The position numbers and the translations under genes were made by a program. Below are positions 1-64,000 of a stretch of 64,000 bases of DNA, piece after piece. Source of the DNA: Sphingobium aromaticiconvertens (GTDB lineage: Bacteria > Pseudomonadota > Alphaproteobacteria > Sphingomonadales > Sphingomonadaceae); assembly GCF_037154075.1 (NCBI RefSeq), contig NZ_JBANRJ010000001.1, forward strand, positions 4,273,501 through 4,337,500, written 5' to 3'. How positions within the stretch are numbered: position 1 is the stretch's first letter; every line of letters begins with the position of its first letter. Below the pieces are notes generated by a model that made no database searches, was not told where the DNA came from, and saw only the letters and a list, made by a program, of their open reading frames with translations.

Positions 1-265
1 GCGGCAACAGCAAACCGGATTTCAGATAAGCCAGCCACGCCGCCATCACCAGATAGTCCGCCGCCAGCTCCAGCTTCAGCTTCTGCGCGCCCTCGATAAA
101 GGCCAGATATTGCTCGGTTAACTCCAATATCGAGATTTCGCGCAGATCGACCTTCTGCGTCCGCGACAGCGCCAGCAACAGGTCGAGCGGCCCTTCCCAG
201 CTATCGAAGCTGACCGTCAGCACCTCCGGCCCCGCAGCCACCGGGGCGATGAAAAGATCGTCCAT
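1..265 (-). CDS. scpA: Segregation and condensation protein A, N-terminal part (window edge)
   Basis: ScpA is the kleisin-like subunit that bridges the SMC ATPase and ScpB in the chromosome-condensation complex. I translated the minus strand from the ATG at 265: 88 codons are present before the window ends. They contain the ScpA N-terminal pattern, a beta hairpin reading FDSWEGPLDLLLALSRTQ followed by KVDLREISI, LTEQYLAFI and a helix with LAADYLVMAAWLAYLKS. A GAGGG ribosome site lies about 9 bases before the ATG. The gene follows nagZ by 94 bases in the same direction, as is usual in sphingomonads. The C-terminal half lies outside the window, so intactness cannot be judged. Confidence 0.93.
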   Translation of the reverse strand, partial: MDDLFIAPVAAGPEVLTVSFDSWEGPLDLLLALSRTQKVDLREISILELTEQYLAFIEGAQKLKLELAADYLVMAAWLAYLKSGLLLP

Positions 266-290
266 TATCGCCAAACCCTCAGCACAATCT

Positions 291-320
291 CCGTTCGTGT
301 CGAGCGCAGTCGAGACACGC
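291..320 (+). repeat. Dispersed intergenic repeat, CCGTTCG family, copy A
   Basis: A 30-base element beginning CCGTTCGTGTCGAGCG lies between nagZ and scpA. Close relatives occur in inverted orientation at 38217-38246 and, more diverged, at 6411-6434. All three are intergenic, which suggests a small dispersed element and not coding sequence. Function is not known. Confidence 0.55.
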
Positions 321-359
321 TCGCGCAACCACAGGGGAAATGAAACGAGCGACCTGTCC

Positions 360-1367
360 TCACGCCAGCGCCAACAGCGTATCGCGCGTCGCCAGCAGTT
401 CCTCCAGTGGCGGCCCGTCGACCACCGGCACCGCCCGCGCCATCGCCCGGTCCAGCCGCCCGCGCGACACTGCGCTCATCTCCGGCAGCAGGTCCGCAAT
501 ACCCAGCATCTCGTCCATCCGCCCCCAGCAATTGAGCGCAATGTCGCACCCTGCCGCAACCACGCCCGCCGCCAGCACCGGCACCTCGCCTTTCAGCGCC
601 TTCATGTCCAGATCGTCGGACATCAACAGCCCGTCAAAACCGATCCGCTGGCGAATAATCGCCTCGATCACGGTCGGCGACAGGCTCGCGGGCCGCTCCG
701 CATCCCAGGCGGTATAGACGATATGCGCCGTCATCCCGATCGCCGCGTCATTCAGCGTATGGAACGGTGCCAGATCCGTCTCCAGCGCCTGCGCGTCGGC
801 GGTGACGGTCGGCAAATCCTTGTGGCTGTCCACCAGCGCCCGCCCATGCCCCGGCATATGCTTGACGATGCCGACGACCCCGCCCGCCTCCAGTCCCGCC
901 AATATCGCCCGCCCCAGCGCCGCAACCCGCATCGGCTCCGCGCCCAGAGTCCGGTCGCCCATGATGTCGCTCGCCCCCTCCTGCCGCACATCCAGCAGCG
1001 GCAGCGCATCGACGCTGATCCCGACCTCCGCCAGCGTCAGCGCAATCGCCTGCGCATTGGCCCGCGCGGCGGCAATCGCGCTGGACGGCGCGACGTCATA
1101 AAGCCGGTCGAACACCGCGCCGGGCGGAAAAGCAGGCCACACCGGCGCCTGCATCCGCGCCACGCGCCCCCCCTCCTGATCGATCATGACAAGCAGGTCA
1201 TCCCGCCCATGCAGCCCCCGCAAATCATCGGTCAACGCCCGCACCTGTGCCCTGTCAGCGATATTACGCCGAAACAAGATATAGCCAGCAGGATCAACGT
1301 CGCGAAAAAAAGCGCGCTCATCAGGGGTCAGCGTTTCGCCGGACAGGCCGAATATGACGGGTTTCAT
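360..1367 (-). CDS. nagZ: Beta-N-acetylhexosaminidase, glycoside hydrolase family 3
   Basis: NagZ removes N-acetylglucosamine from GlcNAc-anhydromuropeptides during cytoplasmic peptidoglycan recycling; in many bacteria its product feeds AmpC beta-lactamase induction. The 335-residue protein has the family signature KHMPGHG at residues 169-175 followed by D180-x-H182, the Asp-His pair that assists catalysis, and MSDDLDM near residue 251 carrying the nucleophile. No signal peptide is present, as expected for the cytoplasmic enzyme. It is normally the next gene after the SPOR-domain gene. Here the AT-rich insert separates the two, so nagZ may have lost its original upstream promoter or read-through. 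Confidence 0.95.
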   Translation of the reverse strand: MKPVIFGLSGETLTPDERAFFRDVDPAGYILFRRNIADRAQVRALTDDLRGLHGRDDLLVMIDQEGGRVARMQAPVWPAFPPGAVFDRLYDVAPSSAIAAARANAQAIALTLAEVGISVDALPLLDVRQEGASDIMGDRTLGAEPMRVAALGRAILAGLEAGGVVGIVKHMPGHGRALVDSHKDLPTVTADAQALETDLAPFHTLNDAAIGMTAHIVYTAWDAERPASLSPTVIEAIIRQRIGFDGLLMSDDLDMKALKGEVPVLAAGVVAAGCDIALNCWGRMDEMLGIADLLPEMSAVSRGRLDRAMARAVPVVDGPPLEELLATRDTLLALA

Positions 1368-1564
1368 GGGAGTGAGATTAGCGGGAGTGAGAGGCGGTGT
1401 CGAAGGGGTTTATGGGGGCTGAAGGAAATAGGGAGCCACCACACGGCTCTTAGCCTTGAGAAGCACAGTGCCAGAGCAACCTGCCCGTAGTTTGAATCTC
1501 AATTTTTCAAAGCCATGTCGAATATTCGCTCTTGAACTCAGCGTTTCTCGGAGCCTCCCCGGGG

Positions 1565-1590
1565 TTGATATGCACCTCTAAAAGTATAAA
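1565..1590 (+). promoter_or_regulatory. Candidate promoter of the DUF5343/HEPN pair
   Basis: TTGATA at 1565-1570 and TATAAA at 1585-1590 resemble -35 and -10 boxes, but the 14-base spacing is shorter than the usual 16-18. It is the only promoter-like pair seen just upstream of the module, and is tentative. Confidence 0.25.
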
Positions 1591-1612
1591 CTCGCACAAA
1601 CGGGGGAATATT

Positions 1613-2269
1613 ATGGCACTTTTGAATCAACCGACCCAAGTTTATACTCAAATTCCGAAGTTTCTCGAAACCCTTCGGGCCGGCACAGCACCAGCCAATT
1701 TCAATAATCAGTTCCTAAAGGACATTGGTTTTAAATCGTCAAATCACCGAGCATTTATTCCGCTCCTTAAAGGCCTCGGATTCCTGACGTCAGACGGAAC
1801 CCCTACTGATCGATATAAGCAGTTTTTGGATGGAAGTCGCTGGAAACAAGTATTAGCGGAAGCAGTAAAAGAGGCTTACAGTGATATTTTCGTTATAAAA
1901 GCCAAACCATCGAGTTCTGATCTTTCTATGGTGCAAGGAAAATTCAAAAGCACCTACAATTTATCTGATGTGTCAGCAGAACGAGCAGCAAAGACGTTCT
2001 TAGCCTTAGCGCCACTTTGCGATATAGATATTCTCCATGGGCCTTCCAAGGCATCAACTGCTGCTTCGACGTCCAACGCTACGGCAGAATCGGTTGAGAT
2101 TTCAACACCTAAGGCAGAAATAGAATCATCTCCATCTCATATACATAAGCAGACTAGGGCAAGCCCACTGGGTTTGCACTACAATATACAAATCCACTTA
2201 CCCGCCACCAAGGAAGTCGAAGTTTACAACGCCATCTTCAAATCTATCAAGGAACATCTTCTTGACTAA
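1613..2269 (+). CDS. DUF5343 domain protein, first gene of the HEPN module
   Basis: The 218-residue soluble protein matches the DUF5343 family pattern: an N-terminal helical block with FLKDIGFKSSNHRAFIPLLK and LGFLTSDGTPTDRY, a middle with AVKEAYSDIF, a low-complexity linker rich in Ser, Thr and Ala at about residues 145-180, and a C-terminal motif with YNIQIHLP and YNAIFKSIKEHL. The ATG at 1613 is chosen because GGGGG lies 6-7 bases upstream; an in-frame start at 1532 adds residues with no family character. Its stop overlaps the HEPN gene start by 8 bases, so the two are translationally coupled. The biochemical role of DUF5343 is unknown to me. From its position it could be a sensor, antitoxin or target-recognition partner of the HEPN protein; that is inference. 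Confidence 0.85.
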   Translation: MALLNQPTQVYTQIPKFLETLRAGTAPANFNNQFLKDIGFKSSNHRAFIPLLKGLGFLTSDGTPTDRYKQFLDGSRWKQVLAEAVKEAYSDIFVIKAKPSSSDLSMVQGKFKSTYNLSDVSAERAAKTFLALAPLCDIDILHGPSKASTAASTSNATAESVEISTPKAEIESSPSHIHKQTRASPLGLHYNIQIHLPATKEVEVYNAIFKSIKEHLLD

Positions 2270-2490
2270 AATAGGTCGTGATCTGCGAGATTTTGTTTTT
2301 CGTGGCTTACTTTTTGAGTCAGAAGCCGAAATATTTCGTCGAGCAGGTATCAATGTGGGTATCGACGTCGGAGCAGCAGAAGAACAATTGCTATTCCAAG
2401 CCCTCGCGCCTTTCGGCGTTCCGCGACGTAACAGCGCGCTAGAGATGGCGCGCCTCTATGCGATCCTACACGCATTCGAAAATGAAGTTA

Positions 2491-2500
2491 GGGTCAGGAC
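2491..2500 (+). repeat. IS left terminal inverted repeat
   Basis: GGGTCAGGAC is preceded by TA (2489-2490). Similarity to the other end fades after these ten bases. Confidence 0.9.
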
Positions 2501-3261
2501 TCATTGATTGATCCAGAATATAACGGTCGCGGCGATGCAGATGGCGGACATGAAGGTATGGGCGCAACGATCGTAGCGCGTGTGGATGCGCCGCCAGTCC
2601 TTGATCCTGCCGAACATATTCTCGACTTTGTGCCGCTGTCTATAGAGCGCCGTGTCGTGTGGAATGGGCACTTTCCGGTTCCCCTTTGACGGGATGCAGG
2701 CCGTGATCTTGCGGTCGGCCAGTGCCGCGCGGAACCAGTCGGCGTCATAGCCCTTGTCGCCCAGCAGGACCTTTGCCTTCGGGAAGGCATCGATCATCAG
2801 TGCAGCGCCCTTATAATCGCTCATCTGCCCTTCACTGAGCAGCATGATGAGCGGTCGGCCTTTGCCATCGCATACGGCATGTAGCTTGGAGTTCAGGCCG
2901 CCTTTGGTGCGTCCGATACGTCGGGGAACATCCCCTTTTTAAGCAGGCTTGCCGCCGTCCGGTGTGCTTTCAGGTGGGTTGCATCGATCATCAACTGGTC
3001 GGGCTTGCCGCCCTTTGCTGCCAAGCCAGCGAAGATTTTGTTGAACACGCCGAGCCTGCTCCAGCGGATGAAACGATTGTAGATCGTCTTGTGTGGGCCA
3101 TACTCCTTGGGCGCGTCGCGCCACATCAGCCCGTGCTTGATGACGTAAATGATCCCAGACACTATCCGCCGATCATCCACTCTTGGCACCCCATGAGACA
3201 AGGGAAAATACGGCTCGATCCGGCGCATCTGCGCCTCACTCAGCAGAAACGGAACATCCAT
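2501..3261 (-). CDS. IS5-family DDE transposase, two frames joined by a likely -1 frameshift
   Basis: Frame A runs 3261 to 2893 (122 residues) and starts at an ATG preceded by TAGGAGG. It carries the DUF4096-like N-terminal DNA-binding region and the first catalytic Asp in MIDATHLKAHRT. Frame B, ending at 2501, carries the second Asp in GDKGYDAD and the catalytic Glu in VENMFGRIKDWRRI. The frames overlap, and a run of five A and four G on the coding strand (complement of 2932-2940) is a plausible slippery site. A -1 shift there gives one protein of about 253 residues, a normal length for the IS427 group. Without the shift only the inactive N-terminal product is made. Confidence 0.9.
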
Positions 3262-3325
3262 CGGCAGCGCCTCCTAACGCTGCTATTGAATCAACCCATC
3301 ACCCAATGCGCAAGCAATTTAACAG

Positions 3326-3335
3326 GTCCTGACCC
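3326..3335 (+). repeat. IS right terminal inverted repeat
   Basis: GTCCTGACCC is the exact complement of the left end and is followed by the second TA copy at 3336-3337. Confidence 0.9.
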
Positions 3336-3851
3336 TAGGTCACTCATTCGAGAAACACTTGATGAACAACTTCAGCTTGATTGGTGGGATACCCAAGCAG
3401 TACCAAATAGCGTGAAGAAAATGGCTGAATCCCGACAAAAGACCGCTGAAAAAGACTCATGGCTGGAAGGAGCCAAAGGTGATCGATTAGAATTCGTCGA
3501 TTTTGGCGATTTAGCCACAATAATTTTACAGAATTGGGAATGTTTCAAGGACTTCATGCCCGGTCAAGAATGGATCAAGCAGCGTATGATGGAACTGGAA
3601 AAGGCTCGGAATTTCATTGCCCATAATCGTATGTTACTACCAAGCGAATTTCAGAGAATCTATATGTATATATCTGATTGGAATAAGGTCATCGGCCTGT
3701 AGCAGTTGCTATCCGCCCTCTTCATTCATCGAACATTTAGGTGATTGAGTGAGTGAACATCTGTATGCTGCACAAGGAATTGAGGATGTTCTCGAGAAGG
3801 AAGTGCCGTTCTGATCGTTCTCAAGAAGCCCCGTTGCAGACTTCATCCCCC

Positions 3852-4577
3852 TCAATTCACCACCAGACAACTCTCTCCCGCCACCTTCAGCTTGCCGCAC
3901 AGCGTCCCCGCCTGTGCGCCTGCCGCCGCGCGCAGGCGATAGACGGTGCCGCCGCCTACTTCCGCCGCTTCGATCGTCATCGGCAGCGGCGCCAGATAGG
4001 CGAAGCGCTTCGATAGACGCCCCCATGCATCCTTCGCGCCCGACTGGCTGCCATAGGCGCCCAACTGGATCATCGCCCCGCCGGGCTTCGGCGCGGTTGC
4101 GGCCTGTACGGGCTTGGCGTTGGTTTCGTCCGCAACCTTCGCGTTGAAGCTGGCCGCGGGCTTGTTCGCAACCGGCGGCTTGGCCTTTTCCGCCGGAGGG
4201 GTCGTGCCGGTGATCGGCGCCTCGGGCACGCGGCTGGGGTCGATCCGGCCGTCGCGCGCCACGCCTTCGCTGGCGGCATAGCTGGCGTCGCCCTCGCCGT
4301 CGAACTTTCGGGCATCCGCCTCGCTCGCGGCGATCTTGTAGCTGTCGGTGGGCGCGGGGATCAGCACGCCCTCGCCCTCCGCGCCGCCGCCCTGCCGGTT
4401 CTGCACCCACCAGGCGCCGCCCACGACCGCCGCCAGCAGCGCCAGACCCGCCAGGATCAGCAGCAACAGCTTGAGCGGCGACACGCCTTCGGACGCATCC
4501 TCATCGGCGGCAGGTTCCAGCCAGGGCAGCCGATCCTCGTCATCAAGGTCCAGTTGCCCGCGTGCATAATCGCCCAT
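3852..4577 (-). CDS. SPOR-domain membrane protein
   Basis: SPOR domains bind denuded septal peptidoglycan, so proteins of this type usually act at the division site. The 241-residue protein has an acidic cytoplasmic N terminus, one transmembrane helix at about 34-60 (LLLLILAGLALLAAVVGG), a Pro/Ala-rich periplasmic linker, and a C-terminal SPOR domain from about 165 with IQLGAYGSQSGAKDAWGRL and VYRLRAAAG. It starts 18 bases after the argS stop, so the two are probably cotranscribed. In related genomes nagZ follows directly; here the AT-rich island intervenes. Confidence 0.9.
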   Translation of the reverse strand: MGDYARGQLDLDDEDRLPWLEPAADEDASEGVSPLKLLLLILAGLALLAAVVGGAWWVQNRQGGGAEGEGVLIPAPTDSYKIAASEADARKFDGEGDASYAASEGVARDGRIDPSRVPEAPITGTTPPAEKAKPPVANKPAASFNAKVADETNAKPVQAATAPKPGGAMIQLGAYGSQSGAKDAWGRLSKRFAYLAPLPMTIEAAEVGGGTVYRLRAAAGAQAGTLCGKLKVAGESCLVVN

Positions 4578-4595
4578 TGCCTGTCTATCCCCGCG

Positions 4596-6323
4596 TCACT
4601 GCATTTCGGTCAGGGCCGCGACGCCCATCAGCGCCAGCCCGTTGCGGATAATCTGCCCTATTCCCCGGCTCAAGAAAAGCCGTGCCGATGTAAGCGCCAC
4701 ATCGTCGCTCAGGATCACGCGGGCGCGCGGATCATCATTGCCCATATTCCACCAGCCATGGAAGGCCGACGCCAAGTCATTGAGATAGAAGGCAATACGG
4801 TGCGGCTCGCGGGCCAGCGCTGCCCCTTCGACAATGCGAGGGAATTGCGCGGCCAGCTTGACCAGACCCAGTTCATGCGTCCCAAGCCGGGACAGGTCGG
4901 GCGCGGGCAGATCCATCCCCGCCTCTGCGACCTTGCGACCGAGCGAGGAAATACGCGCATGGGCATATTGGACATAGAAGACCGGATTGTCCTTCGACGC
5001 CTCCACCACCTTGGCAAAGTCGAAGTCCATCTGCGCGTCGGCCTTGCGCGTCAACATGGTGAAGCGCACCACATCCTTGCCCACTTCCTGCACCACATCG
5101 GCCAGCGTCACGAAATTACCCGCGCGCTTGGACATTTTCACCGGCTCGCCCTCGCGCAGCAGGCGGACCATCTGGATCAGCTTGAGGTCGAACCGCACCT
5201 TGCCCTCGGTCAGCGCCGCGACCGCCGCCTGGATGCGCTTGACCGTGCCCCCATGATCCGCGCCCCAAATGTCGATCAACTGGTCGGCGCTCTGCGCTTT
5301 CTGGAAATGATAGGCCATGTCCGCGCCGAAATAGGTCCAGCCACCGTTGGACTTCTTGATCGCGCGATCCTGATCGTCGCCGAACTTGGTCGACCGGAAC
5401 AGTGGCAGTTCGACCGGCTCCCAATCTTCGGGCGTTTCGCCCTTGGGCGCTTCCAGCACCCCGTCATAGACCAGATCATGCGCCCGCAGCCACGCTTCGG
5501 CTGCCTCCGGTTTGCCCGCCGCCTGCAATTCCGCCTCGGACGAGAAGACGTCATGATGAATGCCCAGCAGCGCCAGATCGTCCCGGATCATCACCATCAT
5601 CGCGGCAACCGCGCGCGTGCGGAACAGGATCAGCCATTCGCTTTCCGCTGCGCTTACGTAGCGATCGCCAAATTCCGCCGCCAACGCCTGCCCAACAGGC
5701 ACCAGATAGTCCCCCGGATACAGGCCTTCGCCCAGCTCGCCAACCGCCTCGCCCAGCGCCTCGCGATAGCGAAAATGCGCGGAGCGAGCGAGAACATCGA
5801 CCTGACCGCCCGCGTCATTGATATAATATTCGCGAATGACCTTGTGCCCGATATAGTCGAGCAAGGTCGCCAGCGCGTCCCCCACCACCGCGCCGCGGCA
5901 ATGACCCATATGCATGGGACCGGTCGGGTTGGCCGACACATATTCGACATTGACGGTAACGCCCTTGCCCATGTCCGAACGCCCATAATCGGCCCCGTCC
6001 GCATGGATCGCGGCCAGTTCCGCGCGCCACGTGGGATCGGTCAGTGTCAGGTTGATGAAACCGGGACCAGCGATCGACGCGCTCGCCACCTCATCCAGCG
6101 CCTCCAGCCCTGCGACGATCTTCTCCGCCAGTGCGCGGGGATTGGTGCCAGCAGGCTTGGCCAATACCATCGCGGCATTGGTGGCCAGGTCGCCATGCGA
6201 GGGATCGCGCGGCGGCTCCACCGTCACGGTCTTGCGGGCAAGGCCAGCGGGCAGCGCGCCCTCAGCCTCAAGCCGATCGAGGACAGCATTCAGATGGGTC
6301 GCGAAGCGGGCATAGAGGGACAC
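4596..6323 (-). CDS. argS: Arginyl-tRNA synthetase
   Basis: ArgS charges tRNA-Arg with arginine in the cytoplasm. The 575-residue class I enzyme shows the HIGH-type motif as HMGH at 138-141 within SANPTGPMHMGH, the KMSKR loop in VKMSKRAG, the N-terminal Add1 domain (DLATNAAMVLAK) and a C-terminal DALR anticodon-binding domain ending near LALMGVAAL. The reading frame begins with GTG at 6323; the AAGAAAG upstream is a poor ribosome site. It lies downstream of a lipoprotein gene and upstream of the SPOR gene on the same strand. Confidence 0.97.
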   Translation of the reverse strand: MSLYARFATHLNAVLDRLEAEGALPAGLARKTVTVEPPRDPSHGDLATNAAMVLAKPAGTNPRALAEKIVAGLEALDEVASASIAGPGFINLTLTDPTWRAELAAIHADGADYGRSDMGKGVTVNVEYVSANPTGPMHMGHCRGAVVGDALATLLDYIGHKVIREYYINDAGGQVDVLARSAHFRYREALGEAVGELGEGLYPGDYLVPVGQALAAEFGDRYVSAAESEWLILFRTRAVAAMMVMIRDDLALLGIHHDVFSSEAELQAAGKPEAAEAWLRAHDLVYDGVLEAPKGETPEDWEPVELPLFRSTKFGDDQDRAIKKSNGGWTYFGADMAYHFQKAQSADQLIDIWGADHGGTVKRIQAAVAALTEGKVRFDLKLIQMVRLLREGEPVKMSKRAGNFVTLADVVQEVGKDVVRFTMLTRKADAQMDFDFAKVVEASKDNPVFYVQYAHARISSLGRKVAEAGMDLPAPDLSRLGTHELGLVKLAAQFPRIVEGAALAREPHRIAFYLNDLASAFHGWWNMGNDDPRARVILSDDVALTSARLFLSRGIGQIIRNGLALMGVAALTEMQ

Positions 6324-6410
6324 GGGACAACTTTCTTCAAAAAAAGCCCCATTCGTCCGGCATCGTCGAAAGCGCGTCCCTGTTTTCCTGGTACGCTTGC
6401 TAGGAACTGG

Positions 6411-6434
6411 CCCTCGATAGGCTCGGCCCGAACG
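6411..6434 (-). repeat. Dispersed intergenic repeat, CCGTTCG family, copy B
   Basis: On the minus strand this reads CCGTTCGGGCCGAGCC and continues with a TATCGAGGG-type end, a diverged member of the family seen at 291-320 and 38217-38246. It lies between a lipoprotein gene and argS. Confidence 0.45.
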
Positions 6435-6448
6435 GGGTAAAATCGGGC

Positions 6449-7093
6449 TTAGCGCGTAGCGTTGTAGCGGAGCTGGTCCTGGGTCAGGTTGAACCCGATC
6501 AGCAGCTCGAAACTGGTTCGCGTCAACGCCGCCTTCACCTCAGGCTGGGCGAAGGGATCGAGCGCCGCATCGGGATCGCCCGCCTTGCGCTTCTGCGTGA
6601 TCAGCCTCTGGACTTCAGGCGGCAGCGTCGCCGCATTCTTCTCCACATAGGAACCCGCCTTGGCGACCGTGCTGGCGCGATAGGCACCCGGTGCGAAGTC
6701 CAGCGTTACCTGCCCCACCCGCTTGGCGACCACCGCCGTCCCGCCGCGCACAACGGTTGCGAAATAGGGCAGCGTCACCTGTCGCGCCGCGCTGGCGTCG
6801 CTGCGGCGGGCGCTGACGGTGAAGGTCGCCTCGGTATAAAGCTGCGCGCCATCCGAGCAGGTCGAGCGCAGGTCGGTGAGGTTGGCCACCACGTCGATCG
6901 CCGACGCATCCCGGCTCTGCGCCGGATTGAACAGGGTAACGTCGCCCGTATAGGTCGGAATCGCGGCGACCGGGCAGGCCGACCGCACGGCAATGATGCC
7001 GCCGGTGGCGTCGATCTCGCCCTTCCGTGTACAACCGGCAAGAGCCACGAGAATCAGTCCGGTCAGCGCAAATCTGGAAAATGTCACAGGCAA
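6449..7093 (-). CDS. Predicted lipoprotein of unknown function
   Basis: The 214-residue protein begins with a lipoprotein signal, LILVALAGC, with Cys21 as the predicted lipidated residue. The rest is soluble and beta-rich in appearance, with DVVANLTDLRSTC, TVSARRSDA and LPYFATVVRGG, and ends FELLIGFNLTQDQLRYNATR. I do not recognise a named domain, although it resembles sphingomonad lipoproteins found beside argS. It is divergent from ispH, with about 130 bases between them. Location should be an inner-facing or periplasmic membrane surface. Confidence 0.75.
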   Translation of the reverse strand: MPVTFSRFALTGLILVALAGCTRKGEIDATGGIIAVRSACPVAAIPTYTGDVTLFNPAQSRDASAIDVVANLTDLRSTCSDGAQLYTEATFTVSARRSDASAARQVTLPYFATVVRGGTAVVAKRVGQVTLDFAPGAYRASTVAKAGSYVEKNAATLPPEVQRLITQKRKAGDPDAALDPFAQPEVKAALTRTSFELLIGFNLTQDQLRYNATR

Positions 7094-7224
7094 TCCCTTG
7101 GGAAACGGCGTTGCGCTTCTTATCCGTCCCCTTTGGCGGGCGCAACCGAAAGGACGCAGCCACCTTTCGACGGATGCTTTAGGGCACTGGCGTCGTCCAC
7201 GCCTTTCGCCTAAGTCGCGCTATT

Positions 7225-8184
7225 ATGACAGAGGCTCTCCACATCCGTCCGCCCCTCAAGCTGATGATCGCCGCCCCGCGCGGCTTCTGTGCGGGCGTCG
7301 ACCGCGCGATCGTGATCGTGGAACGCGCGATCGAGAAATATGGTGCGCCCGTCTATGTCAGGCATGAAATCGTTCACAATAAATATGTCGTGGATAGCCT
7401 GAAGGCCAAGGGCGCAATCTTCATCGAGGAACTGGAGCAGGTGCCCGACGGCATGCCCGTCGTCTTCTCCGCCCATGGGGTTCCCAAATCGGTGCCTGCG
7501 CAAGCGACCGAACGCGACCTGCCCTTTCTGGATGCGACCTGCCCGCTGGTCAGCAAGGTCCATCGGCAGGCCGAACGGCAGGTGGAGGCCGGACGCCATA
7601 TCCTCTTCATCGGGCATAAGGGGCATCCGGAAGTCATTGGTACTTTCGGGCAGGTGCCCGAGGGGACAATGAGCCTCATCGAAACGGTCGAGGATGCCGA
7701 AGCGTTCACGCCCACCGATCCTGACAATCTCTCTTTCCTGACGCAAACGACGCTTTCGGTGGACGATACCGCCGCGATCGTCGCTGCCCTGCATAGCCGC
7801 TTCCCAACGATCCTGGCGCCCAAGGGCGAGGATATCTGCTACGCCACCTCCAATCGGCAGGCGGCGGTCAAGGCGATCACGACCGCCTGCGACGCGATTC
7901 TCGTGATCGGCGCGCCCAACAGCTCCAATTCGCTGCGCCTCGTCGAAGTCGCCGAACGGGAGGGCACGCTCGCCCGCCTGATCCAGCGCGCTGACGAAAT
8001 CGACTTTGACTGGCTGGCCAATGTGACGACGCTGGGCCTCACCGCCGGCGCGTCGGCACCTGAAATCCTGGTTCGCGAAGTGGTGGATCGCCTGAGCGAA
8101 CGCTTCACCATCACCGAGGAGCAGGTCGAAACTGCGACCGAAAGCATCTCGTTCAAGCTGCCCCGCAGCCTCGAAACGGTCTGA
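7225..8184 (+). CDS. ispH: 4-hydroxy-3-methylbut-2-enyl diphosphate reductase
   Basis: IspH catalyses the last step of the MEP pathway, reducing HMBPP to IPP and DMAPP with a [4Fe-4S] cluster. The 319-residue protein has the three cluster cysteines: C22 in [11 protein letters not shown]106 in DATCPLV and C205 in [21 protein letters not shown] and TAGASAPE bind substrate. Full length. It is followed 6 bases later by thrB and then rnhA. Isoprenoid products feed the decaprenyl diphosphate synthase at 37131-38168. Confidence 0.98.
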
Positions 8185-8190
8185 TTTCCG

Positions 8191-9168
8191 ATGGCTGTCT
8201 ATACGCATGTTCCCGCCGAGGACATCGACGCCTTTCTCACACGCTATGACGCCGGGCGGCTGGTGTCGGCCAAGGGCATTGCCGAGGGGGTCGAGAACAG
8301 CAATTACCTGATCGAGACGACCGGGCCGGATGGCAATGGCGCGCGCTATATCCTGACCCTCTATGAAAAGCGGGTGGACGAAGCGGACCTCCCTTTCTTC
8401 ATGGACCTGCTCGACCATCTGGCCGAACGGGGCTGCCTGGTCCCGCGCTTCATCGAGGACCGGGAGGGGCACAAACTCCAGCAACTCGCCGGACGCCCCG
8501 CCTGCCTCATCGAATTTCTGACCGGCATCTCCGTTACGGAGCCAACGCCTGCACAGGCGCAGGCGACCGGCGCTGCGCTGGGCGCGCTGCACCGTGCAGC
8601 CGAGGGTTTTGCGGGCACACGCGCCAACGCACTCGACATCGCCGGATGGCATGATCTGGCGGCGAAATGCGGCGCTGACTTTGACGCGATCGCCCCCGGT
8701 CTGGGCGCGCGGGTTACGGACGAACTTGCCTTCCTCGATGCGCACTGGCCCGCCGACCTGCCCCATGCCGTCATCCACGCCGACCTGTTCCCCGACAATG
8801 TGCTGATGCTGGGTGATGCGGTGACGGGTCTCATCGACTTTTATTTCAGTTGCACCGACATCCGCGCCTATGATCTCGCCGTCACCCATAGCGCCTGGTG
8901 TTTCAGCCATGATGGCAACACATGGCATGGCGACCGTGGCGCGGCGATGGGCGCAGGCTATGCAGCCACCCACGGCCTTTCCGCGGCGGAACGGGCGGCC
9001 TTTCCGATCCTGTGCCGCGGCGCGGCGCTGCGTTTCCTGCTGACGCGCGCCTATGACTGGATCAACACCCCCGCCGATGCGCTGGTGACGCGCAAGGACC
9101 CTCTCGCTTTCCTGCGGCGGCTGGATTTCTACGCGACGGCCGATGCAACGAAGTTACTGGGCGCATGA
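8191..9168 (+). CDS. thrB: Homoserine kinase, aminoglycoside-phosphotransferase-like type
   Basis: This enzyme phosphorylates homoserine on the way to threonine. The 325-residue protein belongs to the APH-fold ThrB common in alphaproteobacteria and pseudomonads, not the GHMP-kinase type. It opens [16 protein letters not shown] and has [12 protein letters not shown] in the nucleotide-binding lobe, [10 protein letters not shown] as the Brenner-type catalytic loop near residue 193, and GLIDFYFS for metal binding. Its stop overlaps the rnhA start by 4 bases (ATGA), indicating coupled translation. Confidence 0.95.
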
Positions 9169-9617
9169 ACGACCTTACCACAGTAGAAATCTTCACCGAC
9201 GGCGCGTGCAAGGGCAATCCCGGCCCCGGCGGCTGGGGCGCGGTGATCCGGTCGGGCACCAACGAGAAAGAAATCTCCGGCGGCGAACCGCAGACCACCA
9301 ACAACCGCATGGAGATGATGGCGGCGGTCGAAGCGCTCAATGCGTTGAAGCGCCCCTGCCGCGTCATCCTGTCCACCGACAGCAAATATGTGATGGATGG
9401 CATCACCAAATGGGTCTTCGGCTGGCAGAAGAATGGCTGGAAGACCGCCGATCGCAAGCCGGTCAAAAATGCCGAAATCTGGCAGGCGCTGGTCGCGGCC
9501 ACGGCGCGGCACAAGGTCGAATGGAAATGGGTGAAGGGCCACGCCGGACACCCCGAAAATGAGCGCGCGGACCAGTTGGCCAGTGCAGCGGCAGAGCAGT
9601 TCCGCAAACGCGCCTGA
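9165..9617 (+). CDS. rnhA: Ribonuclease HI
   Basis: RNase HI cuts the RNA strand of RNA-DNA hybrids during replication and repair. The 150-residue protein has all four active-site acids in context: D12 in [12 protein letters not shown]50 in [10 protein letters not shown]72 in [10 protein letters not shown] and D136 in [18 protein letters not shown] contains the flexible-loop histidine. Full length; translationally coupled to thrB. Confidence 0.98.
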
Positions 9618-12873
<3,256 letters not shown>

Positions 12874-12903
12874 ATGCCTGAAAATTCTGAACGGAAGCGC
12901 ATC

Positions 12904-13488
12904 ATGGCCGATCACCCCGACGTTTCGATCATCCCGCTGGGCGGCAAAAGCCCGATCATCCACCCCAGCGCCTTCATCGCGCCGGGCTGCCGGATTATCG
13001 GCGATGTGGAGATCGGGGAGGATGTCAGCATCTGGTATAATTGCGTCATCCGCGCCGACGTGAACCACATCCGCATCGGCGCGCGCACCAATGTTCAGGA
13101 CGGCACGATCATCCATTGCGACAGCCCCGGCGATGGTCGCCCCGGCCATCCGACCGAGGGCTGGCCCACGATTATTGGCGACGATGTGTTGATCGGCCAT
13201 CTGGCGATGATCCACGGCTGCGTGCTGCACGACCGGGCCTTCGTAGGGCTGGGGGCGATCGTGATGAGTGGTACCATGGTTGAAAGCGACGCGATGCTCG
13301 CTGCGGGCGCTCTCCTGTCGTCCGGCAAGACCGTGGCCCATCGCCAGCTCTGGGCCGGGCGGCCCGCAAAATATATGCGCGACCTGTCCGACGAAGCCCT
13401 GATAGATATGCGCGAAGGCGTGGATCATTATGTCCACAATGGAAAAGCTCATAAGGGCGCGGTGAAGGCGGCGCTGGGCGACGCTTAG
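12904..13488 (+). CDS. Gamma-class carbonic anhydrase-like hexapeptide protein
   Basis: The 194-residue protein folds as a left-handed beta helix, shown by repeated hexapeptides (IIGDVEIGEDVSIW, VLIGHLAMIHGCVL). Likely metal ligands are the His in TIIHCDSP and the two in IGHLAMIHGC, as in gamma carbonic anhydrases and the YrdA/PaaY group. It may hydrate CO2 or only have the fold. ATG 12904 is preferred because GGAA lies about 9 bases upstream; an in-frame ATG at 12874 adds ten residues. Its 3' end overlaps the convergent lipoprotein gene by 4 bases. Confidence 0.9.
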   Translation: MADHPDVSIIPLGGKSPIIHPSAFIAPGCRIIGDVEIGEDVSIWYNCVIRADVNHIRIGARTNVQDGTIIHCDSPGDGRPGHPTEGWPTIIGDDVLIGHLAMIHGCVLHDRAFVGLGAIVMSGTMVESDAMLAAGALLSSGKTVAHRQLWAGRPAKYMRDLSDEALIDMREGVDHYVHNGKAHKGAVKAALGDA

Positions 13489-13997
13489 GGCAGCTTCAGC
13501 CGCCCTTTGAGCGCATCGACCCGATCATTCTGCGCATCGACGCTCGCCAACACGGCCGCCCGTGCCGCGTCGACGCTGTCCACTCCACCCTGCGCCTTGC
13601 CATCCGCGACGGCATTGGTCCGCTGGACATAGAGTGTATCGAGGCTCGCCAGCGCCGAAACGCTGTCATTGCGAGCCGATTCCAGGTTGCTGATCGCCTG
13701 CTGCGCGGCCACCCAGGCATCGCTGGACACCGCCGCATTGGAGGCCGCGCTGGTCAGCTTGTCTGCCCGCGCATAGGCGGTGTCGAAAGCTGCACTGCCC
13801 TTGTCCGCCTGCGCCTTCAACCGGGCAATGTCGGCGTTCAGCCTGGGGTCGACGGCGACGGCAGGCGGTGGCGGCGCGACTTCCGCGATTGGCGCCGTCT
13901 CGATCGGCCGCCGGGCAAGCGAGGGATAGCTTTCATGCGCGCCTGTACATCCCGACAAGAGCAGAGCGATGGTGGGGATGAAGCGACGCACGAACAT
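13485..13997 (-). CDS. Predicted lipoprotein with a helical, coiled-coil-like body
   Basis: From ATG 13997 the product is 170 residues, with signal and lipobox IALLLSGC, then a Pro-rich stretch (APPPPAVAV) and a long Ala-rich helical region with heptad-like spacing (RLKAQADKGSAAFDTAYARAD, SVSALASLDTLYVQR). An upstream in-frame start adds 41 residues that precede the signal peptide, so it was not used. I do not recognise a family. The protein is probably anchored on the periplasmic side of a membrane. Confidence 0.65.
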   Translation of the reverse strand: MFVRRFIPTIALLLSGCTGAHESYPSLARRPIETAPIAEVAPPPPAVAVDPRLNADIARLKAQADKGSAAFDTAYARADKLTSAASNAAVSSDAWVAAQQAISNLESARNDSVSALASLDTLYVQRTNAVADGKAQGGVDSVDAARAAVLASVDAQNDRVDALKGRLKLP

Positions 13998-14109
13998 AGC
14001 CCTAGCATCTAGGGACCGGGGGCATCGGGCGCAATGGCCGAATGATGCCCGGTGCAGGAAGGGGGTGACAAGCACTCCCGAATCCTGTAACGGCGCGTCA
14101 CCGGACCCT

Positions 14110-14349
14110 TTTGGGTCCACCGTCCGAGACAGTTGGTGAAGGGAATCTGCCCTTCTTAATCTCCAGCCTAGACGGGGAAAAGTTCTTTACCGGTTGCGCC
14201 TTTGGCGCATTCCGGGTCTGCCCTTTCCGATCAACGGACGCGGGCCAGTCGATCTCTCCCCTCGGACTTATCCCCCGTATGGCGGTTTTCCGCCCTGCGG
14301 GTTTCGTTGCGTACCGGATTGTCCGGTACGTCGCACAGTGGAGAATGGC
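14110..14349 (+). promoter_or_regulatory. Structured leader of the rplJ-rplL operon, candidate L10-binding site
   Basis: The 352-base gap before rplJ holds no gene. Its 3' part contains stacked hairpins: TGCGCC/GGCGCA at 14195-14209, GGCGG/CCGCC at 14281-14294, and GTACCGGA/TCCGGTAC with a 3-base loop at 14311-14329, ending just before the GGAG ribosome site at 14340-14343. In bacteria the L10-L7/L12 complex commonly represses its own operon by binding such a leader. That this leader does so is inferred from position and structure. Confidence 0.5.
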
Positions 14350-14865
14350 ATGGATCGTAATCAGAAATCTGAGGTCGTGACCACGCTGCACGCAACTTTT
14401 GCGGAAATCGGGGTTGTCGTGGTTACACGCAACCTCGGCATGACCGTCGCCCAGTCGACGGATCTCCGCCAGAAAATGCGTGACGCAGGCGCAACCTTCA
14501 AGGTTACGAAGAACAAGCTCGCCAAGATCGCGCTGAAGGACACGCAATATGACCAGCTCGGCGAACTGCTGACTGGCCCGGTTGCGCTGGCCACTTCAAG
14601 CGATCCGGTCGCCGCCGCCAAGGTAGCGGTCGATTTCGCCAAGACCAACGACAAGCTTGAGATCGTTGGCGGCGCGATGGGCGGATTGCTGCTCGATGCA
14701 GACGGCGTCAAGGCGCTTGCATCGATGCCATCGCTGGATGAACTGCGCGCAAAGATCGTCGGCCTTCTTGTGGCCCCGGCGACCAAGCTCGCAACCGTCA
14801 CCCAGGCACCGGCAGCGCAGCTCGCGCGAGTCTTCAACGCCTATGCGGAGAAGGAAGCCGCGTAA
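14350..14865 (+). CDS. rplJ: 50S ribosomal protein L10
   Basis: L10 anchors the L7/L12 dimers to form the ribosomal stalk. From ATG 14350, preceded by GGAG, it is 171 residues: [10 protein letters not shown], then [14 protein letters not shown] in the RNA-binding domain, [16 protein letters not shown] and the C-terminal helix [15 protein letters not shown] that binds L7/L12. An earlier in-frame start at 14194 lies inside the leader hairpins and adds no conserved sequence. It is followed 72 bases later by rplL. Confidence 0.98.
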
Positions 14866-14937
14866 GCGGTTGCCTGAACCGACGTTCGTTAAATCTTTGA
14901 ACTCCGGGGCTTACCGCCCTACTGAAAGGAAAATATC

Positions 14938-15309
14938 ATGGCAGACATCAACGCACTGGTCGATCAGCTTTCGGCCCTGACCGTCCTCGAAGCCGCTGAG
15001 CTTTCGAAGGCCCTTGAAGAGAAGTGGGGCGTTTCGGCCGCCGCTGCCGTCGCCGTTGCCGGCCCGGCCGCTGCCGCTGCCCCGGCTGCTGAAGAGCAGA
15101 CCGAATTCGACGTGATCCTCACCGGCGACGGTGGCAAGAAGATCAACGTCATCAAGGAAGTCCGCGCCATCACCGGCCTGGGCCTGACCGAAGCCAAGAC
15201 TCTGGTTGAGTCGGCTCCGAAGGCCATCAAGGAAGGCGTGAACAAGGAAGAGGCCGAGAAGGTCAAGAAGCAGCTTGAAGAAGCCGGCGCGACCGTCGAA
15301 CTCAAGTAA
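14938..15309 (+). CDS. rplL: 50S ribosomal protein L7/L12
   Basis: L7/L12 forms the mobile stalk that recruits translation GTPases. The 123-residue protein has an N-terminal dimerisation domain ([19 protein letters not shown]), an Ala/Pro-rich hinge at about 36-56, and a C-terminal domain with [20 protein letters not shown] and [18 protein letters not shown] precedes the ATG. It ends the operon at a strong terminator. Confidence 0.98.
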
Positions 15310-15344
15310 GCTGTTTTCCGGCACTCTGCCGGAAACAAACAAGG

Positions 15345-15379
15345 GGGCGGCACCTGCGGGTGCCGCCCTTTTTGTTTTT
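15345..15379 (+). terminator. Rho-independent terminator after rplL
   Basis: A 10-base-pair GC-rich stem, GGGCGGCACC with GGTGCCGCCC, has a 4-base loop and is followed by TTTTTGTTTTT. A smaller hairpin, TTTCCGGCA/TGCCGGAAA at 15315-15335, lies just upstream. Confidence 0.93.
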
Positions 15380-15529
15380 GGGAACTGCCCCATATCAGTC
15401 CAACGGCCCGGAAATCGCGACAAGGCCAGACAGAAGACGGCATGACCGGTTCTATCCCGCGGACTCCCTGTCTAGCATGATGCCCCGATCCGACCTGATC
15501 TTGCAGGTTCGACAGAAAGAGGAGCCATC

Positions 15530-15706
15530 ATGCAGCTAGACGAGGAAGATATCGCGTCCGAGCGTGGTGAACTCCATTTCCTTGCCGCTCTTGTCGACGA
15601 ACTGATGCGTAAACTCCATCTGGCCGGACTTCTCAGTCAAGCCGACCTCAACAGCATCGAAGAGGAAGTGGCCAGGCGCATCGGCAACATCCCCCGCGCC
15701 TGGTAA
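15530..15706 (+). CDS. Small protein of 58 residues, unknown function
   Basis: The ATG at 15530 is preceded by AGAGGAG at good spacing. The product starts MQLDEEDIASERGELHFL and ends EEEVARRIGNIPRAW. It is acidic, predicted all-helical and amphipathic, with no signal peptide or membrane segment. It lies alone between the rplL terminator and a solute-binding protein gene. The good ribosome site, compact helical composition and clean stop favour a real gene. I do not recognise the family. Confidence 0.65.
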   Translation: MQLDEEDIASERGELHFLAALVDELMRKLHLAGLLSQADLNSIEEEVARRIGNIPRAW

Positions 15707-15789
15707 TCCCCCGCCACTTGGCCTGAGCAAAGAACCCACCCTTTCCCGTTGGCGATGGGAGCGCGGCAGGATAAGCCTGTTCCATCATC

Positions 15790-17274
15790 ATGCTCCAGTC
15801 CCACCTCCTCACCCGGTTGATGGCCGCCCTGATGCTGGCGTTCCTGACCTCCGTTCTTGCCAGTTGTTCCGATCAGAACAGCGGCCCCGTGGTCGTGAGC
15901 GTCATCGGCGACCACGATGATCTTGCGCGGCCTCTGCAAAATTTGCCCGATCCTGGCGCGAAGTTGATGTTGGAAGCCACGGCCCAAGGGCTAGTGGCGT
16001 TCGATGCATCGGGGGAGATATTGCCCGCGCTTGCCCAGCGCTGGATCGTGGAGGATGACGGGCGCAGCTATATCTTCCGCCTGCGCCGCGCCAGTTGGCC
16101 CAACGGCACACGAGTCACCGCGCGGGAAGTGGCGCGGATGCTCGAAGTCAGGATTGAAACGCTCCGGCGACTGGACCCCGACGGACCGCTCGATACGGTC
16201 GACGCGGTCGTCCCGATGACGGGCGAAGTCATCGAAATCCGCCTGACGGCCGCCCGCCCGATGCTGCTCCAGATGCTCGCTCAGCCGCAAATGGCCATCC
16301 TCTCCCGCGATGGTGGCACCGGCCCCTATCGCGCCGCCAAATGGGGTCAGGCGCTCTCGCTTTCGCCGGCGGAAACGCACACAGACGAAAATGGCGAACC
16401 ACTCGAAACACCCACCAGAGACAAACGTCTGCTGCGGGCTGAACGCGCAGCCAGGGCAATCATCCGCTTCCGCGAGGGGGCTGCGGCACTGGTGCTCGGC
16501 GGTCGCTATAGCGATCTGCCGCTGGCCCTGCGTGCGCAGATTGATCAGGACGATATCCGCATCGATCCGGTACAGGGCCTGCTGGGGCTTGCGGTGACGG
16601 GAAGCGGGCCGCTGCTGGACGATGCAACGGTGCGGGAGGCGATCAGCATGACGATCGACCGGTCTGCCCTCCCCGGCGCTTTTGGCCTGGGACGCTGGGT
16701 CGTTGGCGATCAATTGGTCCCCCAGCAGATGGATCTTTCCCGCCCCCCCAGCCCTGCTCGTTGGTCTGATATGACCCTGGACGAGCGACGGGCAGGGGCG
16801 CGTGCGGCCATAGATGTGTGGCGCACCACTCATGGCAACCCGCCAGCCCTCAGGATCGCCTTGCCAAAAGGGCCGGGATCGACCCTGTTATTCGGCATCA
16901 TCCGCGCCGATATGCGCTTCATCGGCCTGACGGCTCAACGCGTTGATTTGCAGGCGGAGGCGGATCTGCGCCTAGTGGATGAAGTCGCGGCCTATGACAG
17001 CGCGCTATGGTATCTGGGCCGCATCGGTTGCGCCCGAAAGGTGCATTGCAGCGCGCAGGCAGAAGCCAAGTTACAAGAGGCAAGCCTGGCCTCCACGGTG
17101 GAGGATCGTGCCGCACGGATCGCGGAAGCGGAGGCCCTGATCGTGGCCCATAATGGCTATATCCCGCTGGGTCAGCCTGTGCGTTGGTCATTGGTCGAAC
17201 GGCGATTGAATGGCTTCACTCTTTCATCGCGTGCACGGCACCCATTGAACCTGCTCTTGCGCCGCACCAACTAG
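15790..17274 (+). CDS. ABC-transporter solute-binding lipoprotein, SBP_bac_5 (peptide/nickel) type
   Basis: The 494-residue protein has a lipoprotein signal (LTSVLASC, lipidation at about residue 26) and the family 5 architecture: GLVAFDASGEILPALAQRW near the N terminus, YIFRLRRASWPNGTRVTAREVA typical of oligopeptide-binding proteins, and LDDATVREAISMTIDRSAL in the middle. In this family it would bind peptides or related solutes in the periplasm for an inner-membrane permease. No permease or ATPase gene is adjacent, so the partner is encoded elsewhere or the protein acts alone. DUF4112 follows 20 bases later. Confidence 0.85.
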   Translation: MLQSHLLTRLMAALMLAFLTSVLASCSDQNSGPVVVSVIGDHDDLARPLQNLPDPGAKLMLEATAQGLVAFDASGEILPALAQRWIVEDDGRSYIFRLRRASWPNGTRVTAREVARMLEVRIETLRRLDPDGPLDTVDAVVPMTGEVIEIRLTAARPMLLQMLAQPQMAILSRDGGTGPYRAAKWGQALSLSPAETHTDENGEPLETPTRDKRLLRAERAARAIIRFREGAAALVLGGRYSDLPLALRAQIDQDDIRIDPVQGLLGLAVTGSGPLLDDATVREAISMTIDRSALPGAFGLGRWVVGDQLVPQQMDLSRPPSPARWSDMTLDERRAGARAAIDVWRTTHGNPPALRIALPKGPGSTLLFGIIRADMRFIGLTAQRVDLQAEADLRLVDEVAAYDSALWYLGRIGCARKVHCSAQAEAKLQEASLASTVEDRAARIAEAEALIVAHNGYIPLGQPVRWSLVERRLNGFTLSSRARHPLNLLLRRTN

Positions 17275-17294
17275 GATATGGAGGTACCGCTTTC

Positions 17295-17717
17295 ATGGCC
17301 ATATCGCAGGATCAGTTCGACCGCATTGCTCGTGATCTGCCAGGATTCGGGCGGGATCCGGCCTCTATTCGCCGTCGGATAGAGGCAATGGAGGCTTTGC
17401 TGGAGGGCCTGTTCGTCATCCCCGGCACCAATCGGCGCGTCGGACTGGACAGCCTTGTCGGCCTGATCCCTGTGGTCGGCGATTTGGTAACGGCAGGAAT
17501 GGGCGCGTGGATCATATGGGAAGCCAAGAATTTGGGCATGCCCAAATGGCAGCTAGTGCGAATGGCGGGTCATGTCGGCGTCGACACGCTGGTCGGTGCG
17601 ATCCCCTTTGCCGGCGACCTGTTCGACTTTCTATACAAGTCCAACAGCAAGAATTTGCGAATCATCCGCAAACATCTCGATCGTCACCATCCCTCGACCG
17701 TGACGATTGACGGATAA
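17295..17717 (+). CDS. DUF4112 family protein
   Basis: The 140-residue product has the DUF4112 pattern: an N-terminal helix (RRIEAMEALLEGLF), VIPGTNRRVGLDSLVGLIPVVGDL, a hydrophobic stretch (VTAGMGAWIIWEA) and GVDTLVGAIPFAGDLFDFLYKSN. It should be membrane-associated with two short hydrophobic hairpins. ATG 17295 is preferred, with GGAGG about 12 bases upstream; longer in-frame options overlap the preceding gene. Function is unknown. Confidence 0.9.
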   Translation: MAISQDQFDRIARDLPGFGRDPASIRRRIEAMEALLEGLFVIPGTNRRVGLDSLVGLIPVVGDLVTAGMGAWIIWEAKNLGMPKWQLVRMAGHVGVDTLVGAIPFAGDLFDFLYKSNSKNLRIIRKHLDRHHPSTVTIDG

Positions 17718-17724
17718 ATGACTT

Positions 17725-19008
17725 TCAGTCGGCCGTACCTGTCCTGATGGGTGCATGACGACGGGCGACCAACGGCGTGACATTGCGCGGCAACACCCGC
17801 CCCCTACGCAATAGCCGCTCAACGGCGTTGTCGACCAGCATCGCCAATCCTTCGTCGCTCAACAGGCCTCCGCGAATGAGGCATTTGTCGATGAGCACCT
17901 TGCGAAAGGCGGAATAGAGCGCGAGGTCCGGATTGCGCGGCGCGGTCCAGAAATCGTCCAGCGGCGTATGGTGCACGATACCCGGCACTTTATAGACCGC
18001 ATGCCCCAGCACTGTCACCGGCTTGCCACTGTTGAGCGCCAGCGTACCGACCGTGCTGTTGACGGTAACGACACCCAGGCTGTTCTCCACCACTTCCAAT
18101 ATGTCCCGATCGGCAAGATAAAAGACCCGATCGGCGATACCATAGCGGGCGGCAAGGCGCCGCGTCAGCCGCCCCCACCCGACCAACCCCGGATCAAGGG
18201 GGTGACGCTTGACCACCAATGACACATGAGCCGGTGCATGAGCAGCGAAGCTCTTGATGACGAAACGCAGGGCTGCCCGCATGTCGCCGAACGGCGAATG
18301 AACCCTGATCTGGTAATCGGAATTAACCTGGAGCGGCAGGGTGAAATAGGGCTTGCCCTGAACCCGTTCCCACTCTTCGTTCGACCGTTGCCGATCCTTG
18401 TCGCGCATCAGCAACTTGCGACACCAGCCTGCGGATTCGATCGCAAAGCTGTTGGGGCGATGTGTACGATAAAAGGGGAAACGAAGGCGGAACAGGGCCG
18501 ATGCCGTGCCGTTACGCATTGTATTGCGCGCGCGCTGACGGAAGGTTGAGCCTATTGGCGGCAGGCTTGCGTCATGGTCAGGCAGACCATAGGCTTGGTC
18601 GAGATACCATTGCGGATCGAGTGGCAGCGTGGAATTACCGTTCACGCCATCTTCCTGCAGCGTCAGGAAATCGGGCCGGATATAGCCTTCCTCCACCACA
18701 TGAACGCGAATGTTGCGTAGCCGCGCCATGCCATGCGCAGAGGCATGATAGGGGCGGCAATCACCATAGAGGATGAGGTCGGTGACACCGTTGCTCGCAA
18801 TGAAATCGTCGAAAAAGAGCGGCCAGGCCCGAAAAGTGCCGCGATAGTCGGTCGCCCCTTCCCCCGGCCAGTCGATCTTGTCACCGCCATTGATGTTGAT
18901 CCGCAGCGCCGCGTGCCCACGGTCGCGTAAGGCTTGCGCCAGCATGGCAAAATAGGGGCCGTGCGGGCCTTGCAGAAACAGGAATGTTCGGATCGCTTTG
19001 TCAGCCAT
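17725..19008 (-). CDS. kpsS: Capsule polysaccharide beta-Kdo transferase, KpsS-like
   Basis: KpsS adds the first Kdo residue to lysophosphatidylglycerol to build the lipid anchor of ABC-exported capsules. The 427-residue protein carries the family landmarks FLQGPHGPYFAMLAQALRDRG near the N terminus, YGDCRPYH, VVEEGYIRPDFLTLQ, and C-terminal VNSTVGTLALNSGKPVTVLGHAVY. The ATG at 19008 overlaps the kpsC stop (ATGGCTGA), giving translational coupling; a GTG at 19023 is also possible. Only the lipid-anchor genes and one glycosyltransferase are visible here, not the exporter. Confidence 0.88.
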   Translation of the reverse strand: MADKAIRTFLFLQGPHGPYFAMLAQALRDRGHAALRININGGDKIDWPGEGATDYRGTFRAWPLFFDDFIASNGVTDLILYGDCRPYHASAHGMARLRNIRVHVVEEGYIRPDFLTLQEDGVNGNSTLPLDPQWYLDQAYGLPDHDASLPPIGSTFRQRARNTMRNGTASALFRLRFPFYRTHRPNSFAIESAGWCRKLLMRDKDRQRSNEEWERVQGKPYFTLPLQVNSDYQIRVHSPFGDMRAALRFVIKSFAAHAPAHVSLVVKRHPLDPGLVGWGRLTRRLAARYGIADRVFYLADRDILEVVENSLGVVTVNSTVGTLALNSGKPVTVLGHAVYKVPGIVHHTPLDDFWTAPRNPDLALYSAFRKVLIDKCLIRGGLLSDEGLAMLVDNAVERLLRRGRVLPRNVTPLVARRHAPIRTGTAD

Positions 19009-20632
19009 GAAGGAACTCTGCACCCAAAGTCATAAAACGCCGCAGCTTTCCCTGCAATGCCCGTACCCTGACAAGCCAGGTCGTGCGGGGCATCGCGCCA
19101 TCAACCATCCTGTCAATCAATAGCTCGGGTCCGCAAGGCAGTCGAGTGACAGGATCAAGATAACGCGGGTAAAGGATCAGAGTTGCAGCGACAAGTTGGT
19201 CGATGTTCAGCATACGGCCGCGCCGATCCGGCGCGGGGGCCAGATCGCGCGTCAATCCCCAGCCTGCGAAGAACGGCGTACCATGCACCACGACCTCCCT
19301 GCCCCGCATCAACGCTTCAAAACCCGTCAGCGACGACAGGACATGGACGGCGCCGACGCTGCAAACCAGTCCCATCAGAGAGGAACCTTCATCGATTTTA
19401 TCGACGAAGCGCCCCGCCGCTGCGTCGCTGACATGCCCTTTGCGATGTCCGGCACGCACGTCTGGATGGGGACGATAGATGATCCAGGCATCGGGTTCAG
19501 CCGCTCGCACCCGCTTCAGAAAGTCCAGATTACCCGCGATTCCGCCACCGCCGAGCCGAACGGACAGGTCATCCTCCACCTGCCCGATGGCCAATATGGT
19601 GCGTCGCCCCGTCGGCAGATCGATATGCTCTGCGCTGGAGGCCCCATATTTGCCTACGCCACTGTCACAGATACGCTGGCGCAGCGCCGCCGCCCGCACG
19701 AGCAAGGCGGGCGAAAAATCATGGGTGGCAAGCAAAGTTTCCAGATCGCTTGGCCGGGTGGCGTCATAATAGATACCGCTGCGATCAATGACCACCGAAC
19801 TGGGCGGAACAAGCGCAGCCCCCAGCCCGCGAGAACGCAGAAAGCCGTCCTCTATCTGTGCAATCGGCACGGCAATCGCGGCAGCCTGAGCCTTTATCTC
19901 GACAGGCACCCGTGAGGGCCAGATACCCAGCGCCCTGCCCTGCGTCCGCGCCCGACGCAATCCGGCATGGGCCTTCATGAAGGGCGGGCTTCGCTGCCCG
20001 TCCCACAGGAAATGCCCTATCGCCTCCCGCTTCCAGAAGGCCATGCCCGATGCCGCCGCCAGGTCGCGATTGCCGTCCAGATGCCGCCGCCAATCCTCCA
20101 GCAGTTCCACAGCCCGCGCCGCCGACACATCCTTTCCGGTAAAACAGTCGCGGTAGCGCGCCGCGCCGATGGCCTCACAGGCCGCTATGGCAAGCGCGTC
20201 AGATGCAATCTGCTTACCCTTCCCATTGAACACCGGCACACCCAACAGGCCGGCAACAAGAGCGATCTCATCCTCAACCGATGCGTGGACGGACTGCACG
20301 TCAGCGACCAGCGCCCATGGATCGCAATCCTTCGGCAGCAATCGCGCGCCATGGACAGGCAGGACTGCATTCTCATCACCGGGCAACACGCCGATTTTCT
20401 CGGGCGCGACACCAGCCAATTGCTCCGGCGCGACTGGCACGCCCCTGCGGACGACAAGCAATAGCCCTTCGATCCGCTCACCCCAAAAGGTTCCGCCAAC
20501 CCGCGCGCGCGCAATGGCGTCGAGCAACGCAGAATTTGCCCGTTCCCCCGTCGCACGGGCGTCGCTGATCGCGGCTTGCGTGGCGGATGCGCCAGGAAAG
20601 GGCGGTGAACGGAGGAAGGGTTGCCAGTTCAT
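19001..20632 (-). CDS. kpsC: Capsule polysaccharide biosynthesis protein, KpsC-like, short form
   Basis: KpsC extends the poly-Kdo linker after KpsS. E. coli-type KpsC has two glycosyltransferase halves and about 670 residues. This one is 543 residues from ATG 20632 and seems to keep only part of the first half. The second half is intact, with QIEDGFLRSRGLGAALVPPS, SGIYYD, VYRPH-like IIYRPHPDVRAGH, HVLSSLTGFEALMRGREVVVHG and PFFAGWGLTRD. The start is uncertain: an in-frame start at 20767 adds 45 unremarkable residues and there is no clear ribosome site. The gene overlaps kpsS by 8 bases. Confidence 0.82.
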   Translation of the reverse strand: MNWQPFLRSPPFPGASATQAAISDARATGERANSALLDAIARARVGGTFWGERIEGLLLVVRRGVPVAPEQLAGVAPEKIGVLPGDENAVLPVHGARLLPKDCDPWALVADVQSVHASVEDEIALVAGLLGVPVFNGKGKQIASDALAIAACEAIGAARYRDCFTGKDVSAARAVELLEDWRRHLDGNRDLAAASGMAFWKREAIGHFLWDGQRSPPFMKAHAGLRRARTQGRALGIWPSRVPVEIKAQAAAIAVPIAQIEDGFLRSRGLGAALVPPSSVVIDRSGIYYDATRPSDLETLLATHDFSPALLVRAAALRQRICDSGVGKYGASSAEHIDLPTGRRTILAIGQVEDDLSVRLGGGGIAGNLDFLKRVRAAEPDAWIIYRPHPDVRAGHRKGHVSDAAAGRFVDKIDEGSSLMGLVCSVGAVHVLSSLTGFEALMRGREVVVHGTPFFAGWGLTRDLAPAPDRRGRMLNIDQLVAATLILYPRYLDPVTRLPCGPELLIDRMVDGAMPRTTWLVRVRALQGKLRRFMTLGAEFLHG

Positions 20633-20779
20633 GACAGCGCACACATGAAGGGCAGGAATGGATGCATCGGCCTGTAAAACATAAAGTCTCTTCGGCCCGT
20701 CTCCGGTTCCGATCCAGTGGTGCGACCCAAAATGGCTATGCCTTGCGTCCACCTTACTGTCGAGCATGAAGTCAAAGCG

Positions 20780-22078
20780 CTAAATCTTGCCGGGCGCAGC
20801 AGCCACTTCATCCAGCAAATCCGTGACGATATCAAAATATTGTGGCCAGGTTGGCGGTCGCCATGCCTTGAGCCGTGCCAATTGCGCGTCCCGCCGTGCA
20901 GAATTGCCGCGATACTCTTCAATAATCGCCAACCATCCCAGGCCATCGAGCGGGTCCAGATAGTCCGGCACCGGGCCGCCAACCTCATGATGCGCGGAAA
21001 TATTGCTGCATATGACCGGAACACCCGCCGACAGCGCCTCGATTACTGGCATGCCGAAGCCTTCCTCGAACGATGGCATCACCATAGCGCGTGCTCCGGC
21101 GACCAGTTCATCCATCTGCCTGTCAGACAGTCCGCCCGCCTCGATCACATGCCCCTTGATCGCTTCGGACCGTTCGAGAATGTCGATGACATTCTCATTT
21201 TCCCAGCCCCGCCGCCCCACCAGCACCAGCACCGGGGCGGCATCGCCATAGCGTTCGATCAGCCGGCGCCACACATTCAGCAGCAACAGATGATTTTTGC
21301 GCGGCTCAATGGTCGCGATGTACACAAAATAGGGACGTTCCGGCGCAGGATAACTGGACGTTGTGAACATATCGGGCGCGTCGGCGCCGAAATGCGCGAC
21401 ACGCACCGCGCGCCCTGCCAGCCCGCTCGTCATGTGCGGCGCGATCGCGTCGATCGTCGCCTGACTATTGCCAATGATGCCGCGCGCAAAGCTGTCGATC
21501 GTGCGGATCCGCTTACGATGCTCAATTGCGCCTTGTGGTCGGGCAAATTCGGGATGGGTCAGCGGAATGACATCATGCACCAGCGTGACAAAGCGCGCGC
21601 CTTCCGCCCGCAATATGTCTCCCACCTGTTCATGATCGTCGAGATGATGGGGCGACACCTGAAGATAGACACGCGGCCCCTTTGCCTTGGGCACCGGACG
21701 GGGGCGCATGGCGATAAGGTGGCGGATGATCGTTGCGCGATGGCTGCTCGCATCAGGTGAATCGACGCTGCGCCACCGCGCGATCGTAAACGCCAGAAAC
21801 TGCCGAACAGCCCCACTGTCCAGACGGCCATAATAGCCACCGGCCGGATGCACGGCGGCAAAGGACAGCCGGTCGGGAATCCGCTCCAGCAATTCACGGG
21901 CATAGACATATTCGACCCGATCAATGCCCGTCGGCGTCGAATGGAAGCTGCGCGACAGCAATCGCGACACGTCGAGAATCACTTCCGCCTGCCCCGGATC
22001 GGTATCGAGCATCGGATTGGCCGGTTTCGACCGGAGGGAAAAACGGGCGCCAGGGGCGCGGAACGGCTTTAGCAGCAA
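20780..22078 (-). CDS. Glycosyltransferase family 4 (GT-B fold)
   Basis: The 432-residue protein has a GT4-type C-terminal half: FVYIATIEPRKNH, VLVLVGRRGWEN, VIEAGGLSDRQMDELVAGA and the nucleotide-sugar E-x7-E region PSFEEGFGMPVIEAL, then GVPVICSNIS. The N-terminal half starts with VILDVSRLLSRSF and GIDRVEYVYARELL, as in GT4 enzymes of capsule and exopolysaccharide clusters. ATG 22012 (MLDTDPGQAE) is an equally plausible start. Next to kpsC and kpsS it probably adds a capsule sugar; donor and acceptor are unknown. Confidence 0.88.
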   Translation of the reverse strand: MLLKPFRAPGARFSLRSKPANPMLDTDPGQAEVILDVSRLLSRSFHSTPTGIDRVEYVYARELLERIPDRLSFAAVHPAGGYYGRLDSGAVRQFLAFTIARWRSVDSPDASSHRATIIRHLIAMRPRPVPKAKGPRVYLQVSPHHLDDHEQVGDILRAEGARFVTLVHDVIPLTHPEFARPQGAIEHRKRIRTIDSFARGIIGNSQATIDAIAPHMTSGLAGRAVRVAHFGADAPDMFTTSSYPAPERPYFVYIATIEPRKNHLLLLNVWRRLIERYGDAAPVLVLVGRRGWENENVIDILERSEAIKGHVIEAGGLSDRQMDELVAGARAMVMPSFEEGFGMPVIEALSAGVPVICSNISAHHEVGGPVPDYLDPLDGLGWLAIIEEYRGNSARRDAQLARLKAWRPPTWPQYFDIVTDLLDEVAAAPGKI

Positions 22079-22166
22079 AGGTCAACCTGTCATCATGTGC
22101 GGCGCGAAACCGCACCATGCCTCTGGACCAAGGCTGCCCCCTTGTAAACCAAGGGCCAGACCTTGA

Positions 22167-22607
22167 TCAGAGGCAGGCGCGAACCTGATCGGCCAGCGCC
22201 GCAAGCTCCGCAGGATCGGCGAAACCGTCCTGCCCATGCCGCGCAAAACCGATCGGCTGCCCCTCCCAGCGCGGGACGATATGGACATGCAGATGGAACA
22301 CCGTCTGCCCTGCCAGCGCGCCGTTGAACTGGGCGACATGCAAGCCGTCAGGCGACAGCGCCTCGCGCAGCGCCCGCGCGACCTTCTGCACCGTCGTCAT
22401 CACCTGGGCCAGCGCCTCCGGCTCGATGTCCAGGATATTGCGCGCCTTCGACCATTTGGAAATGACCAACGCATGGCCCTTCGACTGTGGCTGAATGTCG
22501 AGGAAGGCGAGCGTATGCTCGTCCTCATAGAGTTTGGTCGAGGGGATCTTGCCCGCAAGGATCAGGGCGAAGACATTGCCTTCATCATAACTGCCATCAA
22601 GACTCAT
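22167..22607 (-). CDS. HIT family nucleotide-binding protein
   Basis: HIT proteins hydrolyse or transfer nucleoside monophosphates from adenylylated compounds. The 146-residue protein has IPSTKLYEDEHTLAFLDIQPQSKGHALVI and the histidine triad HLHVHIVPRW, preceded by QFNGALAGQTVFH. It is the Hint-like branch. It follows scoB by 12 bases on the same strand and may be cotranscribed with the sco genes, with no obvious functional link. Confidence 0.94.
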   Translation of the reverse strand: MSLDGSYDEGNVFALILAGKIPSTKLYEDEHTLAFLDIQPQSKGHALVISKWSKARNILDIEPEALAQVMTTVQKVARALREALSPDGLHVAQFNGALAGQTVFHLHVHIVPRWEGQPIGFARHGQDGFADPAELAALADQVRACL

Positions 22608-22619
22608 GGGAGGCGTCCT

Positions 22620-23255
22620 TCAACTCACAAATTTGCCGGTCGTCTTGGCGGCGACTTCCTCGGCGGTCACGCCGGGCGCCAGTTCAACCAGCTTGAACGG
22701 GCTATCATGATCGGGCCGCTGAAGGACACACAGGTCCGTGACGATCATGTCGACCACATTCTTGCCCGTCAGCGGCAGCGTGCATTCGGGGATGAACTTG
22801 GGGCTGCCGTCTTTGGACGTGTGCTCCATGACGACGATGATCTTCTTGACGCCCGCGACCAGATCCATCGCACCGCCCATGCCCTTGATCATCTTGCCGG
22901 GGATCATCCAGTTGGCGATGTCGCCATTTTCCGCAACCTCCATTGCGCCAAGGACGGTCAGGTCGATATGTCCGCCGCGGATCATCGCGAAACTGTCGGC
23001 GCTGGAGAAATAGGCGGTCTGCGGCAATTCGCTGATCGTCTGCTTGCCCGCATTGATAAGGTCCGCATCTTCCTCGCCCTCATAGGGGAAGGGACCGATG
23101 CCCAGCATGCCGTTTTCGGACTGGAGCGTAACCTCAACGCCTGCGGGTATATGGTTCGCCACCAGCGTGGGGATGCCGATGCCCAGATTGACGTAGAAAC
23201 CGTCCTGCAATTCCTTCGCGGCGCGCGCCGCCATCTCGTCACGGGTCCAGGGCAT
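22620..23255 (-). CDS. scoB: Succinyl-CoA:3-ketoacid CoA transferase, subunit B
   Basis: ScoA and ScoB transfer CoA from succinyl-CoA to acetoacetate for ketone-body or PHB-derived acetoacetate use. The 211-residue subunit B has [17 protein letters not shown] and the catalytic Glu region [14 protein letters not shown], then [14 protein letters not shown] and [16 protein letters not shown]. Its ATG shares a base with the phosphatase stop (TAATG), so it is translated by coupling. It may work with the PHA depolymerase at 40455-41678 in carbon-store use. Confidence 0.96.
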
Positions 23256-24124
23256 TATCGGGCCTCCTTAACAGCGGGCATATCCCACCTTTTATCCGTT
23301 GGAAAAACATCGTCGAACCCGCCTTTTAAGGCAGTTCCATAAACCGGGTTGGGCAGGACGAACCAGCCATGGCCCCATAATTTCGCGGTCGCGCCATTCA
23401 TGACGACGGCGCGGCGCGTGGCCACCGGCTGGCCAGCGTTGAACAGGTCGGAAAAATCGCCAAGCTGGTCGCCACCCATGGCGATCACGCAATATTTCGC
23501 GGCAATCGTCGCGCGGCGACCATCCTTGCGCGATCCTATGCCGTCATCGCCCTTCAGGAACAAGCTACTGCCGTGGACCGCCTCACCCAGCCCCGCATTG
23601 CGGATCGCAAGCGCCGTGGCGCCGGCATTAACCGCCTCGCGGTTGGTGTTGAATATGACCGTAACGCCCAGCGCGCGCAAGCCGCGCACGGCGTCCATCG
23701 CACCTGGAACAGCACCGACCTGCCCTGCCCCCGTTTTTTCCCAGGCATCCCATGCGGCAGCGTCATAGCCCTTGGCCGTGCGCGCATCATGATATTCGAA
23801 GCCCAGATTGAGGATCAGCGTCTCGTCCACATCGAACACAGCAGCAAAGGGCTTCGTGCCGCAGGGTACGAACCCCGGCCTCTCCAGTGTCGCATTCTGA
23901 TCCAGCACCACGCTCTCCGCTGGCCGATCCTGCACCGCCAACGCGACATGATCGAGCAGCGCGTGAAACGCCTGGACGGACAGCGCCGCCGCCTCCCCCG
24001 ATCCATAGAGAAATTGCATGCCCGCAGGCGGACTAGCTGGAGCGACAGGAAGTGTCTGCGGCGCGGAGGCGCAAGCGCTCAGGGTCGCACAGGCCACGAC
24101 CATGGTAATCGGAAGAGGCCGCAT
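23255..24124 (-). CDS. HAD-superfamily acid phosphatase, class B/e(P4)-like lipoprotein
   Basis: The protein has 289 residues from ATG 24124, with lipobox ATLSAC (Cys at about residue 18). The HAD motif I reads [12 protein letters not shown] with both catalytic Asp residues. [10 protein letters not shown] supplies motif II, and [16 protein letters not shown] and [11 protein letters not shown] the later motifs, as in outer-membrane 5'-nucleotidases. It likely removes phosphate from nucleotides or other esters in the periplasm. Unusually, it sits between scoA and scoB and is coupled to scoB. A start at 24193 would run through an intergenic repeat and was rejected. Confidence 0.88.
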
Positions 24125-24134
24125 GGAGGTCCGC

Positions 24135-24182
24135 TGCGCTCGCCACCCACCCCCGGCCCCTCCCCTGGAAGGGAGGGGAGAC
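24135..24182 (+). repeat. REP-like palindromic repeat, single copy
   Basis: The element has GCGCTCGCCACCCACC followed by a GGCCCCTCCCC arm and a GGGAGGGG arm that can pair with it as a short hairpin. A near copy lies at 51102-51147 beside a third, inverted one. It sits between scoA and the phosphatase gene, which suggests an insertion at that joint. Confidence 0.6.
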
Positions 24183-24189
24183 GGAGACG

Positions 24190-24900
24190 TCACGCAGCTT
24201 CCCGCTGCCTCACGGTGCGAAACTCGATCTTCTTGTCATAGGGCGCGCCCACGATCATGCGCTTGACGTATATGCCCGGCAGATGGATCGCATCGGCATC
24301 CAGCGTACCGGTGGGCACGACCTCTTCGACCTCGGCAATGCAGATCTTCGCGGCAGTCGCCATCGGCTGATTGAAGTTGCGCGCAGTCTTGCGGAAGATG
24401 AGGTTGCCGCTCTCGTCGGCTTTCCAGCCCTTGATGATCGCAACGTCAGCAAAAATGCCTCGTTCCAGGATATAGTCCTGCCCGTCGAAGCCCTTCACTT
24501 CCTTGCCCTCGGCCACCGCCGTGCCGACGCCGGTCTTGGTATAAAAGCCCGGAATACCCGCCCCGCCCGCGCGACAGCGCTCGGCCAGTGTTCCCTGGGG
24601 GCAGAATTCCACCTCCAGCTCACCGGCCAGATATTGCCGTTCAAACTCCTTGTTCTCACCGACATAGGAGGAGATCATTTTCTTGACCTGCTTCGTGCGG
24701 AGCAGCTTTCCCAGCCCCTCCCCATCGATCCCGGCATTGTTGGAGGCGATGGTCAGATCCTTGACGCCAGCATCGCGGATCGCGTCGATCAGCCGCTCAG
24801 GGATGCCGCACAGGCCAAAGCCGCCCGCGCAAAGATGCATTCTGTCAAAGAGAAGTCCCTCCAGCGCGCTCGCGGCGTCGGGGTAGAGCTTGTTCACCAT
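24190..24900 (-). CDS. scoA: Succinyl-CoA:3-ketoacid CoA transferase, subunit A
   Basis: The 236-residue A subunit pairs with the ScoB protein at 22620-23255. It has FDRMHLCAGGFGLCGIPERLI with the CoA-binding glycine-rich loop, SNNAGIDGEGLGKLL, SSYVGENKEFERQYLAGELEVE and FYTKTGVGTAVAEGKEV. Full length. It is transcribed first, but a phosphatase gene and a repeat separate it from scoB, whereas the two are normally adjacent. Confidence 0.96.
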   Translation of the reverse strand: MVNKLYPDAASALEGLLFDRMHLCAGGFGLCGIPERLIDAIRDAGVKDLTIASNNAGIDGEGLGKLLRTKQVKKMISSYVGENKEFERQYLAGELEVEFCPQGTLAERCRAGGAGIPGFYTKTGVGTAVAEGKEVKGFDGQDYILERGIFADVAIIKGWKADESGNLIFRKTARNFNQPMATAAKICIAEVEEVVPTGTLDADAIHLPGIYVKRMIVGAPYDKKIEFRTVRQREAA

Positions 24901-24979
24901 CGGTCTTCCTCCTCCTCAAGTCCGTCAGCCCATAAGGATATGGATGGGGCCGGTCAATTTCCGCAATGTGGAAAAGGCG

Positions 24980-25981
24980 TCAGATAAGACCCGCCAACGG
25001 ACTGGACGGATCGGCATACATCCGCCGCCCCATCCGCCCGGCGCGATAGGCCATGCGGCCCGCCTCGACGCCTGCCTTCATCGCCGCGGCCATCAGGACC
25101 GGATCCTTCGCCTCGGCAATCGCGGTGTTCATCAGAACGCCGGTGCAACCCAGTTCCATCGCCTGCGCCGCTTCGGACGCGGTACCCACGCCCGCATCGA
25201 CCAGAACCGGCAGACTGGTGCCTTCCACGATCAGGCGAATGGTGACGCGATTCTGGATGCCCAGGCCCGATCCGATCGGCGCGCCCAGCGGCATGATCGC
25301 GACGGCGCCAACATCTTCCAGACGCTTGGCCGCGATGGGATCATCGACGCAATAGACCATCGGCTTGAACCCTTCCTTGGCCAGGACCTCGGTCGCGCGC
25401 AGCGTTTCCACCATGTCGGGATACAGGGTGCGGGCTTCGCCCAGCACCTCCAGCTTGACCAGATCCCAACCGCCCGCTTCACGCGCCAGCCGGAGGGTGC
25501 GGATCGCCTCCTCCCCCGTGAAGCAGCCCGCCGTATTGGGCAGATAGGTGATCTTCTTAGGGTCGATATAGTCGGTCAACATCGGCGCCTTGGGGTCCGA
25601 TACATTGACGCGGCGTACAGCGACCGTGACGATCTCCGCCCCGGAAGCGGCCAGCGCGGCGGCATTCTGCTCGAACGATTTATATTTGCCGGTGCCCACG
25701 ATCAGGCGCGAGCGAAAGGTGCGCCCCGCAACGGTCCAGCTATCGTCATCGACCACCGACATATCGCCTCCGCCAACAAAGTGCACGATTTCCAACTCGT
25801 CGCCGTCTTCCACCAGCACATCCTTCAGCGTCGATCGGGGCACGACCTCCAGATTGCGCTCAACCGCCACCTTTTCCGGCGCGAAACCCAGTTCGTTCGC
25901 CAGATCGGCAAGCGTCATGCCCTGCCGGATACGGCGATGCTCGCCATTGATATGGATGGAGATGGTGCCGTCTACGCTCAC
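24980..25981 (-). CDS. thiG: ThiS-ThiG fusion: sulfur carrier and thiazole synthase
   Basis: ThiG makes the thiazole phosphate of thiamine from deoxyxylulose phosphate, dehydroglycine or glycine imine, and sulfur carried on the ThiS C terminus. Here residues 1-73 are ThiS ([12 protein letters not shown] to IVHFVGGG) and 74-333 are ThiG, with [22 protein letters not shown] (Schiff-base lysine) and [15 protein letters not shown]. The glycines at 70-72 that would carry sulfur are internal. GGAGG lies four bases before ATG 25762 (Met74), so a separate ThiG could also be made. Fused forms are known in alphaproteobacteria. Confidence 0.93.
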
Positions 25982-26123
25982 TGATCCGTCCCGTCTTGCT
26001 ATGCTTCAAACATGCCCTCGACTTGGCGAGGGGCGAGCGGCTAAGAAGTGCCCCAGGGGGACGCGCCGCTGGCCGCATATAGGATCAGCGCACCCTGCCC
26101 CGCAACAGACAAGGACCGTCGCG

Positions 26124-26564
26124 ATGGCAGATGCTCGTAAAATCTATGTGCTCAACGGCCCCAACCTCAACCTGCTGGGCACGCGCGAGCCGGAGATATA
26201 CGGCTATGACACGCTGGACGACATTGCCGAGCGGATGGACGACGCGGCCGAACGCGCTCATGTCGTGATCGATTTTCGCCAGTCCAACCATGAAGGCAAT
26301 CTGATCGACTGGCTGCATGAGGCCCATGCGGAGGGCGCCCATGCGGTCATCCTGAACCCCGGCGGCCTCACCCACACCTCGGTCGCGCTGCACGACGCGA
26401 TTCTGAGCATCACCGTGCCGGTGATCGAAGTCCATCTGTCCAATCCGCACAAGCGTGAGGATTTCCGGCATAAAAGCTATGTCGGCATGGCGGCCAAGGG
26501 CACGATCGCTGGCTTTGGTCCTTTATCCTACATGCTGGCGCTCGAAGCGGCGCTGGAGCTTTAG
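26124..26564 (+). CDS. aroQ: 3-dehydroquinate dehydratase, type II
   Basis: AroQ catalyses the third shikimate-pathway step. The 146-residue protein has YVLNGPNLNLLGTREPEIYG with the catalytic Tyr and Arg region, DFRQSNHEGNLIDWLHEA, NPGGLTHTSVAL, and VIEVHLSNPHKREDFRHKS with the catalytic His. ATG 26124 begins MADARKIYV; longer in-frame starts overlap the divergent thiSG gene and are not conserved. The type II enzyme has 145-150 residues, as here. A chorismate mutase (36666-36944) and trpE (63404 onward) act later in aromatic synthesis. Confidence 0.97.
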   Translation: MADARKIYVLNGPNLNLLGTREPEIYGYDTLDDIAERMDDAAERAHVVIDFRQSNHEGNLIDWLHEAHAEGAHAVILNPGGLTHTSVALHDAILSITVPVIEVHLSNPHKREDFRHKSYVGMAAKGTIAGFGPLSYMLALEAALEL

Positions 26565-26683
26565 GCAGGCCTCGGAAAAGCGTTTCATGTCCTCCGCCCA
26601 ACGCTACAAAGTTGCGCTTTGGCGCAAACCGGCATAGGCGCTGGCGGCCAGAACCAAATTATCTTGGCAAACAAGGGTCAACG

Positions 26684-27154
26684 ATGAACGACAAGCATGA
26701 AAATGTCGCAATGCAGGTGGATCTCGCCCTGGTGCGCGAACTGGCCGCGCTGCTGGACGACACGCACCTGACCGAGATCGAGGTTGAGGATGGCGATCGC
26801 AAGATCCGCGTCGCGCGCAAGGTTGGTGGCGGTGCTCCCGTCTATGCCCCGATGCCCGCACCTGTCGCAGCCGCCCCCCTGGCGTCTCCCGTTGCCGCAG
26901 CGGCAGAGCCTGCCATTGCCGCAGGCACCGTGCGCTCGCCGATCGTCGGCACCGCCTATCTGGCGGCCGAACCGGGTTCCGCCCCCTTCGCGCGGGTCGG
27001 CGCACAGGTGAAGGCAGGCGAGACGGTCCTGATCGTCGAAGCCATGAAGGTCATGAACGCGATTACCGCGCCGTCCGCTGGCACCGTCAAGGCGATACTG
27101 GTCGATAACGGCCAGCCGGTCGAATACGACCAGCCGCTGATCGTGATCGAATAA
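26684..27154 (+). CDS. accB: Acetyl-CoA carboxylase biotin carboxyl carrier protein
   Basis: AccB carries biotin between carboxylase and transferase halves in fatty-acid synthesis. The 156-residue protein has an N-terminal helical segment, an Ala/Pro-rich linker at about 50-80, and a biotinyl domain with the biotin lysine K122 in VEAMKVMN. A thumb-like insert is seen at [14 protein letters not shown] 26684 has a weak GGTCAACG upstream. accC follows after 10 bases, the usual pairing. Confidence 0.97.
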
Positions 27155-27164
27155 GGCCCTCCGC

Positions 27165-28517
27165 ATGTCCATCGAAAAGCTGTTGATCGCCAACCGGGGC
27201 GAAATCGCGCTGCGTATTCATCGCGCCTGCCATGAAATGGGGATCAAGACGGTCGCGGTCCACTCGACCGCCGACGCTGACGCCATGCATGTGCGACTGG
27301 CGGACGAGGCGATCTGCATCGGCCCGCCTGCGGCCAGGGACAGCTACCTCAACATCGCCGCGATCATCTCCGCCGCCGAAATCAGCGGCGCGGACGCCAT
27401 TCATCCCGGTTACGGCTTCCTGTCGGAAAATGCCCAGTTTGCCGAGATTGTGGAGGCGCATGGCATAGCCTTCGTCGGTCCCAAGCCCGAACATATCCGG
27501 ATCATGGGCGACAAGGTGGAGGCAAAGCGCACCGCTGGCGCGCTGGGGTTGCCGCTGGTTCCCGGTTCCGACGGCGCTCTCGACACTATCGACGAAGCCA
27601 AGGCGGTGGCCCAGAAGATCGGCTATCCCGTGCTCATCAAGGCGGCGTCAGGCGGCGGCGGGCGCGGCATGAAGGTCGTGCCTTCCGAAGACCAGCTTGA
27701 AACACTGATGAGCCAGGCGGGCAACGAGGCGAAGGCCGCGTTCGGCGACGCCACCGTCTATATGGAAAAATATCTGGGCAACCCCCGGCATATCGAGTTC
27801 CAGATTTTCGGCGATGGCAATGGCAAGGCCATTCATCTGGGCGAGCGCGACTGTTCGCTCCAGCGCCGCCACCAGAAGGTGCTGGAGGAAGCCCCCTCCC
27901 CCGTCATTTCTTCCGCCGAGCGCGACCGGATGGGCGGCATCGTCAGCAAGGCGATGGCCGACATGGGCTATCGCGGCGCGGGCACGATCGAATTTCTGTA
28001 CGAAGATGGCGAATTCTACTTCATCGAAATGAACACCCGGCTTCAGGTCGAACATCCCGTGACCGAAATGATTACGGGCCTCGATCTGGTCCGCGAACAG
28101 ATTCGCATCGCCGAGGGTAAATCGCTGTCGGTCACGCAGGATGAACTGAAGTTCACCGGCCATGCGATCGAATGCCGGATCAACGCGGAAGATCCGCGCA
28201 CCTTCGCCCCCTCACCAGGCACCGTCACCAGCTATCATGTGCCGGGCGGGATGCATGTCCGCGTCGATAGTGGCCTGTATCAGGGCTATAAGGTGCCGCC
28301 TTATTACGATTCCATGATCGGCAAGCTGATCGTCTATGGCCGCACCCGCGAAGGCTGCATCATGCGCCTGCGCCGCGCGCTGGAGGAATATGTGATCGAG
28401 GGGATGAAGACCACCATTCCCCTGCATCAGAAACTGCTGAAAGATCCCGAATTTCTGGACGGCGCCTATACGATCAAATGGCTGGAGGAATGGCTGGCGC
28501 GGGACGAAACGGCGTGA
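27165..28517 (+). CDS. accC: Acetyl-CoA carboxylase biotin carboxylase
   Basis: AccC carboxylates the biotin on AccB using ATP and bicarbonate. The 450-residue ATP-grasp enzyme starts [17 protein letters not shown] and has [10 protein letters not shown], the glycine loop [45 protein letters not shown] and [14 protein letters not shown]. Full length. Its stop overlaps the next gene's GTG start by four bases (GTGA). Confidence 0.98.
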
Positions 28518-28858
28518 AGGCCACCATCTGGCACAATCCCCGTTGCTCGAAATCGCGGTCGGCGCTCGCGATTTTGGAAGAAACGCCGGGCGTCGAGGTC
28601 GAGATCATCGATTATCTCAAGACCCAACCGACGCACGGCGAAATCGCGGCGGTTTTCCAGACCGCAGGCATCGCTCCCCATGACGCGCTTCGCAAAGGCG
28701 AAGCCGTGGTCAAGGAAATCGGCCTCGACACCAGCGATGACGCGGCGATCCTTAACGCAATGGCGGCCCACCCAATCCTGATCGAGCGCCCCATCGTCAT
28801 CACCGCCAAGGGCGCGGTGATCGCCCGCCCGCCGGAGCGCGCCCGCGAAATCCTTTAG
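28514..28858 (+). CDS. ArsC-family reductase-like protein (arsenate reductase / YfgD type)
   Basis: The 114-residue thioredoxin-fold protein has the ArsC catalytic cysteine in [14 protein letters not shown] and the downstream pattern [11 protein letters not shown] and [11 protein letters not shown], with the conserved Arg of glutaredoxin-dependent arsenate reductases. No other ars gene is nearby, so a role in arsenate resistance is not secure; YfgD-like proteins of this family have unclear substrates. I take the GTG at 28514, which overlaps the accC stop and implies coupled translation. Confidence 0.87.
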
Positions 28859-28955
28859 GGATTAAGGCGCGATCGCGCCTCCCTGTCACCGATCCGTAAC
28901 AATCGCATGATTGAACACTTGCCACGAGGGCGCACGAGGACTTAGCCTTGGCGCC

Positions 28956-29708
28956 ATGAGCAAGGACAGCGCATTGGCGACCATCGCCGTTTACAGCCTT
29001 AAGGGCGGCGTGGGCAAAACCACCTTCGCTATCAACCTCGCCTGGGCATCGGCTACGATCTCGAAACGGCGAACTTTGCTCTGGGATCTTGATCCACAGG
29101 CAGCGTCAAGCTGGATGCTGTCCACTGACAAGGAGAGCCGCGACGCAGCGCAGGCGATCTTCAGCAAGGATGTCGACATCCACAAGCTGATCCAGCCCTC
29201 GACCGTCCCCGGCCTTGACCTCATCGCCGCGGACACTTCCCTGCGCGGCCTCGATCATCTGTTCCGCGAGTTGGACAAGAAGAAGCGGCTGGCCAAGCTG
29301 ATCGAGAATCTGGGCCGCGACTATGACCGGATCATTCTGGATTGCCCACCGGGCCTGACCGAGACCAGCGAGCAAGTGCTGCGCGCCGCCAACCTGATCG
29401 TCATCCCCGTCATCCCCTCCCCGCTGTCCCAGCGAGCCATGGGCGAGGTTGCGCGCTATCTGATGCAGCGCGGCGGCGCGCACGCGCCAATCTTTCCGGT
29501 CTATTCGATGGTTGATCGCCGCCGTAGCCTGCACCGCAAGGCGACCGAGGAACAGCCCGAATGGACGGCCATACCAATGGCCAGCATGATCGAGCAGATG
29601 ACCGTCAGGCGCAAACCGCTTGGTGACTTCGCCCCTTCCTCGCCTCCAGCCAAGGCCTTTGCCGGCCTTTGGGCAACGATCGAGCGGCAGGTGCTTACAC
29701 CACGCTAA
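28956..29708 (+). CDS. ParA/Soj-family ATPase, orphan
   Basis: The 250-residue protein has the deviant Walker A motif SLKGGVGKTTFAINLA, the switch region LWDLDPQAASS and Walker B in IILDCPPGLTETSEQ. It belongs with small chromosomal ParA/MinD-like ATPases that position cargo on the nucleoid or membrane. No parB, parS-like cluster or plasmid gene is adjacent, so it is an orphan. ATG 28956 (MSKDSALATIAVYS) is preferred over an upstream start that lacks conserved sequence. Confidence 0.9.
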   Translation: MSKDSALATIAVYSLKGGVGKTTFAINLAWASATISKRRTLLWDLDPQAASSWMLSTDKESRDAAQAIFSKDVDIHKLIQPSTVPGLDLIAADTSLRGLDHLFRELDKKKRLAKLIENLGRDYDRIILDCPPGLTETSEQVLRAANLIVIPVIPSPLSQRAMGEVARYLMQRGGAHAPIFPVYSMVDRRRSLHRKATEEQPEWTAIPMASMIEQMTVRRKPLGDFAPSSPPAKAFAGLWATIERQVLTPR

Positions 29709-29741
29709 ACGTCACGACATTACCCGAACGCAACCGCCGGT

Positions 29742-31514
29742 TCAGGCCGCGATATCGTAGGGCCGGATATCGCCGTTCAGATAGAGGTTGCGCGCCTTCG
29801 ACCGGCTGAGCTTGCCCGAACTGGTGCGCGGCAGGGTTCTCGGCGGCACCAGTTCCACGACGCAGTTCATGCCGGTGATCGCCCGGACCCGCTCGCGAAT
29901 CTGGTCGCGCAGGCGCGAACGCTCGTCATTGTCCGACGTGCGGCAATGCACCAGCACGGCGGGTGTTTCTTCACCGCCCGGCGTGGTGATGGCAAAGGCG
30001 GCGATGTCGCCCTGCTTGAAGCCCGGCAGTTGCTCCACGGCCCATTCAATATCCTGGGGCCAGTGATTCTTGCCGTTGATGATGATCATGTCCTTGGCGC
30101 GGCCGACTATGTAGAGATAACCATCGCTGAGATAGCCCATGTCGCCCGTGTCCAGCCAGCCATCCACCATGCAGGCGTCGGTCGCTTCAGAATCGCGGAA
30201 ATACCCCACCATCAGCGAAGGCCCGGTGGTCCACACCTTGCCGATCTGACGCTCCCCGATCATGGCGCCGTCTTCGTCCCTGATCTCGACGATCATGTCC
30301 TTGGCGGGCTTGCCGCAATTGACGATCGACCGGAAACGCTGGGGGCGCCCCTCGCCATCGTCGGCGCCCGACAGATCGGTTTCAGCGACCAGTTCAACGA
30401 CGATCCCCTCGCCCGGCGGCATGATCGTGACCGCCAGCGTCGCTTCGGCCAGGCCATAGCTGGGCAGGAAAGCGTTGGGGGAGAAGCCCGCCTCCGCATA
30501 GGCGTCGACAAAGCTCTGCATCACGTCGGGACGGATCATGTCCGCGCCGTTACCTGCCAGACGCCAGCGCGACAGGTCGAACCGGTCGCTCGCCTTGGTC
30601 TGGCTGGACATGCGCCGCGCGCAGATGTCGTAGCCGAAGGTCGGCGAATAGCTGATCGAGGTGCCCTCGTTCCGGCTGATGAGGTCCAGCCACGCCAGCG
30701 GACGACGGGCGAAATCCTCCGTCTTCATATAGTCGGTCGATACCTGGTTGGCGACGACCGACAGGAAGCAGCCGACCAGGCCCATGTCATGATACCAGGG
30801 CAGCCAGCTGATGCAGCGATCGCTGTCCTGCAACTTCATGCCATGGCTGTGTGCAGACAGGTTGCTGAGCAGCGCGTGATGGGTGACGGCGACACCATGC
30901 GGGAAACGGGTCGAGCCGCTGGAATATTGCAGATAGGCGATCTCGTCCGTCTTCGCCTGCGGCAGCGCGCAGGACGCGGCTTCGCGTGCGATGAAATCCT
31001 CGAACGCGATGCCTTCGACCGAACGCAGTGCCGCAGCCTCTCCCGCCATTTCCGCCAGTTCTGCCGGAAACAGGAAGAGCGAGGGGTCGCAGCTTGTCAG
31101 TTGGACGACCAACTGATCGATATAGCTTTCCTTGCCACCGAAACTGGTCGGCAGCGGCAGCGGTACCGGCCAGGCGCCCGCATAGACGATGCCAAAGAAA
31201 AGCTGAGCGAAGTCAGCACCGGTTTCCGCGACCAGCGCGATACGGTCGGCGGGCTTGACGCCGTGCGCGATCAGCCGATGCGCGCAGGCGATGGCGTCGC
31301 CACGCAGCTCCGCAAAGGAATAGGGCCGCGCCAGATTGCCGCGCGCATCGTGGAAGTTCAGCCCACGCTGCCCGGTCGCCGCATAGTCCAGCGCCTCACC
31401 CAGCGTCGCGAAGTCGGACAGCCTGCGGGGCAGGTCGTCATAGGTCGGCGTCGGTGCCAATGCGATTTTATCCATGCTGTGCGAACCCGTCATATTGGCG
31501 TCACCCAATGTCAT
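29742..31514 (-). CDS. Fatty acyl-AMP ligase (FAAL, FadD32-like)
   Basis: FAALs activate fatty acids as acyl-adenylates and usually pass them to an acyl carrier protein, not CoA. The protein has about 590 residues, with the adenylation motifs YLQYSSGSTRFPHGVAVTHH (A3), ISWLPWYHDMGLVG, YGLAEATLAV and DGWLDTGDMGYL, and C-terminal catalytic Lys in RTSSGKLSRSKAR. Possible starts are 31514, 31493 and 31475; none has a strong ribosome site. In sphingomonads such ligases may serve sphingolipid or related lipid synthesis, but no partner carrier protein or acyltransferase lies next to it. Confidence 0.9.
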   Translation of the reverse strand: MTLGDANMTGSHSMDKIALAPTPTYDDLPRRLSDFATLGEALDYAATGQRGLNFHDARGNLARPYSFAELRGDAIACAHRLIAHGVKPADRIALVAETGADFAQLFFGIVYAGAWPVPLPLPTSFGGKESYIDQLVVQLTSCDPSLFLFPAELAEMAGEAAALRSVEGIAFEDFIAREAASCALPQAKTDEIAYLQYSSGSTRFPHGVAVTHHALLSNLSAHSHGMKLQDSDRCISWLPWYHDMGLVGCFLSVVANQVSTDYMKTEDFARRPLAWLDLISRNEGTSISYSPTFGYDICARRMSSQTKASDRFDLSRWRLAGNGADMIRPDVMQSFVDAYAEAGFSPNAFLPSYGLAEATLAVTIMPPGEGIVVELVAETDLSGADDGEGRPQRFRSIVNCGKPAKDMIVEIRDEDGAMIGERQIGKVWTTGPSLMVGYFRDSEATDACMVDGWLDTGDMGYLSDGYLYIVGRAKDMIIINGKNHWPQDIEWAVEQLPGFKQGDIAAFAITTPGGEETPAVLVHCRTSDNDERSRLRDQIRERVRAITGMNCVVELVPPRTLPRTSSGKLSRSKARNLYLNGDIRPYDIAA

Positions 31515-31665
31515 ATTTTGCTCTATCCGGCGCGCCGCTATCATTTCTGCTGCGGCTTTGCACTGGATAGTTGCATTCCAGCTTGGCCTTTTAGCCCATA
31601 AGCCGCGTTCAAAATCCGGCCCGACTGTGGCATAAAGATGGCGCGTGGTGCAGGATGCCCTCCAT

Positions 31666-32184
31666 ATGCGGCCACCCAGACCCAAAAAACCCCTGAACCC
31701 AGAGATGCTGCGTGAACTTGCGCTGCACTATGTCGGTCGCTTTGCGACAAGCCGGGGGAAGCTGCGCGACTATCTTGGCCGCAAGCTGCGCGAGCGTGGC
31801 TGGGCGGAAGAGGACGGCCCCGATCTTGACACTCTGATCGAGCGGCTGGCCGAGTTGGGCTATGTCGACGATGCGGGTTTCGCGACGATGAAGAGCGCGG
31901 CCATGGCGCGACGCGGGCTGGGCGCACGCCGGATCGGCGAAGCGCTGCGCGGCGCGGGCATCGCGGAAGACGACCGGACGGTGGCCGACGAACAGATGAT
32001 GGCAGGACGCTGGGAGGCAGCAGAACGCTTCGCCCGGCGCAAGCGGATCGGCCCCTATGCCGCCCAGCGCCCTGATCAGGCGCTCCGTCAGAAATGGGTC
32101 GGCGCCTTCCTGCGCGCCGGGCATGACATGGATGTGGCACGGCGGTGGGTGGAGGCAGCACCGGGTGAGGTTCCCGAGGAATGA
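31666..32184 (+). CDS. recX: RecX family regulator of RecA
   Basis: RecX proteins bind RecA filaments and limit recombination. The 172-residue product has three-helix repeats: LALHYVGRFATSRGKLRDYLGRKL, IERLAELGYVDDAGFA and the repeat-like RRGLGARRIGEAL. The LGYVDDAGFA segment is the most family-like. Start may be ATG 31666 or GTG 31645. It is divergent from the FAAL gene, and recA is not in the window. Confidence 0.88.
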   Translation: MRPPRPKKPLNPEMLRELALHYVGRFATSRGKLRDYLGRKLRERGWAEEDGPDLDTLIERLAELGYVDDAGFATMKSAAMARRGLGARRIGEALRGAGIAEDDRTVADEQMMAGRWEAAERFARRKRIGPYAAQRPDQALRQKWVGAFLRAGHDMDVARRWVEAAPGEVPEE

Positions 32185-32232
32185 GGGTTAAGAGGCTCCA
32201 CCCGATGAAAATAACGCGCTAGAAGGTCAGCC

Positions 32233-32784
32233 ATGATCCGCATCGCCCTCTTCGCTGCCGTGGCTCTGCTCACGGCCTGCGCGCCATCTCAAAGCAACGA
32301 TACGGCGAAAGCCAGCGCCAACACGGCACAGCCATCCAACGCCTTGCTGCCCCTCGCCATCCACAGCGCCGATGCAACACGCCGTTTCGAAGTCGAAGTA
32401 GCGATGACTCCGGCGGAGCAGGCCCAGGGACTGATGTTTCGCAAAACGCTTGGCCCGGACTCGGGCATGCTGTTCCCGATGGAACCGCCGCGCACGGCCA
32501 GCTTCTGGATGAAGAATACGCTGATCCCGCTCGACATGCTTTTTATCCGCACCGACGGGACCATCGCCTTCATCGGCGCGAACACCCAACCCTATTCGCA
32601 GGAGCCCGTGTCCGCCGGGATTCCGGTGGCCGCCGTGCTGGAACTGGCGGGTGGACGGGCGGTCGCACTGGGCATCAAGGAGGGGGACCGGGTAAACTGG
32701 GGCCGCTGCTCAATGCCCGAGGGCCAATCCTACGACACCACCCAATCTGCATGGCGCAGCCTCAATTTCTGTCCGAAACCCTGA
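32233..32784 (+). CDS. DUF192 family lipoprotein
   Basis: The 183-residue protein has a lipoprotein signal (ALLTAC, Cys16), then the DUF192 core: FEVEVAMTPAEQAQGLMFRKTL, GMLFPMEPPRTASFWMKNTLIPLDMLFI and ELAGGRAVALGIKEGDRV. DUF192 is a small beta domain seen across bacteria and archaea without an agreed function. It lies just before the complex I subunit gene. Confidence 0.92.
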   Translation: MIRIALFAAVALLTACAPSQSNDTAKASANTAQPSNALLPLAIHSADATRRFEVEVAMTPAEQAQGLMFRKTLGPDSGMLFPMEPPRTASFWMKNTLIPLDMLFIRTDGTIAFIGANTQPYSQEPVSAGIPVAAVLELAGGRAVALGIKEGDRVNWGRCSMPEGQSYDTTQSAWRSLNFCPKP

Positions 32785-32841
32785 TCGCCCCCGCATAACG
32801 GCCCTTGCCAATCGCCCCCGCCGGGCGCTAAGCGCTTGGCC

Positions 32842-33237
32842 ATGGGAATCCTCGGCAAGATCTTCACCTGGTGGGATGGCGCGACCATCGGCACCGCTCT
32901 CTACAGCGCTCGCAAGGGCAGCAAGATTGGTGAAGACCATCAGGGCAATATCTATTTTGAAGGCGGCAGCGACATGCATGGCCAGCCACGCCGCTGGGTG
33001 ATCTATAACGGCCCTAACGACGCCAGCCGCGTGCCTGCCGAATGGCATGGCTGGCTGCATCATTCGATCGAGGGCACGCCCGAAAGTTTCCTGCCGCCGC
33101 CGCGCATCTGGGAACGGGAATCCACCCCCAATGAAACCGGCACGATCAACGCCTATCGCCCGTCCGGCGCGATGGAAAAGGGCGGCTTGCGCCAGAAGGC
33201 AACCGGCGATTACGAGGCGTGGAGTCCTGACCTTTAA
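32842..33237 (+). CDS. NDUFA12-like accessory subunit of NADH:ubiquinone oxidoreductase
   Basis: This supernumerary subunit of respiratory complex I (B17.2 type) is conserved in alphaproteobacteria and mitochondria. The 131-residue protein has GILGKIFTWWDGATIGTAL, GEDHQGNIYFEGG, RRWVIYNG and VPAEWHGWLHHSIEGTP, the family signature. ATG 32842 is the natural start. The main nuo operon lies outside the window. The DUF2155 gene follows after 16 bases, the common sphingomonad arrangement. Confidence 0.96.
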   Translation: MGILGKIFTWWDGATIGTALYSARKGSKIGEDHQGNIYFEGGSDMHGQPRRWVIYNGPNDASRVPAEWHGWLHHSIEGTPESFLPPPRIWERESTPNETGTINAYRPSGAMEKGGLRQKATGDYEAWSPDL

Positions 33238-33253
33238 TGCATCCTGGCGTGTC

Positions 33254-33925
33254 ATGAGGTTGCGTCCGGCGGGACGTGTCCTGCCGATTCTGGCCGGTGC
33301 GTCGATGCTGGCCCTTGCCGCCTGCAAGGGTGGCGACATACCGACCGCCAATCAGACGGGTCCGGTAAAGATCGAAGGCAGCAAGATCGGGGCGAGCGAA
33401 GATACCGCCCTGCCCGGCACACCGATGCGCGAACGCGTGGCCGTGATCGGCCTGCTCAACAAGCGCAACGGCCTGACCCGTGACCTGACCATGAAGCCGG
33501 GCGAAGCGCTGCGCGTGGGCGATGCCATTGTCCGCCTTCAAGCCTGCGAGACGACCGCTCCGTGGGAAAATCTTCAGGAAAGCGGCGCTTTCGTACAACT
33601 GGATGTCCGATCCAGCGCAGACGGCAAATGGCGGCGAAATTTTTCCGGCTGGCTGTTCCGTAACCGGCCCGACCGCAATGTCGTGCAGCACCCGATCTAT
33701 GATGTGTGGGTCAAGAGCTGCACGATGGAATGGCCCGAAACCGGGACCGCGACGGTCAAGGTCGGCGACAAGGCTGGCGACAGGGGCGAACCGTCCGCCA
33801 CGTCCAGACGTGCGGCGCCCCCCAGTGGTTCGAACGCGGCAGAGGCCGCCGCACCCGCCCCCTCCGCCAGCACCCCCCGTCCCGCGCCAAGCGGCACTCC
33901 GTCGACCGCCCTGTCCAACAACTGA
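33254..33925 (+). CDS. DUF2155 lipoprotein, overlapping aat antisense
   Basis: The 223-residue protein has a lipoprotein signal (LALAAC) and a DUF2155 domain with RVAVIGLLNKRNGLTRDLTM, PWENLQESGAF, FSGWLFRNRPDRNVVQHPIYDVWVKSC, then a Pro/Ala/Ser-rich tail. Its last 229 bases lie opposite the 3' end of aat. The DVWVKSC end of the conserved domain at 33701-33721 is antisense to the last codons of aat. Its role is unknown; linkage to the complex I subunit is conserved. Confidence 0.9.
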   Translation: MRLRPAGRVLPILAGASMLALAACKGGDIPTANQTGPVKIEGSKIGASEDTALPGTPMRERVAVIGLLNKRNGLTRDLTMKPGEALRVGDAIVRLQACETTAPWENLQESGAFVQLDVRSSADGKWRRNFSGWLFRNRPDRNVVQHPIYDVWVKSCTMEWPETGTATVKVGDKAGDRGEPSATSRRAAPPSGSNAAEAAAPAPSASTPRPAPSGTPSTALSNN

Positions 33926-34473
33926 AGATAATAGGCCTGCCCGATCTCTACCGCGCCCAGCGAGCGGAGATGCTCGGTCATGAACTGACAATCGAGCAGC
34001 GTGAAGCCACCCGCGCGCAACCGCGCCACCAGCCAGGCGATCGCGACCTTTGACGCATCTGTACGGCGCGACACCATGCTTTCACCGAAAAAGGCGCGCC
34101 CCAACGCAACGCCATACAGGCCCCCGACCAGTTCATCCCCCACCCAACATTCGATCGAATGAGCAAAGCCGATCTCATGCAAGTGGCGATAGGCCTGCTC
34201 GATCGCGCCATTGATCCAAGTGGTGGGACGGTCAGCCGCCGCTTGCGCGCACAGCGCGACAATGCCGGGGAAATCGCGATTGGCGGTCACACGAAACCGC
34301 TCCTTCCGGATGGTCTTGGCCAGAGAATGAGACAGATGGAAGCCATCGAGCGGCAGGATCGCCCGCTTCTTCGGTTCGACCCAATACACTTCCTGCGCGT
34401 CACGGTCGTCCGACATGGGAAAGACGCCAATGGCATAGGCCTGCAACAGCAGCATGGGGTCGATCATCATCAC
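33697..34473 (-). CDS. aat: Leucyl/phenylalanyl-tRNA-protein transferase
   Basis: Aat adds Leu or Phe to N-terminal Arg or Lys so that proteins enter the N-degron pathway through ClpS-ClpAP. The 258-residue protein has LLLQAYAIGVFPMSDD, WVEPKKRAILPLDGFHLS, HSIECWVGDELVGGLYGVALG, FFGESMVSR and LLDCQFMTEHLRSLGA. The C terminus is unusually long and ends SIVQLLTHTS, an ending I associate with sphingomonad Aat. That tail is antisense to the DUF2155 gene. The start is within MMMIDP; any of the three Met codons is possible. Confidence 0.94.
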   Translation of the reverse strand: MMMIDPMLLLQAYAIGVFPMSDDRDAQEVYWVEPKKRAILPLDGFHLSHSLAKTIRKERFRVTANRDFPGIVALCAQAAADRPTTWINGAIEQAYRHLHEIGFAHSIECWVGDELVGGLYGVALGRAFFGESMVSRRTDASKVAIAWLVARLRAGGFTLLDCQFMTEHLRSLGAVEIGQAYYLQLLDRAVDGVPLGAGRGVLAEGAGAAASAAFEPLGGAARLDVADGSPLSPALSPTLTVAVPVSGHSIVQLLTHTS

Positions 34474-34681
34474 CCCTAGATTAGCATGTTGGTGATGGGA
34501 GACTAGTGCCTAGAAAAAGTGATGTCAGACGATTGACAGGCGTTAAGCGCGTGATGGCGACGGCAGAGGCGGTCGCCACGCCGATGAAGGGCGGCGCGAC
34601 CATGGCCGCACTGGACGACCACGCAACGCAACAGCCCGCCTTCCCTCGACATAGCGTCGCACCTGCGCCAAAGGCAGCGGC

Positions 34682-35572
34682 ATGTTAGCCCTTGCCGCCT
34701 CCATATTGTTCGTCCTCATCTGGTCCACCGGCTTCATTGTCGCGCGGGCCGTCGTGCCCCATGCCGCGCCGGAGATGTTCTTGGCTGTGCGCCTCACCCT
34801 GACCACCGGTCTGCTGGGTGTAGGGGCGCTTTACGCGCGGCAGGCATGGCCGCGCGGACGACAGCTACGGTTGCATCTGGCGGCCGGCGCAATGCTGCAC
34901 GGCGTTTATCTGACGGTCAGTTGGTGGGCGGTGCAGCATGGAATGCCCGCCGGGGTCATGGCCTTGTTGGGATCGCTCCAGCCGTTGATGGTGGCGGTGG
35001 CGAGTTTCGCGTTGCTGGGTGAGAGATTGGGTGGGCGGGCCTGGGCGGGCCTTGCCATCGCGATCGTCGGCGTCGGCTGTGTGCTCATGCCTGCAATCGA
35101 GCGAACCGGGATCGGCGGGATCGGAATCGTGACTGCACTCGCGGGTATCGCCTCGATCATCGGCATGACCGTGGGCACGATGATCCAGCGCGGATCGCTA
35201 TCCGGCGACGCGATTCTTGTGTCTGGTGCGGTACAGAATGCGGGCGGTGCGATGGTCGCGGTCCTTGCGACGCTGCTGATTGGAGAAATACGCTGGGACG
35301 GCGCGCCTATACTGTTCGTTGGCCTTGGCTGGTCGGTACTGGGCCTGTCGGCAGGTGGTCTGTCGCTGCTGGTCTGGCTGGTGCGGCATCAGGGCGCGAC
35401 ACGGATGTCGATGCTGTTGTTGCTCGTCCCCCCGCTCGCAGCGATCGAGGCCTGGTTGTTATTTGGCGAGCGACTGGGACCAGTGCAACTGATCGGTTTC
35501 GCGCTGGCGCTGGGCGGCGTTCTGCTGGGCAGGGCACAGGGGAAGCGCGAGGAGGTTGTCGAGCCGGCCTGA
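34682..35572 (+). CDS. EamA/DMT-family transporter
   Basis: The 296-residue inner-membrane protein has ten hydrophobic segments in two EamA repeats, each starting with the family pattern (LFVLIWSTGFIVARAVVP in the first, GIVTALAGIASIIGMTVG in the second) and ending FGERLGPVQLIGFALALGGVLL. It is of the RhaT/YdcZ-like drug and metabolite exporter type; the substrate cannot be inferred. Bases 34474-34681 upstream show no convincing gene. Confidence 0.92.
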   Translation: MLALAASILFVLIWSTGFIVARAVVPHAAPEMFLAVRLTLTTGLLGVGALYARQAWPRGRQLRLHLAAGAMLHGVYLTVSWWAVQHGMPAGVMALLGSLQPLMVAVASFALLGERLGGRAWAGLAIAIVGVGCVLMPAIERTGIGGIGIVTALAGIASIIGMTVGTMIQRGSLSGDAILVSGAVQNAGGAMVAVLATLLIGEIRWDGAPILFVGLGWSVLGLSAGGLSLLVWLVRHQGATRMSMLLLLVPPLAAIEAWLLFGERLGPVQLIGFALALGGVLLGRAQGKREEVVEPA

Positions 35573-35637
35573 AGGCCCGTCTTATAACGGTCATTTCATG
35601 CAATATCCCGGTCATGTTAATTTGATAGAGTGGCACG

Positions 35638-36612
35638 ATGAGCATGTCCGGCAAGAAATATCCCGTCCCCCCACTCCTGTCGCAGACGGCAGACGTGCAA
35701 ATGCAGATGACGCTGCGGCAGATCGGCTTTGACGCGGCCTCTAAGGCCCCGAAACCTTCCGCGCTAATGCCCCCGGCCTCCCCTCCGCGCAATGAAGAGG
35801 CGCTGGCGCTCAAACGGCGCGACTGGCTGCTGGGAACGATGGAGCGACAGCGCGCGCTCTCTTCCTATGCGTCGGGCCTGCTCACCGCCGAAAATCTGCC
35901 CGGCGAAGCATTCCTGCATGACTTTTATGCCACCGGCCGGCCGGTCGTCATCAAAGGGGCGATGGCGGGCTGGCCCGCGCTGGAGAAGTGGACGCCCGAC
36001 TATCTTGCCGACACGATTGGCGATGCTGTCGTCGAATATCAGGGCGGGCGCGAAGGGGCTGGCGATTATGAGCTGGCCAAGGATCGGCACAAGCGGCGTG
36101 CACCCTTCCGCGCGTTCCTCGCACTTATCCGCGATGGCGGCAATGATGCCTATATCACCGCCTATAACAGCAGCGCCAATGCGACCGCCTTCGCCCCGCT
36201 GGAGAAGGATCTTGGCAGGCTCGACGCCTATCTGACCCGCGCACCTGGAATGCTGTGGATCGGGCCGAAGGACACCTTCACCCCACTGCACTTCGACCTC
36301 ACCAACAATTTGCTGGCGCAGGTGACGGGAACCAAGCGTGTCATTCTGGTGCCACCGTCACAAACAGCCCGAATGGCGCATCGACGGCATGTGTTCAGCG
36401 ATGTGCATGACCTGACCGATCCAGCGCGGTTGGCACTCCATCCAGCAGCCCGCGACGTCCTGCACTATGAGGTCGTCCTCAACCCCGGCGACCTGTTGTT
36501 CATCCCCATAGGCTGGTGGCATCAGCTACGGTCGGAAAGTTTCAGCACGATGCTGACCTACACGAATTTCCAGTGGCCCAATATCGGGCATGAGGAATAT
36601 CCGGCCGGATAA
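35638..36612 (+). CDS. Cupin-like / JmjC-type dioxygenase
   Basis: The 324-residue protein has the JmjC or FIH-like fold: EAFLHDFYATGRPVVIKGAMAGWPAL, a C-terminal cupin with iron ligands H218-x-D220 in PLHFDLTNN and H295 in GWWHQLRS, and K233 in GTKRVILVPP. It should use Fe(II) and 2-oxoglutarate to hydroxylate a protein or small molecule; the substrate is unknown. An N-terminal 60 residues outside the core is Pro-rich. Start at ATG 35638 or 35644. Confidence 0.85.
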   Translation: MSMSGKKYPVPPLLSQTADVQMQMTLRQIGFDAASKAPKPSALMPPASPPRNEEALALKRRDWLLGTMERQRALSSYASGLLTAENLPGEAFLHDFYATGRPVVIKGAMAGWPALEKWTPDYLADTIGDAVVEYQGGREGAGDYELAKDRHKRRAPFRAFLALIRDGGNDAYITAYNSSANATAFAPLEKDLGRLDAYLTRAPGMLWIGPKDTFTPLHFDLTNNLLAQVTGTKRVILVPPSQTARMAHRRHVFSDVHDLTDPARLALHPAARDVLHYEVVLNPGDLLFIPIGWWHQLRSESFSTMLTYTNFQWPNIGHEEYPAG

Positions 36613-36665
36613 AGCCATAGTCTCGAGCAAAGTCGCTATCGACCGTATGGAGGACATCGGGCGGC

Positions 36666-36944
36666 TCAGCCCTCGCGCAGCTTTTCGTGGTGACGGATCA
36701 CCTCATCGATGATGAAGCGCAGGAACTTCTCGGTGAAGTCGGGATCGAGATTGGCGTCAAGCGCAAGCTGGCGCAAACGGCCGATCTGCCGCTCTTCCCG
36801 GCCTGGATCAGCGGGGGGCAACTGGTGCGTCGCCTTGTAGCGCCCTACCGATTGCGTCACCTTGAACCGTTCCGCCAACATGAAGACGAGCGCCGCGTCG
36901 ATATTGTCGATACTCTCGCGATAACGCTGTAATGTCTCGTCCAC
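36666..36944 (-). CDS. Chorismate mutase, AroQ type
   Basis: Chorismate mutase converts chorismate to prephenate for phenylalanine and tyrosine. I choose GTG 36944, preceded at 8 bases by GGAG (36953-36956), giving a 92-residue helical protein beginning DETLQRYRESIDNIDA and with LAERFKVTQSVGRYKA, EERQIGRLRQLA and FLRFIIDEVIRHHE, typical of monofunctional AroQ-alpha enzymes. A longer frame from 37052 runs across a perfect hairpin and is less likely. Downstream of aroQ (26124) in the same pathway. Confidence 0.88.
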   Translation of the reverse strand: MDETLQRYRESIDNIDAALVFMLAERFKVTQSVGRYKATHQLPPADPGREERQIGRLRQLALDANLDPDFTEKFLRFIIDEVIRHHEKLREG

Positions 36945-36960
36945 GGCCACTTCTCCGGTT

Positions 36961-36992
36961 AGAGCAGCCGATCCGATCGGCTCGGCTGCTCT
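36961..36992. promoter_or_regulatory. Perfect hairpin in the leader of chorismate mutase
   Basis: AGAGCAGCCGA at 36961-36971 pairs with TCGGCTGCTCT at 36982-36992 over a 10-base loop. It lies in the divergent region between chorismate mutase and the polyprenyl synthase gene, just upstream of the GGAG site used above. It may affect the leader of either transcript, or be an inverted-repeat element. Confidence 0.5.
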
Positions 36993-37130
36993 AGTCTTTT
37001 GATTTGTCGCGTTTTCCGAGTCAGCAGGTGATTCCACCTGCTTCGAAAACACTCCAATCGCGCGCTTTTTGCCGCATCCAGCGGTTCAGGCAAGCTATTC
37101 CCGCTTGCTATCTGCATTTTGCACCGCCAC

Positions 37131-38168
37131 ATGGCGCAAGTCATGACAGCACCTGCACCCGGTAACGTCCACCCCATCGGCCGCGCCAGCGCGCCATCGC
37201 TTGCCCCAATCATGGGCCTGGTCGCCGACGGCATGAACCAGGTGAACGCCGTGATCCTGGACAGGATGCAGTCGCGCATCCCGCTGATCCCGGAACTCGC
37301 CGGTCATCTGATCGCTGGCGGCGGCAAGCGGCTGCGCCCTATGCTCACCCTCGCCTGCGCTGATCTGGTCGGCTATGCAGGCAGTCGCCACTATAAGCTG
37401 GCCGCTGCGGTCGAGTTCATCCACACCGCGACCCTGCTGCACGACGATGTCGTCGATGGATCGGGGCTGCGTCGGGGCCGGAAGACCGCCAATATCATCT
37501 GGGGCAACAGCGCCAGCGTGCTGGTCGGCGATTTCCTCTTCTCCCGCTCGTTCGAACTGATGGTTGAGGCCGAGTCGCTCAAAGTGCTCAAGATCCTGGC
37601 CAACGCGTCGGCGGTGATCGCCGAGGGTGAGGTCAACCAGTTAACCGCACAGCGCCGGATCGACACCAGCGAAGAACAATATCTGGACATTATCGGCGCC
37701 AAGACCGCCGCGCTGTTTTCCGCCGCCTGCCGCATTTCGGCGGTGGTCGCCGATCGCGGTGAGGCGGAGGAACAGGCCCTCGACACTTATGGCCGCAATC
37801 TGGGCATCGCCTTCCAGTTGATCGACGACGCCATCGACTATGAGTCGGACGGCGCGACGATGGGCAAGGATGCGGGCGACGATTTCCGCGACGGCAAGGT
37901 GACGCTGCCCGTAATCCTCGCCTATGCGCGCGGCAGCGAGGCGGACCGCACTTTCTGGAAGGCCGCCATAGCCGGCCACAAGATCGGCGAAGATGATCTG
38001 GCCCATGCCACGCAACTGCTGCGATCGACTGGCGCCATTGCCGACACGATGGCGCGCGCTCGCCATTATGGACAACGGGCGATCGACGCGCTGGGCATGT
38101 TCGCAAGCGGACGCGCCAAGGCAGCGCTGACCGAAGCGGTCGAGTTCGCCATAGCGCGAGCCTATTGA
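37131..38168 (+). CDS. Polyprenyl diphosphate synthase, probable decaprenyl diphosphate synthase
   Basis: Trans-prenyltransferase that makes the ubiquinone side chain. The protein has 345 residues, with GGGKRLRPML, the first aspartate-rich motif in LLHDDVVDGSGLRRGRKTAN and the second in LIDDAIDYESDGATMGKD, plus AEGEVNQL and FRDGKVTLPVI. Sphingomonads use ubiquinone-10, so the product is probably decaprenyl diphosphate, but chain length cannot be read from the motifs alone. Start at ATG 37131 or 37143, no strong ribosome site. It depends on IPP from ispH (7225). Confidence 0.93.
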   Translation: MAQVMTAPAPGNVHPIGRASAPSLAPIMGLVADGMNQVNAVILDRMQSRIPLIPELAGHLIAGGGKRLRPMLTLACADLVGYAGSRHYKLAAAVEFIHTATLLHDDVVDGSGLRRGRKTANIIWGNSASVLVGDFLFSRSFELMVEAESLKVLKILANASAVIAEGEVNQLTAQRRIDTSEEQYLDIIGAKTAALFSAACRISAVVADRGEAEEQALDTYGRNLGIAFQLIDDAIDYESDGATMGKDAGDDFRDGKVTLPVILAYARGSEADRTFWKAAIAGHKIGEDDLAHATQLLRSTGAIADTMARARHYGQRAIDALGMFASGRAKAALTEAVEFAIARAY

Positions 38169-38216
38169 GGGCCGGGACTGCGGAGTTTCTGATCTCCGTT
38201 CATCCAGAACGGGCAA

Positions 38217-38246
38217 GCGTATCTTCACTTCGCTCGACACGAACGG
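38217..38246 (-). repeat. Dispersed intergenic repeat, CCGTTCG family, copy C
   Basis: On the minus strand it reads CCGTTCGTGTCGAGCG followed by AAGTGAAGATACGC, matching copy A at 291-320 with a few changes. It lies just upstream of the TSUP permease gene. Confidence 0.55.
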
Positions 38247-38256
38247 AAGTAAGTAC

Positions 38257-39036
38257 ATGACCCTCACCCCCGAAATCATCGGCTTCCTGATGGCCGCCGC
38301 GCTGATGGCCGGTTTCATCGATGCGATCGCGGGCGGTGGGGGCCTCATCACCCTGCCCGCGCTGATGGCCGCCGGCATCCCGCCGGTCGCGGCCGTGGCG
38401 ACAAACAAGCTGCAAAGCTCGATCGGAACGGCGGGTGCCTGCTACGCCTATGCGCGGGCGGGACATATGAATATCGCGGCCTATAAAGGACCGATACTGG
38501 CCGCCTTCGTGGGATCGGTGGGCGGTGCATGGTTATTGCAACGGGTCGACCCCTCGCTGCTGGCGGGCCTGATGCCAGCCTTGCTGATCGCACTGGCCGC
38601 CTATTTCAGCTTTTCACCCAAGGTCAGCGAGATGGACCGGCACCAGCGGGTCGGGATTGTGGCGATCAGCCTGTTGATCGGGATTGTGGGCTTTTATGAC
38701 GGTTTTTTCGGCCCCGGGGCAGGCGCCTTCTACGCCACCATCTTCCTGGCGCTGGGGGGGCTGGGGCTGGTCCGCGCCACCGCGCAGAGCAAGGCGGCCA
38801 ACCTCGCCAGCAATGTCGCGGGGCTGCTGACCATGATCCATGGCGGCCATGTCCTGTGGATTGCGGGCTTTGCAATGGCGGTGGGCAGCGTCATCGGTGG
38901 ACAGATCGGATCGCACACGGCGATGCGCTTTGGCACCCGGATCATCAAGCCGCTGCTGATCGTCATGTCGCTCGCACTCACGGCCAAGATGCTGCTGGAC
39001 CCGAAAAACCCGATCCATATCTATCTGTTCGGATAG
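38257..39036 (+). CDS. TSUP family permease (TauE/SafE)
   Basis: The 259-residue inner-membrane protein has about eight hydrophobic segments and TauE/SafE landmarks: FIDAIAGGGGLITLPALMAAG, the second-half repeat GFYDGFFGPGAGAF, and GGHVLWIAGFAMAVGSVIGGQIG. This family moves sulfite, sulfonates or other sulfur and carboxylate anions. Substrate not identifiable; no sulfur genes are adjacent. Confidence 0.93.
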   Translation: MTLTPEIIGFLMAAALMAGFIDAIAGGGGLITLPALMAAGIPPVAAVATNKLQSSIGTAGACYAYARAGHMNIAAYKGPILAAFVGSVGGAWLLQRVDPSLLAGLMPALLIALAAYFSFSPKVSEMDRHQRVGIVAISLLIGIVGFYDGFFGPGAGAFYATIFLALGGLGLVRATAQSKAANLASNVAGLLTMIHGGHVLWIAGFAMAVGSVIGGQIGSHTAMRFGTRIIKPLLIVMSLALTAKMLLDPKNPIHIYLFG

Positions 39037-39052
39037 GGTGCCGTCGCCTTCC

Positions 39053-39295
39053 CTATCGCCGCGCGCGTGGGACATATTCATCGGGGTCCGGGCCGCTGAA
39101 ATCATCCGTCGGCTCGCTTTCATCAAGGACCAGCGTCCTATGCCGCTGTTCGCGTTTTTCCGCCCAGATGCCTTCATTGCGCCACGCAATCGCGGCCTTT
39201 GCCGCCAGATGGCGAACATGCGGCAGGGGATGGCTGGTCGCACGATCCTGCTGCATCCTCTCCTGCGCGCGGCATAAATCCGATGAGAGAAGCAT
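39053..39295 (-). CDS. Small helical protein of unknown function
   Basis: The 80-residue product starts MLLSSDLCRAQERMQQDRA and includes HVRHLAAKAAIAWRNEGIWAEKREQRH, a pattern of helical Ala/Arg/Glu-rich segments, with an acidic tail (DDFSGPDPDEYVP). AGGA lies six bases before ATG 39295. It follows another small gene by 14 bases, so the two form an operon. The segment looks like small proteins common in sphingomonads; function unknown. Confidence 0.65.
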   Translation of the reverse strand: MLLSSDLCRAQERMQQDRATSHPLPHVRHLAAKAAIAWRNEGIWAEKREQRHRTLVLDESEPTDDFSGPDPDEYVPRARR

Positions 39296-39309
39296 GGCTG
39301 TTCCTTATC

Positions 39310-39522
39310 TTAAAAACGCGCAACCCGGACCGGCAGGACTTGAGTCGCGCGCTGCCGACCGGTCAGCGGCACCATGAGGGTCGCCGGACCATCGCGGATC
39401 ATCAGCGCTTCGTAACGATGTGCGATGTCGCGATAGGCAATGCGCGCGCAGCGACTGGTCGCCCTCGCCGCCATGGCATTGGCTGATGCGAGTCTTCGTT
39501 TAAGATAGAGTGGATCGTCCAA
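39310..39522 (-). CDS. Small helical protein of unknown function, first of a pair
   Basis: I place the start at TTG 39522, preceded by GGGAG at 7 bases, giving 70 residues beginning MDDPLYLKRRLASANAMAA and containing ARIAYRDIAHRYEALM. The longer in-frame start at 39609 adds a poorly structured leader. It is upstream of the 80-residue gene on the same strand and probably cotranscribed. Function unknown. Confidence 0.6.
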   Translation of the reverse strand: MDDPLYLKRRLASANAMAARATSRCARIAYRDIAHRYEALMIRDGPATLMVPLTGRQRATQVLPVRVARF

Positions 39523-39672
39523 CGCATTTCTCCCGCCTAAACCGGGAGCCAATGCGCTCTCTGTCACGTCATGGTTCGAAAGAAGTGACGCGATAGTGCA
39601 GGATAACACACAAAGCCCAGGCCAGACAGGGAATTCGAAGAGGCCGTCATGATCGCAGCGCCCTCTCCCGCG

Positions 39673-40329
39673 TCAAAACTCGACTTCCAGTTCGATCATT
39701 TCGTCCGGTTCCTTAAGCGCATCGGCCAGCCATAGCTGCATCAGCGGCCAGTCGGCAATGGTATCGCAATAGGCCGCGCAAGGCCCCTGTAGCTTGACCG
39801 CATAGCTGAGGAATCGTTGCGCGACTGGCGCGAACATCGCGTCTGCGACAGTGGGATGCGCGCCGAAAAGCCACGGCCCCCCATAGGTTTCCAGACATTC
39901 GATCCAGATCGTCTCGATCCGTTCGATGTCCGCCTTCGCTCCGGAGAAAACCGGGAATTTCTCATGCCGGACCTTGAGGTTCATCGGCAGGGCCGAACGC
40001 AGATTGGCGAAACCCGAATGAATCTCTCCACTGACCGAGCGGCAATGCGCCCGCACGACTCGGTCTGTGGGATACATGCCGACATCAGGATAGAGCTCAT
40101 GCAGATATTCCGCGATCGCCAGCGTGTCCCACACCCCCGCCCCCTCATGCGTCAGGCGCGGCACGAGTACGGAGGGAGAGAGAAGCAGCAATTCAGCGCG
40201 GTTTTCCGGGTCGTCGATGTCGATCATGCGTTCCGTTACGGCAAGGCCAGCCATTCGGCATAGCAGCCAGCCGCGTAGCGACCAGGAGGAATAGGTCTTG
40301 CTCGACAAGGTCAGTTCTGCGGTCGCCAT
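39673..40329 (-). CDS. Glutathione S-transferase family protein
   Basis: The 218-residue protein has a thioredoxin-like N-terminal domain (LTLSSKTYSSWSLRGWLLCRMAG, with SPSVLVPRLTHEGAGVWDTLAIAEYLHE as the glutathione-binding region) and an all-helical C-terminal domain. The SYSSWSLR-type start with Ser near the active position suggests a zeta- or beta-like GST. It could conjugate or isomerise an unknown substrate. Transcribed toward the two small genes. Confidence 0.88.
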   Translation of the reverse strand: MATAELTLSSKTYSSWSLRGWLLCRMAGLAVTERMIDIDDPENRAELLLLSPSVLVPRLTHEGAGVWDTLAIAEYLHELYPDVGMYPTDRVVRAHCRSVSGEIHSGFANLRSALPMNLKVRHEKFPVFSGAKADIERIETIWIECLETYGGPWLFGAHPTVADAMFAPVAQRFLSYAVKLQGPCAAYCDTIADWPLMQLWLADALKEPDEMIELEVEF

Positions 40330-40454
40330 TTGTCCCTCCTGGTTTCGAAGTTACTTGCTTTCGCACATGATGCAGCGCAGCATAGAATGCATCTTTTTCC
40401 GCTACGGACAAAGGCCAAACGGTCGGTGTCGTGAAATAAGGTTCTTTGACGAAT

Positions 40455-41678
40455 ATGCGTATGCTCTACAGCGGGTATCAAGCCTGGAACGACATGCTGA
40501 TGCCGGCCCGTCTGGCGGCGCAAACGGCGCTGAACTTCCGCAAGGCCTGGGGGCCGATGGGCGACCTGCCGATGTCACGCAGGATGTTCGCGCTGATGGA
40601 CGTCTTCCAGGGTGCAAAGCTGACACATAAGCGTCCCGCCTATAATATCGAATCGGTGGTCAGCGGCAACGCGCGGGTGACGATACGCGAGGAAATTGCG
40701 CTGGATCGCCCGTTCGGCAATCTGCTGCATTTTGTGAAGGATGATGTCGAAGCCGCCCAGCCCAAGGTGATGGTGGTGGCGCCGATGTCGGGTCATTTCG
40801 CTACGTTGCTGCGCAACACAATCCATACGCTGCTGCGTGACCATGACGTCTATATCACCGACTGGAAAAATGCTCGCGACGTGCCCCGCAGTGCCGGGGA
40901 TTTCGGTTTCGACGACTATGTCGACTATCTCATCGATTTCCAGCGGGAACTGGGTCCGGGCGCGCATATGTTCTCGGTCTGCCAGCCCTGCGTCCCCGCA
41001 CTGGCGGCAGTCGCGATCATGTCGGAGGATAAGGACCCTGCCCTGCCCCGGTCGCTGACGCTGATGGGCGGGCCGATCGACACGCGTGCGGCCCCGACGG
41101 CGGTCAATGAGCTTGCCAATGAAAAGTCGATCGAATGGTTCGAAAAGAACCTGATCAGCACCGTGCCGCTGCGCTATCCCGGCGGCGGACGCGAAGTCTA
41201 TCCCGGCTTTCTGCAACTATCCGCCTTCATGTCCATGAACATGGAGCGGCACGGGTCGCAGCATCGCGAACTTTATCAGCTTCTGGCCGACGGCAAGACG
41301 GTGGAAGCCGATAAGATCAAGGATTTCTACGAGGAATATTTCGCTGTCCTCGACATGACCGCGCAATTTTATCTGGAGACGGTGGACAAGGTGTTCCAGC
41401 GCACGCTGCTGGCCAAGGGCGAACTGACCCATCGCGGCCGCGCGGTAAAGCCGGGCCTCATTCGCAAGACCGCGCTGCTGACGGTCGAGGGCGAGCGGGA
41501 CGATGTCTGCGCGGTCGGCCAGACCTCTGCCGCCCATGCGCTATGCACGGGCCTGCGCCCGCATATGAAGCGCCACCATCTGCAACCCGGCGTCGGCCAT
41601 TATGGCGTCTTTTCCGGCAGCAAGTGGGAAAAGCAGGTCTATCCCCAGGTACGGAACATGATCCTGGCAATGAACTGA
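40455..41678 (+). CDS. phaZ: Intracellular polyhydroxyalkanoate depolymerase
   Basis: PhaZ breaks down stored PHB granules to hydroxybutyrate. The 407-residue alpha/beta-hydrolase has VMVVAPMSGHFATLLRNTI, DVYITDWKNARDVP and the nucleophile C176 in MFSVCQPCVPAL in place of the usual lipase serine, as in Ralstonia-type intracellular depolymerases. GVGHYGVFSGSKW carries the catalytic His. ATG 40455 is preferred over TTG 40446. The product may be used through the sco genes, but they are not linked. Confidence 0.93.
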   Translation: MRMLYSGYQAWNDMLMPARLAAQTALNFRKAWGPMGDLPMSRRMFALMDVFQGAKLTHKRPAYNIESVVSGNARVTIREEIALDRPFGNLLHFVKDDVEAAQPKVMVVAPMSGHFATLLRNTIHTLLRDHDVYITDWKNARDVPRSAGDFGFDDYVDYLIDFQRELGPGAHMFSVCQPCVPALAAVAIMSEDKDPALPRSLTLMGGPIDTRAAPTAVNELANEKSIEWFEKNLISTVPLRYPGGGREVYPGFLQLSAFMSMNMERHGSQHRELYQLLADGKTVEADKIKDFYEEYFAVLDMTAQFYLETVDKVFQRTLLAKGELTHRGRAVKPGLIRKTALLTVEGERDDVCAVGQTSAAHALCTGLRPHMKRHHLQPGVGHYGVFSGSKWEKQVYPQVRNMILAMN

Positions 41679-41687
41679 GGGCGCGCC

Positions 41688-42389
41688 CTACTCCCTGATC
41701 CCCGCCAGCCAGTCTGCGATCATCATGCGACCCGCTGCCACCGCCACAGGCCCGTGAGCCTCATGGTCACGGCGCAGCGCATGGCGACAGGCCCCCGCGC
41801 CATCAAGGTCGGCCCAGAAATGGGTCAGCCAATCCTCGAACCGCGGATCTTCCCCCATCTCCGCGTGAAATTGTAGCGCCAGCAGGTTAGAGCCGCGCCG
41901 GAATGCCTGATGCGCGTAGGATGTGGTGGATGCGAGCAGATCGACGCCATCGGGCAGGTCGAACGTGTCGCCATGCCAGTGAAGCACGGGCACATCGGCC
42001 AGATGGCGCAGCGGAGACCCCGCTCCGTTCGCATTGATCGTCACCGGCGCGAAACCCAGTTCGGTCGTTCCGCCCTGATAGACCCGCGCGCCCAGAGCCG
42101 CCGCGATCATCTGACTGCCCAGACACACGCCCAGCGTCGGGCGATCACGCGCCAACCGGTCGGCCAGCTTGTCGATCTGCACCGGTATCCAGGGATGGAC
42201 GTCAGCTTCATAAACGCCCATCGGCCCGCCCATCATGATGAGCAGGTCTGGCGCGCAGAGGTCGACATCAGCAAAATCGTCGCCGGCCACGTCGACCCGT
42301 TCGATATGATAGCCCGCTGCCTCGATCGGCTGAAGGAAGCCAGCCGCCCCTTCGCGGGGCACATGGCGGACGATAAGCGCGGTCTTCAT
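41688..42389 (-). CDS. Class I glutamine amidotransferase, GMP-synthase-like
   Basis: The 233-residue protein has the amidotransferase triad: nucleophile Cys in TLGVCLGSQMIAAALGARV, His in ALQFHAEMGE and Glu two residues later. LIMMGGPMGVYE is the oxyanion-loop region. It is a stand-alone domain without synthetase partner, in the YfeJ-like group of uncertain function. Convergent with phaZ, nine bases apart. Confidence 0.9.
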   Translation of the reverse strand: MKTALIVRHVPREGAAGFLQPIEAAGYHIERVDVAGDDFADVDLCAPDLLIMMGGPMGVYEADVHPWIPVQIDKLADRLARDRPTLGVCLGSQMIAAALGARVYQGGTTELGFAPVTINANGAGSPLRHLADVPVLHWHGDTFDLPDGVDLLASTTSYAHQAFRRGSNLLALQFHAEMGEDPRFEDWLTHFWADLDGAGACRHALRRDHEAHGPVAVAAGRMMIADWLAGIRE

Positions 42390-42532
42390 GCAGGATCTTC
42401 AGTCATCTGAGGCAGGACCATAAGCAGGCCAGCCATGCTTTGCCAAACAGATGTCTTTGTGATGGGGCAAAGTCGCCTATCCACCCGTCTTCAGGACTGA
42501 TGCCACGGCACCATAATCGCTCCAAAGGAACA

Positions 42533-42560
42533 AGGGCGCTCCCCGGCTGGAGAGCGCCCT
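42533..42560 (-). terminator. Terminator hairpin after acnA
   Basis: AGGGCGCTC at 42533-42541 pairs with GAGCGCCCT at 42552-42560. On the minus strand the stem is followed by TTGTTCCTTT, a moderate U tract, and it lies 28 bases past the acnA stop. Confidence 0.7.
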
Positions 42561-42587
42561 TATTCCTTACGTCACTCGATCAGGCGA

Positions 42588-45257
<2,670 letters not shown>

Positions 45258-45524
45258 AAGTCGTGCGTCTCCTCGCATATGCCCCGGCCGCGCGGCAAAG
45301 GGGGGAGGCGACATTTCAGCCAGGGCTTGCCTGTCAGCAAGAAGGCGGCGAAACGCGCATCAACCGGCGGTCGAAGCGGGTGGTCCCGATGTTGCAGCGC
45401 CATAACGACTGCGCGGCGGGAGTCAATGCGAACACCATATCATGGGACGTTTGGCGGTCGCCGAAACCCCGCTCAAACCCCGCCCTGTCCGAACGGAACG
45501 GACGCTAACGAATCACCCATATAG

Positions 45525-47243
45525 TTACAACCGGGCGAGCATCCCTTCGTCCGTCCCTTTCCAACTGGCCCGATGAAGCGCAAATGTGCTGGCGCTGGCC
45601 TGCCTCTCACCCAGCGCCACTTGCGCCTGCGCCTTGCCCCACAGCGCCCAGCCATTGCCTGGGCGACGGACGAGCGCGCGGTCAAAGGCGATTTTCGCCT
45701 GCCTCGCATCACCGGTCCGCAACAGCAGTGCGCCCAGCGCGGCATCGACCGGCTGATGCCAGAGCGGCGGTTCGTTATAGGTGAAGTTGCGCTCGATCCC
45801 CGCGGCGGCGTTCAGCAGGCGCAGCGCCTTGCGCTTCTCTCCGTTCCCCTCGGCGATGCGGGCGAGCGCCATCGTTTCTGCCAGCTTCACCAGCGGCAAA
45901 GCATCCTTGGCGACAGGCTTTTTCCCACGCGCGGCCCGCATGGCGACGATTTCCTTCATCGCTTCTGCCTTGCGCCCTGCGCGACCCAGCCCCTCCGCCC
46001 GCAACGCCCACCACATCTGCGTCATTTCATTCAAACGCGCGTCGGGTTGGGGGATGGCGAGCAGGTCGTCCAGCGTGGCGGCGAACTGCGCGCGCGCCTG
46101 AAGCGCGCTGACAAGACGGGACTGGAGCCGGGGCATCCCCGCGATCTTTTCCGGGGTGAGCGCCGCTTCAAGATCGGCGGCGGCCTTCAGCGCGGTCGCA
46201 CCGTCTCCAATCTGTTCGGCGGCCGACAGGATGAAATGAGTGTGATGCGTGAAATAGCCATAATAGGTCGGATCTTCATTCAGCCGCCGCGCCATCGCCT
46301 CATCCGCCGCAATCGCCTTGCGGTTGACGTCCACCCCATCGGCAAATCGGCCCACGCGATAATAAGTGTGGCTGGGCATATGAACCAGATGCGCGGAGGC
46401 GGGCGAAGATATCTCCAGCCTGTCCGCCGCCTTCTCCGCTCGCCCTGGATTGGTCGAGGCTTCGGTCAGGTGGATGTAGAGATGCTGTGCCTGCGTCTGA
46501 TCAGGATTGCGGGCCAGCACTTTTTCGACAAGCGTAATCGCGCGGCGTCCCCAGGGGCGCGAGGTGGCATTGTCCGCCTCCCAATAGTCCCATGGCCGCA
46601 CGTTCATCGCGGCCTCGGCGGCCAGGACCATGATCATGTCGTCAGCGGGAAAGCGGTCCGACACCACCTGCATCGCATCGGCAAAGGCGATAGCATGGAC
46701 CCCCTTTTGCGCCGGGGACGCGCCGGGGGCATAGCGGATAGCCAATGACTCTATCAGCGCGCGTTCGGGCGCGGTGGTGCCGGGGGAGACAAGCGCCTGA
46801 GCGGTCAGCGCGCGGGCCTGCGCGATGCGCGGTTCGCCCGACGGTCCGCTGTTGATATAGGGACCGATGGCGAGCGCCTGCCCCCATTTGCACATGGCAC
46901 AGGATGGATCATGCTCGACGGCGACAGCGAAACTGCGCTCCGCCTTCGGAAATTCAAAACCATAGAGCAGCGCCATGCCCTGATCGAAATAGGCCTGCGC
47001 CTGCCGATTGGTCGTGCTGATGGGGTAGTGGATAGGCGCAAGGCCAGAGATCAATGGCATGAGCATCGCCGTCTTGCCCGCCACCGAACCGCCTTCCCCT
47101 TGCGGCATGAATCCGCATCCCGACGCCATAAGCGCCTCCGGCGTCAGCTTCGCCAGCGCGTCCGGGCGCGGCATTGGAGCAGCCGATGACAGGAAAGGCG
47201 TGGCCACAAACAGGGCAAAAAAAGGCAAGGCGCGCATGGTCAT
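45525..47243 (-). CDS. Periplasmic TPR-repeat protein of unknown function
   Basis: The 572-residue protein has a signal peptide (MRALPFFALFVATPFLSSAA) and helical repeats with TPR character (AYFDQGMALLYGFEFPKAERSFAVAVEHDPSC, RQAKIAFDRALVRRPGNGWALWGKAQ). It also has CAMCKW, HLYIHLTEAS and HMPSHTYYRVGRF, which recur in this family and could bind metal or heme. ATG 47243 has GGGGA seven bases upstream. Role unknown; probable protein-binding scaffold in the envelope. Confidence 0.82.
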   Translation of the reverse strand: MTMRALPFFALFVATPFLSSAAPMPRPDALAKLTPEALMASGCGFMPQGEGGSVAGKTAMLMPLISGLAPIHYPISTTNRQAQAYFDQGMALLYGFEFPKAERSFAVAVEHDPSCAMCKWGQALAIGPYINSGPSGEPRIAQARALTAQALVSPGTTAPERALIESLAIRYAPGASPAQKGVHAIAFADAMQVVSDRFPADDMIMVLAAEAAMNVRPWDYWEADNATSRPWGRRAITLVEKVLARNPDQTQAQHLYIHLTEASTNPGRAEKAADRLEISSPASAHLVHMPSHTYYRVGRFADGVDVNRKAIAADEAMARRLNEDPTYYGYFTHHTHFILSAAEQIGDGATALKAAADLEAALTPEKIAGMPRLQSRLVSALQARAQFAATLDDLLAIPQPDARLNEMTQMWWALRAEGLGRAGRKAEAMKEIVAMRAARGKKPVAKDALPLVKLAETMALARIAEGNGEKRKALRLLNAAAGIERNFTYNEPPLWHQPVDAALGALLLRTGDARQAKIAFDRALVRRPGNGWALWGKAQAQVALGERQASASTFALHRASWKGTDEGMLARL

Positions 47244-47359
47244 GGACAATCCCCTGAATGGGCAGGATCATGACGCTGGTGCAGGGGCGAGTCCAGATGT
47301 CGGGATGGAATAGCCGGCGTGGGTGGTTAGTGGACAGGCGGCTTTGTATAATTTCCATC

Positions 47360-47385
47360 GTCACCCCAGCGAAGACTGGTACCTC
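47360..47385 (+). repeat. Decayed copy of the GTCACCCCAGC palindrome
   Basis: GTCACCCCAGCGAAGACTGG keeps the left arm of the hairpin at 58319-58344, but the right arm has diverged. It lies between the TPR and DUF5818 genes. Confidence 0.45.
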
Positions 47386-47413
47386 AGGCAAAGGAGCGTG
47401 GCGGCAGGCCTTT

Positions 47414-47614
47414 TCAGACCGCCGCCACACCCTCTACCTCGACCACGTCGTCGCCAGCATAATGGCCACGGACGCGAACGCGTTTTTCGACATGATCCAC
47501 CGGCACCCGCAGCAGCACCAGTCGCCAGGTGCCGCCATTGTCTCGCCGGAGCAGGAAGCCGCCCGCATCGCGCAGCAGCCGTCCAGTCTCATTCACGTCG
47601 TCGCCTATTTCCAT
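47414..47614 (-). CDS. DUF5818-like small protein
   Basis: The 66-residue protein has DETGRLLRDAG-like start (NETGRLLRDAGGFLLRRD), TWRLVLLRVPVDHVEKRVRVRGHY and DDVVEVEGVAAV, a small beta-barrel-like pattern resembling DUF5818 of sphingomonads. Cytoplasmic by sequence. Function unknown. It is separate from the next gene upstream by 21 bases, in the same direction. Confidence 0.7.
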   Translation of the reverse strand: MEIGDDVNETGRLLRDAGGFLLRRDNGGTWRLVLLRVPVDHVEKRVRVRGHYAGDDVVEVEGVAAV

Positions 47615-47635
47615 TGGGCCTATTTCCGTAGGCGG

Positions 47636-47821
47636 TCAGTCTAGCGAATTCTTGATTCCCTTGCCAGCCAGCAGGCCCAGAACCAGAAACAACACGAATA
47701 TGGCAATGGCGATGAAGAACAGAATCTTTGCAATACCGACGAACGTACCGGCAGCGCCGCCAAAGCCAAGAATGGCAAGCAGAGCAGCGATGACGAGAGC
47801 GATGATGGCGAGGCGGATCAT
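47636..47821 (-). CDS. DUF1328 family small membrane protein
   Basis: The 61-residue protein has two hydrophobic segments, IRLAIIALVIAALLAILGFGG and VGIAKILFFIAIAIFVLFLVLGLL, the compact DUF1328 (YtjA-like) form. AGG-rich ribosome site before ATG 47821 (rc of 47830s). It is an inner-membrane protein of unknown role, sometimes stress-linked in other bacteria. Confidence 0.88.
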   Translation of the reverse strand: MIRLAIIALVIAALLAILGFGGAAGTFVGIAKILFFIAIAIFVLFLVLGLLAGKGIKNSLD

Positions 47822-47896
47822 GTCATGGGGCCTTTCGAGTGATGCTATATACTCGTAACGGTCCGCACCGCGCCCTTGTTCCTTATACTTCCCCGC

Positions 47897-48181
47897 TCAT
47901 TGCCAATTGAAGGGTAGCGGCGCTTCGCGAAAAGCGAAGCGGTCAAGATGTTTGGCGACGACATCCTGCATGGTTTCGACCTGATCGACCTCCTCCACCG
48001 TCAGAGTGACGACCAGGGCATCAGATTCCGCCACCAACACGGCGCGGCCCATGGGCAGGTCGATCCGGCCCGCGCTGGCGTCGAACTCCGTTTCGAATTT
48101 ATGCGCCCAATGTTTGCACAGTTGCTGGAGATAGCGGCTGCCGCTGGTGGTGGGCACGCGGGCGGTGCGAGTGACGCTCAT
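47897..48181 (-). CDS. DUF2218 family protein
   Basis: The 94-residue protein has TRTARVPTTSGSRYLQQLCKHWAHKF, GRAVLVAE-type RAVLVAESDALVVTLTV and VVAKHLDRFAFRE, matching DUF2218. Family members often lie beside siderophore-interacting or ferric reductase proteins in other genomes. The start overlaps the PadR stop by 4 bases (ATGA), so it is coupled to the repressor gene and probably controlled by it. Confidence 0.9.
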   Translation of the reverse strand: MSVTRTARVPTTSGSRYLQQLCKHWAHKFETEFDASAGRIDLPMGRAVLVAESDALVVTLTVEEVDQVETMQDVVAKHLDRFAFREAPLPFNWQ

Positions 48182-48804
48182 TTCAACCTCTCAATCTTGC
48201 TGGCAGCCTCATCGATCAGCGAGGCAATGTCGAACTTCGTCTCGGCATCAGCCCCTTCCTTTTCGAGACGCTGCTGGATAGCGATCGACAGATTGTGCAG
48301 AGCGCGGCGAATGGACGCCCCGTCGGTGCGCTCCGCCCGCTTGGCCAGCATCGCAAGGCGGGCCATTGCCTCGTCCTTCTGCTCCACCTGCTCCGTCAGA
48401 TAGGCAGCGCCCGAATCGGTGATGGCGAACAGCTTGCGGCTGCCCTCCCCCGGTTGCTCGGCGATCAGGCCCATGTCCGCCATCAAGGTCAGCGTCGGAT
48501 AGACAACGCCGGGGCTGGGTACATAGCCGCCGCCCGACAGCCCCTCGATCTCGCGGATCAGGTCATAGCCGTGACGCGGTTCAGCGGCAATCAGCGTGAG
48601 CAGGACGAGTTTCAGTTCGTCGCCCGAAAAGAGCCGCCGGCGTCCGCCGCCCCGTCCCCCACCGAAACCGCCGCCGCCGAAAAGGCCACCTTCCCCGCGC
48701 CCATGGCGTCCGCCCCGACCATGACCGAAGCCGTCCTCCATGCCGTGGCGCATCGCTTCGCGGCAGTGGCGCATGGCGCCATGATGATGATGATGAAAAT
48801 GCAT
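48178..48804 (-). CDS. PadR-family repressor with His-rich N terminus (YqjI-like)
   Basis: The protein has 208 residues from ATG 48804, with AAGGA upstream. It starts MHFHHHHHG, then a Gly/His/Arg-rich stretch to about residue 60, and a PadR winged helix with DELKLVLLTLIAAEPRHGYDLIREIE, PSPGVVYPTLTLMADMGLI and a C-terminal helical dimer arm. E. coli YqjI is a PadR repressor with a His-rich metal-binding N terminus. By analogy this one may sense nickel or iron. An AT-rich palindrome upstream is the likely operator. An in-frame start at 48837 overlaps that region and was not used. Confidence 0.88.
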   Translation of the reverse strand: MHFHHHHHGAMRHCREAMRHGMEDGFGHGRGGRHGRGEGGLFGGGGFGGGRGGGRRRLFSGDELKLVLLTLIAAEPRHGYDLIREIEGLSGGGYVPSPGVVYPTLTLMADMGLIAEQPGEGSRKLFAITDSGAAYLTEQVEQKDEAMARLAMLAKRAERTDGASIRRALHNLSIAIQQRLEKEGADAETKFDIASLIDEAASKIERLK

Positions 48805-48837
48805 CGCGAGTCCTTCTTTATGTTTAATAAGACTCAC

Positions 48838-48884
48838 GATATATCTTTAAATCGCCCATCGTCAAGATTAAGATATATCTTAAT
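48838..48884. promoter_or_regulatory. Palindromic operator of the PadR/DUF2218 operon
   Basis: ATTAAGATATATCTTAAT at 48867-48884 is a perfect 18-base palindrome. A second copy, GATATATC at 48838-48845 within CGATATATCTTTAAAT, lies 34 bases closer to the gene, about three helical turns. The block is strongly AT-rich and lies 33-80 bases before the PadR start, as expected for an autoregulated repressor. Confidence 0.75.
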
Positions 48885-48981
48885 ACACTTTTATCGCATT
48901 CATCCCGACCACAATTTATTCCGTCAATTAGTTCGGTCCGCATTATCACCTTCACCCAGCCGGATCGAGAGTGCCGCGACG

Positions 48982-49560
48982 TCAGCCATATGCGCGCTCC
49001 ATGAAATGGCGTCGGCACAGCGCAATATAGCTGTCATTGCCGCCGATCTGCGTCTGCGCACCTGCAACCACGGCCTGCCCCGCTTCGTCCACCCGCAGGT
49101 TCATGGTCGCCTTGCGTCCGCAGTGGCAGACCGTCTTGATCTCGGCCAGGGTGTCGGCAAGGCCAAGCAGCGCCGCGCTCCCCTCGAACAGTTCACCCCG
49201 AAAGTCCGTCCGCAGGCCATAGCAAAGCACCGGGATATCGAGCCGGTCGCACAGGCGCGCCAACTGCAACACCTGAGCGCGATCAAGAAACTGCGCTTCA
49301 TCCACCATGACGCAGGCAATCGGCGCCCGTGCATGCTGGGCCGCAACCACTGCTTCTATGTCCGTGTCCGGGCCAAAGCCATGGGCAGCCGCGTCAAGAC
49401 CGATGCGCGAGGTGATATGATGCGCGCGATAACGATCATCCACCCCCGCCGTCCACAGCATCGTCTCCATGCCCCGCTCGCGATAGTTGAAGCTGGACTG
49501 GAGCAACATGGTCGATTTGCCCGCATTCATGGAGCTATAGTAGAAATACAGCTTGGCCAT
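48982..49560 (-). CDS. tdk: Thymidine kinase, type II
   Basis: Tdk phosphorylates thymidine for salvage. The 192-residue protein has Walker A YSSMNAGKSTMLLQS at about 8-20, VMVDEAQFLDRAQ (Walker B and catalytic Glu), LCYGLRTDFRGELF and a zinc-binding C-terminal part with CHCGRKA and ALCRRHF. Full length. The upstream hydrolase stop is 5 bases away. Confidence 0.97.
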   Translation of the reverse strand: MAKLYFYYSSMNAGKSTMLLQSSFNYRERGMETMLWTAGVDDRYRAHHITSRIGLDAAAHGFGPDTDIEAVVAAQHARAPIACVMVDEAQFLDRAQVLQLARLCDRLDIPVLCYGLRTDFRGELFEGSAALLGLADTLAEIKTVCHCGRKATMNLRVDEAGQAVVAGAQTQIGGNDSYIALCRRHFMERAYG

Positions 49561-49565
49561 GGCGT

Positions 49566-50462
49566 TCAGCGGACCGTCGGTGCGATCAGGGCAAGCCAGC
49601 GGACTAGCGCATCGGCCAGAGCGATGCGACTGTCAGAGAAGCTGTGGTCGGTGGGCCATACCATCAGGCGCGCTGTCGGATTGGCCGATTGCGCGTCCCC
49701 CGTGACCTTGCGCGCCTGAGCGCCGATGCCCCTTTCCGCGCCAATGATGGTCAGCGGGCGCTGTCCAAAGGCCACGAGGCGGCGGCCAAGGTCGAAGCGG
49801 GCCGGATCGCCGCTGATCTCGCCAGTCAGGCTGTCAGCGGTTGCGCCATTGAGTGGCGGCAGATCGCCCGCCATCTCCGCGCGCCAGTCGGCGGCAGCTT
49901 TCGGGTCGGAGAGCGACGCGGCGGTCTGCGAGGGATCCCATGGATCGAGCAGGAAGAGGCCCGCAACCTTGGGATCGTCAGCGGCGGCATCGGCGGCCAT
50001 GAAGCCGCCCATGCTATGCCCCGCGACCGCGATGGCGCCGGGGTCGATCCGATATTTCGTGATCGCTGCGGGATCGCGCAGGAAGGCCAACGCCGTGCGC
50101 GCATCCTGCGCCGCGCCGCCGAAGGAAAAGCGCCCCGGACTGCCCCATGATCCACGATAATGGAGCGTCAGGACGTGCCAGCCAGCGCGCCGCGCGGCTT
50201 GGGCGAGGTCCAGATTCTGCTCATTGCCCGGAAAACCGTGGAGCAGAAGCAGAGTCGGATGCGGGGCCGCCCCGGCGGCGGTGTAGAGAACCGCGTTCAT
50301 CGCCCCGTCCTGCGCGGGGATGACGAAGGCGCTCATTCCGGCGGGATAGCGGGCATCGGGCGCGGGGTCCGCGATCACGGCGCGATGGACGGCAGCGTCC
50401 CTCGCATCGGCGGCGGCGGGAACCGCCAGTGCCAGCATCGCCAAAAGCTCGATCGTCCGCAT
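49566..50462 (-). CDS. Alpha/beta-hydrolase, exported
   Basis: The 298-residue protein has a signal peptide (LLAMLALAVPAAADA), LLLLHGFPGNEQNLDLAQAARRAG, the nucleophile elbow VAGHSMGGF, and catalytic Asp/His candidates in LLDPWDP and WPTDHSFSDS. It resembles the dienelactone hydrolase/prolyl-oligopeptidase branch. Substrate unknown. It lies upstream of tdk on the same strand, five bases apart. Confidence 0.85.
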   Translation of the reverse strand: MRTIELLAMLALAVPAAADARDAAVHRAVIADPAPDARYPAGMSAFVIPAQDGAMNAVLYTAAGAAPHPTLLLLHGFPGNEQNLDLAQAARRAGWHVLTLHYRGSWGSPGRFSFGGAAQDARTALAFLRDPAAITKYRIDPGAIAVAGHSMGGFMAADAAADDPKVAGLFLLDPWDPSQTAASLSDPKAAADWRAEMAGDLPPLNGATADSLTGEISGDPARFDLGRRLVAFGQRPLTIIGAERGIGAQARKVTGDAQSANPTARLMVWPTDHSFSDSRIALADALVRWLALIAPTVR

Positions 50463-50597
50463 ATACCGTCCCCATTAGCAAAAGGCACACGCCCGGCGTG
50501 CTGTCTTCCGATAGAAGAACCGCCCTGCCCTGACTAGGCTAACAGCGTATCTGGGCTATCGGTGGCCGGGGGCCATCGGTCGATCAGGCGGTAAGGC

Positions 50598-51002
50598 CTA
50601 CGCCTCTTCGTCCGGTTCCTGAAGGTCACGGGCAACCTTGGGCTGGCGCAGAAGCTTGTCGATATGACTGCCTTCGTCAAAACTGTCATCCGCCAGGAAC
50701 TTCAGCTTCGCCGCATATTTCAGGCCGACCCTCGTCGCCACCTCACGTTGGAGATAGGCGGTGTTGGTACGCAGCGCCTTCAGCACCGCGGCCTCTTCCT
50801 TGCCCAGCAGCGGCTTGATGAAAATCGTGGCGTGGCGCAGATCCGGCGACATGCGAACCTCGGTCACGCTGACCATATGCTTGGCAAGCACATCGTCATG
50901 CACATCGCCGCGCGTGAGGATTTCCGAGAGGATATGACGTACCTGCTCGCCCACGCGGAGCAAGCGGACAGACGGGCCTTCGGGTTGGTTCGGATGTGCC
51001 AT
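50598..51002 (-). CDS. rbfA: Ribosome-binding factor A
   Basis: RbfA helps mature the 30S subunit and its 16S rRNA 5' end. The 134-residue protein from ATG 51002 has [36 protein letters not shown] and [25 protein letters not shown], the KH-like domain. Last gene of the nusA operon in this window. The infB to rbfA gap of 155 bases is filled by a repeat pair. Confidence 0.96.
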
Positions 51003-51006
51003 GCAC

Positions 51007-51147
51007 AAATCTCCCCCCTCCCCATTCAGGGAGAGGCCGGTGGTGGATAAGATTGCAGATGCAATCATTGGGTGTCCGCAGCAGGGCCGGGTCCGAACGC
51101 TCGCAGCGCTCGCGACCCACCCTAACCCCTCCCCGGAAGGGAGGAGC
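51007..51147. repeat. Inverted pair of REP-like repeats (REPIN-like) between infB and rbfA
   Basis: The left element (about 51007-51053, CTCCCCCCTCCCC with GGGAGAGG) and the right one (51102-51147, GCGCTCGCGACCCACC with CCCCTCCCC and GGAAGGGAGG) are inverted relative to each other across a short centre. The right one matches the single copy at 24135-24182. The pair takes up nearly the whole infB-rbfA gap and could fold into a long hairpin that affects rbfA expression. Confidence 0.6.
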
Positions 51148-51157
51148 GCTTAGTTCG

Positions 51158-53791
51158 TTACAGCGTCCGTGCGCGTTCCTCGACCTCGAAGGTTTCGAGG
51201 AAGTCGCCCGCCTTGATGTCCACAAAATTCTGCGTGAAGGTGACACCGCATTCCAGGCCAGCGCGCACTTCGGCGACATCGTCCTTGAAGCGCCGCAGTG
51301 ATGCGATTTCGCCCTGATAGGTGATGACATCGTCGCGGGTGATGCGCGCCTTGAGCGCCTTTCTGATCGTGCCTTCGGTGACGAGCAGACCCGCCGCCTT
51401 GCCATGCTTGCCAGCCGAGAAAACATCCCGGATTTCGGCGCGGCCAACGATCGTCTCGATCCGCTCGGGGGCGAGTTGCCCCGCCATTTCGTTGCGGACT
51501 TCCTCGATCAGGTCATAGATCACGTCATAATAACGCAGACTGATCTTCTCGCGCTCGGCCATCTGGCGCGCCTTGGCATTGGGACGCACGTTGAAGCCGA
51601 TCAGCGGCGCGCGGCTGGCAGCGGCCAGCGTCACATCGCTTTCGGTGATCGCGCCCACGCCCGATTGCAGAATGCGAACCTTGATCTCGTCCGTCGAGAT
51701 GCGGTTCAGCGAACTGACGATGGCTTCCACGGAACCCTGCACGTCGCCCTTCACCACGACCGGATATTCGATCATCGTGGTATTGAGAGCCGAGAAAAGG
51801 TTCTCAAAGTTGGTCGGCGCACTGGTCGTGCGCTTGCGAGTGATCTGCTCCTGACGATAGGCCGCGACCTCACGAGCGCGAGCCTCATTTTCGACGACCG
51901 TCATCTGGTCGCCCGCCATCGGCACGCCCGACAGGCCCAGAACCGCGACCGGGGTCGAGGGGCCGGCGGTCTTGACCTGCTGGCCCTTGTCATTGACCAG
52001 CGCACGAACCTTGCCGCTTTCCGCACCGATGACGAAGGTGTCACCGACCTTGAGCGTCCCCTTGCGGACCAGCACGGTGGCAACCGCCCCACGGCCCTTG
52101 TCCAGTTGCGCCTCGATCACATTGCCTTCGGCGGCGCGATCGGGGTTGGCGGTCAACTCCATCAGTTCGGCCTGGAGCAGGATCTTCTCGATCAGTTCGT
52201 CCAGCCCCGTGCCCTTGAGCGCGGAGACGGAAACGTCCTGCACGTCGCCACCCATATCCTCGACCACGATTTCATGTTCGAGCAGGCGTTCGCGAACCTT
52301 CTGCGCATTGGCTTCCGGCTTGTCGATCTTGTTGATCGCCACGATCATCGGCACGCCGGCCGCCTTGGTATGGTTGATCGCCTCGATCGTCTGCGGCATC
52401 AGCCCATCGTCGGCCGCCACCACCAGAATAACGATGTCAGTGACGTTGGCGCCACGCGCGCGCATTTCCGAGAAAGCCTCGTGACCCGGCGTGTCGAGGA
52501 AGGTGATGACATCGCCACTCTTCGTCGTCACCTGATAGGCGCCGATATGCTGGGTGATGCCACCGCTTTCGCCCGCAACCACATGGGTTCCACGCAACGC
52601 ATCAAGCAGCGAGGTCTTGCCGTGGTCGACATGGCCCATGATGGTCACGACCGGGGGCCGGGACTTCAGCGTCTCGACCGCATCGGCCTCGCCCTCGATA
52701 CCGATTTCGACGTCGGCTTCGGACACACGCTGGATGCGGTGGCCGAACTCTTCCACCAACAACTCGGCCGTATCCTGGTCGATCGCCTGGTTGAGGGTGA
52801 CGGCGGTGCCCATCTTGAACAGCGACTTGACGAGATCCGCGCCCTTTTCGGCCATGCGGTTCGCCAGTTCCTGCACCGTGATGCTTTCAGGCACGATAAC
52901 ATCGCGCGACTGCTTTTCACGCGGCGCGGAACCGCCCGAATAATGGGCGCGGCGTTCCTTTTCGCGGGCGCGCTTCAGCGCAGCCAGCGAACGAGCGCGC
53001 GCGCTGTCATCATCAGCCAGCGCCTTGGTAACGGTCAGCTTGCCGGACTGACGACGGTTATCGTCGCCACGCTTGTTGCGATCGGGCTTGGCCGGTTCGG
53101 GGCGCTTGACCGGCGTAACCGGCGTAAAGCGACGCGGCGGCGGCACGGTCGACGCCGTGTCGGCCGGACGCTCTGCGTCGGCAGTAGTTGGCGCGGCTTC
53201 GACAGCAACGGCCACAGGTTCGCTCGCGGCAGCGGGCGCTGCCTCGACGACAGGCGCGGCTTGCTCGACCGGTGCGGCAGGCTGTTCGACCTGCGGTGGC
53301 GCTTCGGCAGCGGCGCGATTTTCCTCGGCACGGCGCTTTTCATTTTCCTGCGCAGCCAGACGAGCAGCATCCTCACGACGGCGCGCCTCTTCCAGCGCGG
53401 TCATGCGGGCTTCTTCAGCCTCACGCAGCAGCTTGTCCTGCAATTCCTTGCGCGACAATATGGATGCTGGCGCGGCGCGCACCGGCGCAGCGGGCGGCGG
53501 GGCCCGTCGAACAACCGGAGCAGGCGGCGGCGCAGGCACAGGTGCCGACGTCGCGGCGGCCGGAGCAGGCGCGGCAGCCTCGGGCGTGGCTTCAGGCACG
53601 AGATCGGCCTGCGGCGTGGGCGCACCGCCCTCACCCGGCTTGCCCAGGATACGGCGCCGCTTCACCTCGACCACGACCGTATTCTTACGGCCATGGCTGA
53701 ACTGCTGCTGCACCTGGCCGGATTCCACGGTGCGCTTGATGCCCAAAGGCTTGCGACCCAGAACCGGCTTGTCTTCCTTGCTGTCACTCAT
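51158..53791 (-). CDS. infB: Translation initiation factor IF-2
   Basis: IF-2 brings fMet-tRNA to the 30S subunit and joins subunits. The 877-residue protein has the N-terminal IF2 segment LGRKPLGIKRTVESGQ and SHGRKNTVVVEVKRRRI, a long Ala/Pro/Glu-rich linker at about 60-290, IF2_N EELANRMAEKGADLVKSLFKMG-like, then G domain motifs GHVDHGKTSLLD (near residue 385), DTPGHEAF and NKIDKP, and C-terminal IF2 domains. The usual neighbour of nusA. Confidence 0.98.
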   Translation of the reverse strand: MSDSKEDKPVLGRKPLGIKRTVESGQVQQQFSHGRKNTVVVEVKRRRILGKPGEGGAPTPQADLVPEATPEAAAPAPAAATSAPVPAPPPAPVVRRAPPPAAPVRAAPASILSRKELQDKLLREAEEARMTALEEARRREDAARLAAQENEKRRAEENRAAAEAPPQVEQPAAPVEQAAPVVEAAPAAASEPVAVAVEAAPTTADAERPADTASTVPPPRRFTPVTPVKRPEPAKPDRNKRGDDNRRQSGKLTVTKALADDDSARARSLAALKRAREKERRAHYSGGSAPREKQSRDVIVPESITVQELANRMAEKGADLVKSLFKMGTAVTLNQAIDQDTAELLVEEFGHRIQRVSEADVEIGIEGEADAVETLKSRPPVVTIMGHVDHGKTSLLDALRGTHVVAGESGGITQHIGAYQVTTKSGDVITFLDTPGHEAFSEMRARGANVTDIVILVVAADDGLMPQTIEAINHTKAAGVPMIVAINKIDKPEANAQKVRERLLEHEIVVEDMGGDVQDVSVSALKGTGLDELIEKILLQAELMELTANPDRAAEGNVIEAQLDKGRGAVATVLVRKGTLKVGDTFVIGAESGKVRALVNDKGQQVKTAGPSTPVAVLGLSGVPMAGDQMTVVENEARAREVAAYRQEQITRKRTTSAPTNFENLFSALNTTMIEYPVVVKGDVQGSVEAIVSSLNRISTDEIKVRILQSGVGAITESDVTLAAASRAPLIGFNVRPNAKARQMAEREKISLRYYDVIYDLIEEVRNEMAGQLAPERIETIVGRAEIRDVFSAGKHGKAAGLLVTEGTIRKALKARITRDDVITYQGEIASLRRFKDDVAEVRAGLECGVTFTQNFVDIKAGDFLETFEVEERARTL

Positions 53792-53851
53792 CGACTAAAC
53801 TTAACCCTTCACTTCAAACCTCGCCGCCGGTCGCGTATCGACCGTCGGGCT

Positions 53852-54523
53852 CTATATCGTACCGCCTGAAGCGCCCGGCTCGTCGGTGGCAAGGGCCTCC
53901 TGACGTGCGGGCGCTTGCGTAGCGCAACCCAGATAGCTTTCCAAGCGGCCAACCGCCGCACGCAGGCGCGATGCTGCCTTGGAATCAGTCACCGCGATGT
54001 GGACGACATTCTCGCGCCCCATTGCCATAGATAGGGCGCCCCGGTCCACAGGCAAGACGAGGCCAGCCAAATCGCTACCCTCAGCCTCTTGTCCTACGCG
54101 CAGCGCCTGATCGAGTTTGCGATTACCGTCAGCGGCAGCGTCCGCGGCGTGGAGCAGGAGCTTGACCTGTCCCTTGCGCGCAGCAACGTCGATCTTTTCC
54201 GAACCGGTCAGCAGCATGGAGGCCTTTGACTCCAGTCCCAGACGACTCAGCAGATCCTGCCGCAGCGCACCCTCGATCAATGCCGGCAAATCGTCAGGTA
54301 CTGCGAATTCGCCGGTCTTGAAAGCCCGCGCCAGCGCGCCCTTCAGCTTGCCATTGGCCTGCGCCTTTTCCAGCGCATCATGGGAAACGCCGACCCATGC
54401 ACCCCGGCCGGGCGCCTTGGCGCGGACATCGGGCAATATCTCGCCCGCCGGACCTAGCGCCAGCCGGACCAGAGTTTCAGGATCGGCGCGATCGCCGGAA
54501 AGAATGCAACGCCGTTCGGTCAT
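53852..54523 (-). CDS. ylxR: YlxR/DUF448 protein with an L7Ae-like C-terminal domain
   Basis: The 223-residue protein has a DUF448 domain (ERRCILSGDRADPETLVRLALGPAG and GRGAWVGVS) followed by an L7Ae/ribosomal L30e-like region with AARKGQVKLLLHAADAA and a C-terminal part AMGRENVVHIAVTDSKAASRLRAAVGRLESYLG. Both domains are linked to RNA binding. Position between nusA and infB is the standard one. Confidence 0.92.
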   Translation of the reverse strand: MTERRCILSGDRADPETLVRLALGPAGEILPDVRAKAPGRGAWVGVSHDALEKAQANGKLKGALARAFKTGEFAVPDDLPALIEGALRQDLLSRLGLESKASMLLTGSEKIDVAARKGQVKLLLHAADAAADGNRKLDQALRVGQEAEGSDLAGLVLPVDRGALSMAMGRENVVHIAVTDSKAASRLRAAVGRLESYLGCATQAPARQEALATDEPGASGGTI

Positions 54524-54583
54524 GACCGCGCCTCCCGCATGGGATGGCCTGGGCGAACAGCGATAGTTGGACGCGCTACAGGC

Positions 54584-54829
54584 TCATTGGGGAGTGTCCG
54601 CAACATTGGCGTCCTCCCTTATGAGAGTGCTGAGAGGTGCGGGGGCGCGGTCCGCGACCAGGATGCCGCCTGCACCATAATTTTCCGTCGACAGTTCGGT
54701 GATGTTGATCTGCACCGCAGCCGCCGGCTTTCCCAGACGCTCCACGAGCGACTGGGTGATGTCAGCAACCAGCGCGGCTTTCTGCTCGCGGGTGGCGCTG
54801 CCAGCCAGACGGATATCGACGAATGGCAT
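54584..54829 (-). CDS. 4-oxalocrotonate tautomerase family protein
   Basis: The 81-residue protein starts MPFVDIRLAGSATREQK, so processing would expose the catalytic Pro1, and continues LVADITQSLVERLGK, INITELSTENYGAGG. Family members are small trimers or hexamers that tautomerise keto acids. It sits six bases after the nusA stop and before ylxR, where most operons have nothing. Its substrate and the reason for this location are unknown. Confidence 0.88.
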   Translation of the reverse strand: MPFVDIRLAGSATREQKAALVADITQSLVERLGKPAAAVQINITELSTENYGAGGILVADRAPAPLSTLIREDANVADTPQ

Positions 54830-54835
54830 GGCTGC

Positions 54836-56407
54836 TTACGCTTCCTCGCCTTCAAACCAATGCGCACGCGCAGCCATGATGATCTCGTTGCCCTGCTCTT
54901 CGTTGAGGCCATATTGGGCGAGTATGCCGCCCTTGTCCTCGGACGTGTCGCTCTTGCGGCGACGCGGATCGACGCGCTTCTTCTGCACCAGTTCGTCGGT
55001 GGCGAGATCGGCGAGGTCGTCCAGCGTCTTGATGCCGGCCTTGCCCAGCGTCACCAGCATGGCTTCGGTGAGATGCGGCATAGCAGCCAGCGCATCCTCG
55101 ACACCCAGAGCCTGACGCTCTTCGCGGGCGACGACTTCGCGGCGATCCAGAGCTTCCTGCGCGCGATTCTGCAACTCGGCGGCGAGGTCATCATCGAAGC
55201 CTTCAATCGAGGCCAGCTCGTCGATGCTGACATAGGCAACCTCTTCCAGCTCGCCAAAGCCCTCTGCCACCAGCAACTGCGACAGCGTCTCGTCCACGTC
55301 CAGCTCGTTCTGGAACAGTTCGGAGCGGGACACGAATTCCTTCTGGCGCTTCTCAGACGCGTCAGCCTCGGTCATGATATCGATCGCCTTGCCGGTCAAC
55401 TGGCTGGCGAGGCGAACATTCTGGCCGCGACGACCGATGGCGAGCGACAACTGATCGTCGGGGACGACCACCTCGATACGCTCTTCTTCCTCATCGATAA
55501 CGACGCGGGCGACCTGTGCGGGCTGGAGGGCGTTAACGACGAAGGTCGCCGTATCTTCCGACCAGGGAATGATGTCGATCTTTTCGCCCTGCATTTCCTG
55601 CACGACGGCTTGCACGCGGCTGCCCTTCATACCGACGCAGGCGCCGACCGGGTCGATGCTCGAGTCATGGCTGATGACGCCGATCTTGGCACGGCTGCCG
55701 GGGTCACGGGCAGCAGCCTTGATCTCGATCACGCCGTCATAGATTTCGGGGACTTCCTGCGCGAACAGCTTCTTCATGAAGTCGGGATGCGCGCGGGACA
55801 GGAAAATCTGCGGCCCGCGATTTTCGCGGCGCACGTTCAGGATGATCGAGCGGATGCGATCACCGACGCGAACGACTTCGCGCGGGATCTGCTGGTCACG
55901 GCGGATAACGCCTTCGGCCCGGCCCAGATTGACGACGACATGACCAAATTCGACCGACTTGACGACGCCGGTGATGATCTCGCTGACGCGGTCCTTGAAC
56001 TCTTCGAACTGGCGATCACGCTCGGCGTCGCGCACCTTCTGGAAGATGACCTGCTTGGCCGACTGGGCGTCGATGCGACCCAGATCGATCGGAGGCAATG
56101 GATCGACGATGAAGTCGCCGACCACGGCATCCTTTTGCAGCTTCTGCGCCTGCTTGAGATCGACCTGCTTGAAATAATCCTCGACCATCTCGACCACTTC
56201 GACAACACGCCACAAACGCAGGTCGCCGCTGTCGGGGTCCAGCTTCGCACGAATGTCATTCTCTGCGCCATAACGGGCACGGGCGGCGCGCTGGATAGCG
56301 TCCTCCATCGCCTCAATGACGATCGCCTTGTCGATCATCTTCTCGCTGGCCACCGAATTGGCAATGGCGATCAGCTCGGCCCTGTTGGCAGAAATGGCGT
56401 TGGCCAT
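54836..56407 (-). CDS. nusA: Transcription termination/antitermination factor NusA
   Basis: NusA binds RNA polymerase and affects pausing, termination and antitermination. The 523-residue protein has an N-terminal domain (IAIANSVASEKMIDKAIVIEAMEDAIQRAAR), an S1 domain (VKSVEFGHVVVNLGRAEGVI), KH domains with GVISHDSSIDPVGACVGMKGSRVQAVVQEM and AIGRRGQNVRLASQLTG, and C-terminal helix-hairpin repeats. Eleven bases after rimP. Confidence 0.98.
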   Translation of the reverse strand: MANAISANRAELIAIANSVASEKMIDKAIVIEAMEDAIQRAARARYGAENDIRAKLDPDSGDLRLWRVVEVVEMVEDYFKQVDLKQAQKLQKDAVVGDFIVDPLPPIDLGRIDAQSAKQVIFQKVRDAERDRQFEEFKDRVSEIITGVVKSVEFGHVVVNLGRAEGVIRRDQQIPREVVRVGDRIRSIILNVRRENRGPQIFLSRAHPDFMKKLFAQEVPEIYDGVIEIKAAARDPGSRAKIGVISHDSSIDPVGACVGMKGSRVQAVVQEMQGEKIDIIPWSEDTATFVVNALQPAQVARVVIDEEEERIEVVVPDDQLSLAIGRRGQNVRLASQLTGKAIDIMTEADASEKRQKEFVSRSELFQNELDVDETLSQLLVAEGFGELEEVAYVSIDELASIEGFDDDLAAELQNRAQEALDRREVVAREERQALGVEDALAAMPHLTEAMLVTLGKAGIKTLDDLADLATDELVQKKRVDPRRRKSDTSEDKGGILAQYGLNEEQGNEIIMAARAHWFEGEEA

Positions 56408-56418
56408 GGAGAGAACCC

Positions 56419-56946
56419 TTATTCTTCGGTTTCGATATCGTCCGCACCCTGGGAAGAGAGCGGCATGGTAGCAGAAATCAATGCATCGGTCAGCACCAGC
56501 TTCGCGCCGTCGACATTGGGATATTCGATCGTCACGTCACCAAGCTTGGCGTCCTGAAAGAAGATCGTCTCCCCCTCCAGCCGCATCAACCGGCCCTTGA
56601 GCGTCTTACGCCCCTCGACAGCTTCATGCACAGTGATCCGTGCCTCGAAGCCCGCCCAGTCGGAAAAATCATGGAGTCGCGTCAGCGGCCGGTCGATGCC
56701 GGGGGAGCTGACCTCCAGCCGATAGGCCTCCTCGATCGGATCGACTTCATCGAATACATCCGACAGGCGGCGCGAGATGGCGGCGCAATCCTCGATCACC
56801 AGTTGGCGCGTGTCGCGCCGCTCGGCCATGATCTGCAACGTGCGCTCGTCACCCGCACCAAACAGCTTTACGCGCACGAGGTCAAAGCCCAGGGCCTTCA
56901 CCTCCGGCTCAATCAACTGTGTCAGTGCGGCGATGTCTTCCGACAT
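56419..56946 (-). CDS. rimP: Ribosome maturation factor RimP
   Basis: RimP helps assemble the 30S subunit. From ATG 56946 it is 175 residues: LTQLIEPEVKALGFDLVRVKLFG, TLQIMAERRDTRQLVIEDCAAISRRLSDVFDEVDPIEEAYRLEVSSPGIDRPLT, FSDWAGFEARI, a standard RimP. A longer start at 57069 lies in an unconserved stretch. First gene of the operon. Confidence 0.97.
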   Translation of the reverse strand: MSEDIAALTQLIEPEVKALGFDLVRVKLFGAGDERTLQIMAERRDTRQLVIEDCAAISRRLSDVFDEVDPIEEAYRLEVSSPGIDRPLTRLHDFSDWAGFEARITVHEAVEGRKTLKGRLMRLEGETIFFQDAKLGDVTIEYPNVDGAKLVLTDALISATMPLSSQGADDIETEE

Positions 56947-57134
56947 GCATTCTCCATGAAATCCATATGCGCTTGTCGCCGTCGCGGCCCTTCGGACCGC
57001 GACCCTGACATGTTTGACGATGTAAGGAAGCAAGGGCCATATAGGCACAGCACCCTTTGGCTGCAACATTATTCGTCTTCAGCCATGTTTGCGGTATGAT
57101 TCGTCAGCCTTCCCCCGTTCAAGGAGAGTTGCTC

Positions 57135-58316
57135 ATGCACCGTCCCATAGCATTTATCCTGCCCCTGATCCTGATTGCCTGCACAAACGAAAACGCAAAC
57201 AGCCAGAATGTCGCAACGGCATCGACCGAAAAGCCCTTCAGGACGCAAGTGGTCGCCGATTTCGATTCCCCCTGGGCCACAACTTTCTTGCCCGACGGGC
57301 GGATGCTAGTGACGGAGAAGAAGGGAGAGCTCATATTGTTCGATCCCCGGAACACGCACAGTGGCTGGGACGGTAAGCAGCAGGTCGACATGGAGGGCGG
57401 CCCAACGGTCGATAGCACCGGCCAGGGCGCGTTGATGGATGTCGTGCCGCACCCGGATTTCGCCCGTAACGGGATAATCTATCTCAGTTGGTCGGAGCAG
57501 GGACCGGGGGGCAAGGGCGTCGCGCTGGGCATGGGCAAGCTGACCGAAAAGCAGGTCACTTGCGTGCGCGCGCCCTGCCCTGCCCAACCCAGCCTTGCCG
57601 ATTTCAAAACCATCTTTCGCGCCACCCCCTATGTCGAGGGCGACGGCCATTATTCGGGCCGCATAGCCTTTTCGCCGGATGGCAAATATCTGTTCTTCAC
57701 CAATGGCGAGCGGCAGAAATTCGATCCCGCGCAGGACCCCAAGGCAACGCTGGGCAAGGTGTTGCGCCTGAACCTGGACGGCACGCCGGCCAAGGGTAAT
57801 CCGCTGGCCGCGAAGGGCTTCCACCCGGCCATCTGGTCTTATGGCCACCGCAACCTGCTGGGGATCGCGTTCGATTCTGAAGGACGATTGTGGGAGCAGG
57901 AAATGGGACCACAGGGCGGGGACGAAGTGAACCTCATCAAGCCGGGCCTCAATTACGGTTATCCCAAAGTATCGAACGGCAGCCATTATGGCGGTCGTGA
58001 CATTCCCGATCATGCGCCAGGGGACGGATTTGAGGCGCCCAAACTGTGGTGGAACCCGGTAATTTCACCCGGCGGGCTTACCTATTATTCCGGCAAGCTG
58101 TTCCCGGCCTGGAAGGGATCGCTGTTCATCGGCGGGCTGTCGAGCCAATCGCTGGTGCGAGTGAAGCTGGACGGCGAGAATGCGTCAAAGGCCGACCAGT
58201 GGGACATGGGCGCACGTATTCGCGATGTCGAACAGGGACCGGACGGCGCGCTGTGGCTGATCGAGGATGGCGACACGTCGCAAGGTCGCCTGCTCAAGCT
58301 AACGCCCCTCTCTTAA
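57135..58316 (+). CDS. PQQ-dependent sugar dehydrogenase, YliI/Asd-like lipoprotein
   Basis: Soluble aldose-sugar dehydrogenase type. The 393-residue protein has a lipoprotein signal (LPLILIAC), the six-bladed propeller motifs LDSPWATTFLPDGRMLVTEKKGEL-type, GHYSGRIAFSPDGKYLFF, HPAIWSYGHRNLLGIAFDSEGRLWEQEMGPQGGDEVNLI, and YYSGKLFPAWKGSLFIGGL. Binds PQQ and calcium in its relatives. AAGGAGA precedes ATG 57135. Convergent with pyrG. Confidence 0.93.
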   Translation: MHRPIAFILPLILIACTNENANSQNVATASTEKPFRTQVVADFDSPWATTFLPDGRMLVTEKKGELILFDPRNTHSGWDGKQQVDMEGGPTVDSTGQGALMDVVPHPDFARNGIIYLSWSEQGPGGKGVALGMGKLTEKQVTCVRAPCPAQPSLADFKTIFRATPYVEGDGHYSGRIAFSPDGKYLFFTNGERQKFDPAQDPKATLGKVLRLNLDGTPAKGNPLAAKGFHPAIWSYGHRNLLGIAFDSEGRLWEQEMGPQGGDEVNLIKPGLNYGYPKVSNGSHYGGRDIPDHAPGDGFEAPKLWWNPVISPGGLTYYSGKLFPAWKGSLFIGGLSSQSLVRVKLDGENASKADQWDMGARIRDVEQGPDGALWLIEDGDTSQGRLLKLTPLS

Positions 58317-58318
58317 GC

Positions 58319-58344
58319 GTCACCCCAGCGCAGGCTGGGGTGAC
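58319..58344. terminator. Bidirectional hairpin between the sugar dehydrogenase and pyrG
   Basis: GTCACCCCAGC pairs perfectly with GCTGGGGTGAC over a 4-base loop. It lies three bases after the dehydrogenase stop and nine bases past the pyrG stop. This palindrome is also a member of a dispersed family; a decayed copy is at 47360-47385. It probably ends both transcripts. Confidence 0.7.
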
Positions 58345-58352
58345 AGAACTTT

Positions 58353-59984
58353 CTATACTAACCGGCTCTGCTTGACCGCCGCTTCGATGAAGCTGGCGAA
58401 GAGCGGGTGCGGGTCGAAGGGTTTGGATTTGAGCTCCGGGTGGAACTGCACGCCGACGAACCAGGGATGATCGGGCCGCTCGACGATTTCGGGAAGCGTG
58501 CCGTCCGGCGACATGCCCGAGAAGATCAAGCCACCCTTCTCCAGCGGCTCGCGATAGCCCGCATTGACTTCATAGCGATGGCGATGGCGTTCGCTGATCG
58601 CGGTGCCGCCATAGATGCCCGCAACCACGCTGTTGCCAGCCAGCTTCGCCTCATAAGCGCCCAGCCGCATCGTGCCACCCAGATCGCCGCCTTCCGAGCG
58701 CTTCTGCAAGCCCTCTGCGGTCATCCATTCGGTGATGAGGCCAACGATCGGCTCACTCGTCTCGCCAAATTCGGTAGTGGAGGCTTCCGCGATGCCCGCG
58801 GTGTTCCGTGCGCTTTCGATGCAGGCCATCTGCATGCCGAGGCAGATGCCGAAGAAGGGCACCTCTCGTTCCCGCGCAAAGCGGACGCTGGCGATCTTGC
58901 CCTCACTGCCGCGCACGCCGAAGCCGCCGGGGACCAGAATGCCATGCATCGGCTCAAGGCTGGTGACGATGTCGTCCCCCTTCTCGAACAGTTCCGCATC
59001 GATCCACTTGACGTTGACCTTGACCCGGTTGGCGAAGCCGCCATGGGTCAGCGCTTCGTGCAGCGACTTATAGGCGTCGGGCAGGCCGACATATTTACCG
59101 ACGACGCCGATCGTGACTTCGCCTTCAGGATTGGCCTGCCGGTCCATGATGTCGTCCCAGCGCGCAAGCGCGGGTTCTTTCGCATCACTGATGCCAAAGG
59201 CGCGTAGGACCTCTTCGTCCAGCCCTTCGGCATGATATTGGGCGGGCACGGCGTAGATGCTGCTGGCGTCAAGCGCCGGGATCACCGCTTCGGGTCGCAC
59301 ATTGCAGAACAGCGCAATTTTGCGGCGCTCGCCTTCCGGCAACGGCTTTTCGCAGCGGCACAGCAGAATGTCGGGCTGAATGCCCAGCGACGTCAGTTCC
59401 CGCACGCTATGCTGGGTGGGCTTGGTCTTCAGCTCGCCCGCCGCCGCGATATAGGGGACCAGCGTCACATGGACGAAGATCGACTGGCCGCGATCAAGAT
59501 CGTTATGCAGTTGGCGAATCGCCTCCATGAACGGAAGGCTCTCAATATCGCCGACCGTGCCGCCGATCTCGCACAGCACGAAATCCAGATCCTCGGTGTC
59601 CGCCGTGGCGAAGGCCTTGATCTCGTCGGTGACGTGCGGGATTACCTGGACCGTCGCACCCAGATAATCGCCGCGACGCTCCTTGGTGATGATCGTCTGA
59701 TAGACGCGGCCCTGCGTCACATTGTCTGACTGGCGCGCGGAGACGCCGGTAAAGCGCTCATAATGCCCCAGATCCAGGTCCGTTTCCGCTCCGTCGTCGG
59801 TCACATAGACTTCGCCATGCTGATAGGGCGACATCGTGCCGGGATCGACGTTCAGATAAGGATCGAACTTTCGGATTCGCACGCGATATCCACGCGCTTG
59901 CAGCAGCGCTGCAAGGGATGCGGCCATCAGGCCCTTACCAAGCGAGGAGACCACGCCGCCGGTGATGAAAATATACCGCGTCAT
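58353..59984 (-). CDS. pyrG: CTP synthase
   Basis: PyrG makes CTP from UTP with glutamine nitrogen. The 543-residue protein begins [23 protein letters not shown], with the amidoligase domain ([29 protein letters not shown]) and the C-terminal glutaminase with [11 protein letters not shown] and [11 protein letters not shown]. Full length. secG and tpiA lie upstream on the same strand. Confidence 0.98.
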
Positions 59985-60078
59985 GGGAGAAGAGGCCTAA
60001 CCTTTTAGAACAGCAAAGAGCAAGCGCGCGAATCAACGCGCGCTTAAAAAAAACATGGAAATTGCCCGAAAGCGGCGA

Positions 60079-60459
60079 TTAGTTAGCGAGCGGGACCGCG
60101 CCGTTGCTCGTTTCGTCCTTACCGACCGACTGAGCGGCACCGGCCAACGGATCATTGCCCGCCGGGGCGGGTGCACTGGTCGCTGGGGTCGAAGCAGGCG
60201 CCTGCTTGAGCGATGTGTCGATGGTGCTGGGCGCATGACGGATGGATGCATAGACCGCCAGGGCAATTGACAGGCTGACGAACAGAGTCGCCAGCACCGT
60301 GGTCGATCGCGTGAGGAAATCCGCCGCGCCGCGTGCCGACATCAGGCCCGATGGGCTGCCGCCAACCCCCAGCCCGCCGCCTTCCGAACGCTGCATCAGG
60401 ATGACGGTGACAAGGCAGGCTGCGATGATGGCCTGCACGACGAGGAGGAAGGTGAACAT
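60079..60459 (-). CDS. secG: Preprotein translocase subunit SecG
   Basis: SecG is the small auxiliary subunit of the SecYEG channel. From ATG 60459, preceded by AGGAGGAAGG, the protein is 126 residues with two hydrophobic helices (LLVVQAIIAACLVTVILMQ and TTVLATLFVSLSIALAVYAS), separated by the SecG loop EGGGLGVGGSPSGLMSARGAADFLTR-type, and a Pro/Ala-rich tail longer than in E. coli. Confidence 0.95.
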   Translation of the reverse strand: MFTFLLVVQAIIAACLVTVILMQRSEGGGLGVGGSPSGLMSARGAADFLTRSTTVLATLFVSLSIALAVYASIRHAPSTIDTSLKQAPASTPATSAPAPAGNDPLAGAAQSVGKDETSNGAVPLAN

Positions 60460-60549
60460 GCGACTATGGTGTCCGGCAATGAAGGTGGTTGGCGGGCACA
60501 TAGCGGGGATGGGGCGCGGGTTCAACCTCGCCCCACCCACTGACCATAA

Positions 60550-61290
60550 TCAGCCCGCCGCCGCGATCACGGGAGCGAACTTTGCCGCCGTCAGGCTCGC
60601 GCCGCCGACAAGGCCACCATCGACGTCCGGCACCGCCATCAATTCGGCGGCATTCTCACCATTCATCGAGCCGCCATAGAGGATACGCATGGCCCCCGCC
60701 TCGCTGCCGATACAGCTTTCCAGCGCGCTGCGGAGCGCACCATGCATGGCAGCGACCTGCTCCATGGTCGGAATACGGCCGGTGCCGATCGCCCAGATGG
60801 GTTCATAGGCGATGGCGAGCCAGTCGGCCGCCGCGCCCTCTGGCAGCGAGGCCAGAAGCTGCGCGGAAACCACATTTTCCGCGTCACCTGCATCGCGCAC
60901 CGACAGGCTCTCGCCCACACACAGGATCACCTTAAGGCCCGCCGCCTGGGCCGCGAGCGCCTTGGCGGCGACATCGGCGTCGGTTTCGCCCTGATCCTCG
61001 CGCCGTTCGCTATGGCCGATAATGGTCCAGCTAGCCCCCGCCTCTGCCAGCATCGCGGCGGACAGACAGCCCGTATGCGCGCCATTGTCCTTCATGTGGC
61101 AATCCTGCGCGCCGATGAAGGCGGCCCCCTTTATCGCGTCCGCTGCACCGATCAGCGTCGCGGGGACGCACAGCCCGATCTCTGCGGCCGGATGATCGGT
61201 CGCCAATGCACCTATCGCCTCTATTTCGCCTAGCTGCGCGCGCAGCCCGTTCATCTTCCAGTTGCCGACTACCAGCTTGCGTCTATTCAT
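60550..61290 (-). CDS. tpiA: Triosephosphate isomerase
   Basis: TpiA interconverts dihydroxyacetone phosphate and glyceraldehyde-3-phosphate. The 246-residue protein has VVGNWKMNGL, catalytic His in WTIIGHSERRED, catalytic Glu in AIAYEPIWAIGTGRIP and the phosphate loop ILYGGSMNGENAAEL. Full length. It is upstream of secG and divergent from the PpiD gene. Confidence 0.98.
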   Translation of the reverse strand: MNRRKLVVGNWKMNGLRAQLGEIEAIGALATDHPAAEIGLCVPATLIGAADAIKGAAFIGAQDCHMKDNGAHTGCLSAAMLAEAGASWTIIGHSERREDQGETDADVAAKALAAQAAGLKVILCVGESLSVRDAGDAENVVSAQLLASLPEGAAADWLAIAYEPIWAIGTGRIPTMEQVAAMHGALRSALESCIGSEAGAMRILYGGSMNGENAAELMAVPDVDGGLVGGASLTAAKFAPVIAAAG

Positions 61291-61443
61291 GATTGTGCCA
61301 ATCCTCCCTGCACGTTGGATGGACCCGAGCCGATGGACGGCCCGTCATCGTTTGTCTACCCCACTGGCCACGCTGCCCTTGCCCGCACGCGCCCTGCCCC
61401 CTAAAGGGTCCAATCATCAAAACCCTGTTTTACGGGACATCTC

Positions 61444-63399
61444 ATGCTTTCTGGCTTCCGGCGTTTCACCAAGTCCAAGATCGGCGCGATCATCGCCCTT
61501 GTTTTCTTAGGCATGATCGCCTTTGCCTTCGTGGCGGGCGATCTGACCAGTAATGGCGGTCTTGGCTCCCTGAGCGGCGGTGGCAGCACCGCAGCGAAGG
61601 CGGGCGGATCGAAGCTGTCGATCGCCGAATTGCAGGAACGGGTGCAGCGCGTGTTCGAAAATGCGCGCAAGAATAGTCCGGGGATGCAGATCGACGCTTT
61701 CTTTGCCGAGCGTGGCGCGGAGCAGGTTTTCGATCAGATGGTCAGCGCGTTGACACTGAAGGAATATGCCAAGGATCAGGGTATGAGCATCAGCAAACGC
61801 CTGGTGGACGCACAGATCGCCCAGATCCCCGCCTTTCAGGACGCAGCGGGCAATTTCAGCAATGACCAGTTCCGCGCGCTGCTAAGCCGCGAACGACTGA
61901 CCGAAGCCGCGCTGCGCGACGACATCAGCCGTGAGGTTCTGAGCCGCCAGCTGATCGGCCCCGCGACGCTGGGGACGAAACTGTCAGACTCCATGGTCCT
62001 TCCCTATGCTTCGTTGCTGCTGGAAGCGCGACAGGGCACGATCGCAGCGATCCCTGCAATGGCTTTCGCCGATCAGAAAGACCCGACCGACCCCCAACTG
62101 GCCGCCTATTACAAGAACAACGCCAGCCGCTTCACCGTGCCCGAACAGCGGCGCATCCGCTATGCGCTGATCGACCGGACTCGCTTTGTACAGGCCTCCC
62201 AGCCCAGCGATGCGGACGTGGCGGCCTATTACAACCGCAACAAGGCGCGCTATGCCGCGTCGGAAACCCGCAGCGTCGAACAGCTTGTCTTGCCGACCGA
62301 GGCAGGCGCGAAGGCGATCGCCGACAAGGTCAAGGGCGGCACGACCCTCGCCGCCGCCGCGCAGGGCGCTGGTCTGTCCGTCTCCACCCTGTCCAAACAG
62401 AACCGCGAGGCGCTGACTGGCGCCGCGTCCAAGGCCGTCGCCGACGCCGCTTTTGCTGCGGGCGAAGGCGCGCTGGTTGGCCCCGTGCGCGGATCGCTGG
62501 GCTGGGTGCTGCTGAAGGTGACGGGCACCGAGCGCGTGGCTGCGCAGAGTCTGGCCGCGGTAAAGCCCCAGATCGTCGAAACGCTGCGTGCGGAAAATGA
62601 GCAGAAGCTGCTCACAGACTTCACCGGTAAGATCGAGGATCAGATCGGCGATGGCGGCACCTTTGAAGAAGTGGTGAAGGATAACGGCCTGAAGCTGGAA
62701 ACCACGCCCGCGCTGCTGTCCACCGGCCAGAATGTGAACGATCAAGCGTTTGTGCCCACGCCTGAGATCAAGGCGCTGCTCGCCCCCGTCTTTGGCATGA
62801 GCGCCGATGACGATGCGCAGTTGGTACCGATCACGCCCAATGAGCGCTATGCGCTGGCCGCGCCAGGAGAGATCATCGCCGCCGCGCCGCCGCCACTTGC
62901 CAAGGTAAAGCCCGCGATCGTAGCCCAATATAAGCTCAATCAGGGTAACCTGAAGGCAAAGGCGATGGCCGAACAGATTCAGGCGAAGGTCGCCAAGGGC
63001 GAAACGCTGGCGAAGGCGATGGCCGCTGCTGGTGTCGCCCTGCCCGCGCCGCAGACTGTGGGCGGCCGCCGGGCCGACGTGCTGCGTGGCGACCAGCGGC
63101 CCGAGCCTGCACTCGCCATGCTTTTCTCCATGGCGGCAAACAGCGTCAAGACGCTGCCGATCGGTCAGGATCGTGGCTATTTCGTCATCAAGCTGGACGG
63201 TATCAAGCGCGGCGACGCAGGCGGTCAGCCTGCCCTGGTCAATCAGGTCCGCGATCAGTTGGCGCAGGTGACAGGCGACGAATATGGCCAGCAGTTCGTC
63301 CGTGCGATCGAAAAAAACCTGGGTGTGACGCGCAATCCGAAGGCAGTTGCCGATGTGCAGCGCGCCCTGACCACCACCAACAACAGCGCGGGCCAGTAA
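61444..63399 (+). CDS. ppiD: Periplasmic peptidyl-prolyl isomerase/chaperone, PpiD-like
   Basis: PpiD is an inner-membrane-anchored chaperone at the Sec exit. The 651-residue protein has one N-terminal transmembrane helix (IGAIIALVFLGMIAFAFVAGDL), a SurA_N-like region (LTLKEYAKDQGMSISKRLVDAQI), parvulin-like domains at about 230-370 (RRIRYALIDRTRF, VRGSLGWVLLKV) and a C-terminal region. The catalytic residues of parvulins are not clearly conserved, as in E. coli PpiD. trpE starts four bases after its stop. Confidence 0.92.
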   Translation: MLSGFRRFTKSKIGAIIALVFLGMIAFAFVAGDLTSNGGLGSLSGGGSTAAKAGGSKLSIAELQERVQRVFENARKNSPGMQIDAFFAERGAEQVFDQMVSALTLKEYAKDQGMSISKRLVDAQIAQIPAFQDAAGNFSNDQFRALLSRERLTEAALRDDISREVLSRQLIGPATLGTKLSDSMVLPYASLLLEARQGTIAAIPAMAFADQKDPTDPQLAAYYKNNASRFTVPEQRRIRYALIDRTRFVQASQPSDADVAAYYNRNKARYAASETRSVEQLVLPTEAGAKAIADKVKGGTTLAAAAQGAGLSVSTLSKQNREALTGAASKAVADAAFAAGEGALVGPVRGSLGWVLLKVTGTERVAAQSLAAVKPQIVETLRAENEQKLLTDFTGKIEDQIGDGGTFEEVVKDNGLKLETTPALLSTGQNVNDQAFVPTPEIKALLAPVFGMSADDDAQLVPITPNERYALAAPGEIIAAAPPPLAKVKPAIVAQYKLNQGNLKAKAMAEQIQAKVAKGETLAKAMAAAGVALPAPQTVGGRRADVLRGDQRPEPALAMLFSMAANSVKTLPIGQDRGYFVIKLDGIKRGDAGGQPALVNQVRDQLAQVTGDEYGQQFVRAIEKNLGVTRNPKAVADVQRALTTTNNSAGQ

Positions 63400-63403
63400 G
63401 CGC

Positions 63404-64000
63404 ATGACGGCGGCGGCGGAGCGGGTAAAGCCCGAAGGGATAGACGGCGTGCGCGCCGCGCTGGACGCGGGGCACTCTGCCCTCGTCTGGCGCCGCCAGA
63501 TCGCCGACACCGACACACCGATTTCCGCTGCGCTCAAACTGTTCCAACCCAACCGGGGTGACTTCCTGCTCGAATCGGTAGAGGGCGGCGCAGTGCGTGG
63601 CCGCTACAGCCTGATCGGCCTTGCCCCCGATCTCGTCTTCCGCGCCGAGGGCGAGAAGGCGGAAATCAACCGCAACTGGGCCAGCGATCCTGCGGCTTTC
63701 GTGGCAGAGGACAAGGGTGCGCTTGACGCCCTGCGCGCGCTGGTGGCCGAATGCCGGGCGAACATGGACCCGGCGCTGCCTTCCGCGCTCGCCTGCCTTG
63801 TCGGTTATTTCGGCTATGAGACGGTAGGGCTGGTGGAGAAGCTGCCCCGCCCCGTGCCCAATCCCATCGCCCTGCCCGACATGCTGTTCGTGCGGCCAAC
63901 CGTCATTCTGGTCTTCGATCGCCTGTCCGACGCCCTCTATCTGGTCGCACCCGTGTGGAAGGATAGCTTTACCGACAGCGAGCGCGCTATAGAGGCCGCG
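63404..64000 (+). CDS. trpE: Anthranilate synthase component I, N-terminal part (window edge)
   Basis: TrpE makes anthranilate from chorismate for tryptophan. 199 codons are present before the window ends, with no stop. They contain the feedback-binding N-terminal pattern FLLESVEGGAVRGRYSLIGLAPD (LLES motif for tryptophan) and the segment LACLVGYFGYETVGLVEKLP. It follows ppiD by four bases, a common arrangement in alphaproteobacteria. The catalytic C-terminal domain lies outside. Confidence 0.95.
   Translation, partial: MTAAAERVKPEGIDGVRAALDAGHSALVWRRQIADTDTPISAALKLFQPNRGDFLLESVEGGAVRGRYSLIGLAPDLVFRAEGEKAEINRNWASDPAAFVAEDKGALDALRALVAECRANMDPALPSALACLVGYFGYETVGLVEKLPRPVPNPIALPDMLFVRPTVILVFDRLSDALYLVAPVWKDSFTDSERAIEAA

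What the first reader, a model, noticed from the sequence alone, without database searches (positions are those of the whole stretch)
1613..3702. Compact DUF5343 + Swt1-type HEPN two-gene module, candidate defence or toxin-antitoxin system
Two plus-strand genes overlap by 8 bases: a 218-residue DUF5343 protein and, once the IS is removed in silico, a 197-residue Swt1-like HEPN protein with an R-x4-H motif (R167, H172). HEPN domains are the RNase effectors of many abortive-infection and toxin-antitoxin systems (established for the superfamily). DUF5343 has no function known to me. The module is AT-rich and inserted in a housekeeping cluster. The proposal is that DUF5343 senses or restrains and HEPN cuts RNA. 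I do not know of a described system with this pair.
Basis: partly seen in the sequence, partly recalled or inferred. Interest (0 to 1): 0.8.

Follow-up and report, generated by a model that had tools for sequence, protein, structure and literature searches.

The report
Likely defence pair with RNA-cutting enzyme
This is a small two-gene bacterial cassette, already on a public list of untested virus-defence candidates, that pairs a DNA-binding-like protein with an RNA-cutting enzyme; related genomes suggest that one short protein tail joins that kind of sensor to several different RNA-cutting enzymes, while the enzyme gene in this genome is broken by a jumping element.

Summary
Observation confirmed. 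A DUF5343 gene (1613-2269) overlaps by 8 bp a Swt1-type HEPN gene that an 845-bp IS5-like element splits (12 identical copies in this genome). The pair recurs: DUF5343 lies directly upstream of HEPN in 20 of 20 evaluable named loci. It is not undescribed: PADLOC-DB lists it as candidate PDC-M34; no test of it was found.

New here: of 33 other DUF5343 loci over the Pfam cut-off, 30 have a HEPN-type partner, from three families: Swt1 (19, one decayed), Ymh (6, one fused), DUF4145-like (5). The proteins end in a conserved ~33-residue tail, found in 28 of 33; all 28 adjoin a HEPN-type gene (17 of these helped build the tail profile; 11 did not). Fusions and two HEPN-less DUF5343 proteins lack it. 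The tail alone found two loci with another N-domain and an unrecognised R-x4-H partner.

Best reading: the tail docks a HEPN RNase to a nucleic-acid-sensing domain for an abortive-type response. Sensor versus antitoxin is unresolved; docking, trigger, RNA target and defence are inferred. Defence-island enrichment was not shown. The copy here is presumably inactive.

The parts
1613..2269 (+). DUF5343 gene (PDC-M34A-type), 218 aa
   Evidence: PF17278 E 4.8e-38; PDLC04589 E 1.4e-71
1613..2038 (+). codons 1-142: helical / winged-helix-like N-domain, basic in most relatives (median pI 9.1 over 44 rows)
   Evidence: AlphaFold2 model, blocks mostly pLDDT 95-98; charge
2039..2170 (+). codons 143-186: variable linker, low confidence in the model
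   Evidence: aligned linker length 28-61 in 44 rows
2171..2266 (+). codons 187-218: conserved C-terminal tail, proposed HEPN-docking element (a helix at 202-217 in the model; the preceding strand-like stretch was not predicted as a strand)
   Evidence: tail profile A7 finds it at E 6.6e-21; alignments; model
2262..2490 (+). 5' part of the Swt1-type HEPN gene (TTG start, 8-bp overlap with the DUF5343 gene), cut by the IS
   Evidence: PDLC04592 positions 2-73; sequence
2491..3335 (-). IS5-like insertion sequence with two transposase reading frames (2893-3261, 2501-2845); TA at 2489-2490 and 3336-3337
   Evidence: Pfam DUF4096 and DDE_Tnp families; 12 identical copies; ends of 8 copies compared
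3336..3702 (+). 3' part of the HEPN gene
   Evidence: PF18731 E 1.8e-9; PDLC04592 positions 73-191
3607..3624 (+). R-N-F-I-A-H (R-x4-H) motif codons, equal to R167 and H172 of intact relatives
   Evidence: sequence; alignments

Best explanation
The intact module is a two-protein RNase switch. The HEPN protein is the effector, an R-x4-H RNase with an AbiF-like fold. DUF5343 is the control subunit: a helical, winged-helix-like, nucleic-acid-binding domain joined by a flexible linker to a ~33-residue tail that docks the HEPN protein. Overlapping genes, with a weak TTG start for HEPN in most window-type loci, keep the effector low and in step with its partner. When the N-domain meets its trigger (most likely foreign or damaged DNA), the HEPN protein is released or activated and cuts RNA, stopping growth of the infected cell. 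Shown by computation: linkage, co-inheritance, conserved motif, tail-HEPN association, predicted folds. Inferred: docking, expression control, trigger, RNA target, phage defence. In this genome the effector gene is interrupted, so the system is presumably off.
Confidence: 0.5

Rival explanations
1. Type II toxin-antitoxin module: HEPN is an always-active RNase toxin, and DUF5343 is its antitoxin (tail neutralises, winged-helix domain represses the promoter). Phage or stress that removes DUF5343 frees the toxin.
For: Two small overlapping genes with the DNA-binding-like protein first; basic N-domain, flexible linker and C-terminal binding tail resemble type II antitoxins (recalled); MntA-HepT toxin among the fold matches; the IS in this genome struck the HEPN gene and left DUF5343 intact; palindromes in the 150 bp upstream of DUF5343 exceed a rough shuffle (14 found against a mean of 3.6 and a maximum of 11 in 100 shuffles), though in 7 of 39 loci only and not in the window.
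Against: At five loci DUF5343 is broken while the partner frame is open: L005 (an IS1595-type transposase gene inside), L021, L033, L047 (frameshifts), L048 (TAG), against two with only the partner damaged (this window and, apparently, L105) and three with both. Polar effects, translational coupling or sequencing errors could explain this. Natural fusions fit a sensor-effector at least as well.
Confidence: 0.3
2. A regulated RNA-processing pair with a housekeeping or stress role unrelated to phage.
For: The 25 neighbour Pfam families shown (of 86) are housekeeping or metabolic; tblastn of the window DUF5343 found nothing in plasmid or phage records; close relatives are well conserved (73-86% identity to the first row in A1, rows chosen from the best 120 hits).
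Against: Sporadic presence (3 of 94 genus genomes), low GC at 13 of 13 loci examined, empty sites in relatives, repeated decay and effector swapping fit accessory conflict genes better.
Confidence: 0.12
3. In this genome the locus is only a remnant: the HEPN gene is interrupted by a recently multiplied IS, and DUF5343 alone does nothing or only represses. This concerns this copy, not the family, so it does not compete with the other readings.
For: 12 identical IS copies; the 5' part keeps only about 76 native residues before the IS.
Against: Both parts remain undecayed and together span the profile.
Confidence: 0.8

Closest known systems
PDC-M34 (PADLOC-DB 2.0.0 phage-defence candidate)
   Same: Same two genes; both models hit strongly.
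   Different: Its B models hit the Swt1-type partners scanned but not the two Ymh and three DUF4145-like partners scanned. No mechanism or test found; PDCs come from a guilt-by-embedding screen (Payne et al. preprint, not seen, only as cited in PMC12988326, passages).
AbiF / Abi_2 HEPN systems
   Different: AbiF is held by a non-coding RNA (PMC12373285, passages including the abstract); here a protein partner, and Rfam at gathering scores gave only tRNAs in the window and 18 loci.
HepT-MntA (HEPN-MNT) toxin-antitoxin
   Same: HEPN effector with a protein partner in an adjacent gene.
   Different: The partner is a nucleotidyltransferase there (recalled), DUF5343 here; no nucleotidyltransferase hit in Pfam.
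AbiJ-NTD domains fused to several HEPN families
   Same: One N-domain shared by several HEPN families, Ymh and DUF4145 among them (PMC3710099, passages).
   Different: There the domains are fused; here mostly two genes with a conserved tail that is missing in the fusions seen.
DNA-recognition domains of BspD6I, BpuJI, PaqCI
   Different: No nuclease domain here; similarity too weak to claim kinship; single winged-helix regulators score in the same range.

Membership tests
PDC-M34 | PDC-M34A and PDC-M34B profiles matched by adjacent same-strand genes | tested here: met
   E 1.4e-71 for A; E 6e-15 and 4.3e-48 for the two parts of B
PDC-M34 | both genes intact | tested here: not met
   HEPN gene split by the IS at 2491-3335
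PDC-M34 | antiviral activity | not testable with these tools
   no paper in the held library contains PDC-M34 or DUF5343
HEPN RNase superfamily, Swt1-like | R-x4-6-H motif | tested here: met
   codons 3607-3624; invariant in 28 of 28 and 29 of 29 aligned relatives
HEPN RNase superfamily, Swt1-like | HEPN fold | tested here: met
HEPN RNase superfamily, Swt1-like | dimeric composite RNase site and activity | not testable with these tools
   only monomer prediction available
AbiF system | associated structured non-coding RNA | tested here: not met
   Rfam at gathering scores over the window and 18 loci: four tRNA matches only
Type II toxin-antitoxin | antitoxin protein neutralises a toxic partner; its loss is not tolerated | tested here: inconclusive
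   five loci with broken DUF5343 beside an open partner frame, but polar and coupling effects possible
HEPN-MNT | nucleotidyltransferase partner | tested here: not met
   partner is DUF5343; no NTase hit in Pfam
Type IIS restriction recognition domain | tandem winged-helix DNA-recognition fold | tested here: inconclusive

The most novel reading that the evidence does not exclude
A general plug-and-socket layout of bacterial immunity: one ~33-residue tail links interchangeable sensors (DUF5343 and at least one other N-domain) to interchangeable RNase effectors (Swt1, Ymh and DUF4145-like HEPN, plus an unrecognised R-x4-H family), encoded as two genes; the tail is lost when sensor and effector fuse. 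Searching for the tail would reveal systems that domain libraries miss.
Probability: 0.5. Interest if true: 0.75.

Novelty: new variant of a known kind. Interest (0 to 1): 0.55.

Why it matters
HEPN RNases are effectors of many defence systems, but how two-gene HEPN systems are held off and triggered is known for few (recalled). If a short tail is the shared connector, it gives a direct test (bind, delete, swap), a function for DUF5343, and a search handle that already turned up pairs whose N-domain and partner have no significant Pfam match and whose first protein matches PDC-M34A over the tail only.

Tried and rejected
Defence islands: 111 ORFs (up to three each side of the module) in 22 loci gave 26 PADLOC families at E <= 1e-8; the 25 shown each match one ORF. 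Ten ORFs of these were then scanned singly and two had matches: L024 (Mad3/Mad8-like) and L007 (a Fic protein); the ORFs behind the pAgo, mad2 and CARF matches were not identified. The 99 next ORFs gave 132 families (25 shown), with mad3 in three ORFs, AriA in two and strong GajA and GajB matches in one each, not assigned to loci. So no enrichment close to the module was shown; no genome-wide background was run.

Mobile carriers: tblastn of the window DUF5343 in plasmids and phages: no match at E 1e-5. Viral contigs: none with the DUF5343 alignment, one short HEPN piece (L100) with the HEPN alignment. HEPN queries in plasmids gave five hits in four records; two hits were opened and show other architectures, a 483-aa protein with a HEPN C-terminus and a solo HEPN gene without the tail nearby. 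Only these queries were tried.

Solved relatives by sequence: one weak match for DUF5343 (1ku9, E 0.15) and none for HEPN. Profile comparison does not show that the L096/L097 partner is a HEPN; that rests on the motif alone. The DUF4145-like partners did not align with the Swt1 profile either. Operator search by palindromes: an excess over a rough two-base-block shuffle, in 7 of 39 loci, none in the window; terminators of upstream genes were not excluded. A complex prediction was prepared but dropped, because the alignment put the two halves out of register. NCBIfam named only a Ymh partner among seven proteins.

Literature: besides the papers cited, passages of PMC12165695, PMC13092281 and PMC9519451 were seen. 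PMC13092281 reports four newly validated systems with HEPN domains; 'Swt1', 'DUF4145', 'winged' and 'PDC' do not occur in its main text, but supplements were not read, so an overlap is not excluded. 'Hypoth_Ymh' and TIGR02391 gave one unrelated paper (listing).

Rows left out of counts: L036 (below cut-off), L037 (same gene as L033), L008 and L022 (HEPN at the contig edge), L112 and L113 (below cut-off; reported apart). L098 and L099, weak tail matches in AT-rich DNA, were set aside.

Full report
1. What is there. The window carries a DUF5343 gene at 1613-2269 (218 aa) and, overlapping it by 8 bp, a Swt1-type HEPN gene starting at 2262. The HEPN gene is split by an 845-bp IS5-like element at 2491-3335 with perfect 10-bp end repeats and TA on both sides; the genome holds 12 identical copies and one distant copy, so the insertion is probably recent. 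The two HEPN pieces, searched apart, cover PDC-M34B positions 2-73 and 73-191 of 192. The parts of the module have 42-49% GC against 62% for the window. It lies between nagZ and a SPOR-domain gene (names recalled from the ORFs); in 16 of 18 relatives with a full-length match to the nagZ query these flanks are at most 161 bp apart (one 475 bp, one not evaluable), so this is an inserted cassette.

2. Already listed. PADLOC-DB 2.0.0 holds both genes as PDC-M34. No paper in the held library contains 'DUF5343' or 'PDC-M34'. PDCs stem from a guilt-by-embedding screen, and validation is pending for most of those in one paper's core set (PMC12988326, passages); two other PDCs, M63 and S04, showed no activity in one native-host test (PMC12409345, passages).

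3. Linkage. The protein search found 2763 relatives of DUF5343 and 1830 of the HEPN 3' piece at E <= 0.001. A scan of named genomes with the HEPN alignment returned 22 loci; DUF5343, or its C-terminal part where broken, is directly upstream on the same strand in all 20 where it could be seen. The reverse test used DUF5343 in genus (3 of 94 genomes, PADLOC model), phylum (11 of 398), class (10 of 385), a second class around G401 (8 of 369) and order (12 of 326) (the samples overlap, and four of the five hold this genome's own match). Besides this window, 33 loci pass the Pfam cut-off. Partners, from reading and profiles: Swt1-type HEPN 19 (L043 decayed, L105 shortened), Ymh 6 (one fused, L042), DUF4145-like 5 (three tested, Pfam scores just under the cut-off), none 3 (L035, a fragment; L041 and L108, DUF5343 proteins with another C-terminus). 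Ymh and DUF4145 are HEPN families by PMC3710099 (passages). Within 30 Swt1-type pairs the distances of the N-domain and the HEPN protein correlate at r 0.915, so the genes travel together.

4. The tail. DUF5343 proteins consist of an N-domain, a variable linker and a tail of about 33 residues. The tail profile, built from 23 HEPN-paired loci, hits 28 of the 33, and each of the 28 has a HEPN-type gene next to it; 17 of the 28 were in the profile and 11 were not. The five without are L035, L041, L108, the fusion L042 and the decayed L043. Four fusion proteins are in the database, one of them identical to L042; the other three lack the tail by reading. A search of 385 genomes with the tail alone gave nine strong and two weak matches (the weak set aside). 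Seven of the nine are DUF5343 loci, this window among them; L096 and L097 carry a different N-domain, aligning with the DUF5343 profile only over the tail (97% probability), followed by a 172-aa protein with R-N-Q-C-A-H, no significant Pfam match and at best a marginal PADLOC one (E 0.0026). Its HEPN nature rests on that motif; profile comparison gave no support. Exceptions to neat pairing: L113, below the cut-off, has a DUF4145-type tail and a Ymh partner, and L049's tail does not group with its family.

7. Expression. In 18 of 20 window-type loci the overlap offers TTG as the HEPN start and in two ATG (starts predicted). A weak start and coupling would keep the effector low; this is inference.

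8. Sensor or antitoxin. DUF5343 is broken with an open partner frame at L005 (an IS1595-type transposase gene lies inside), L021, L033, L047 and L048; only the partner is damaged in this window and apparently L105; both in L020, L024 and L043. This speaks mildly against an indispensable antitoxin, but polar effects, coupling and assembly errors are not excluded. Palindromes upstream are in excess of a rough shuffle (14 against a mean of 3.6), in 7 of 39 loci, which would fit autoregulation; the window has none.

9. Setting. The 25 neighbour families shown (of 86) are housekeeping or metabolic, with a few defence-like genes; no enrichment was shown. The window DUF5343 has no tblastn match in 72,556 plasmid or 50,697 phage records. 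GC is lower than in the flanks at 13 of 13 loci examined.

10. Verdict. A real, recurrent, probably conflict-related module, already catalogued as a candidate; its copy here is interrupted. The new part is the shared tail and the swapping of HEPN families. Docking, trigger, RNA target and defence are inferences.

Noticed in passing
window 2491-3335: IS5-like element present in 12 identical copies in this genome, one of them on contig 2: a recent burst.
   Followed up: yes
L096 963-2229 and L097 853-2124: Two loci with the conserved tail on an unknown N-domain, followed by a 172-aa protein with R-N-Q-C-A-H and no significant family match: a possible unrecognised RNase pair.
   Followed up: partly
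L041 1474-2190, L108 348-1106, L112 1186-1920: DUF5343-type proteins (L112 below the cut-off) without tail and without HEPN; L041 and L108 share another C-terminal stretch: a separate subtype of unknown role.
   Followed up: no
L005 7212-10008: An IS1595-type transposase gene and a DUF6414 gene lie within the DUF5343 gene of Nitratireductor alexandrii; the HEPN frame is open.
   Followed up: partly
L034, L042, L044: tRNA genes lie close to the module (on both sides in L034), suggesting insertion sites at tRNAs.
   Followed up: no
L109 2635-3417 and two ORFs: ThiC genes close to the module in several loci (L109 recognised by eye, the two others by Pfam): perhaps a repeated insertion place.
   Followed up: no
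L101 2936-4387: An Erythrobacteraceae plasmid carries a 483-aa Swt1-HEPN protein near a ParB gene and beside an integrase gene: a different architecture.
   Followed up: no
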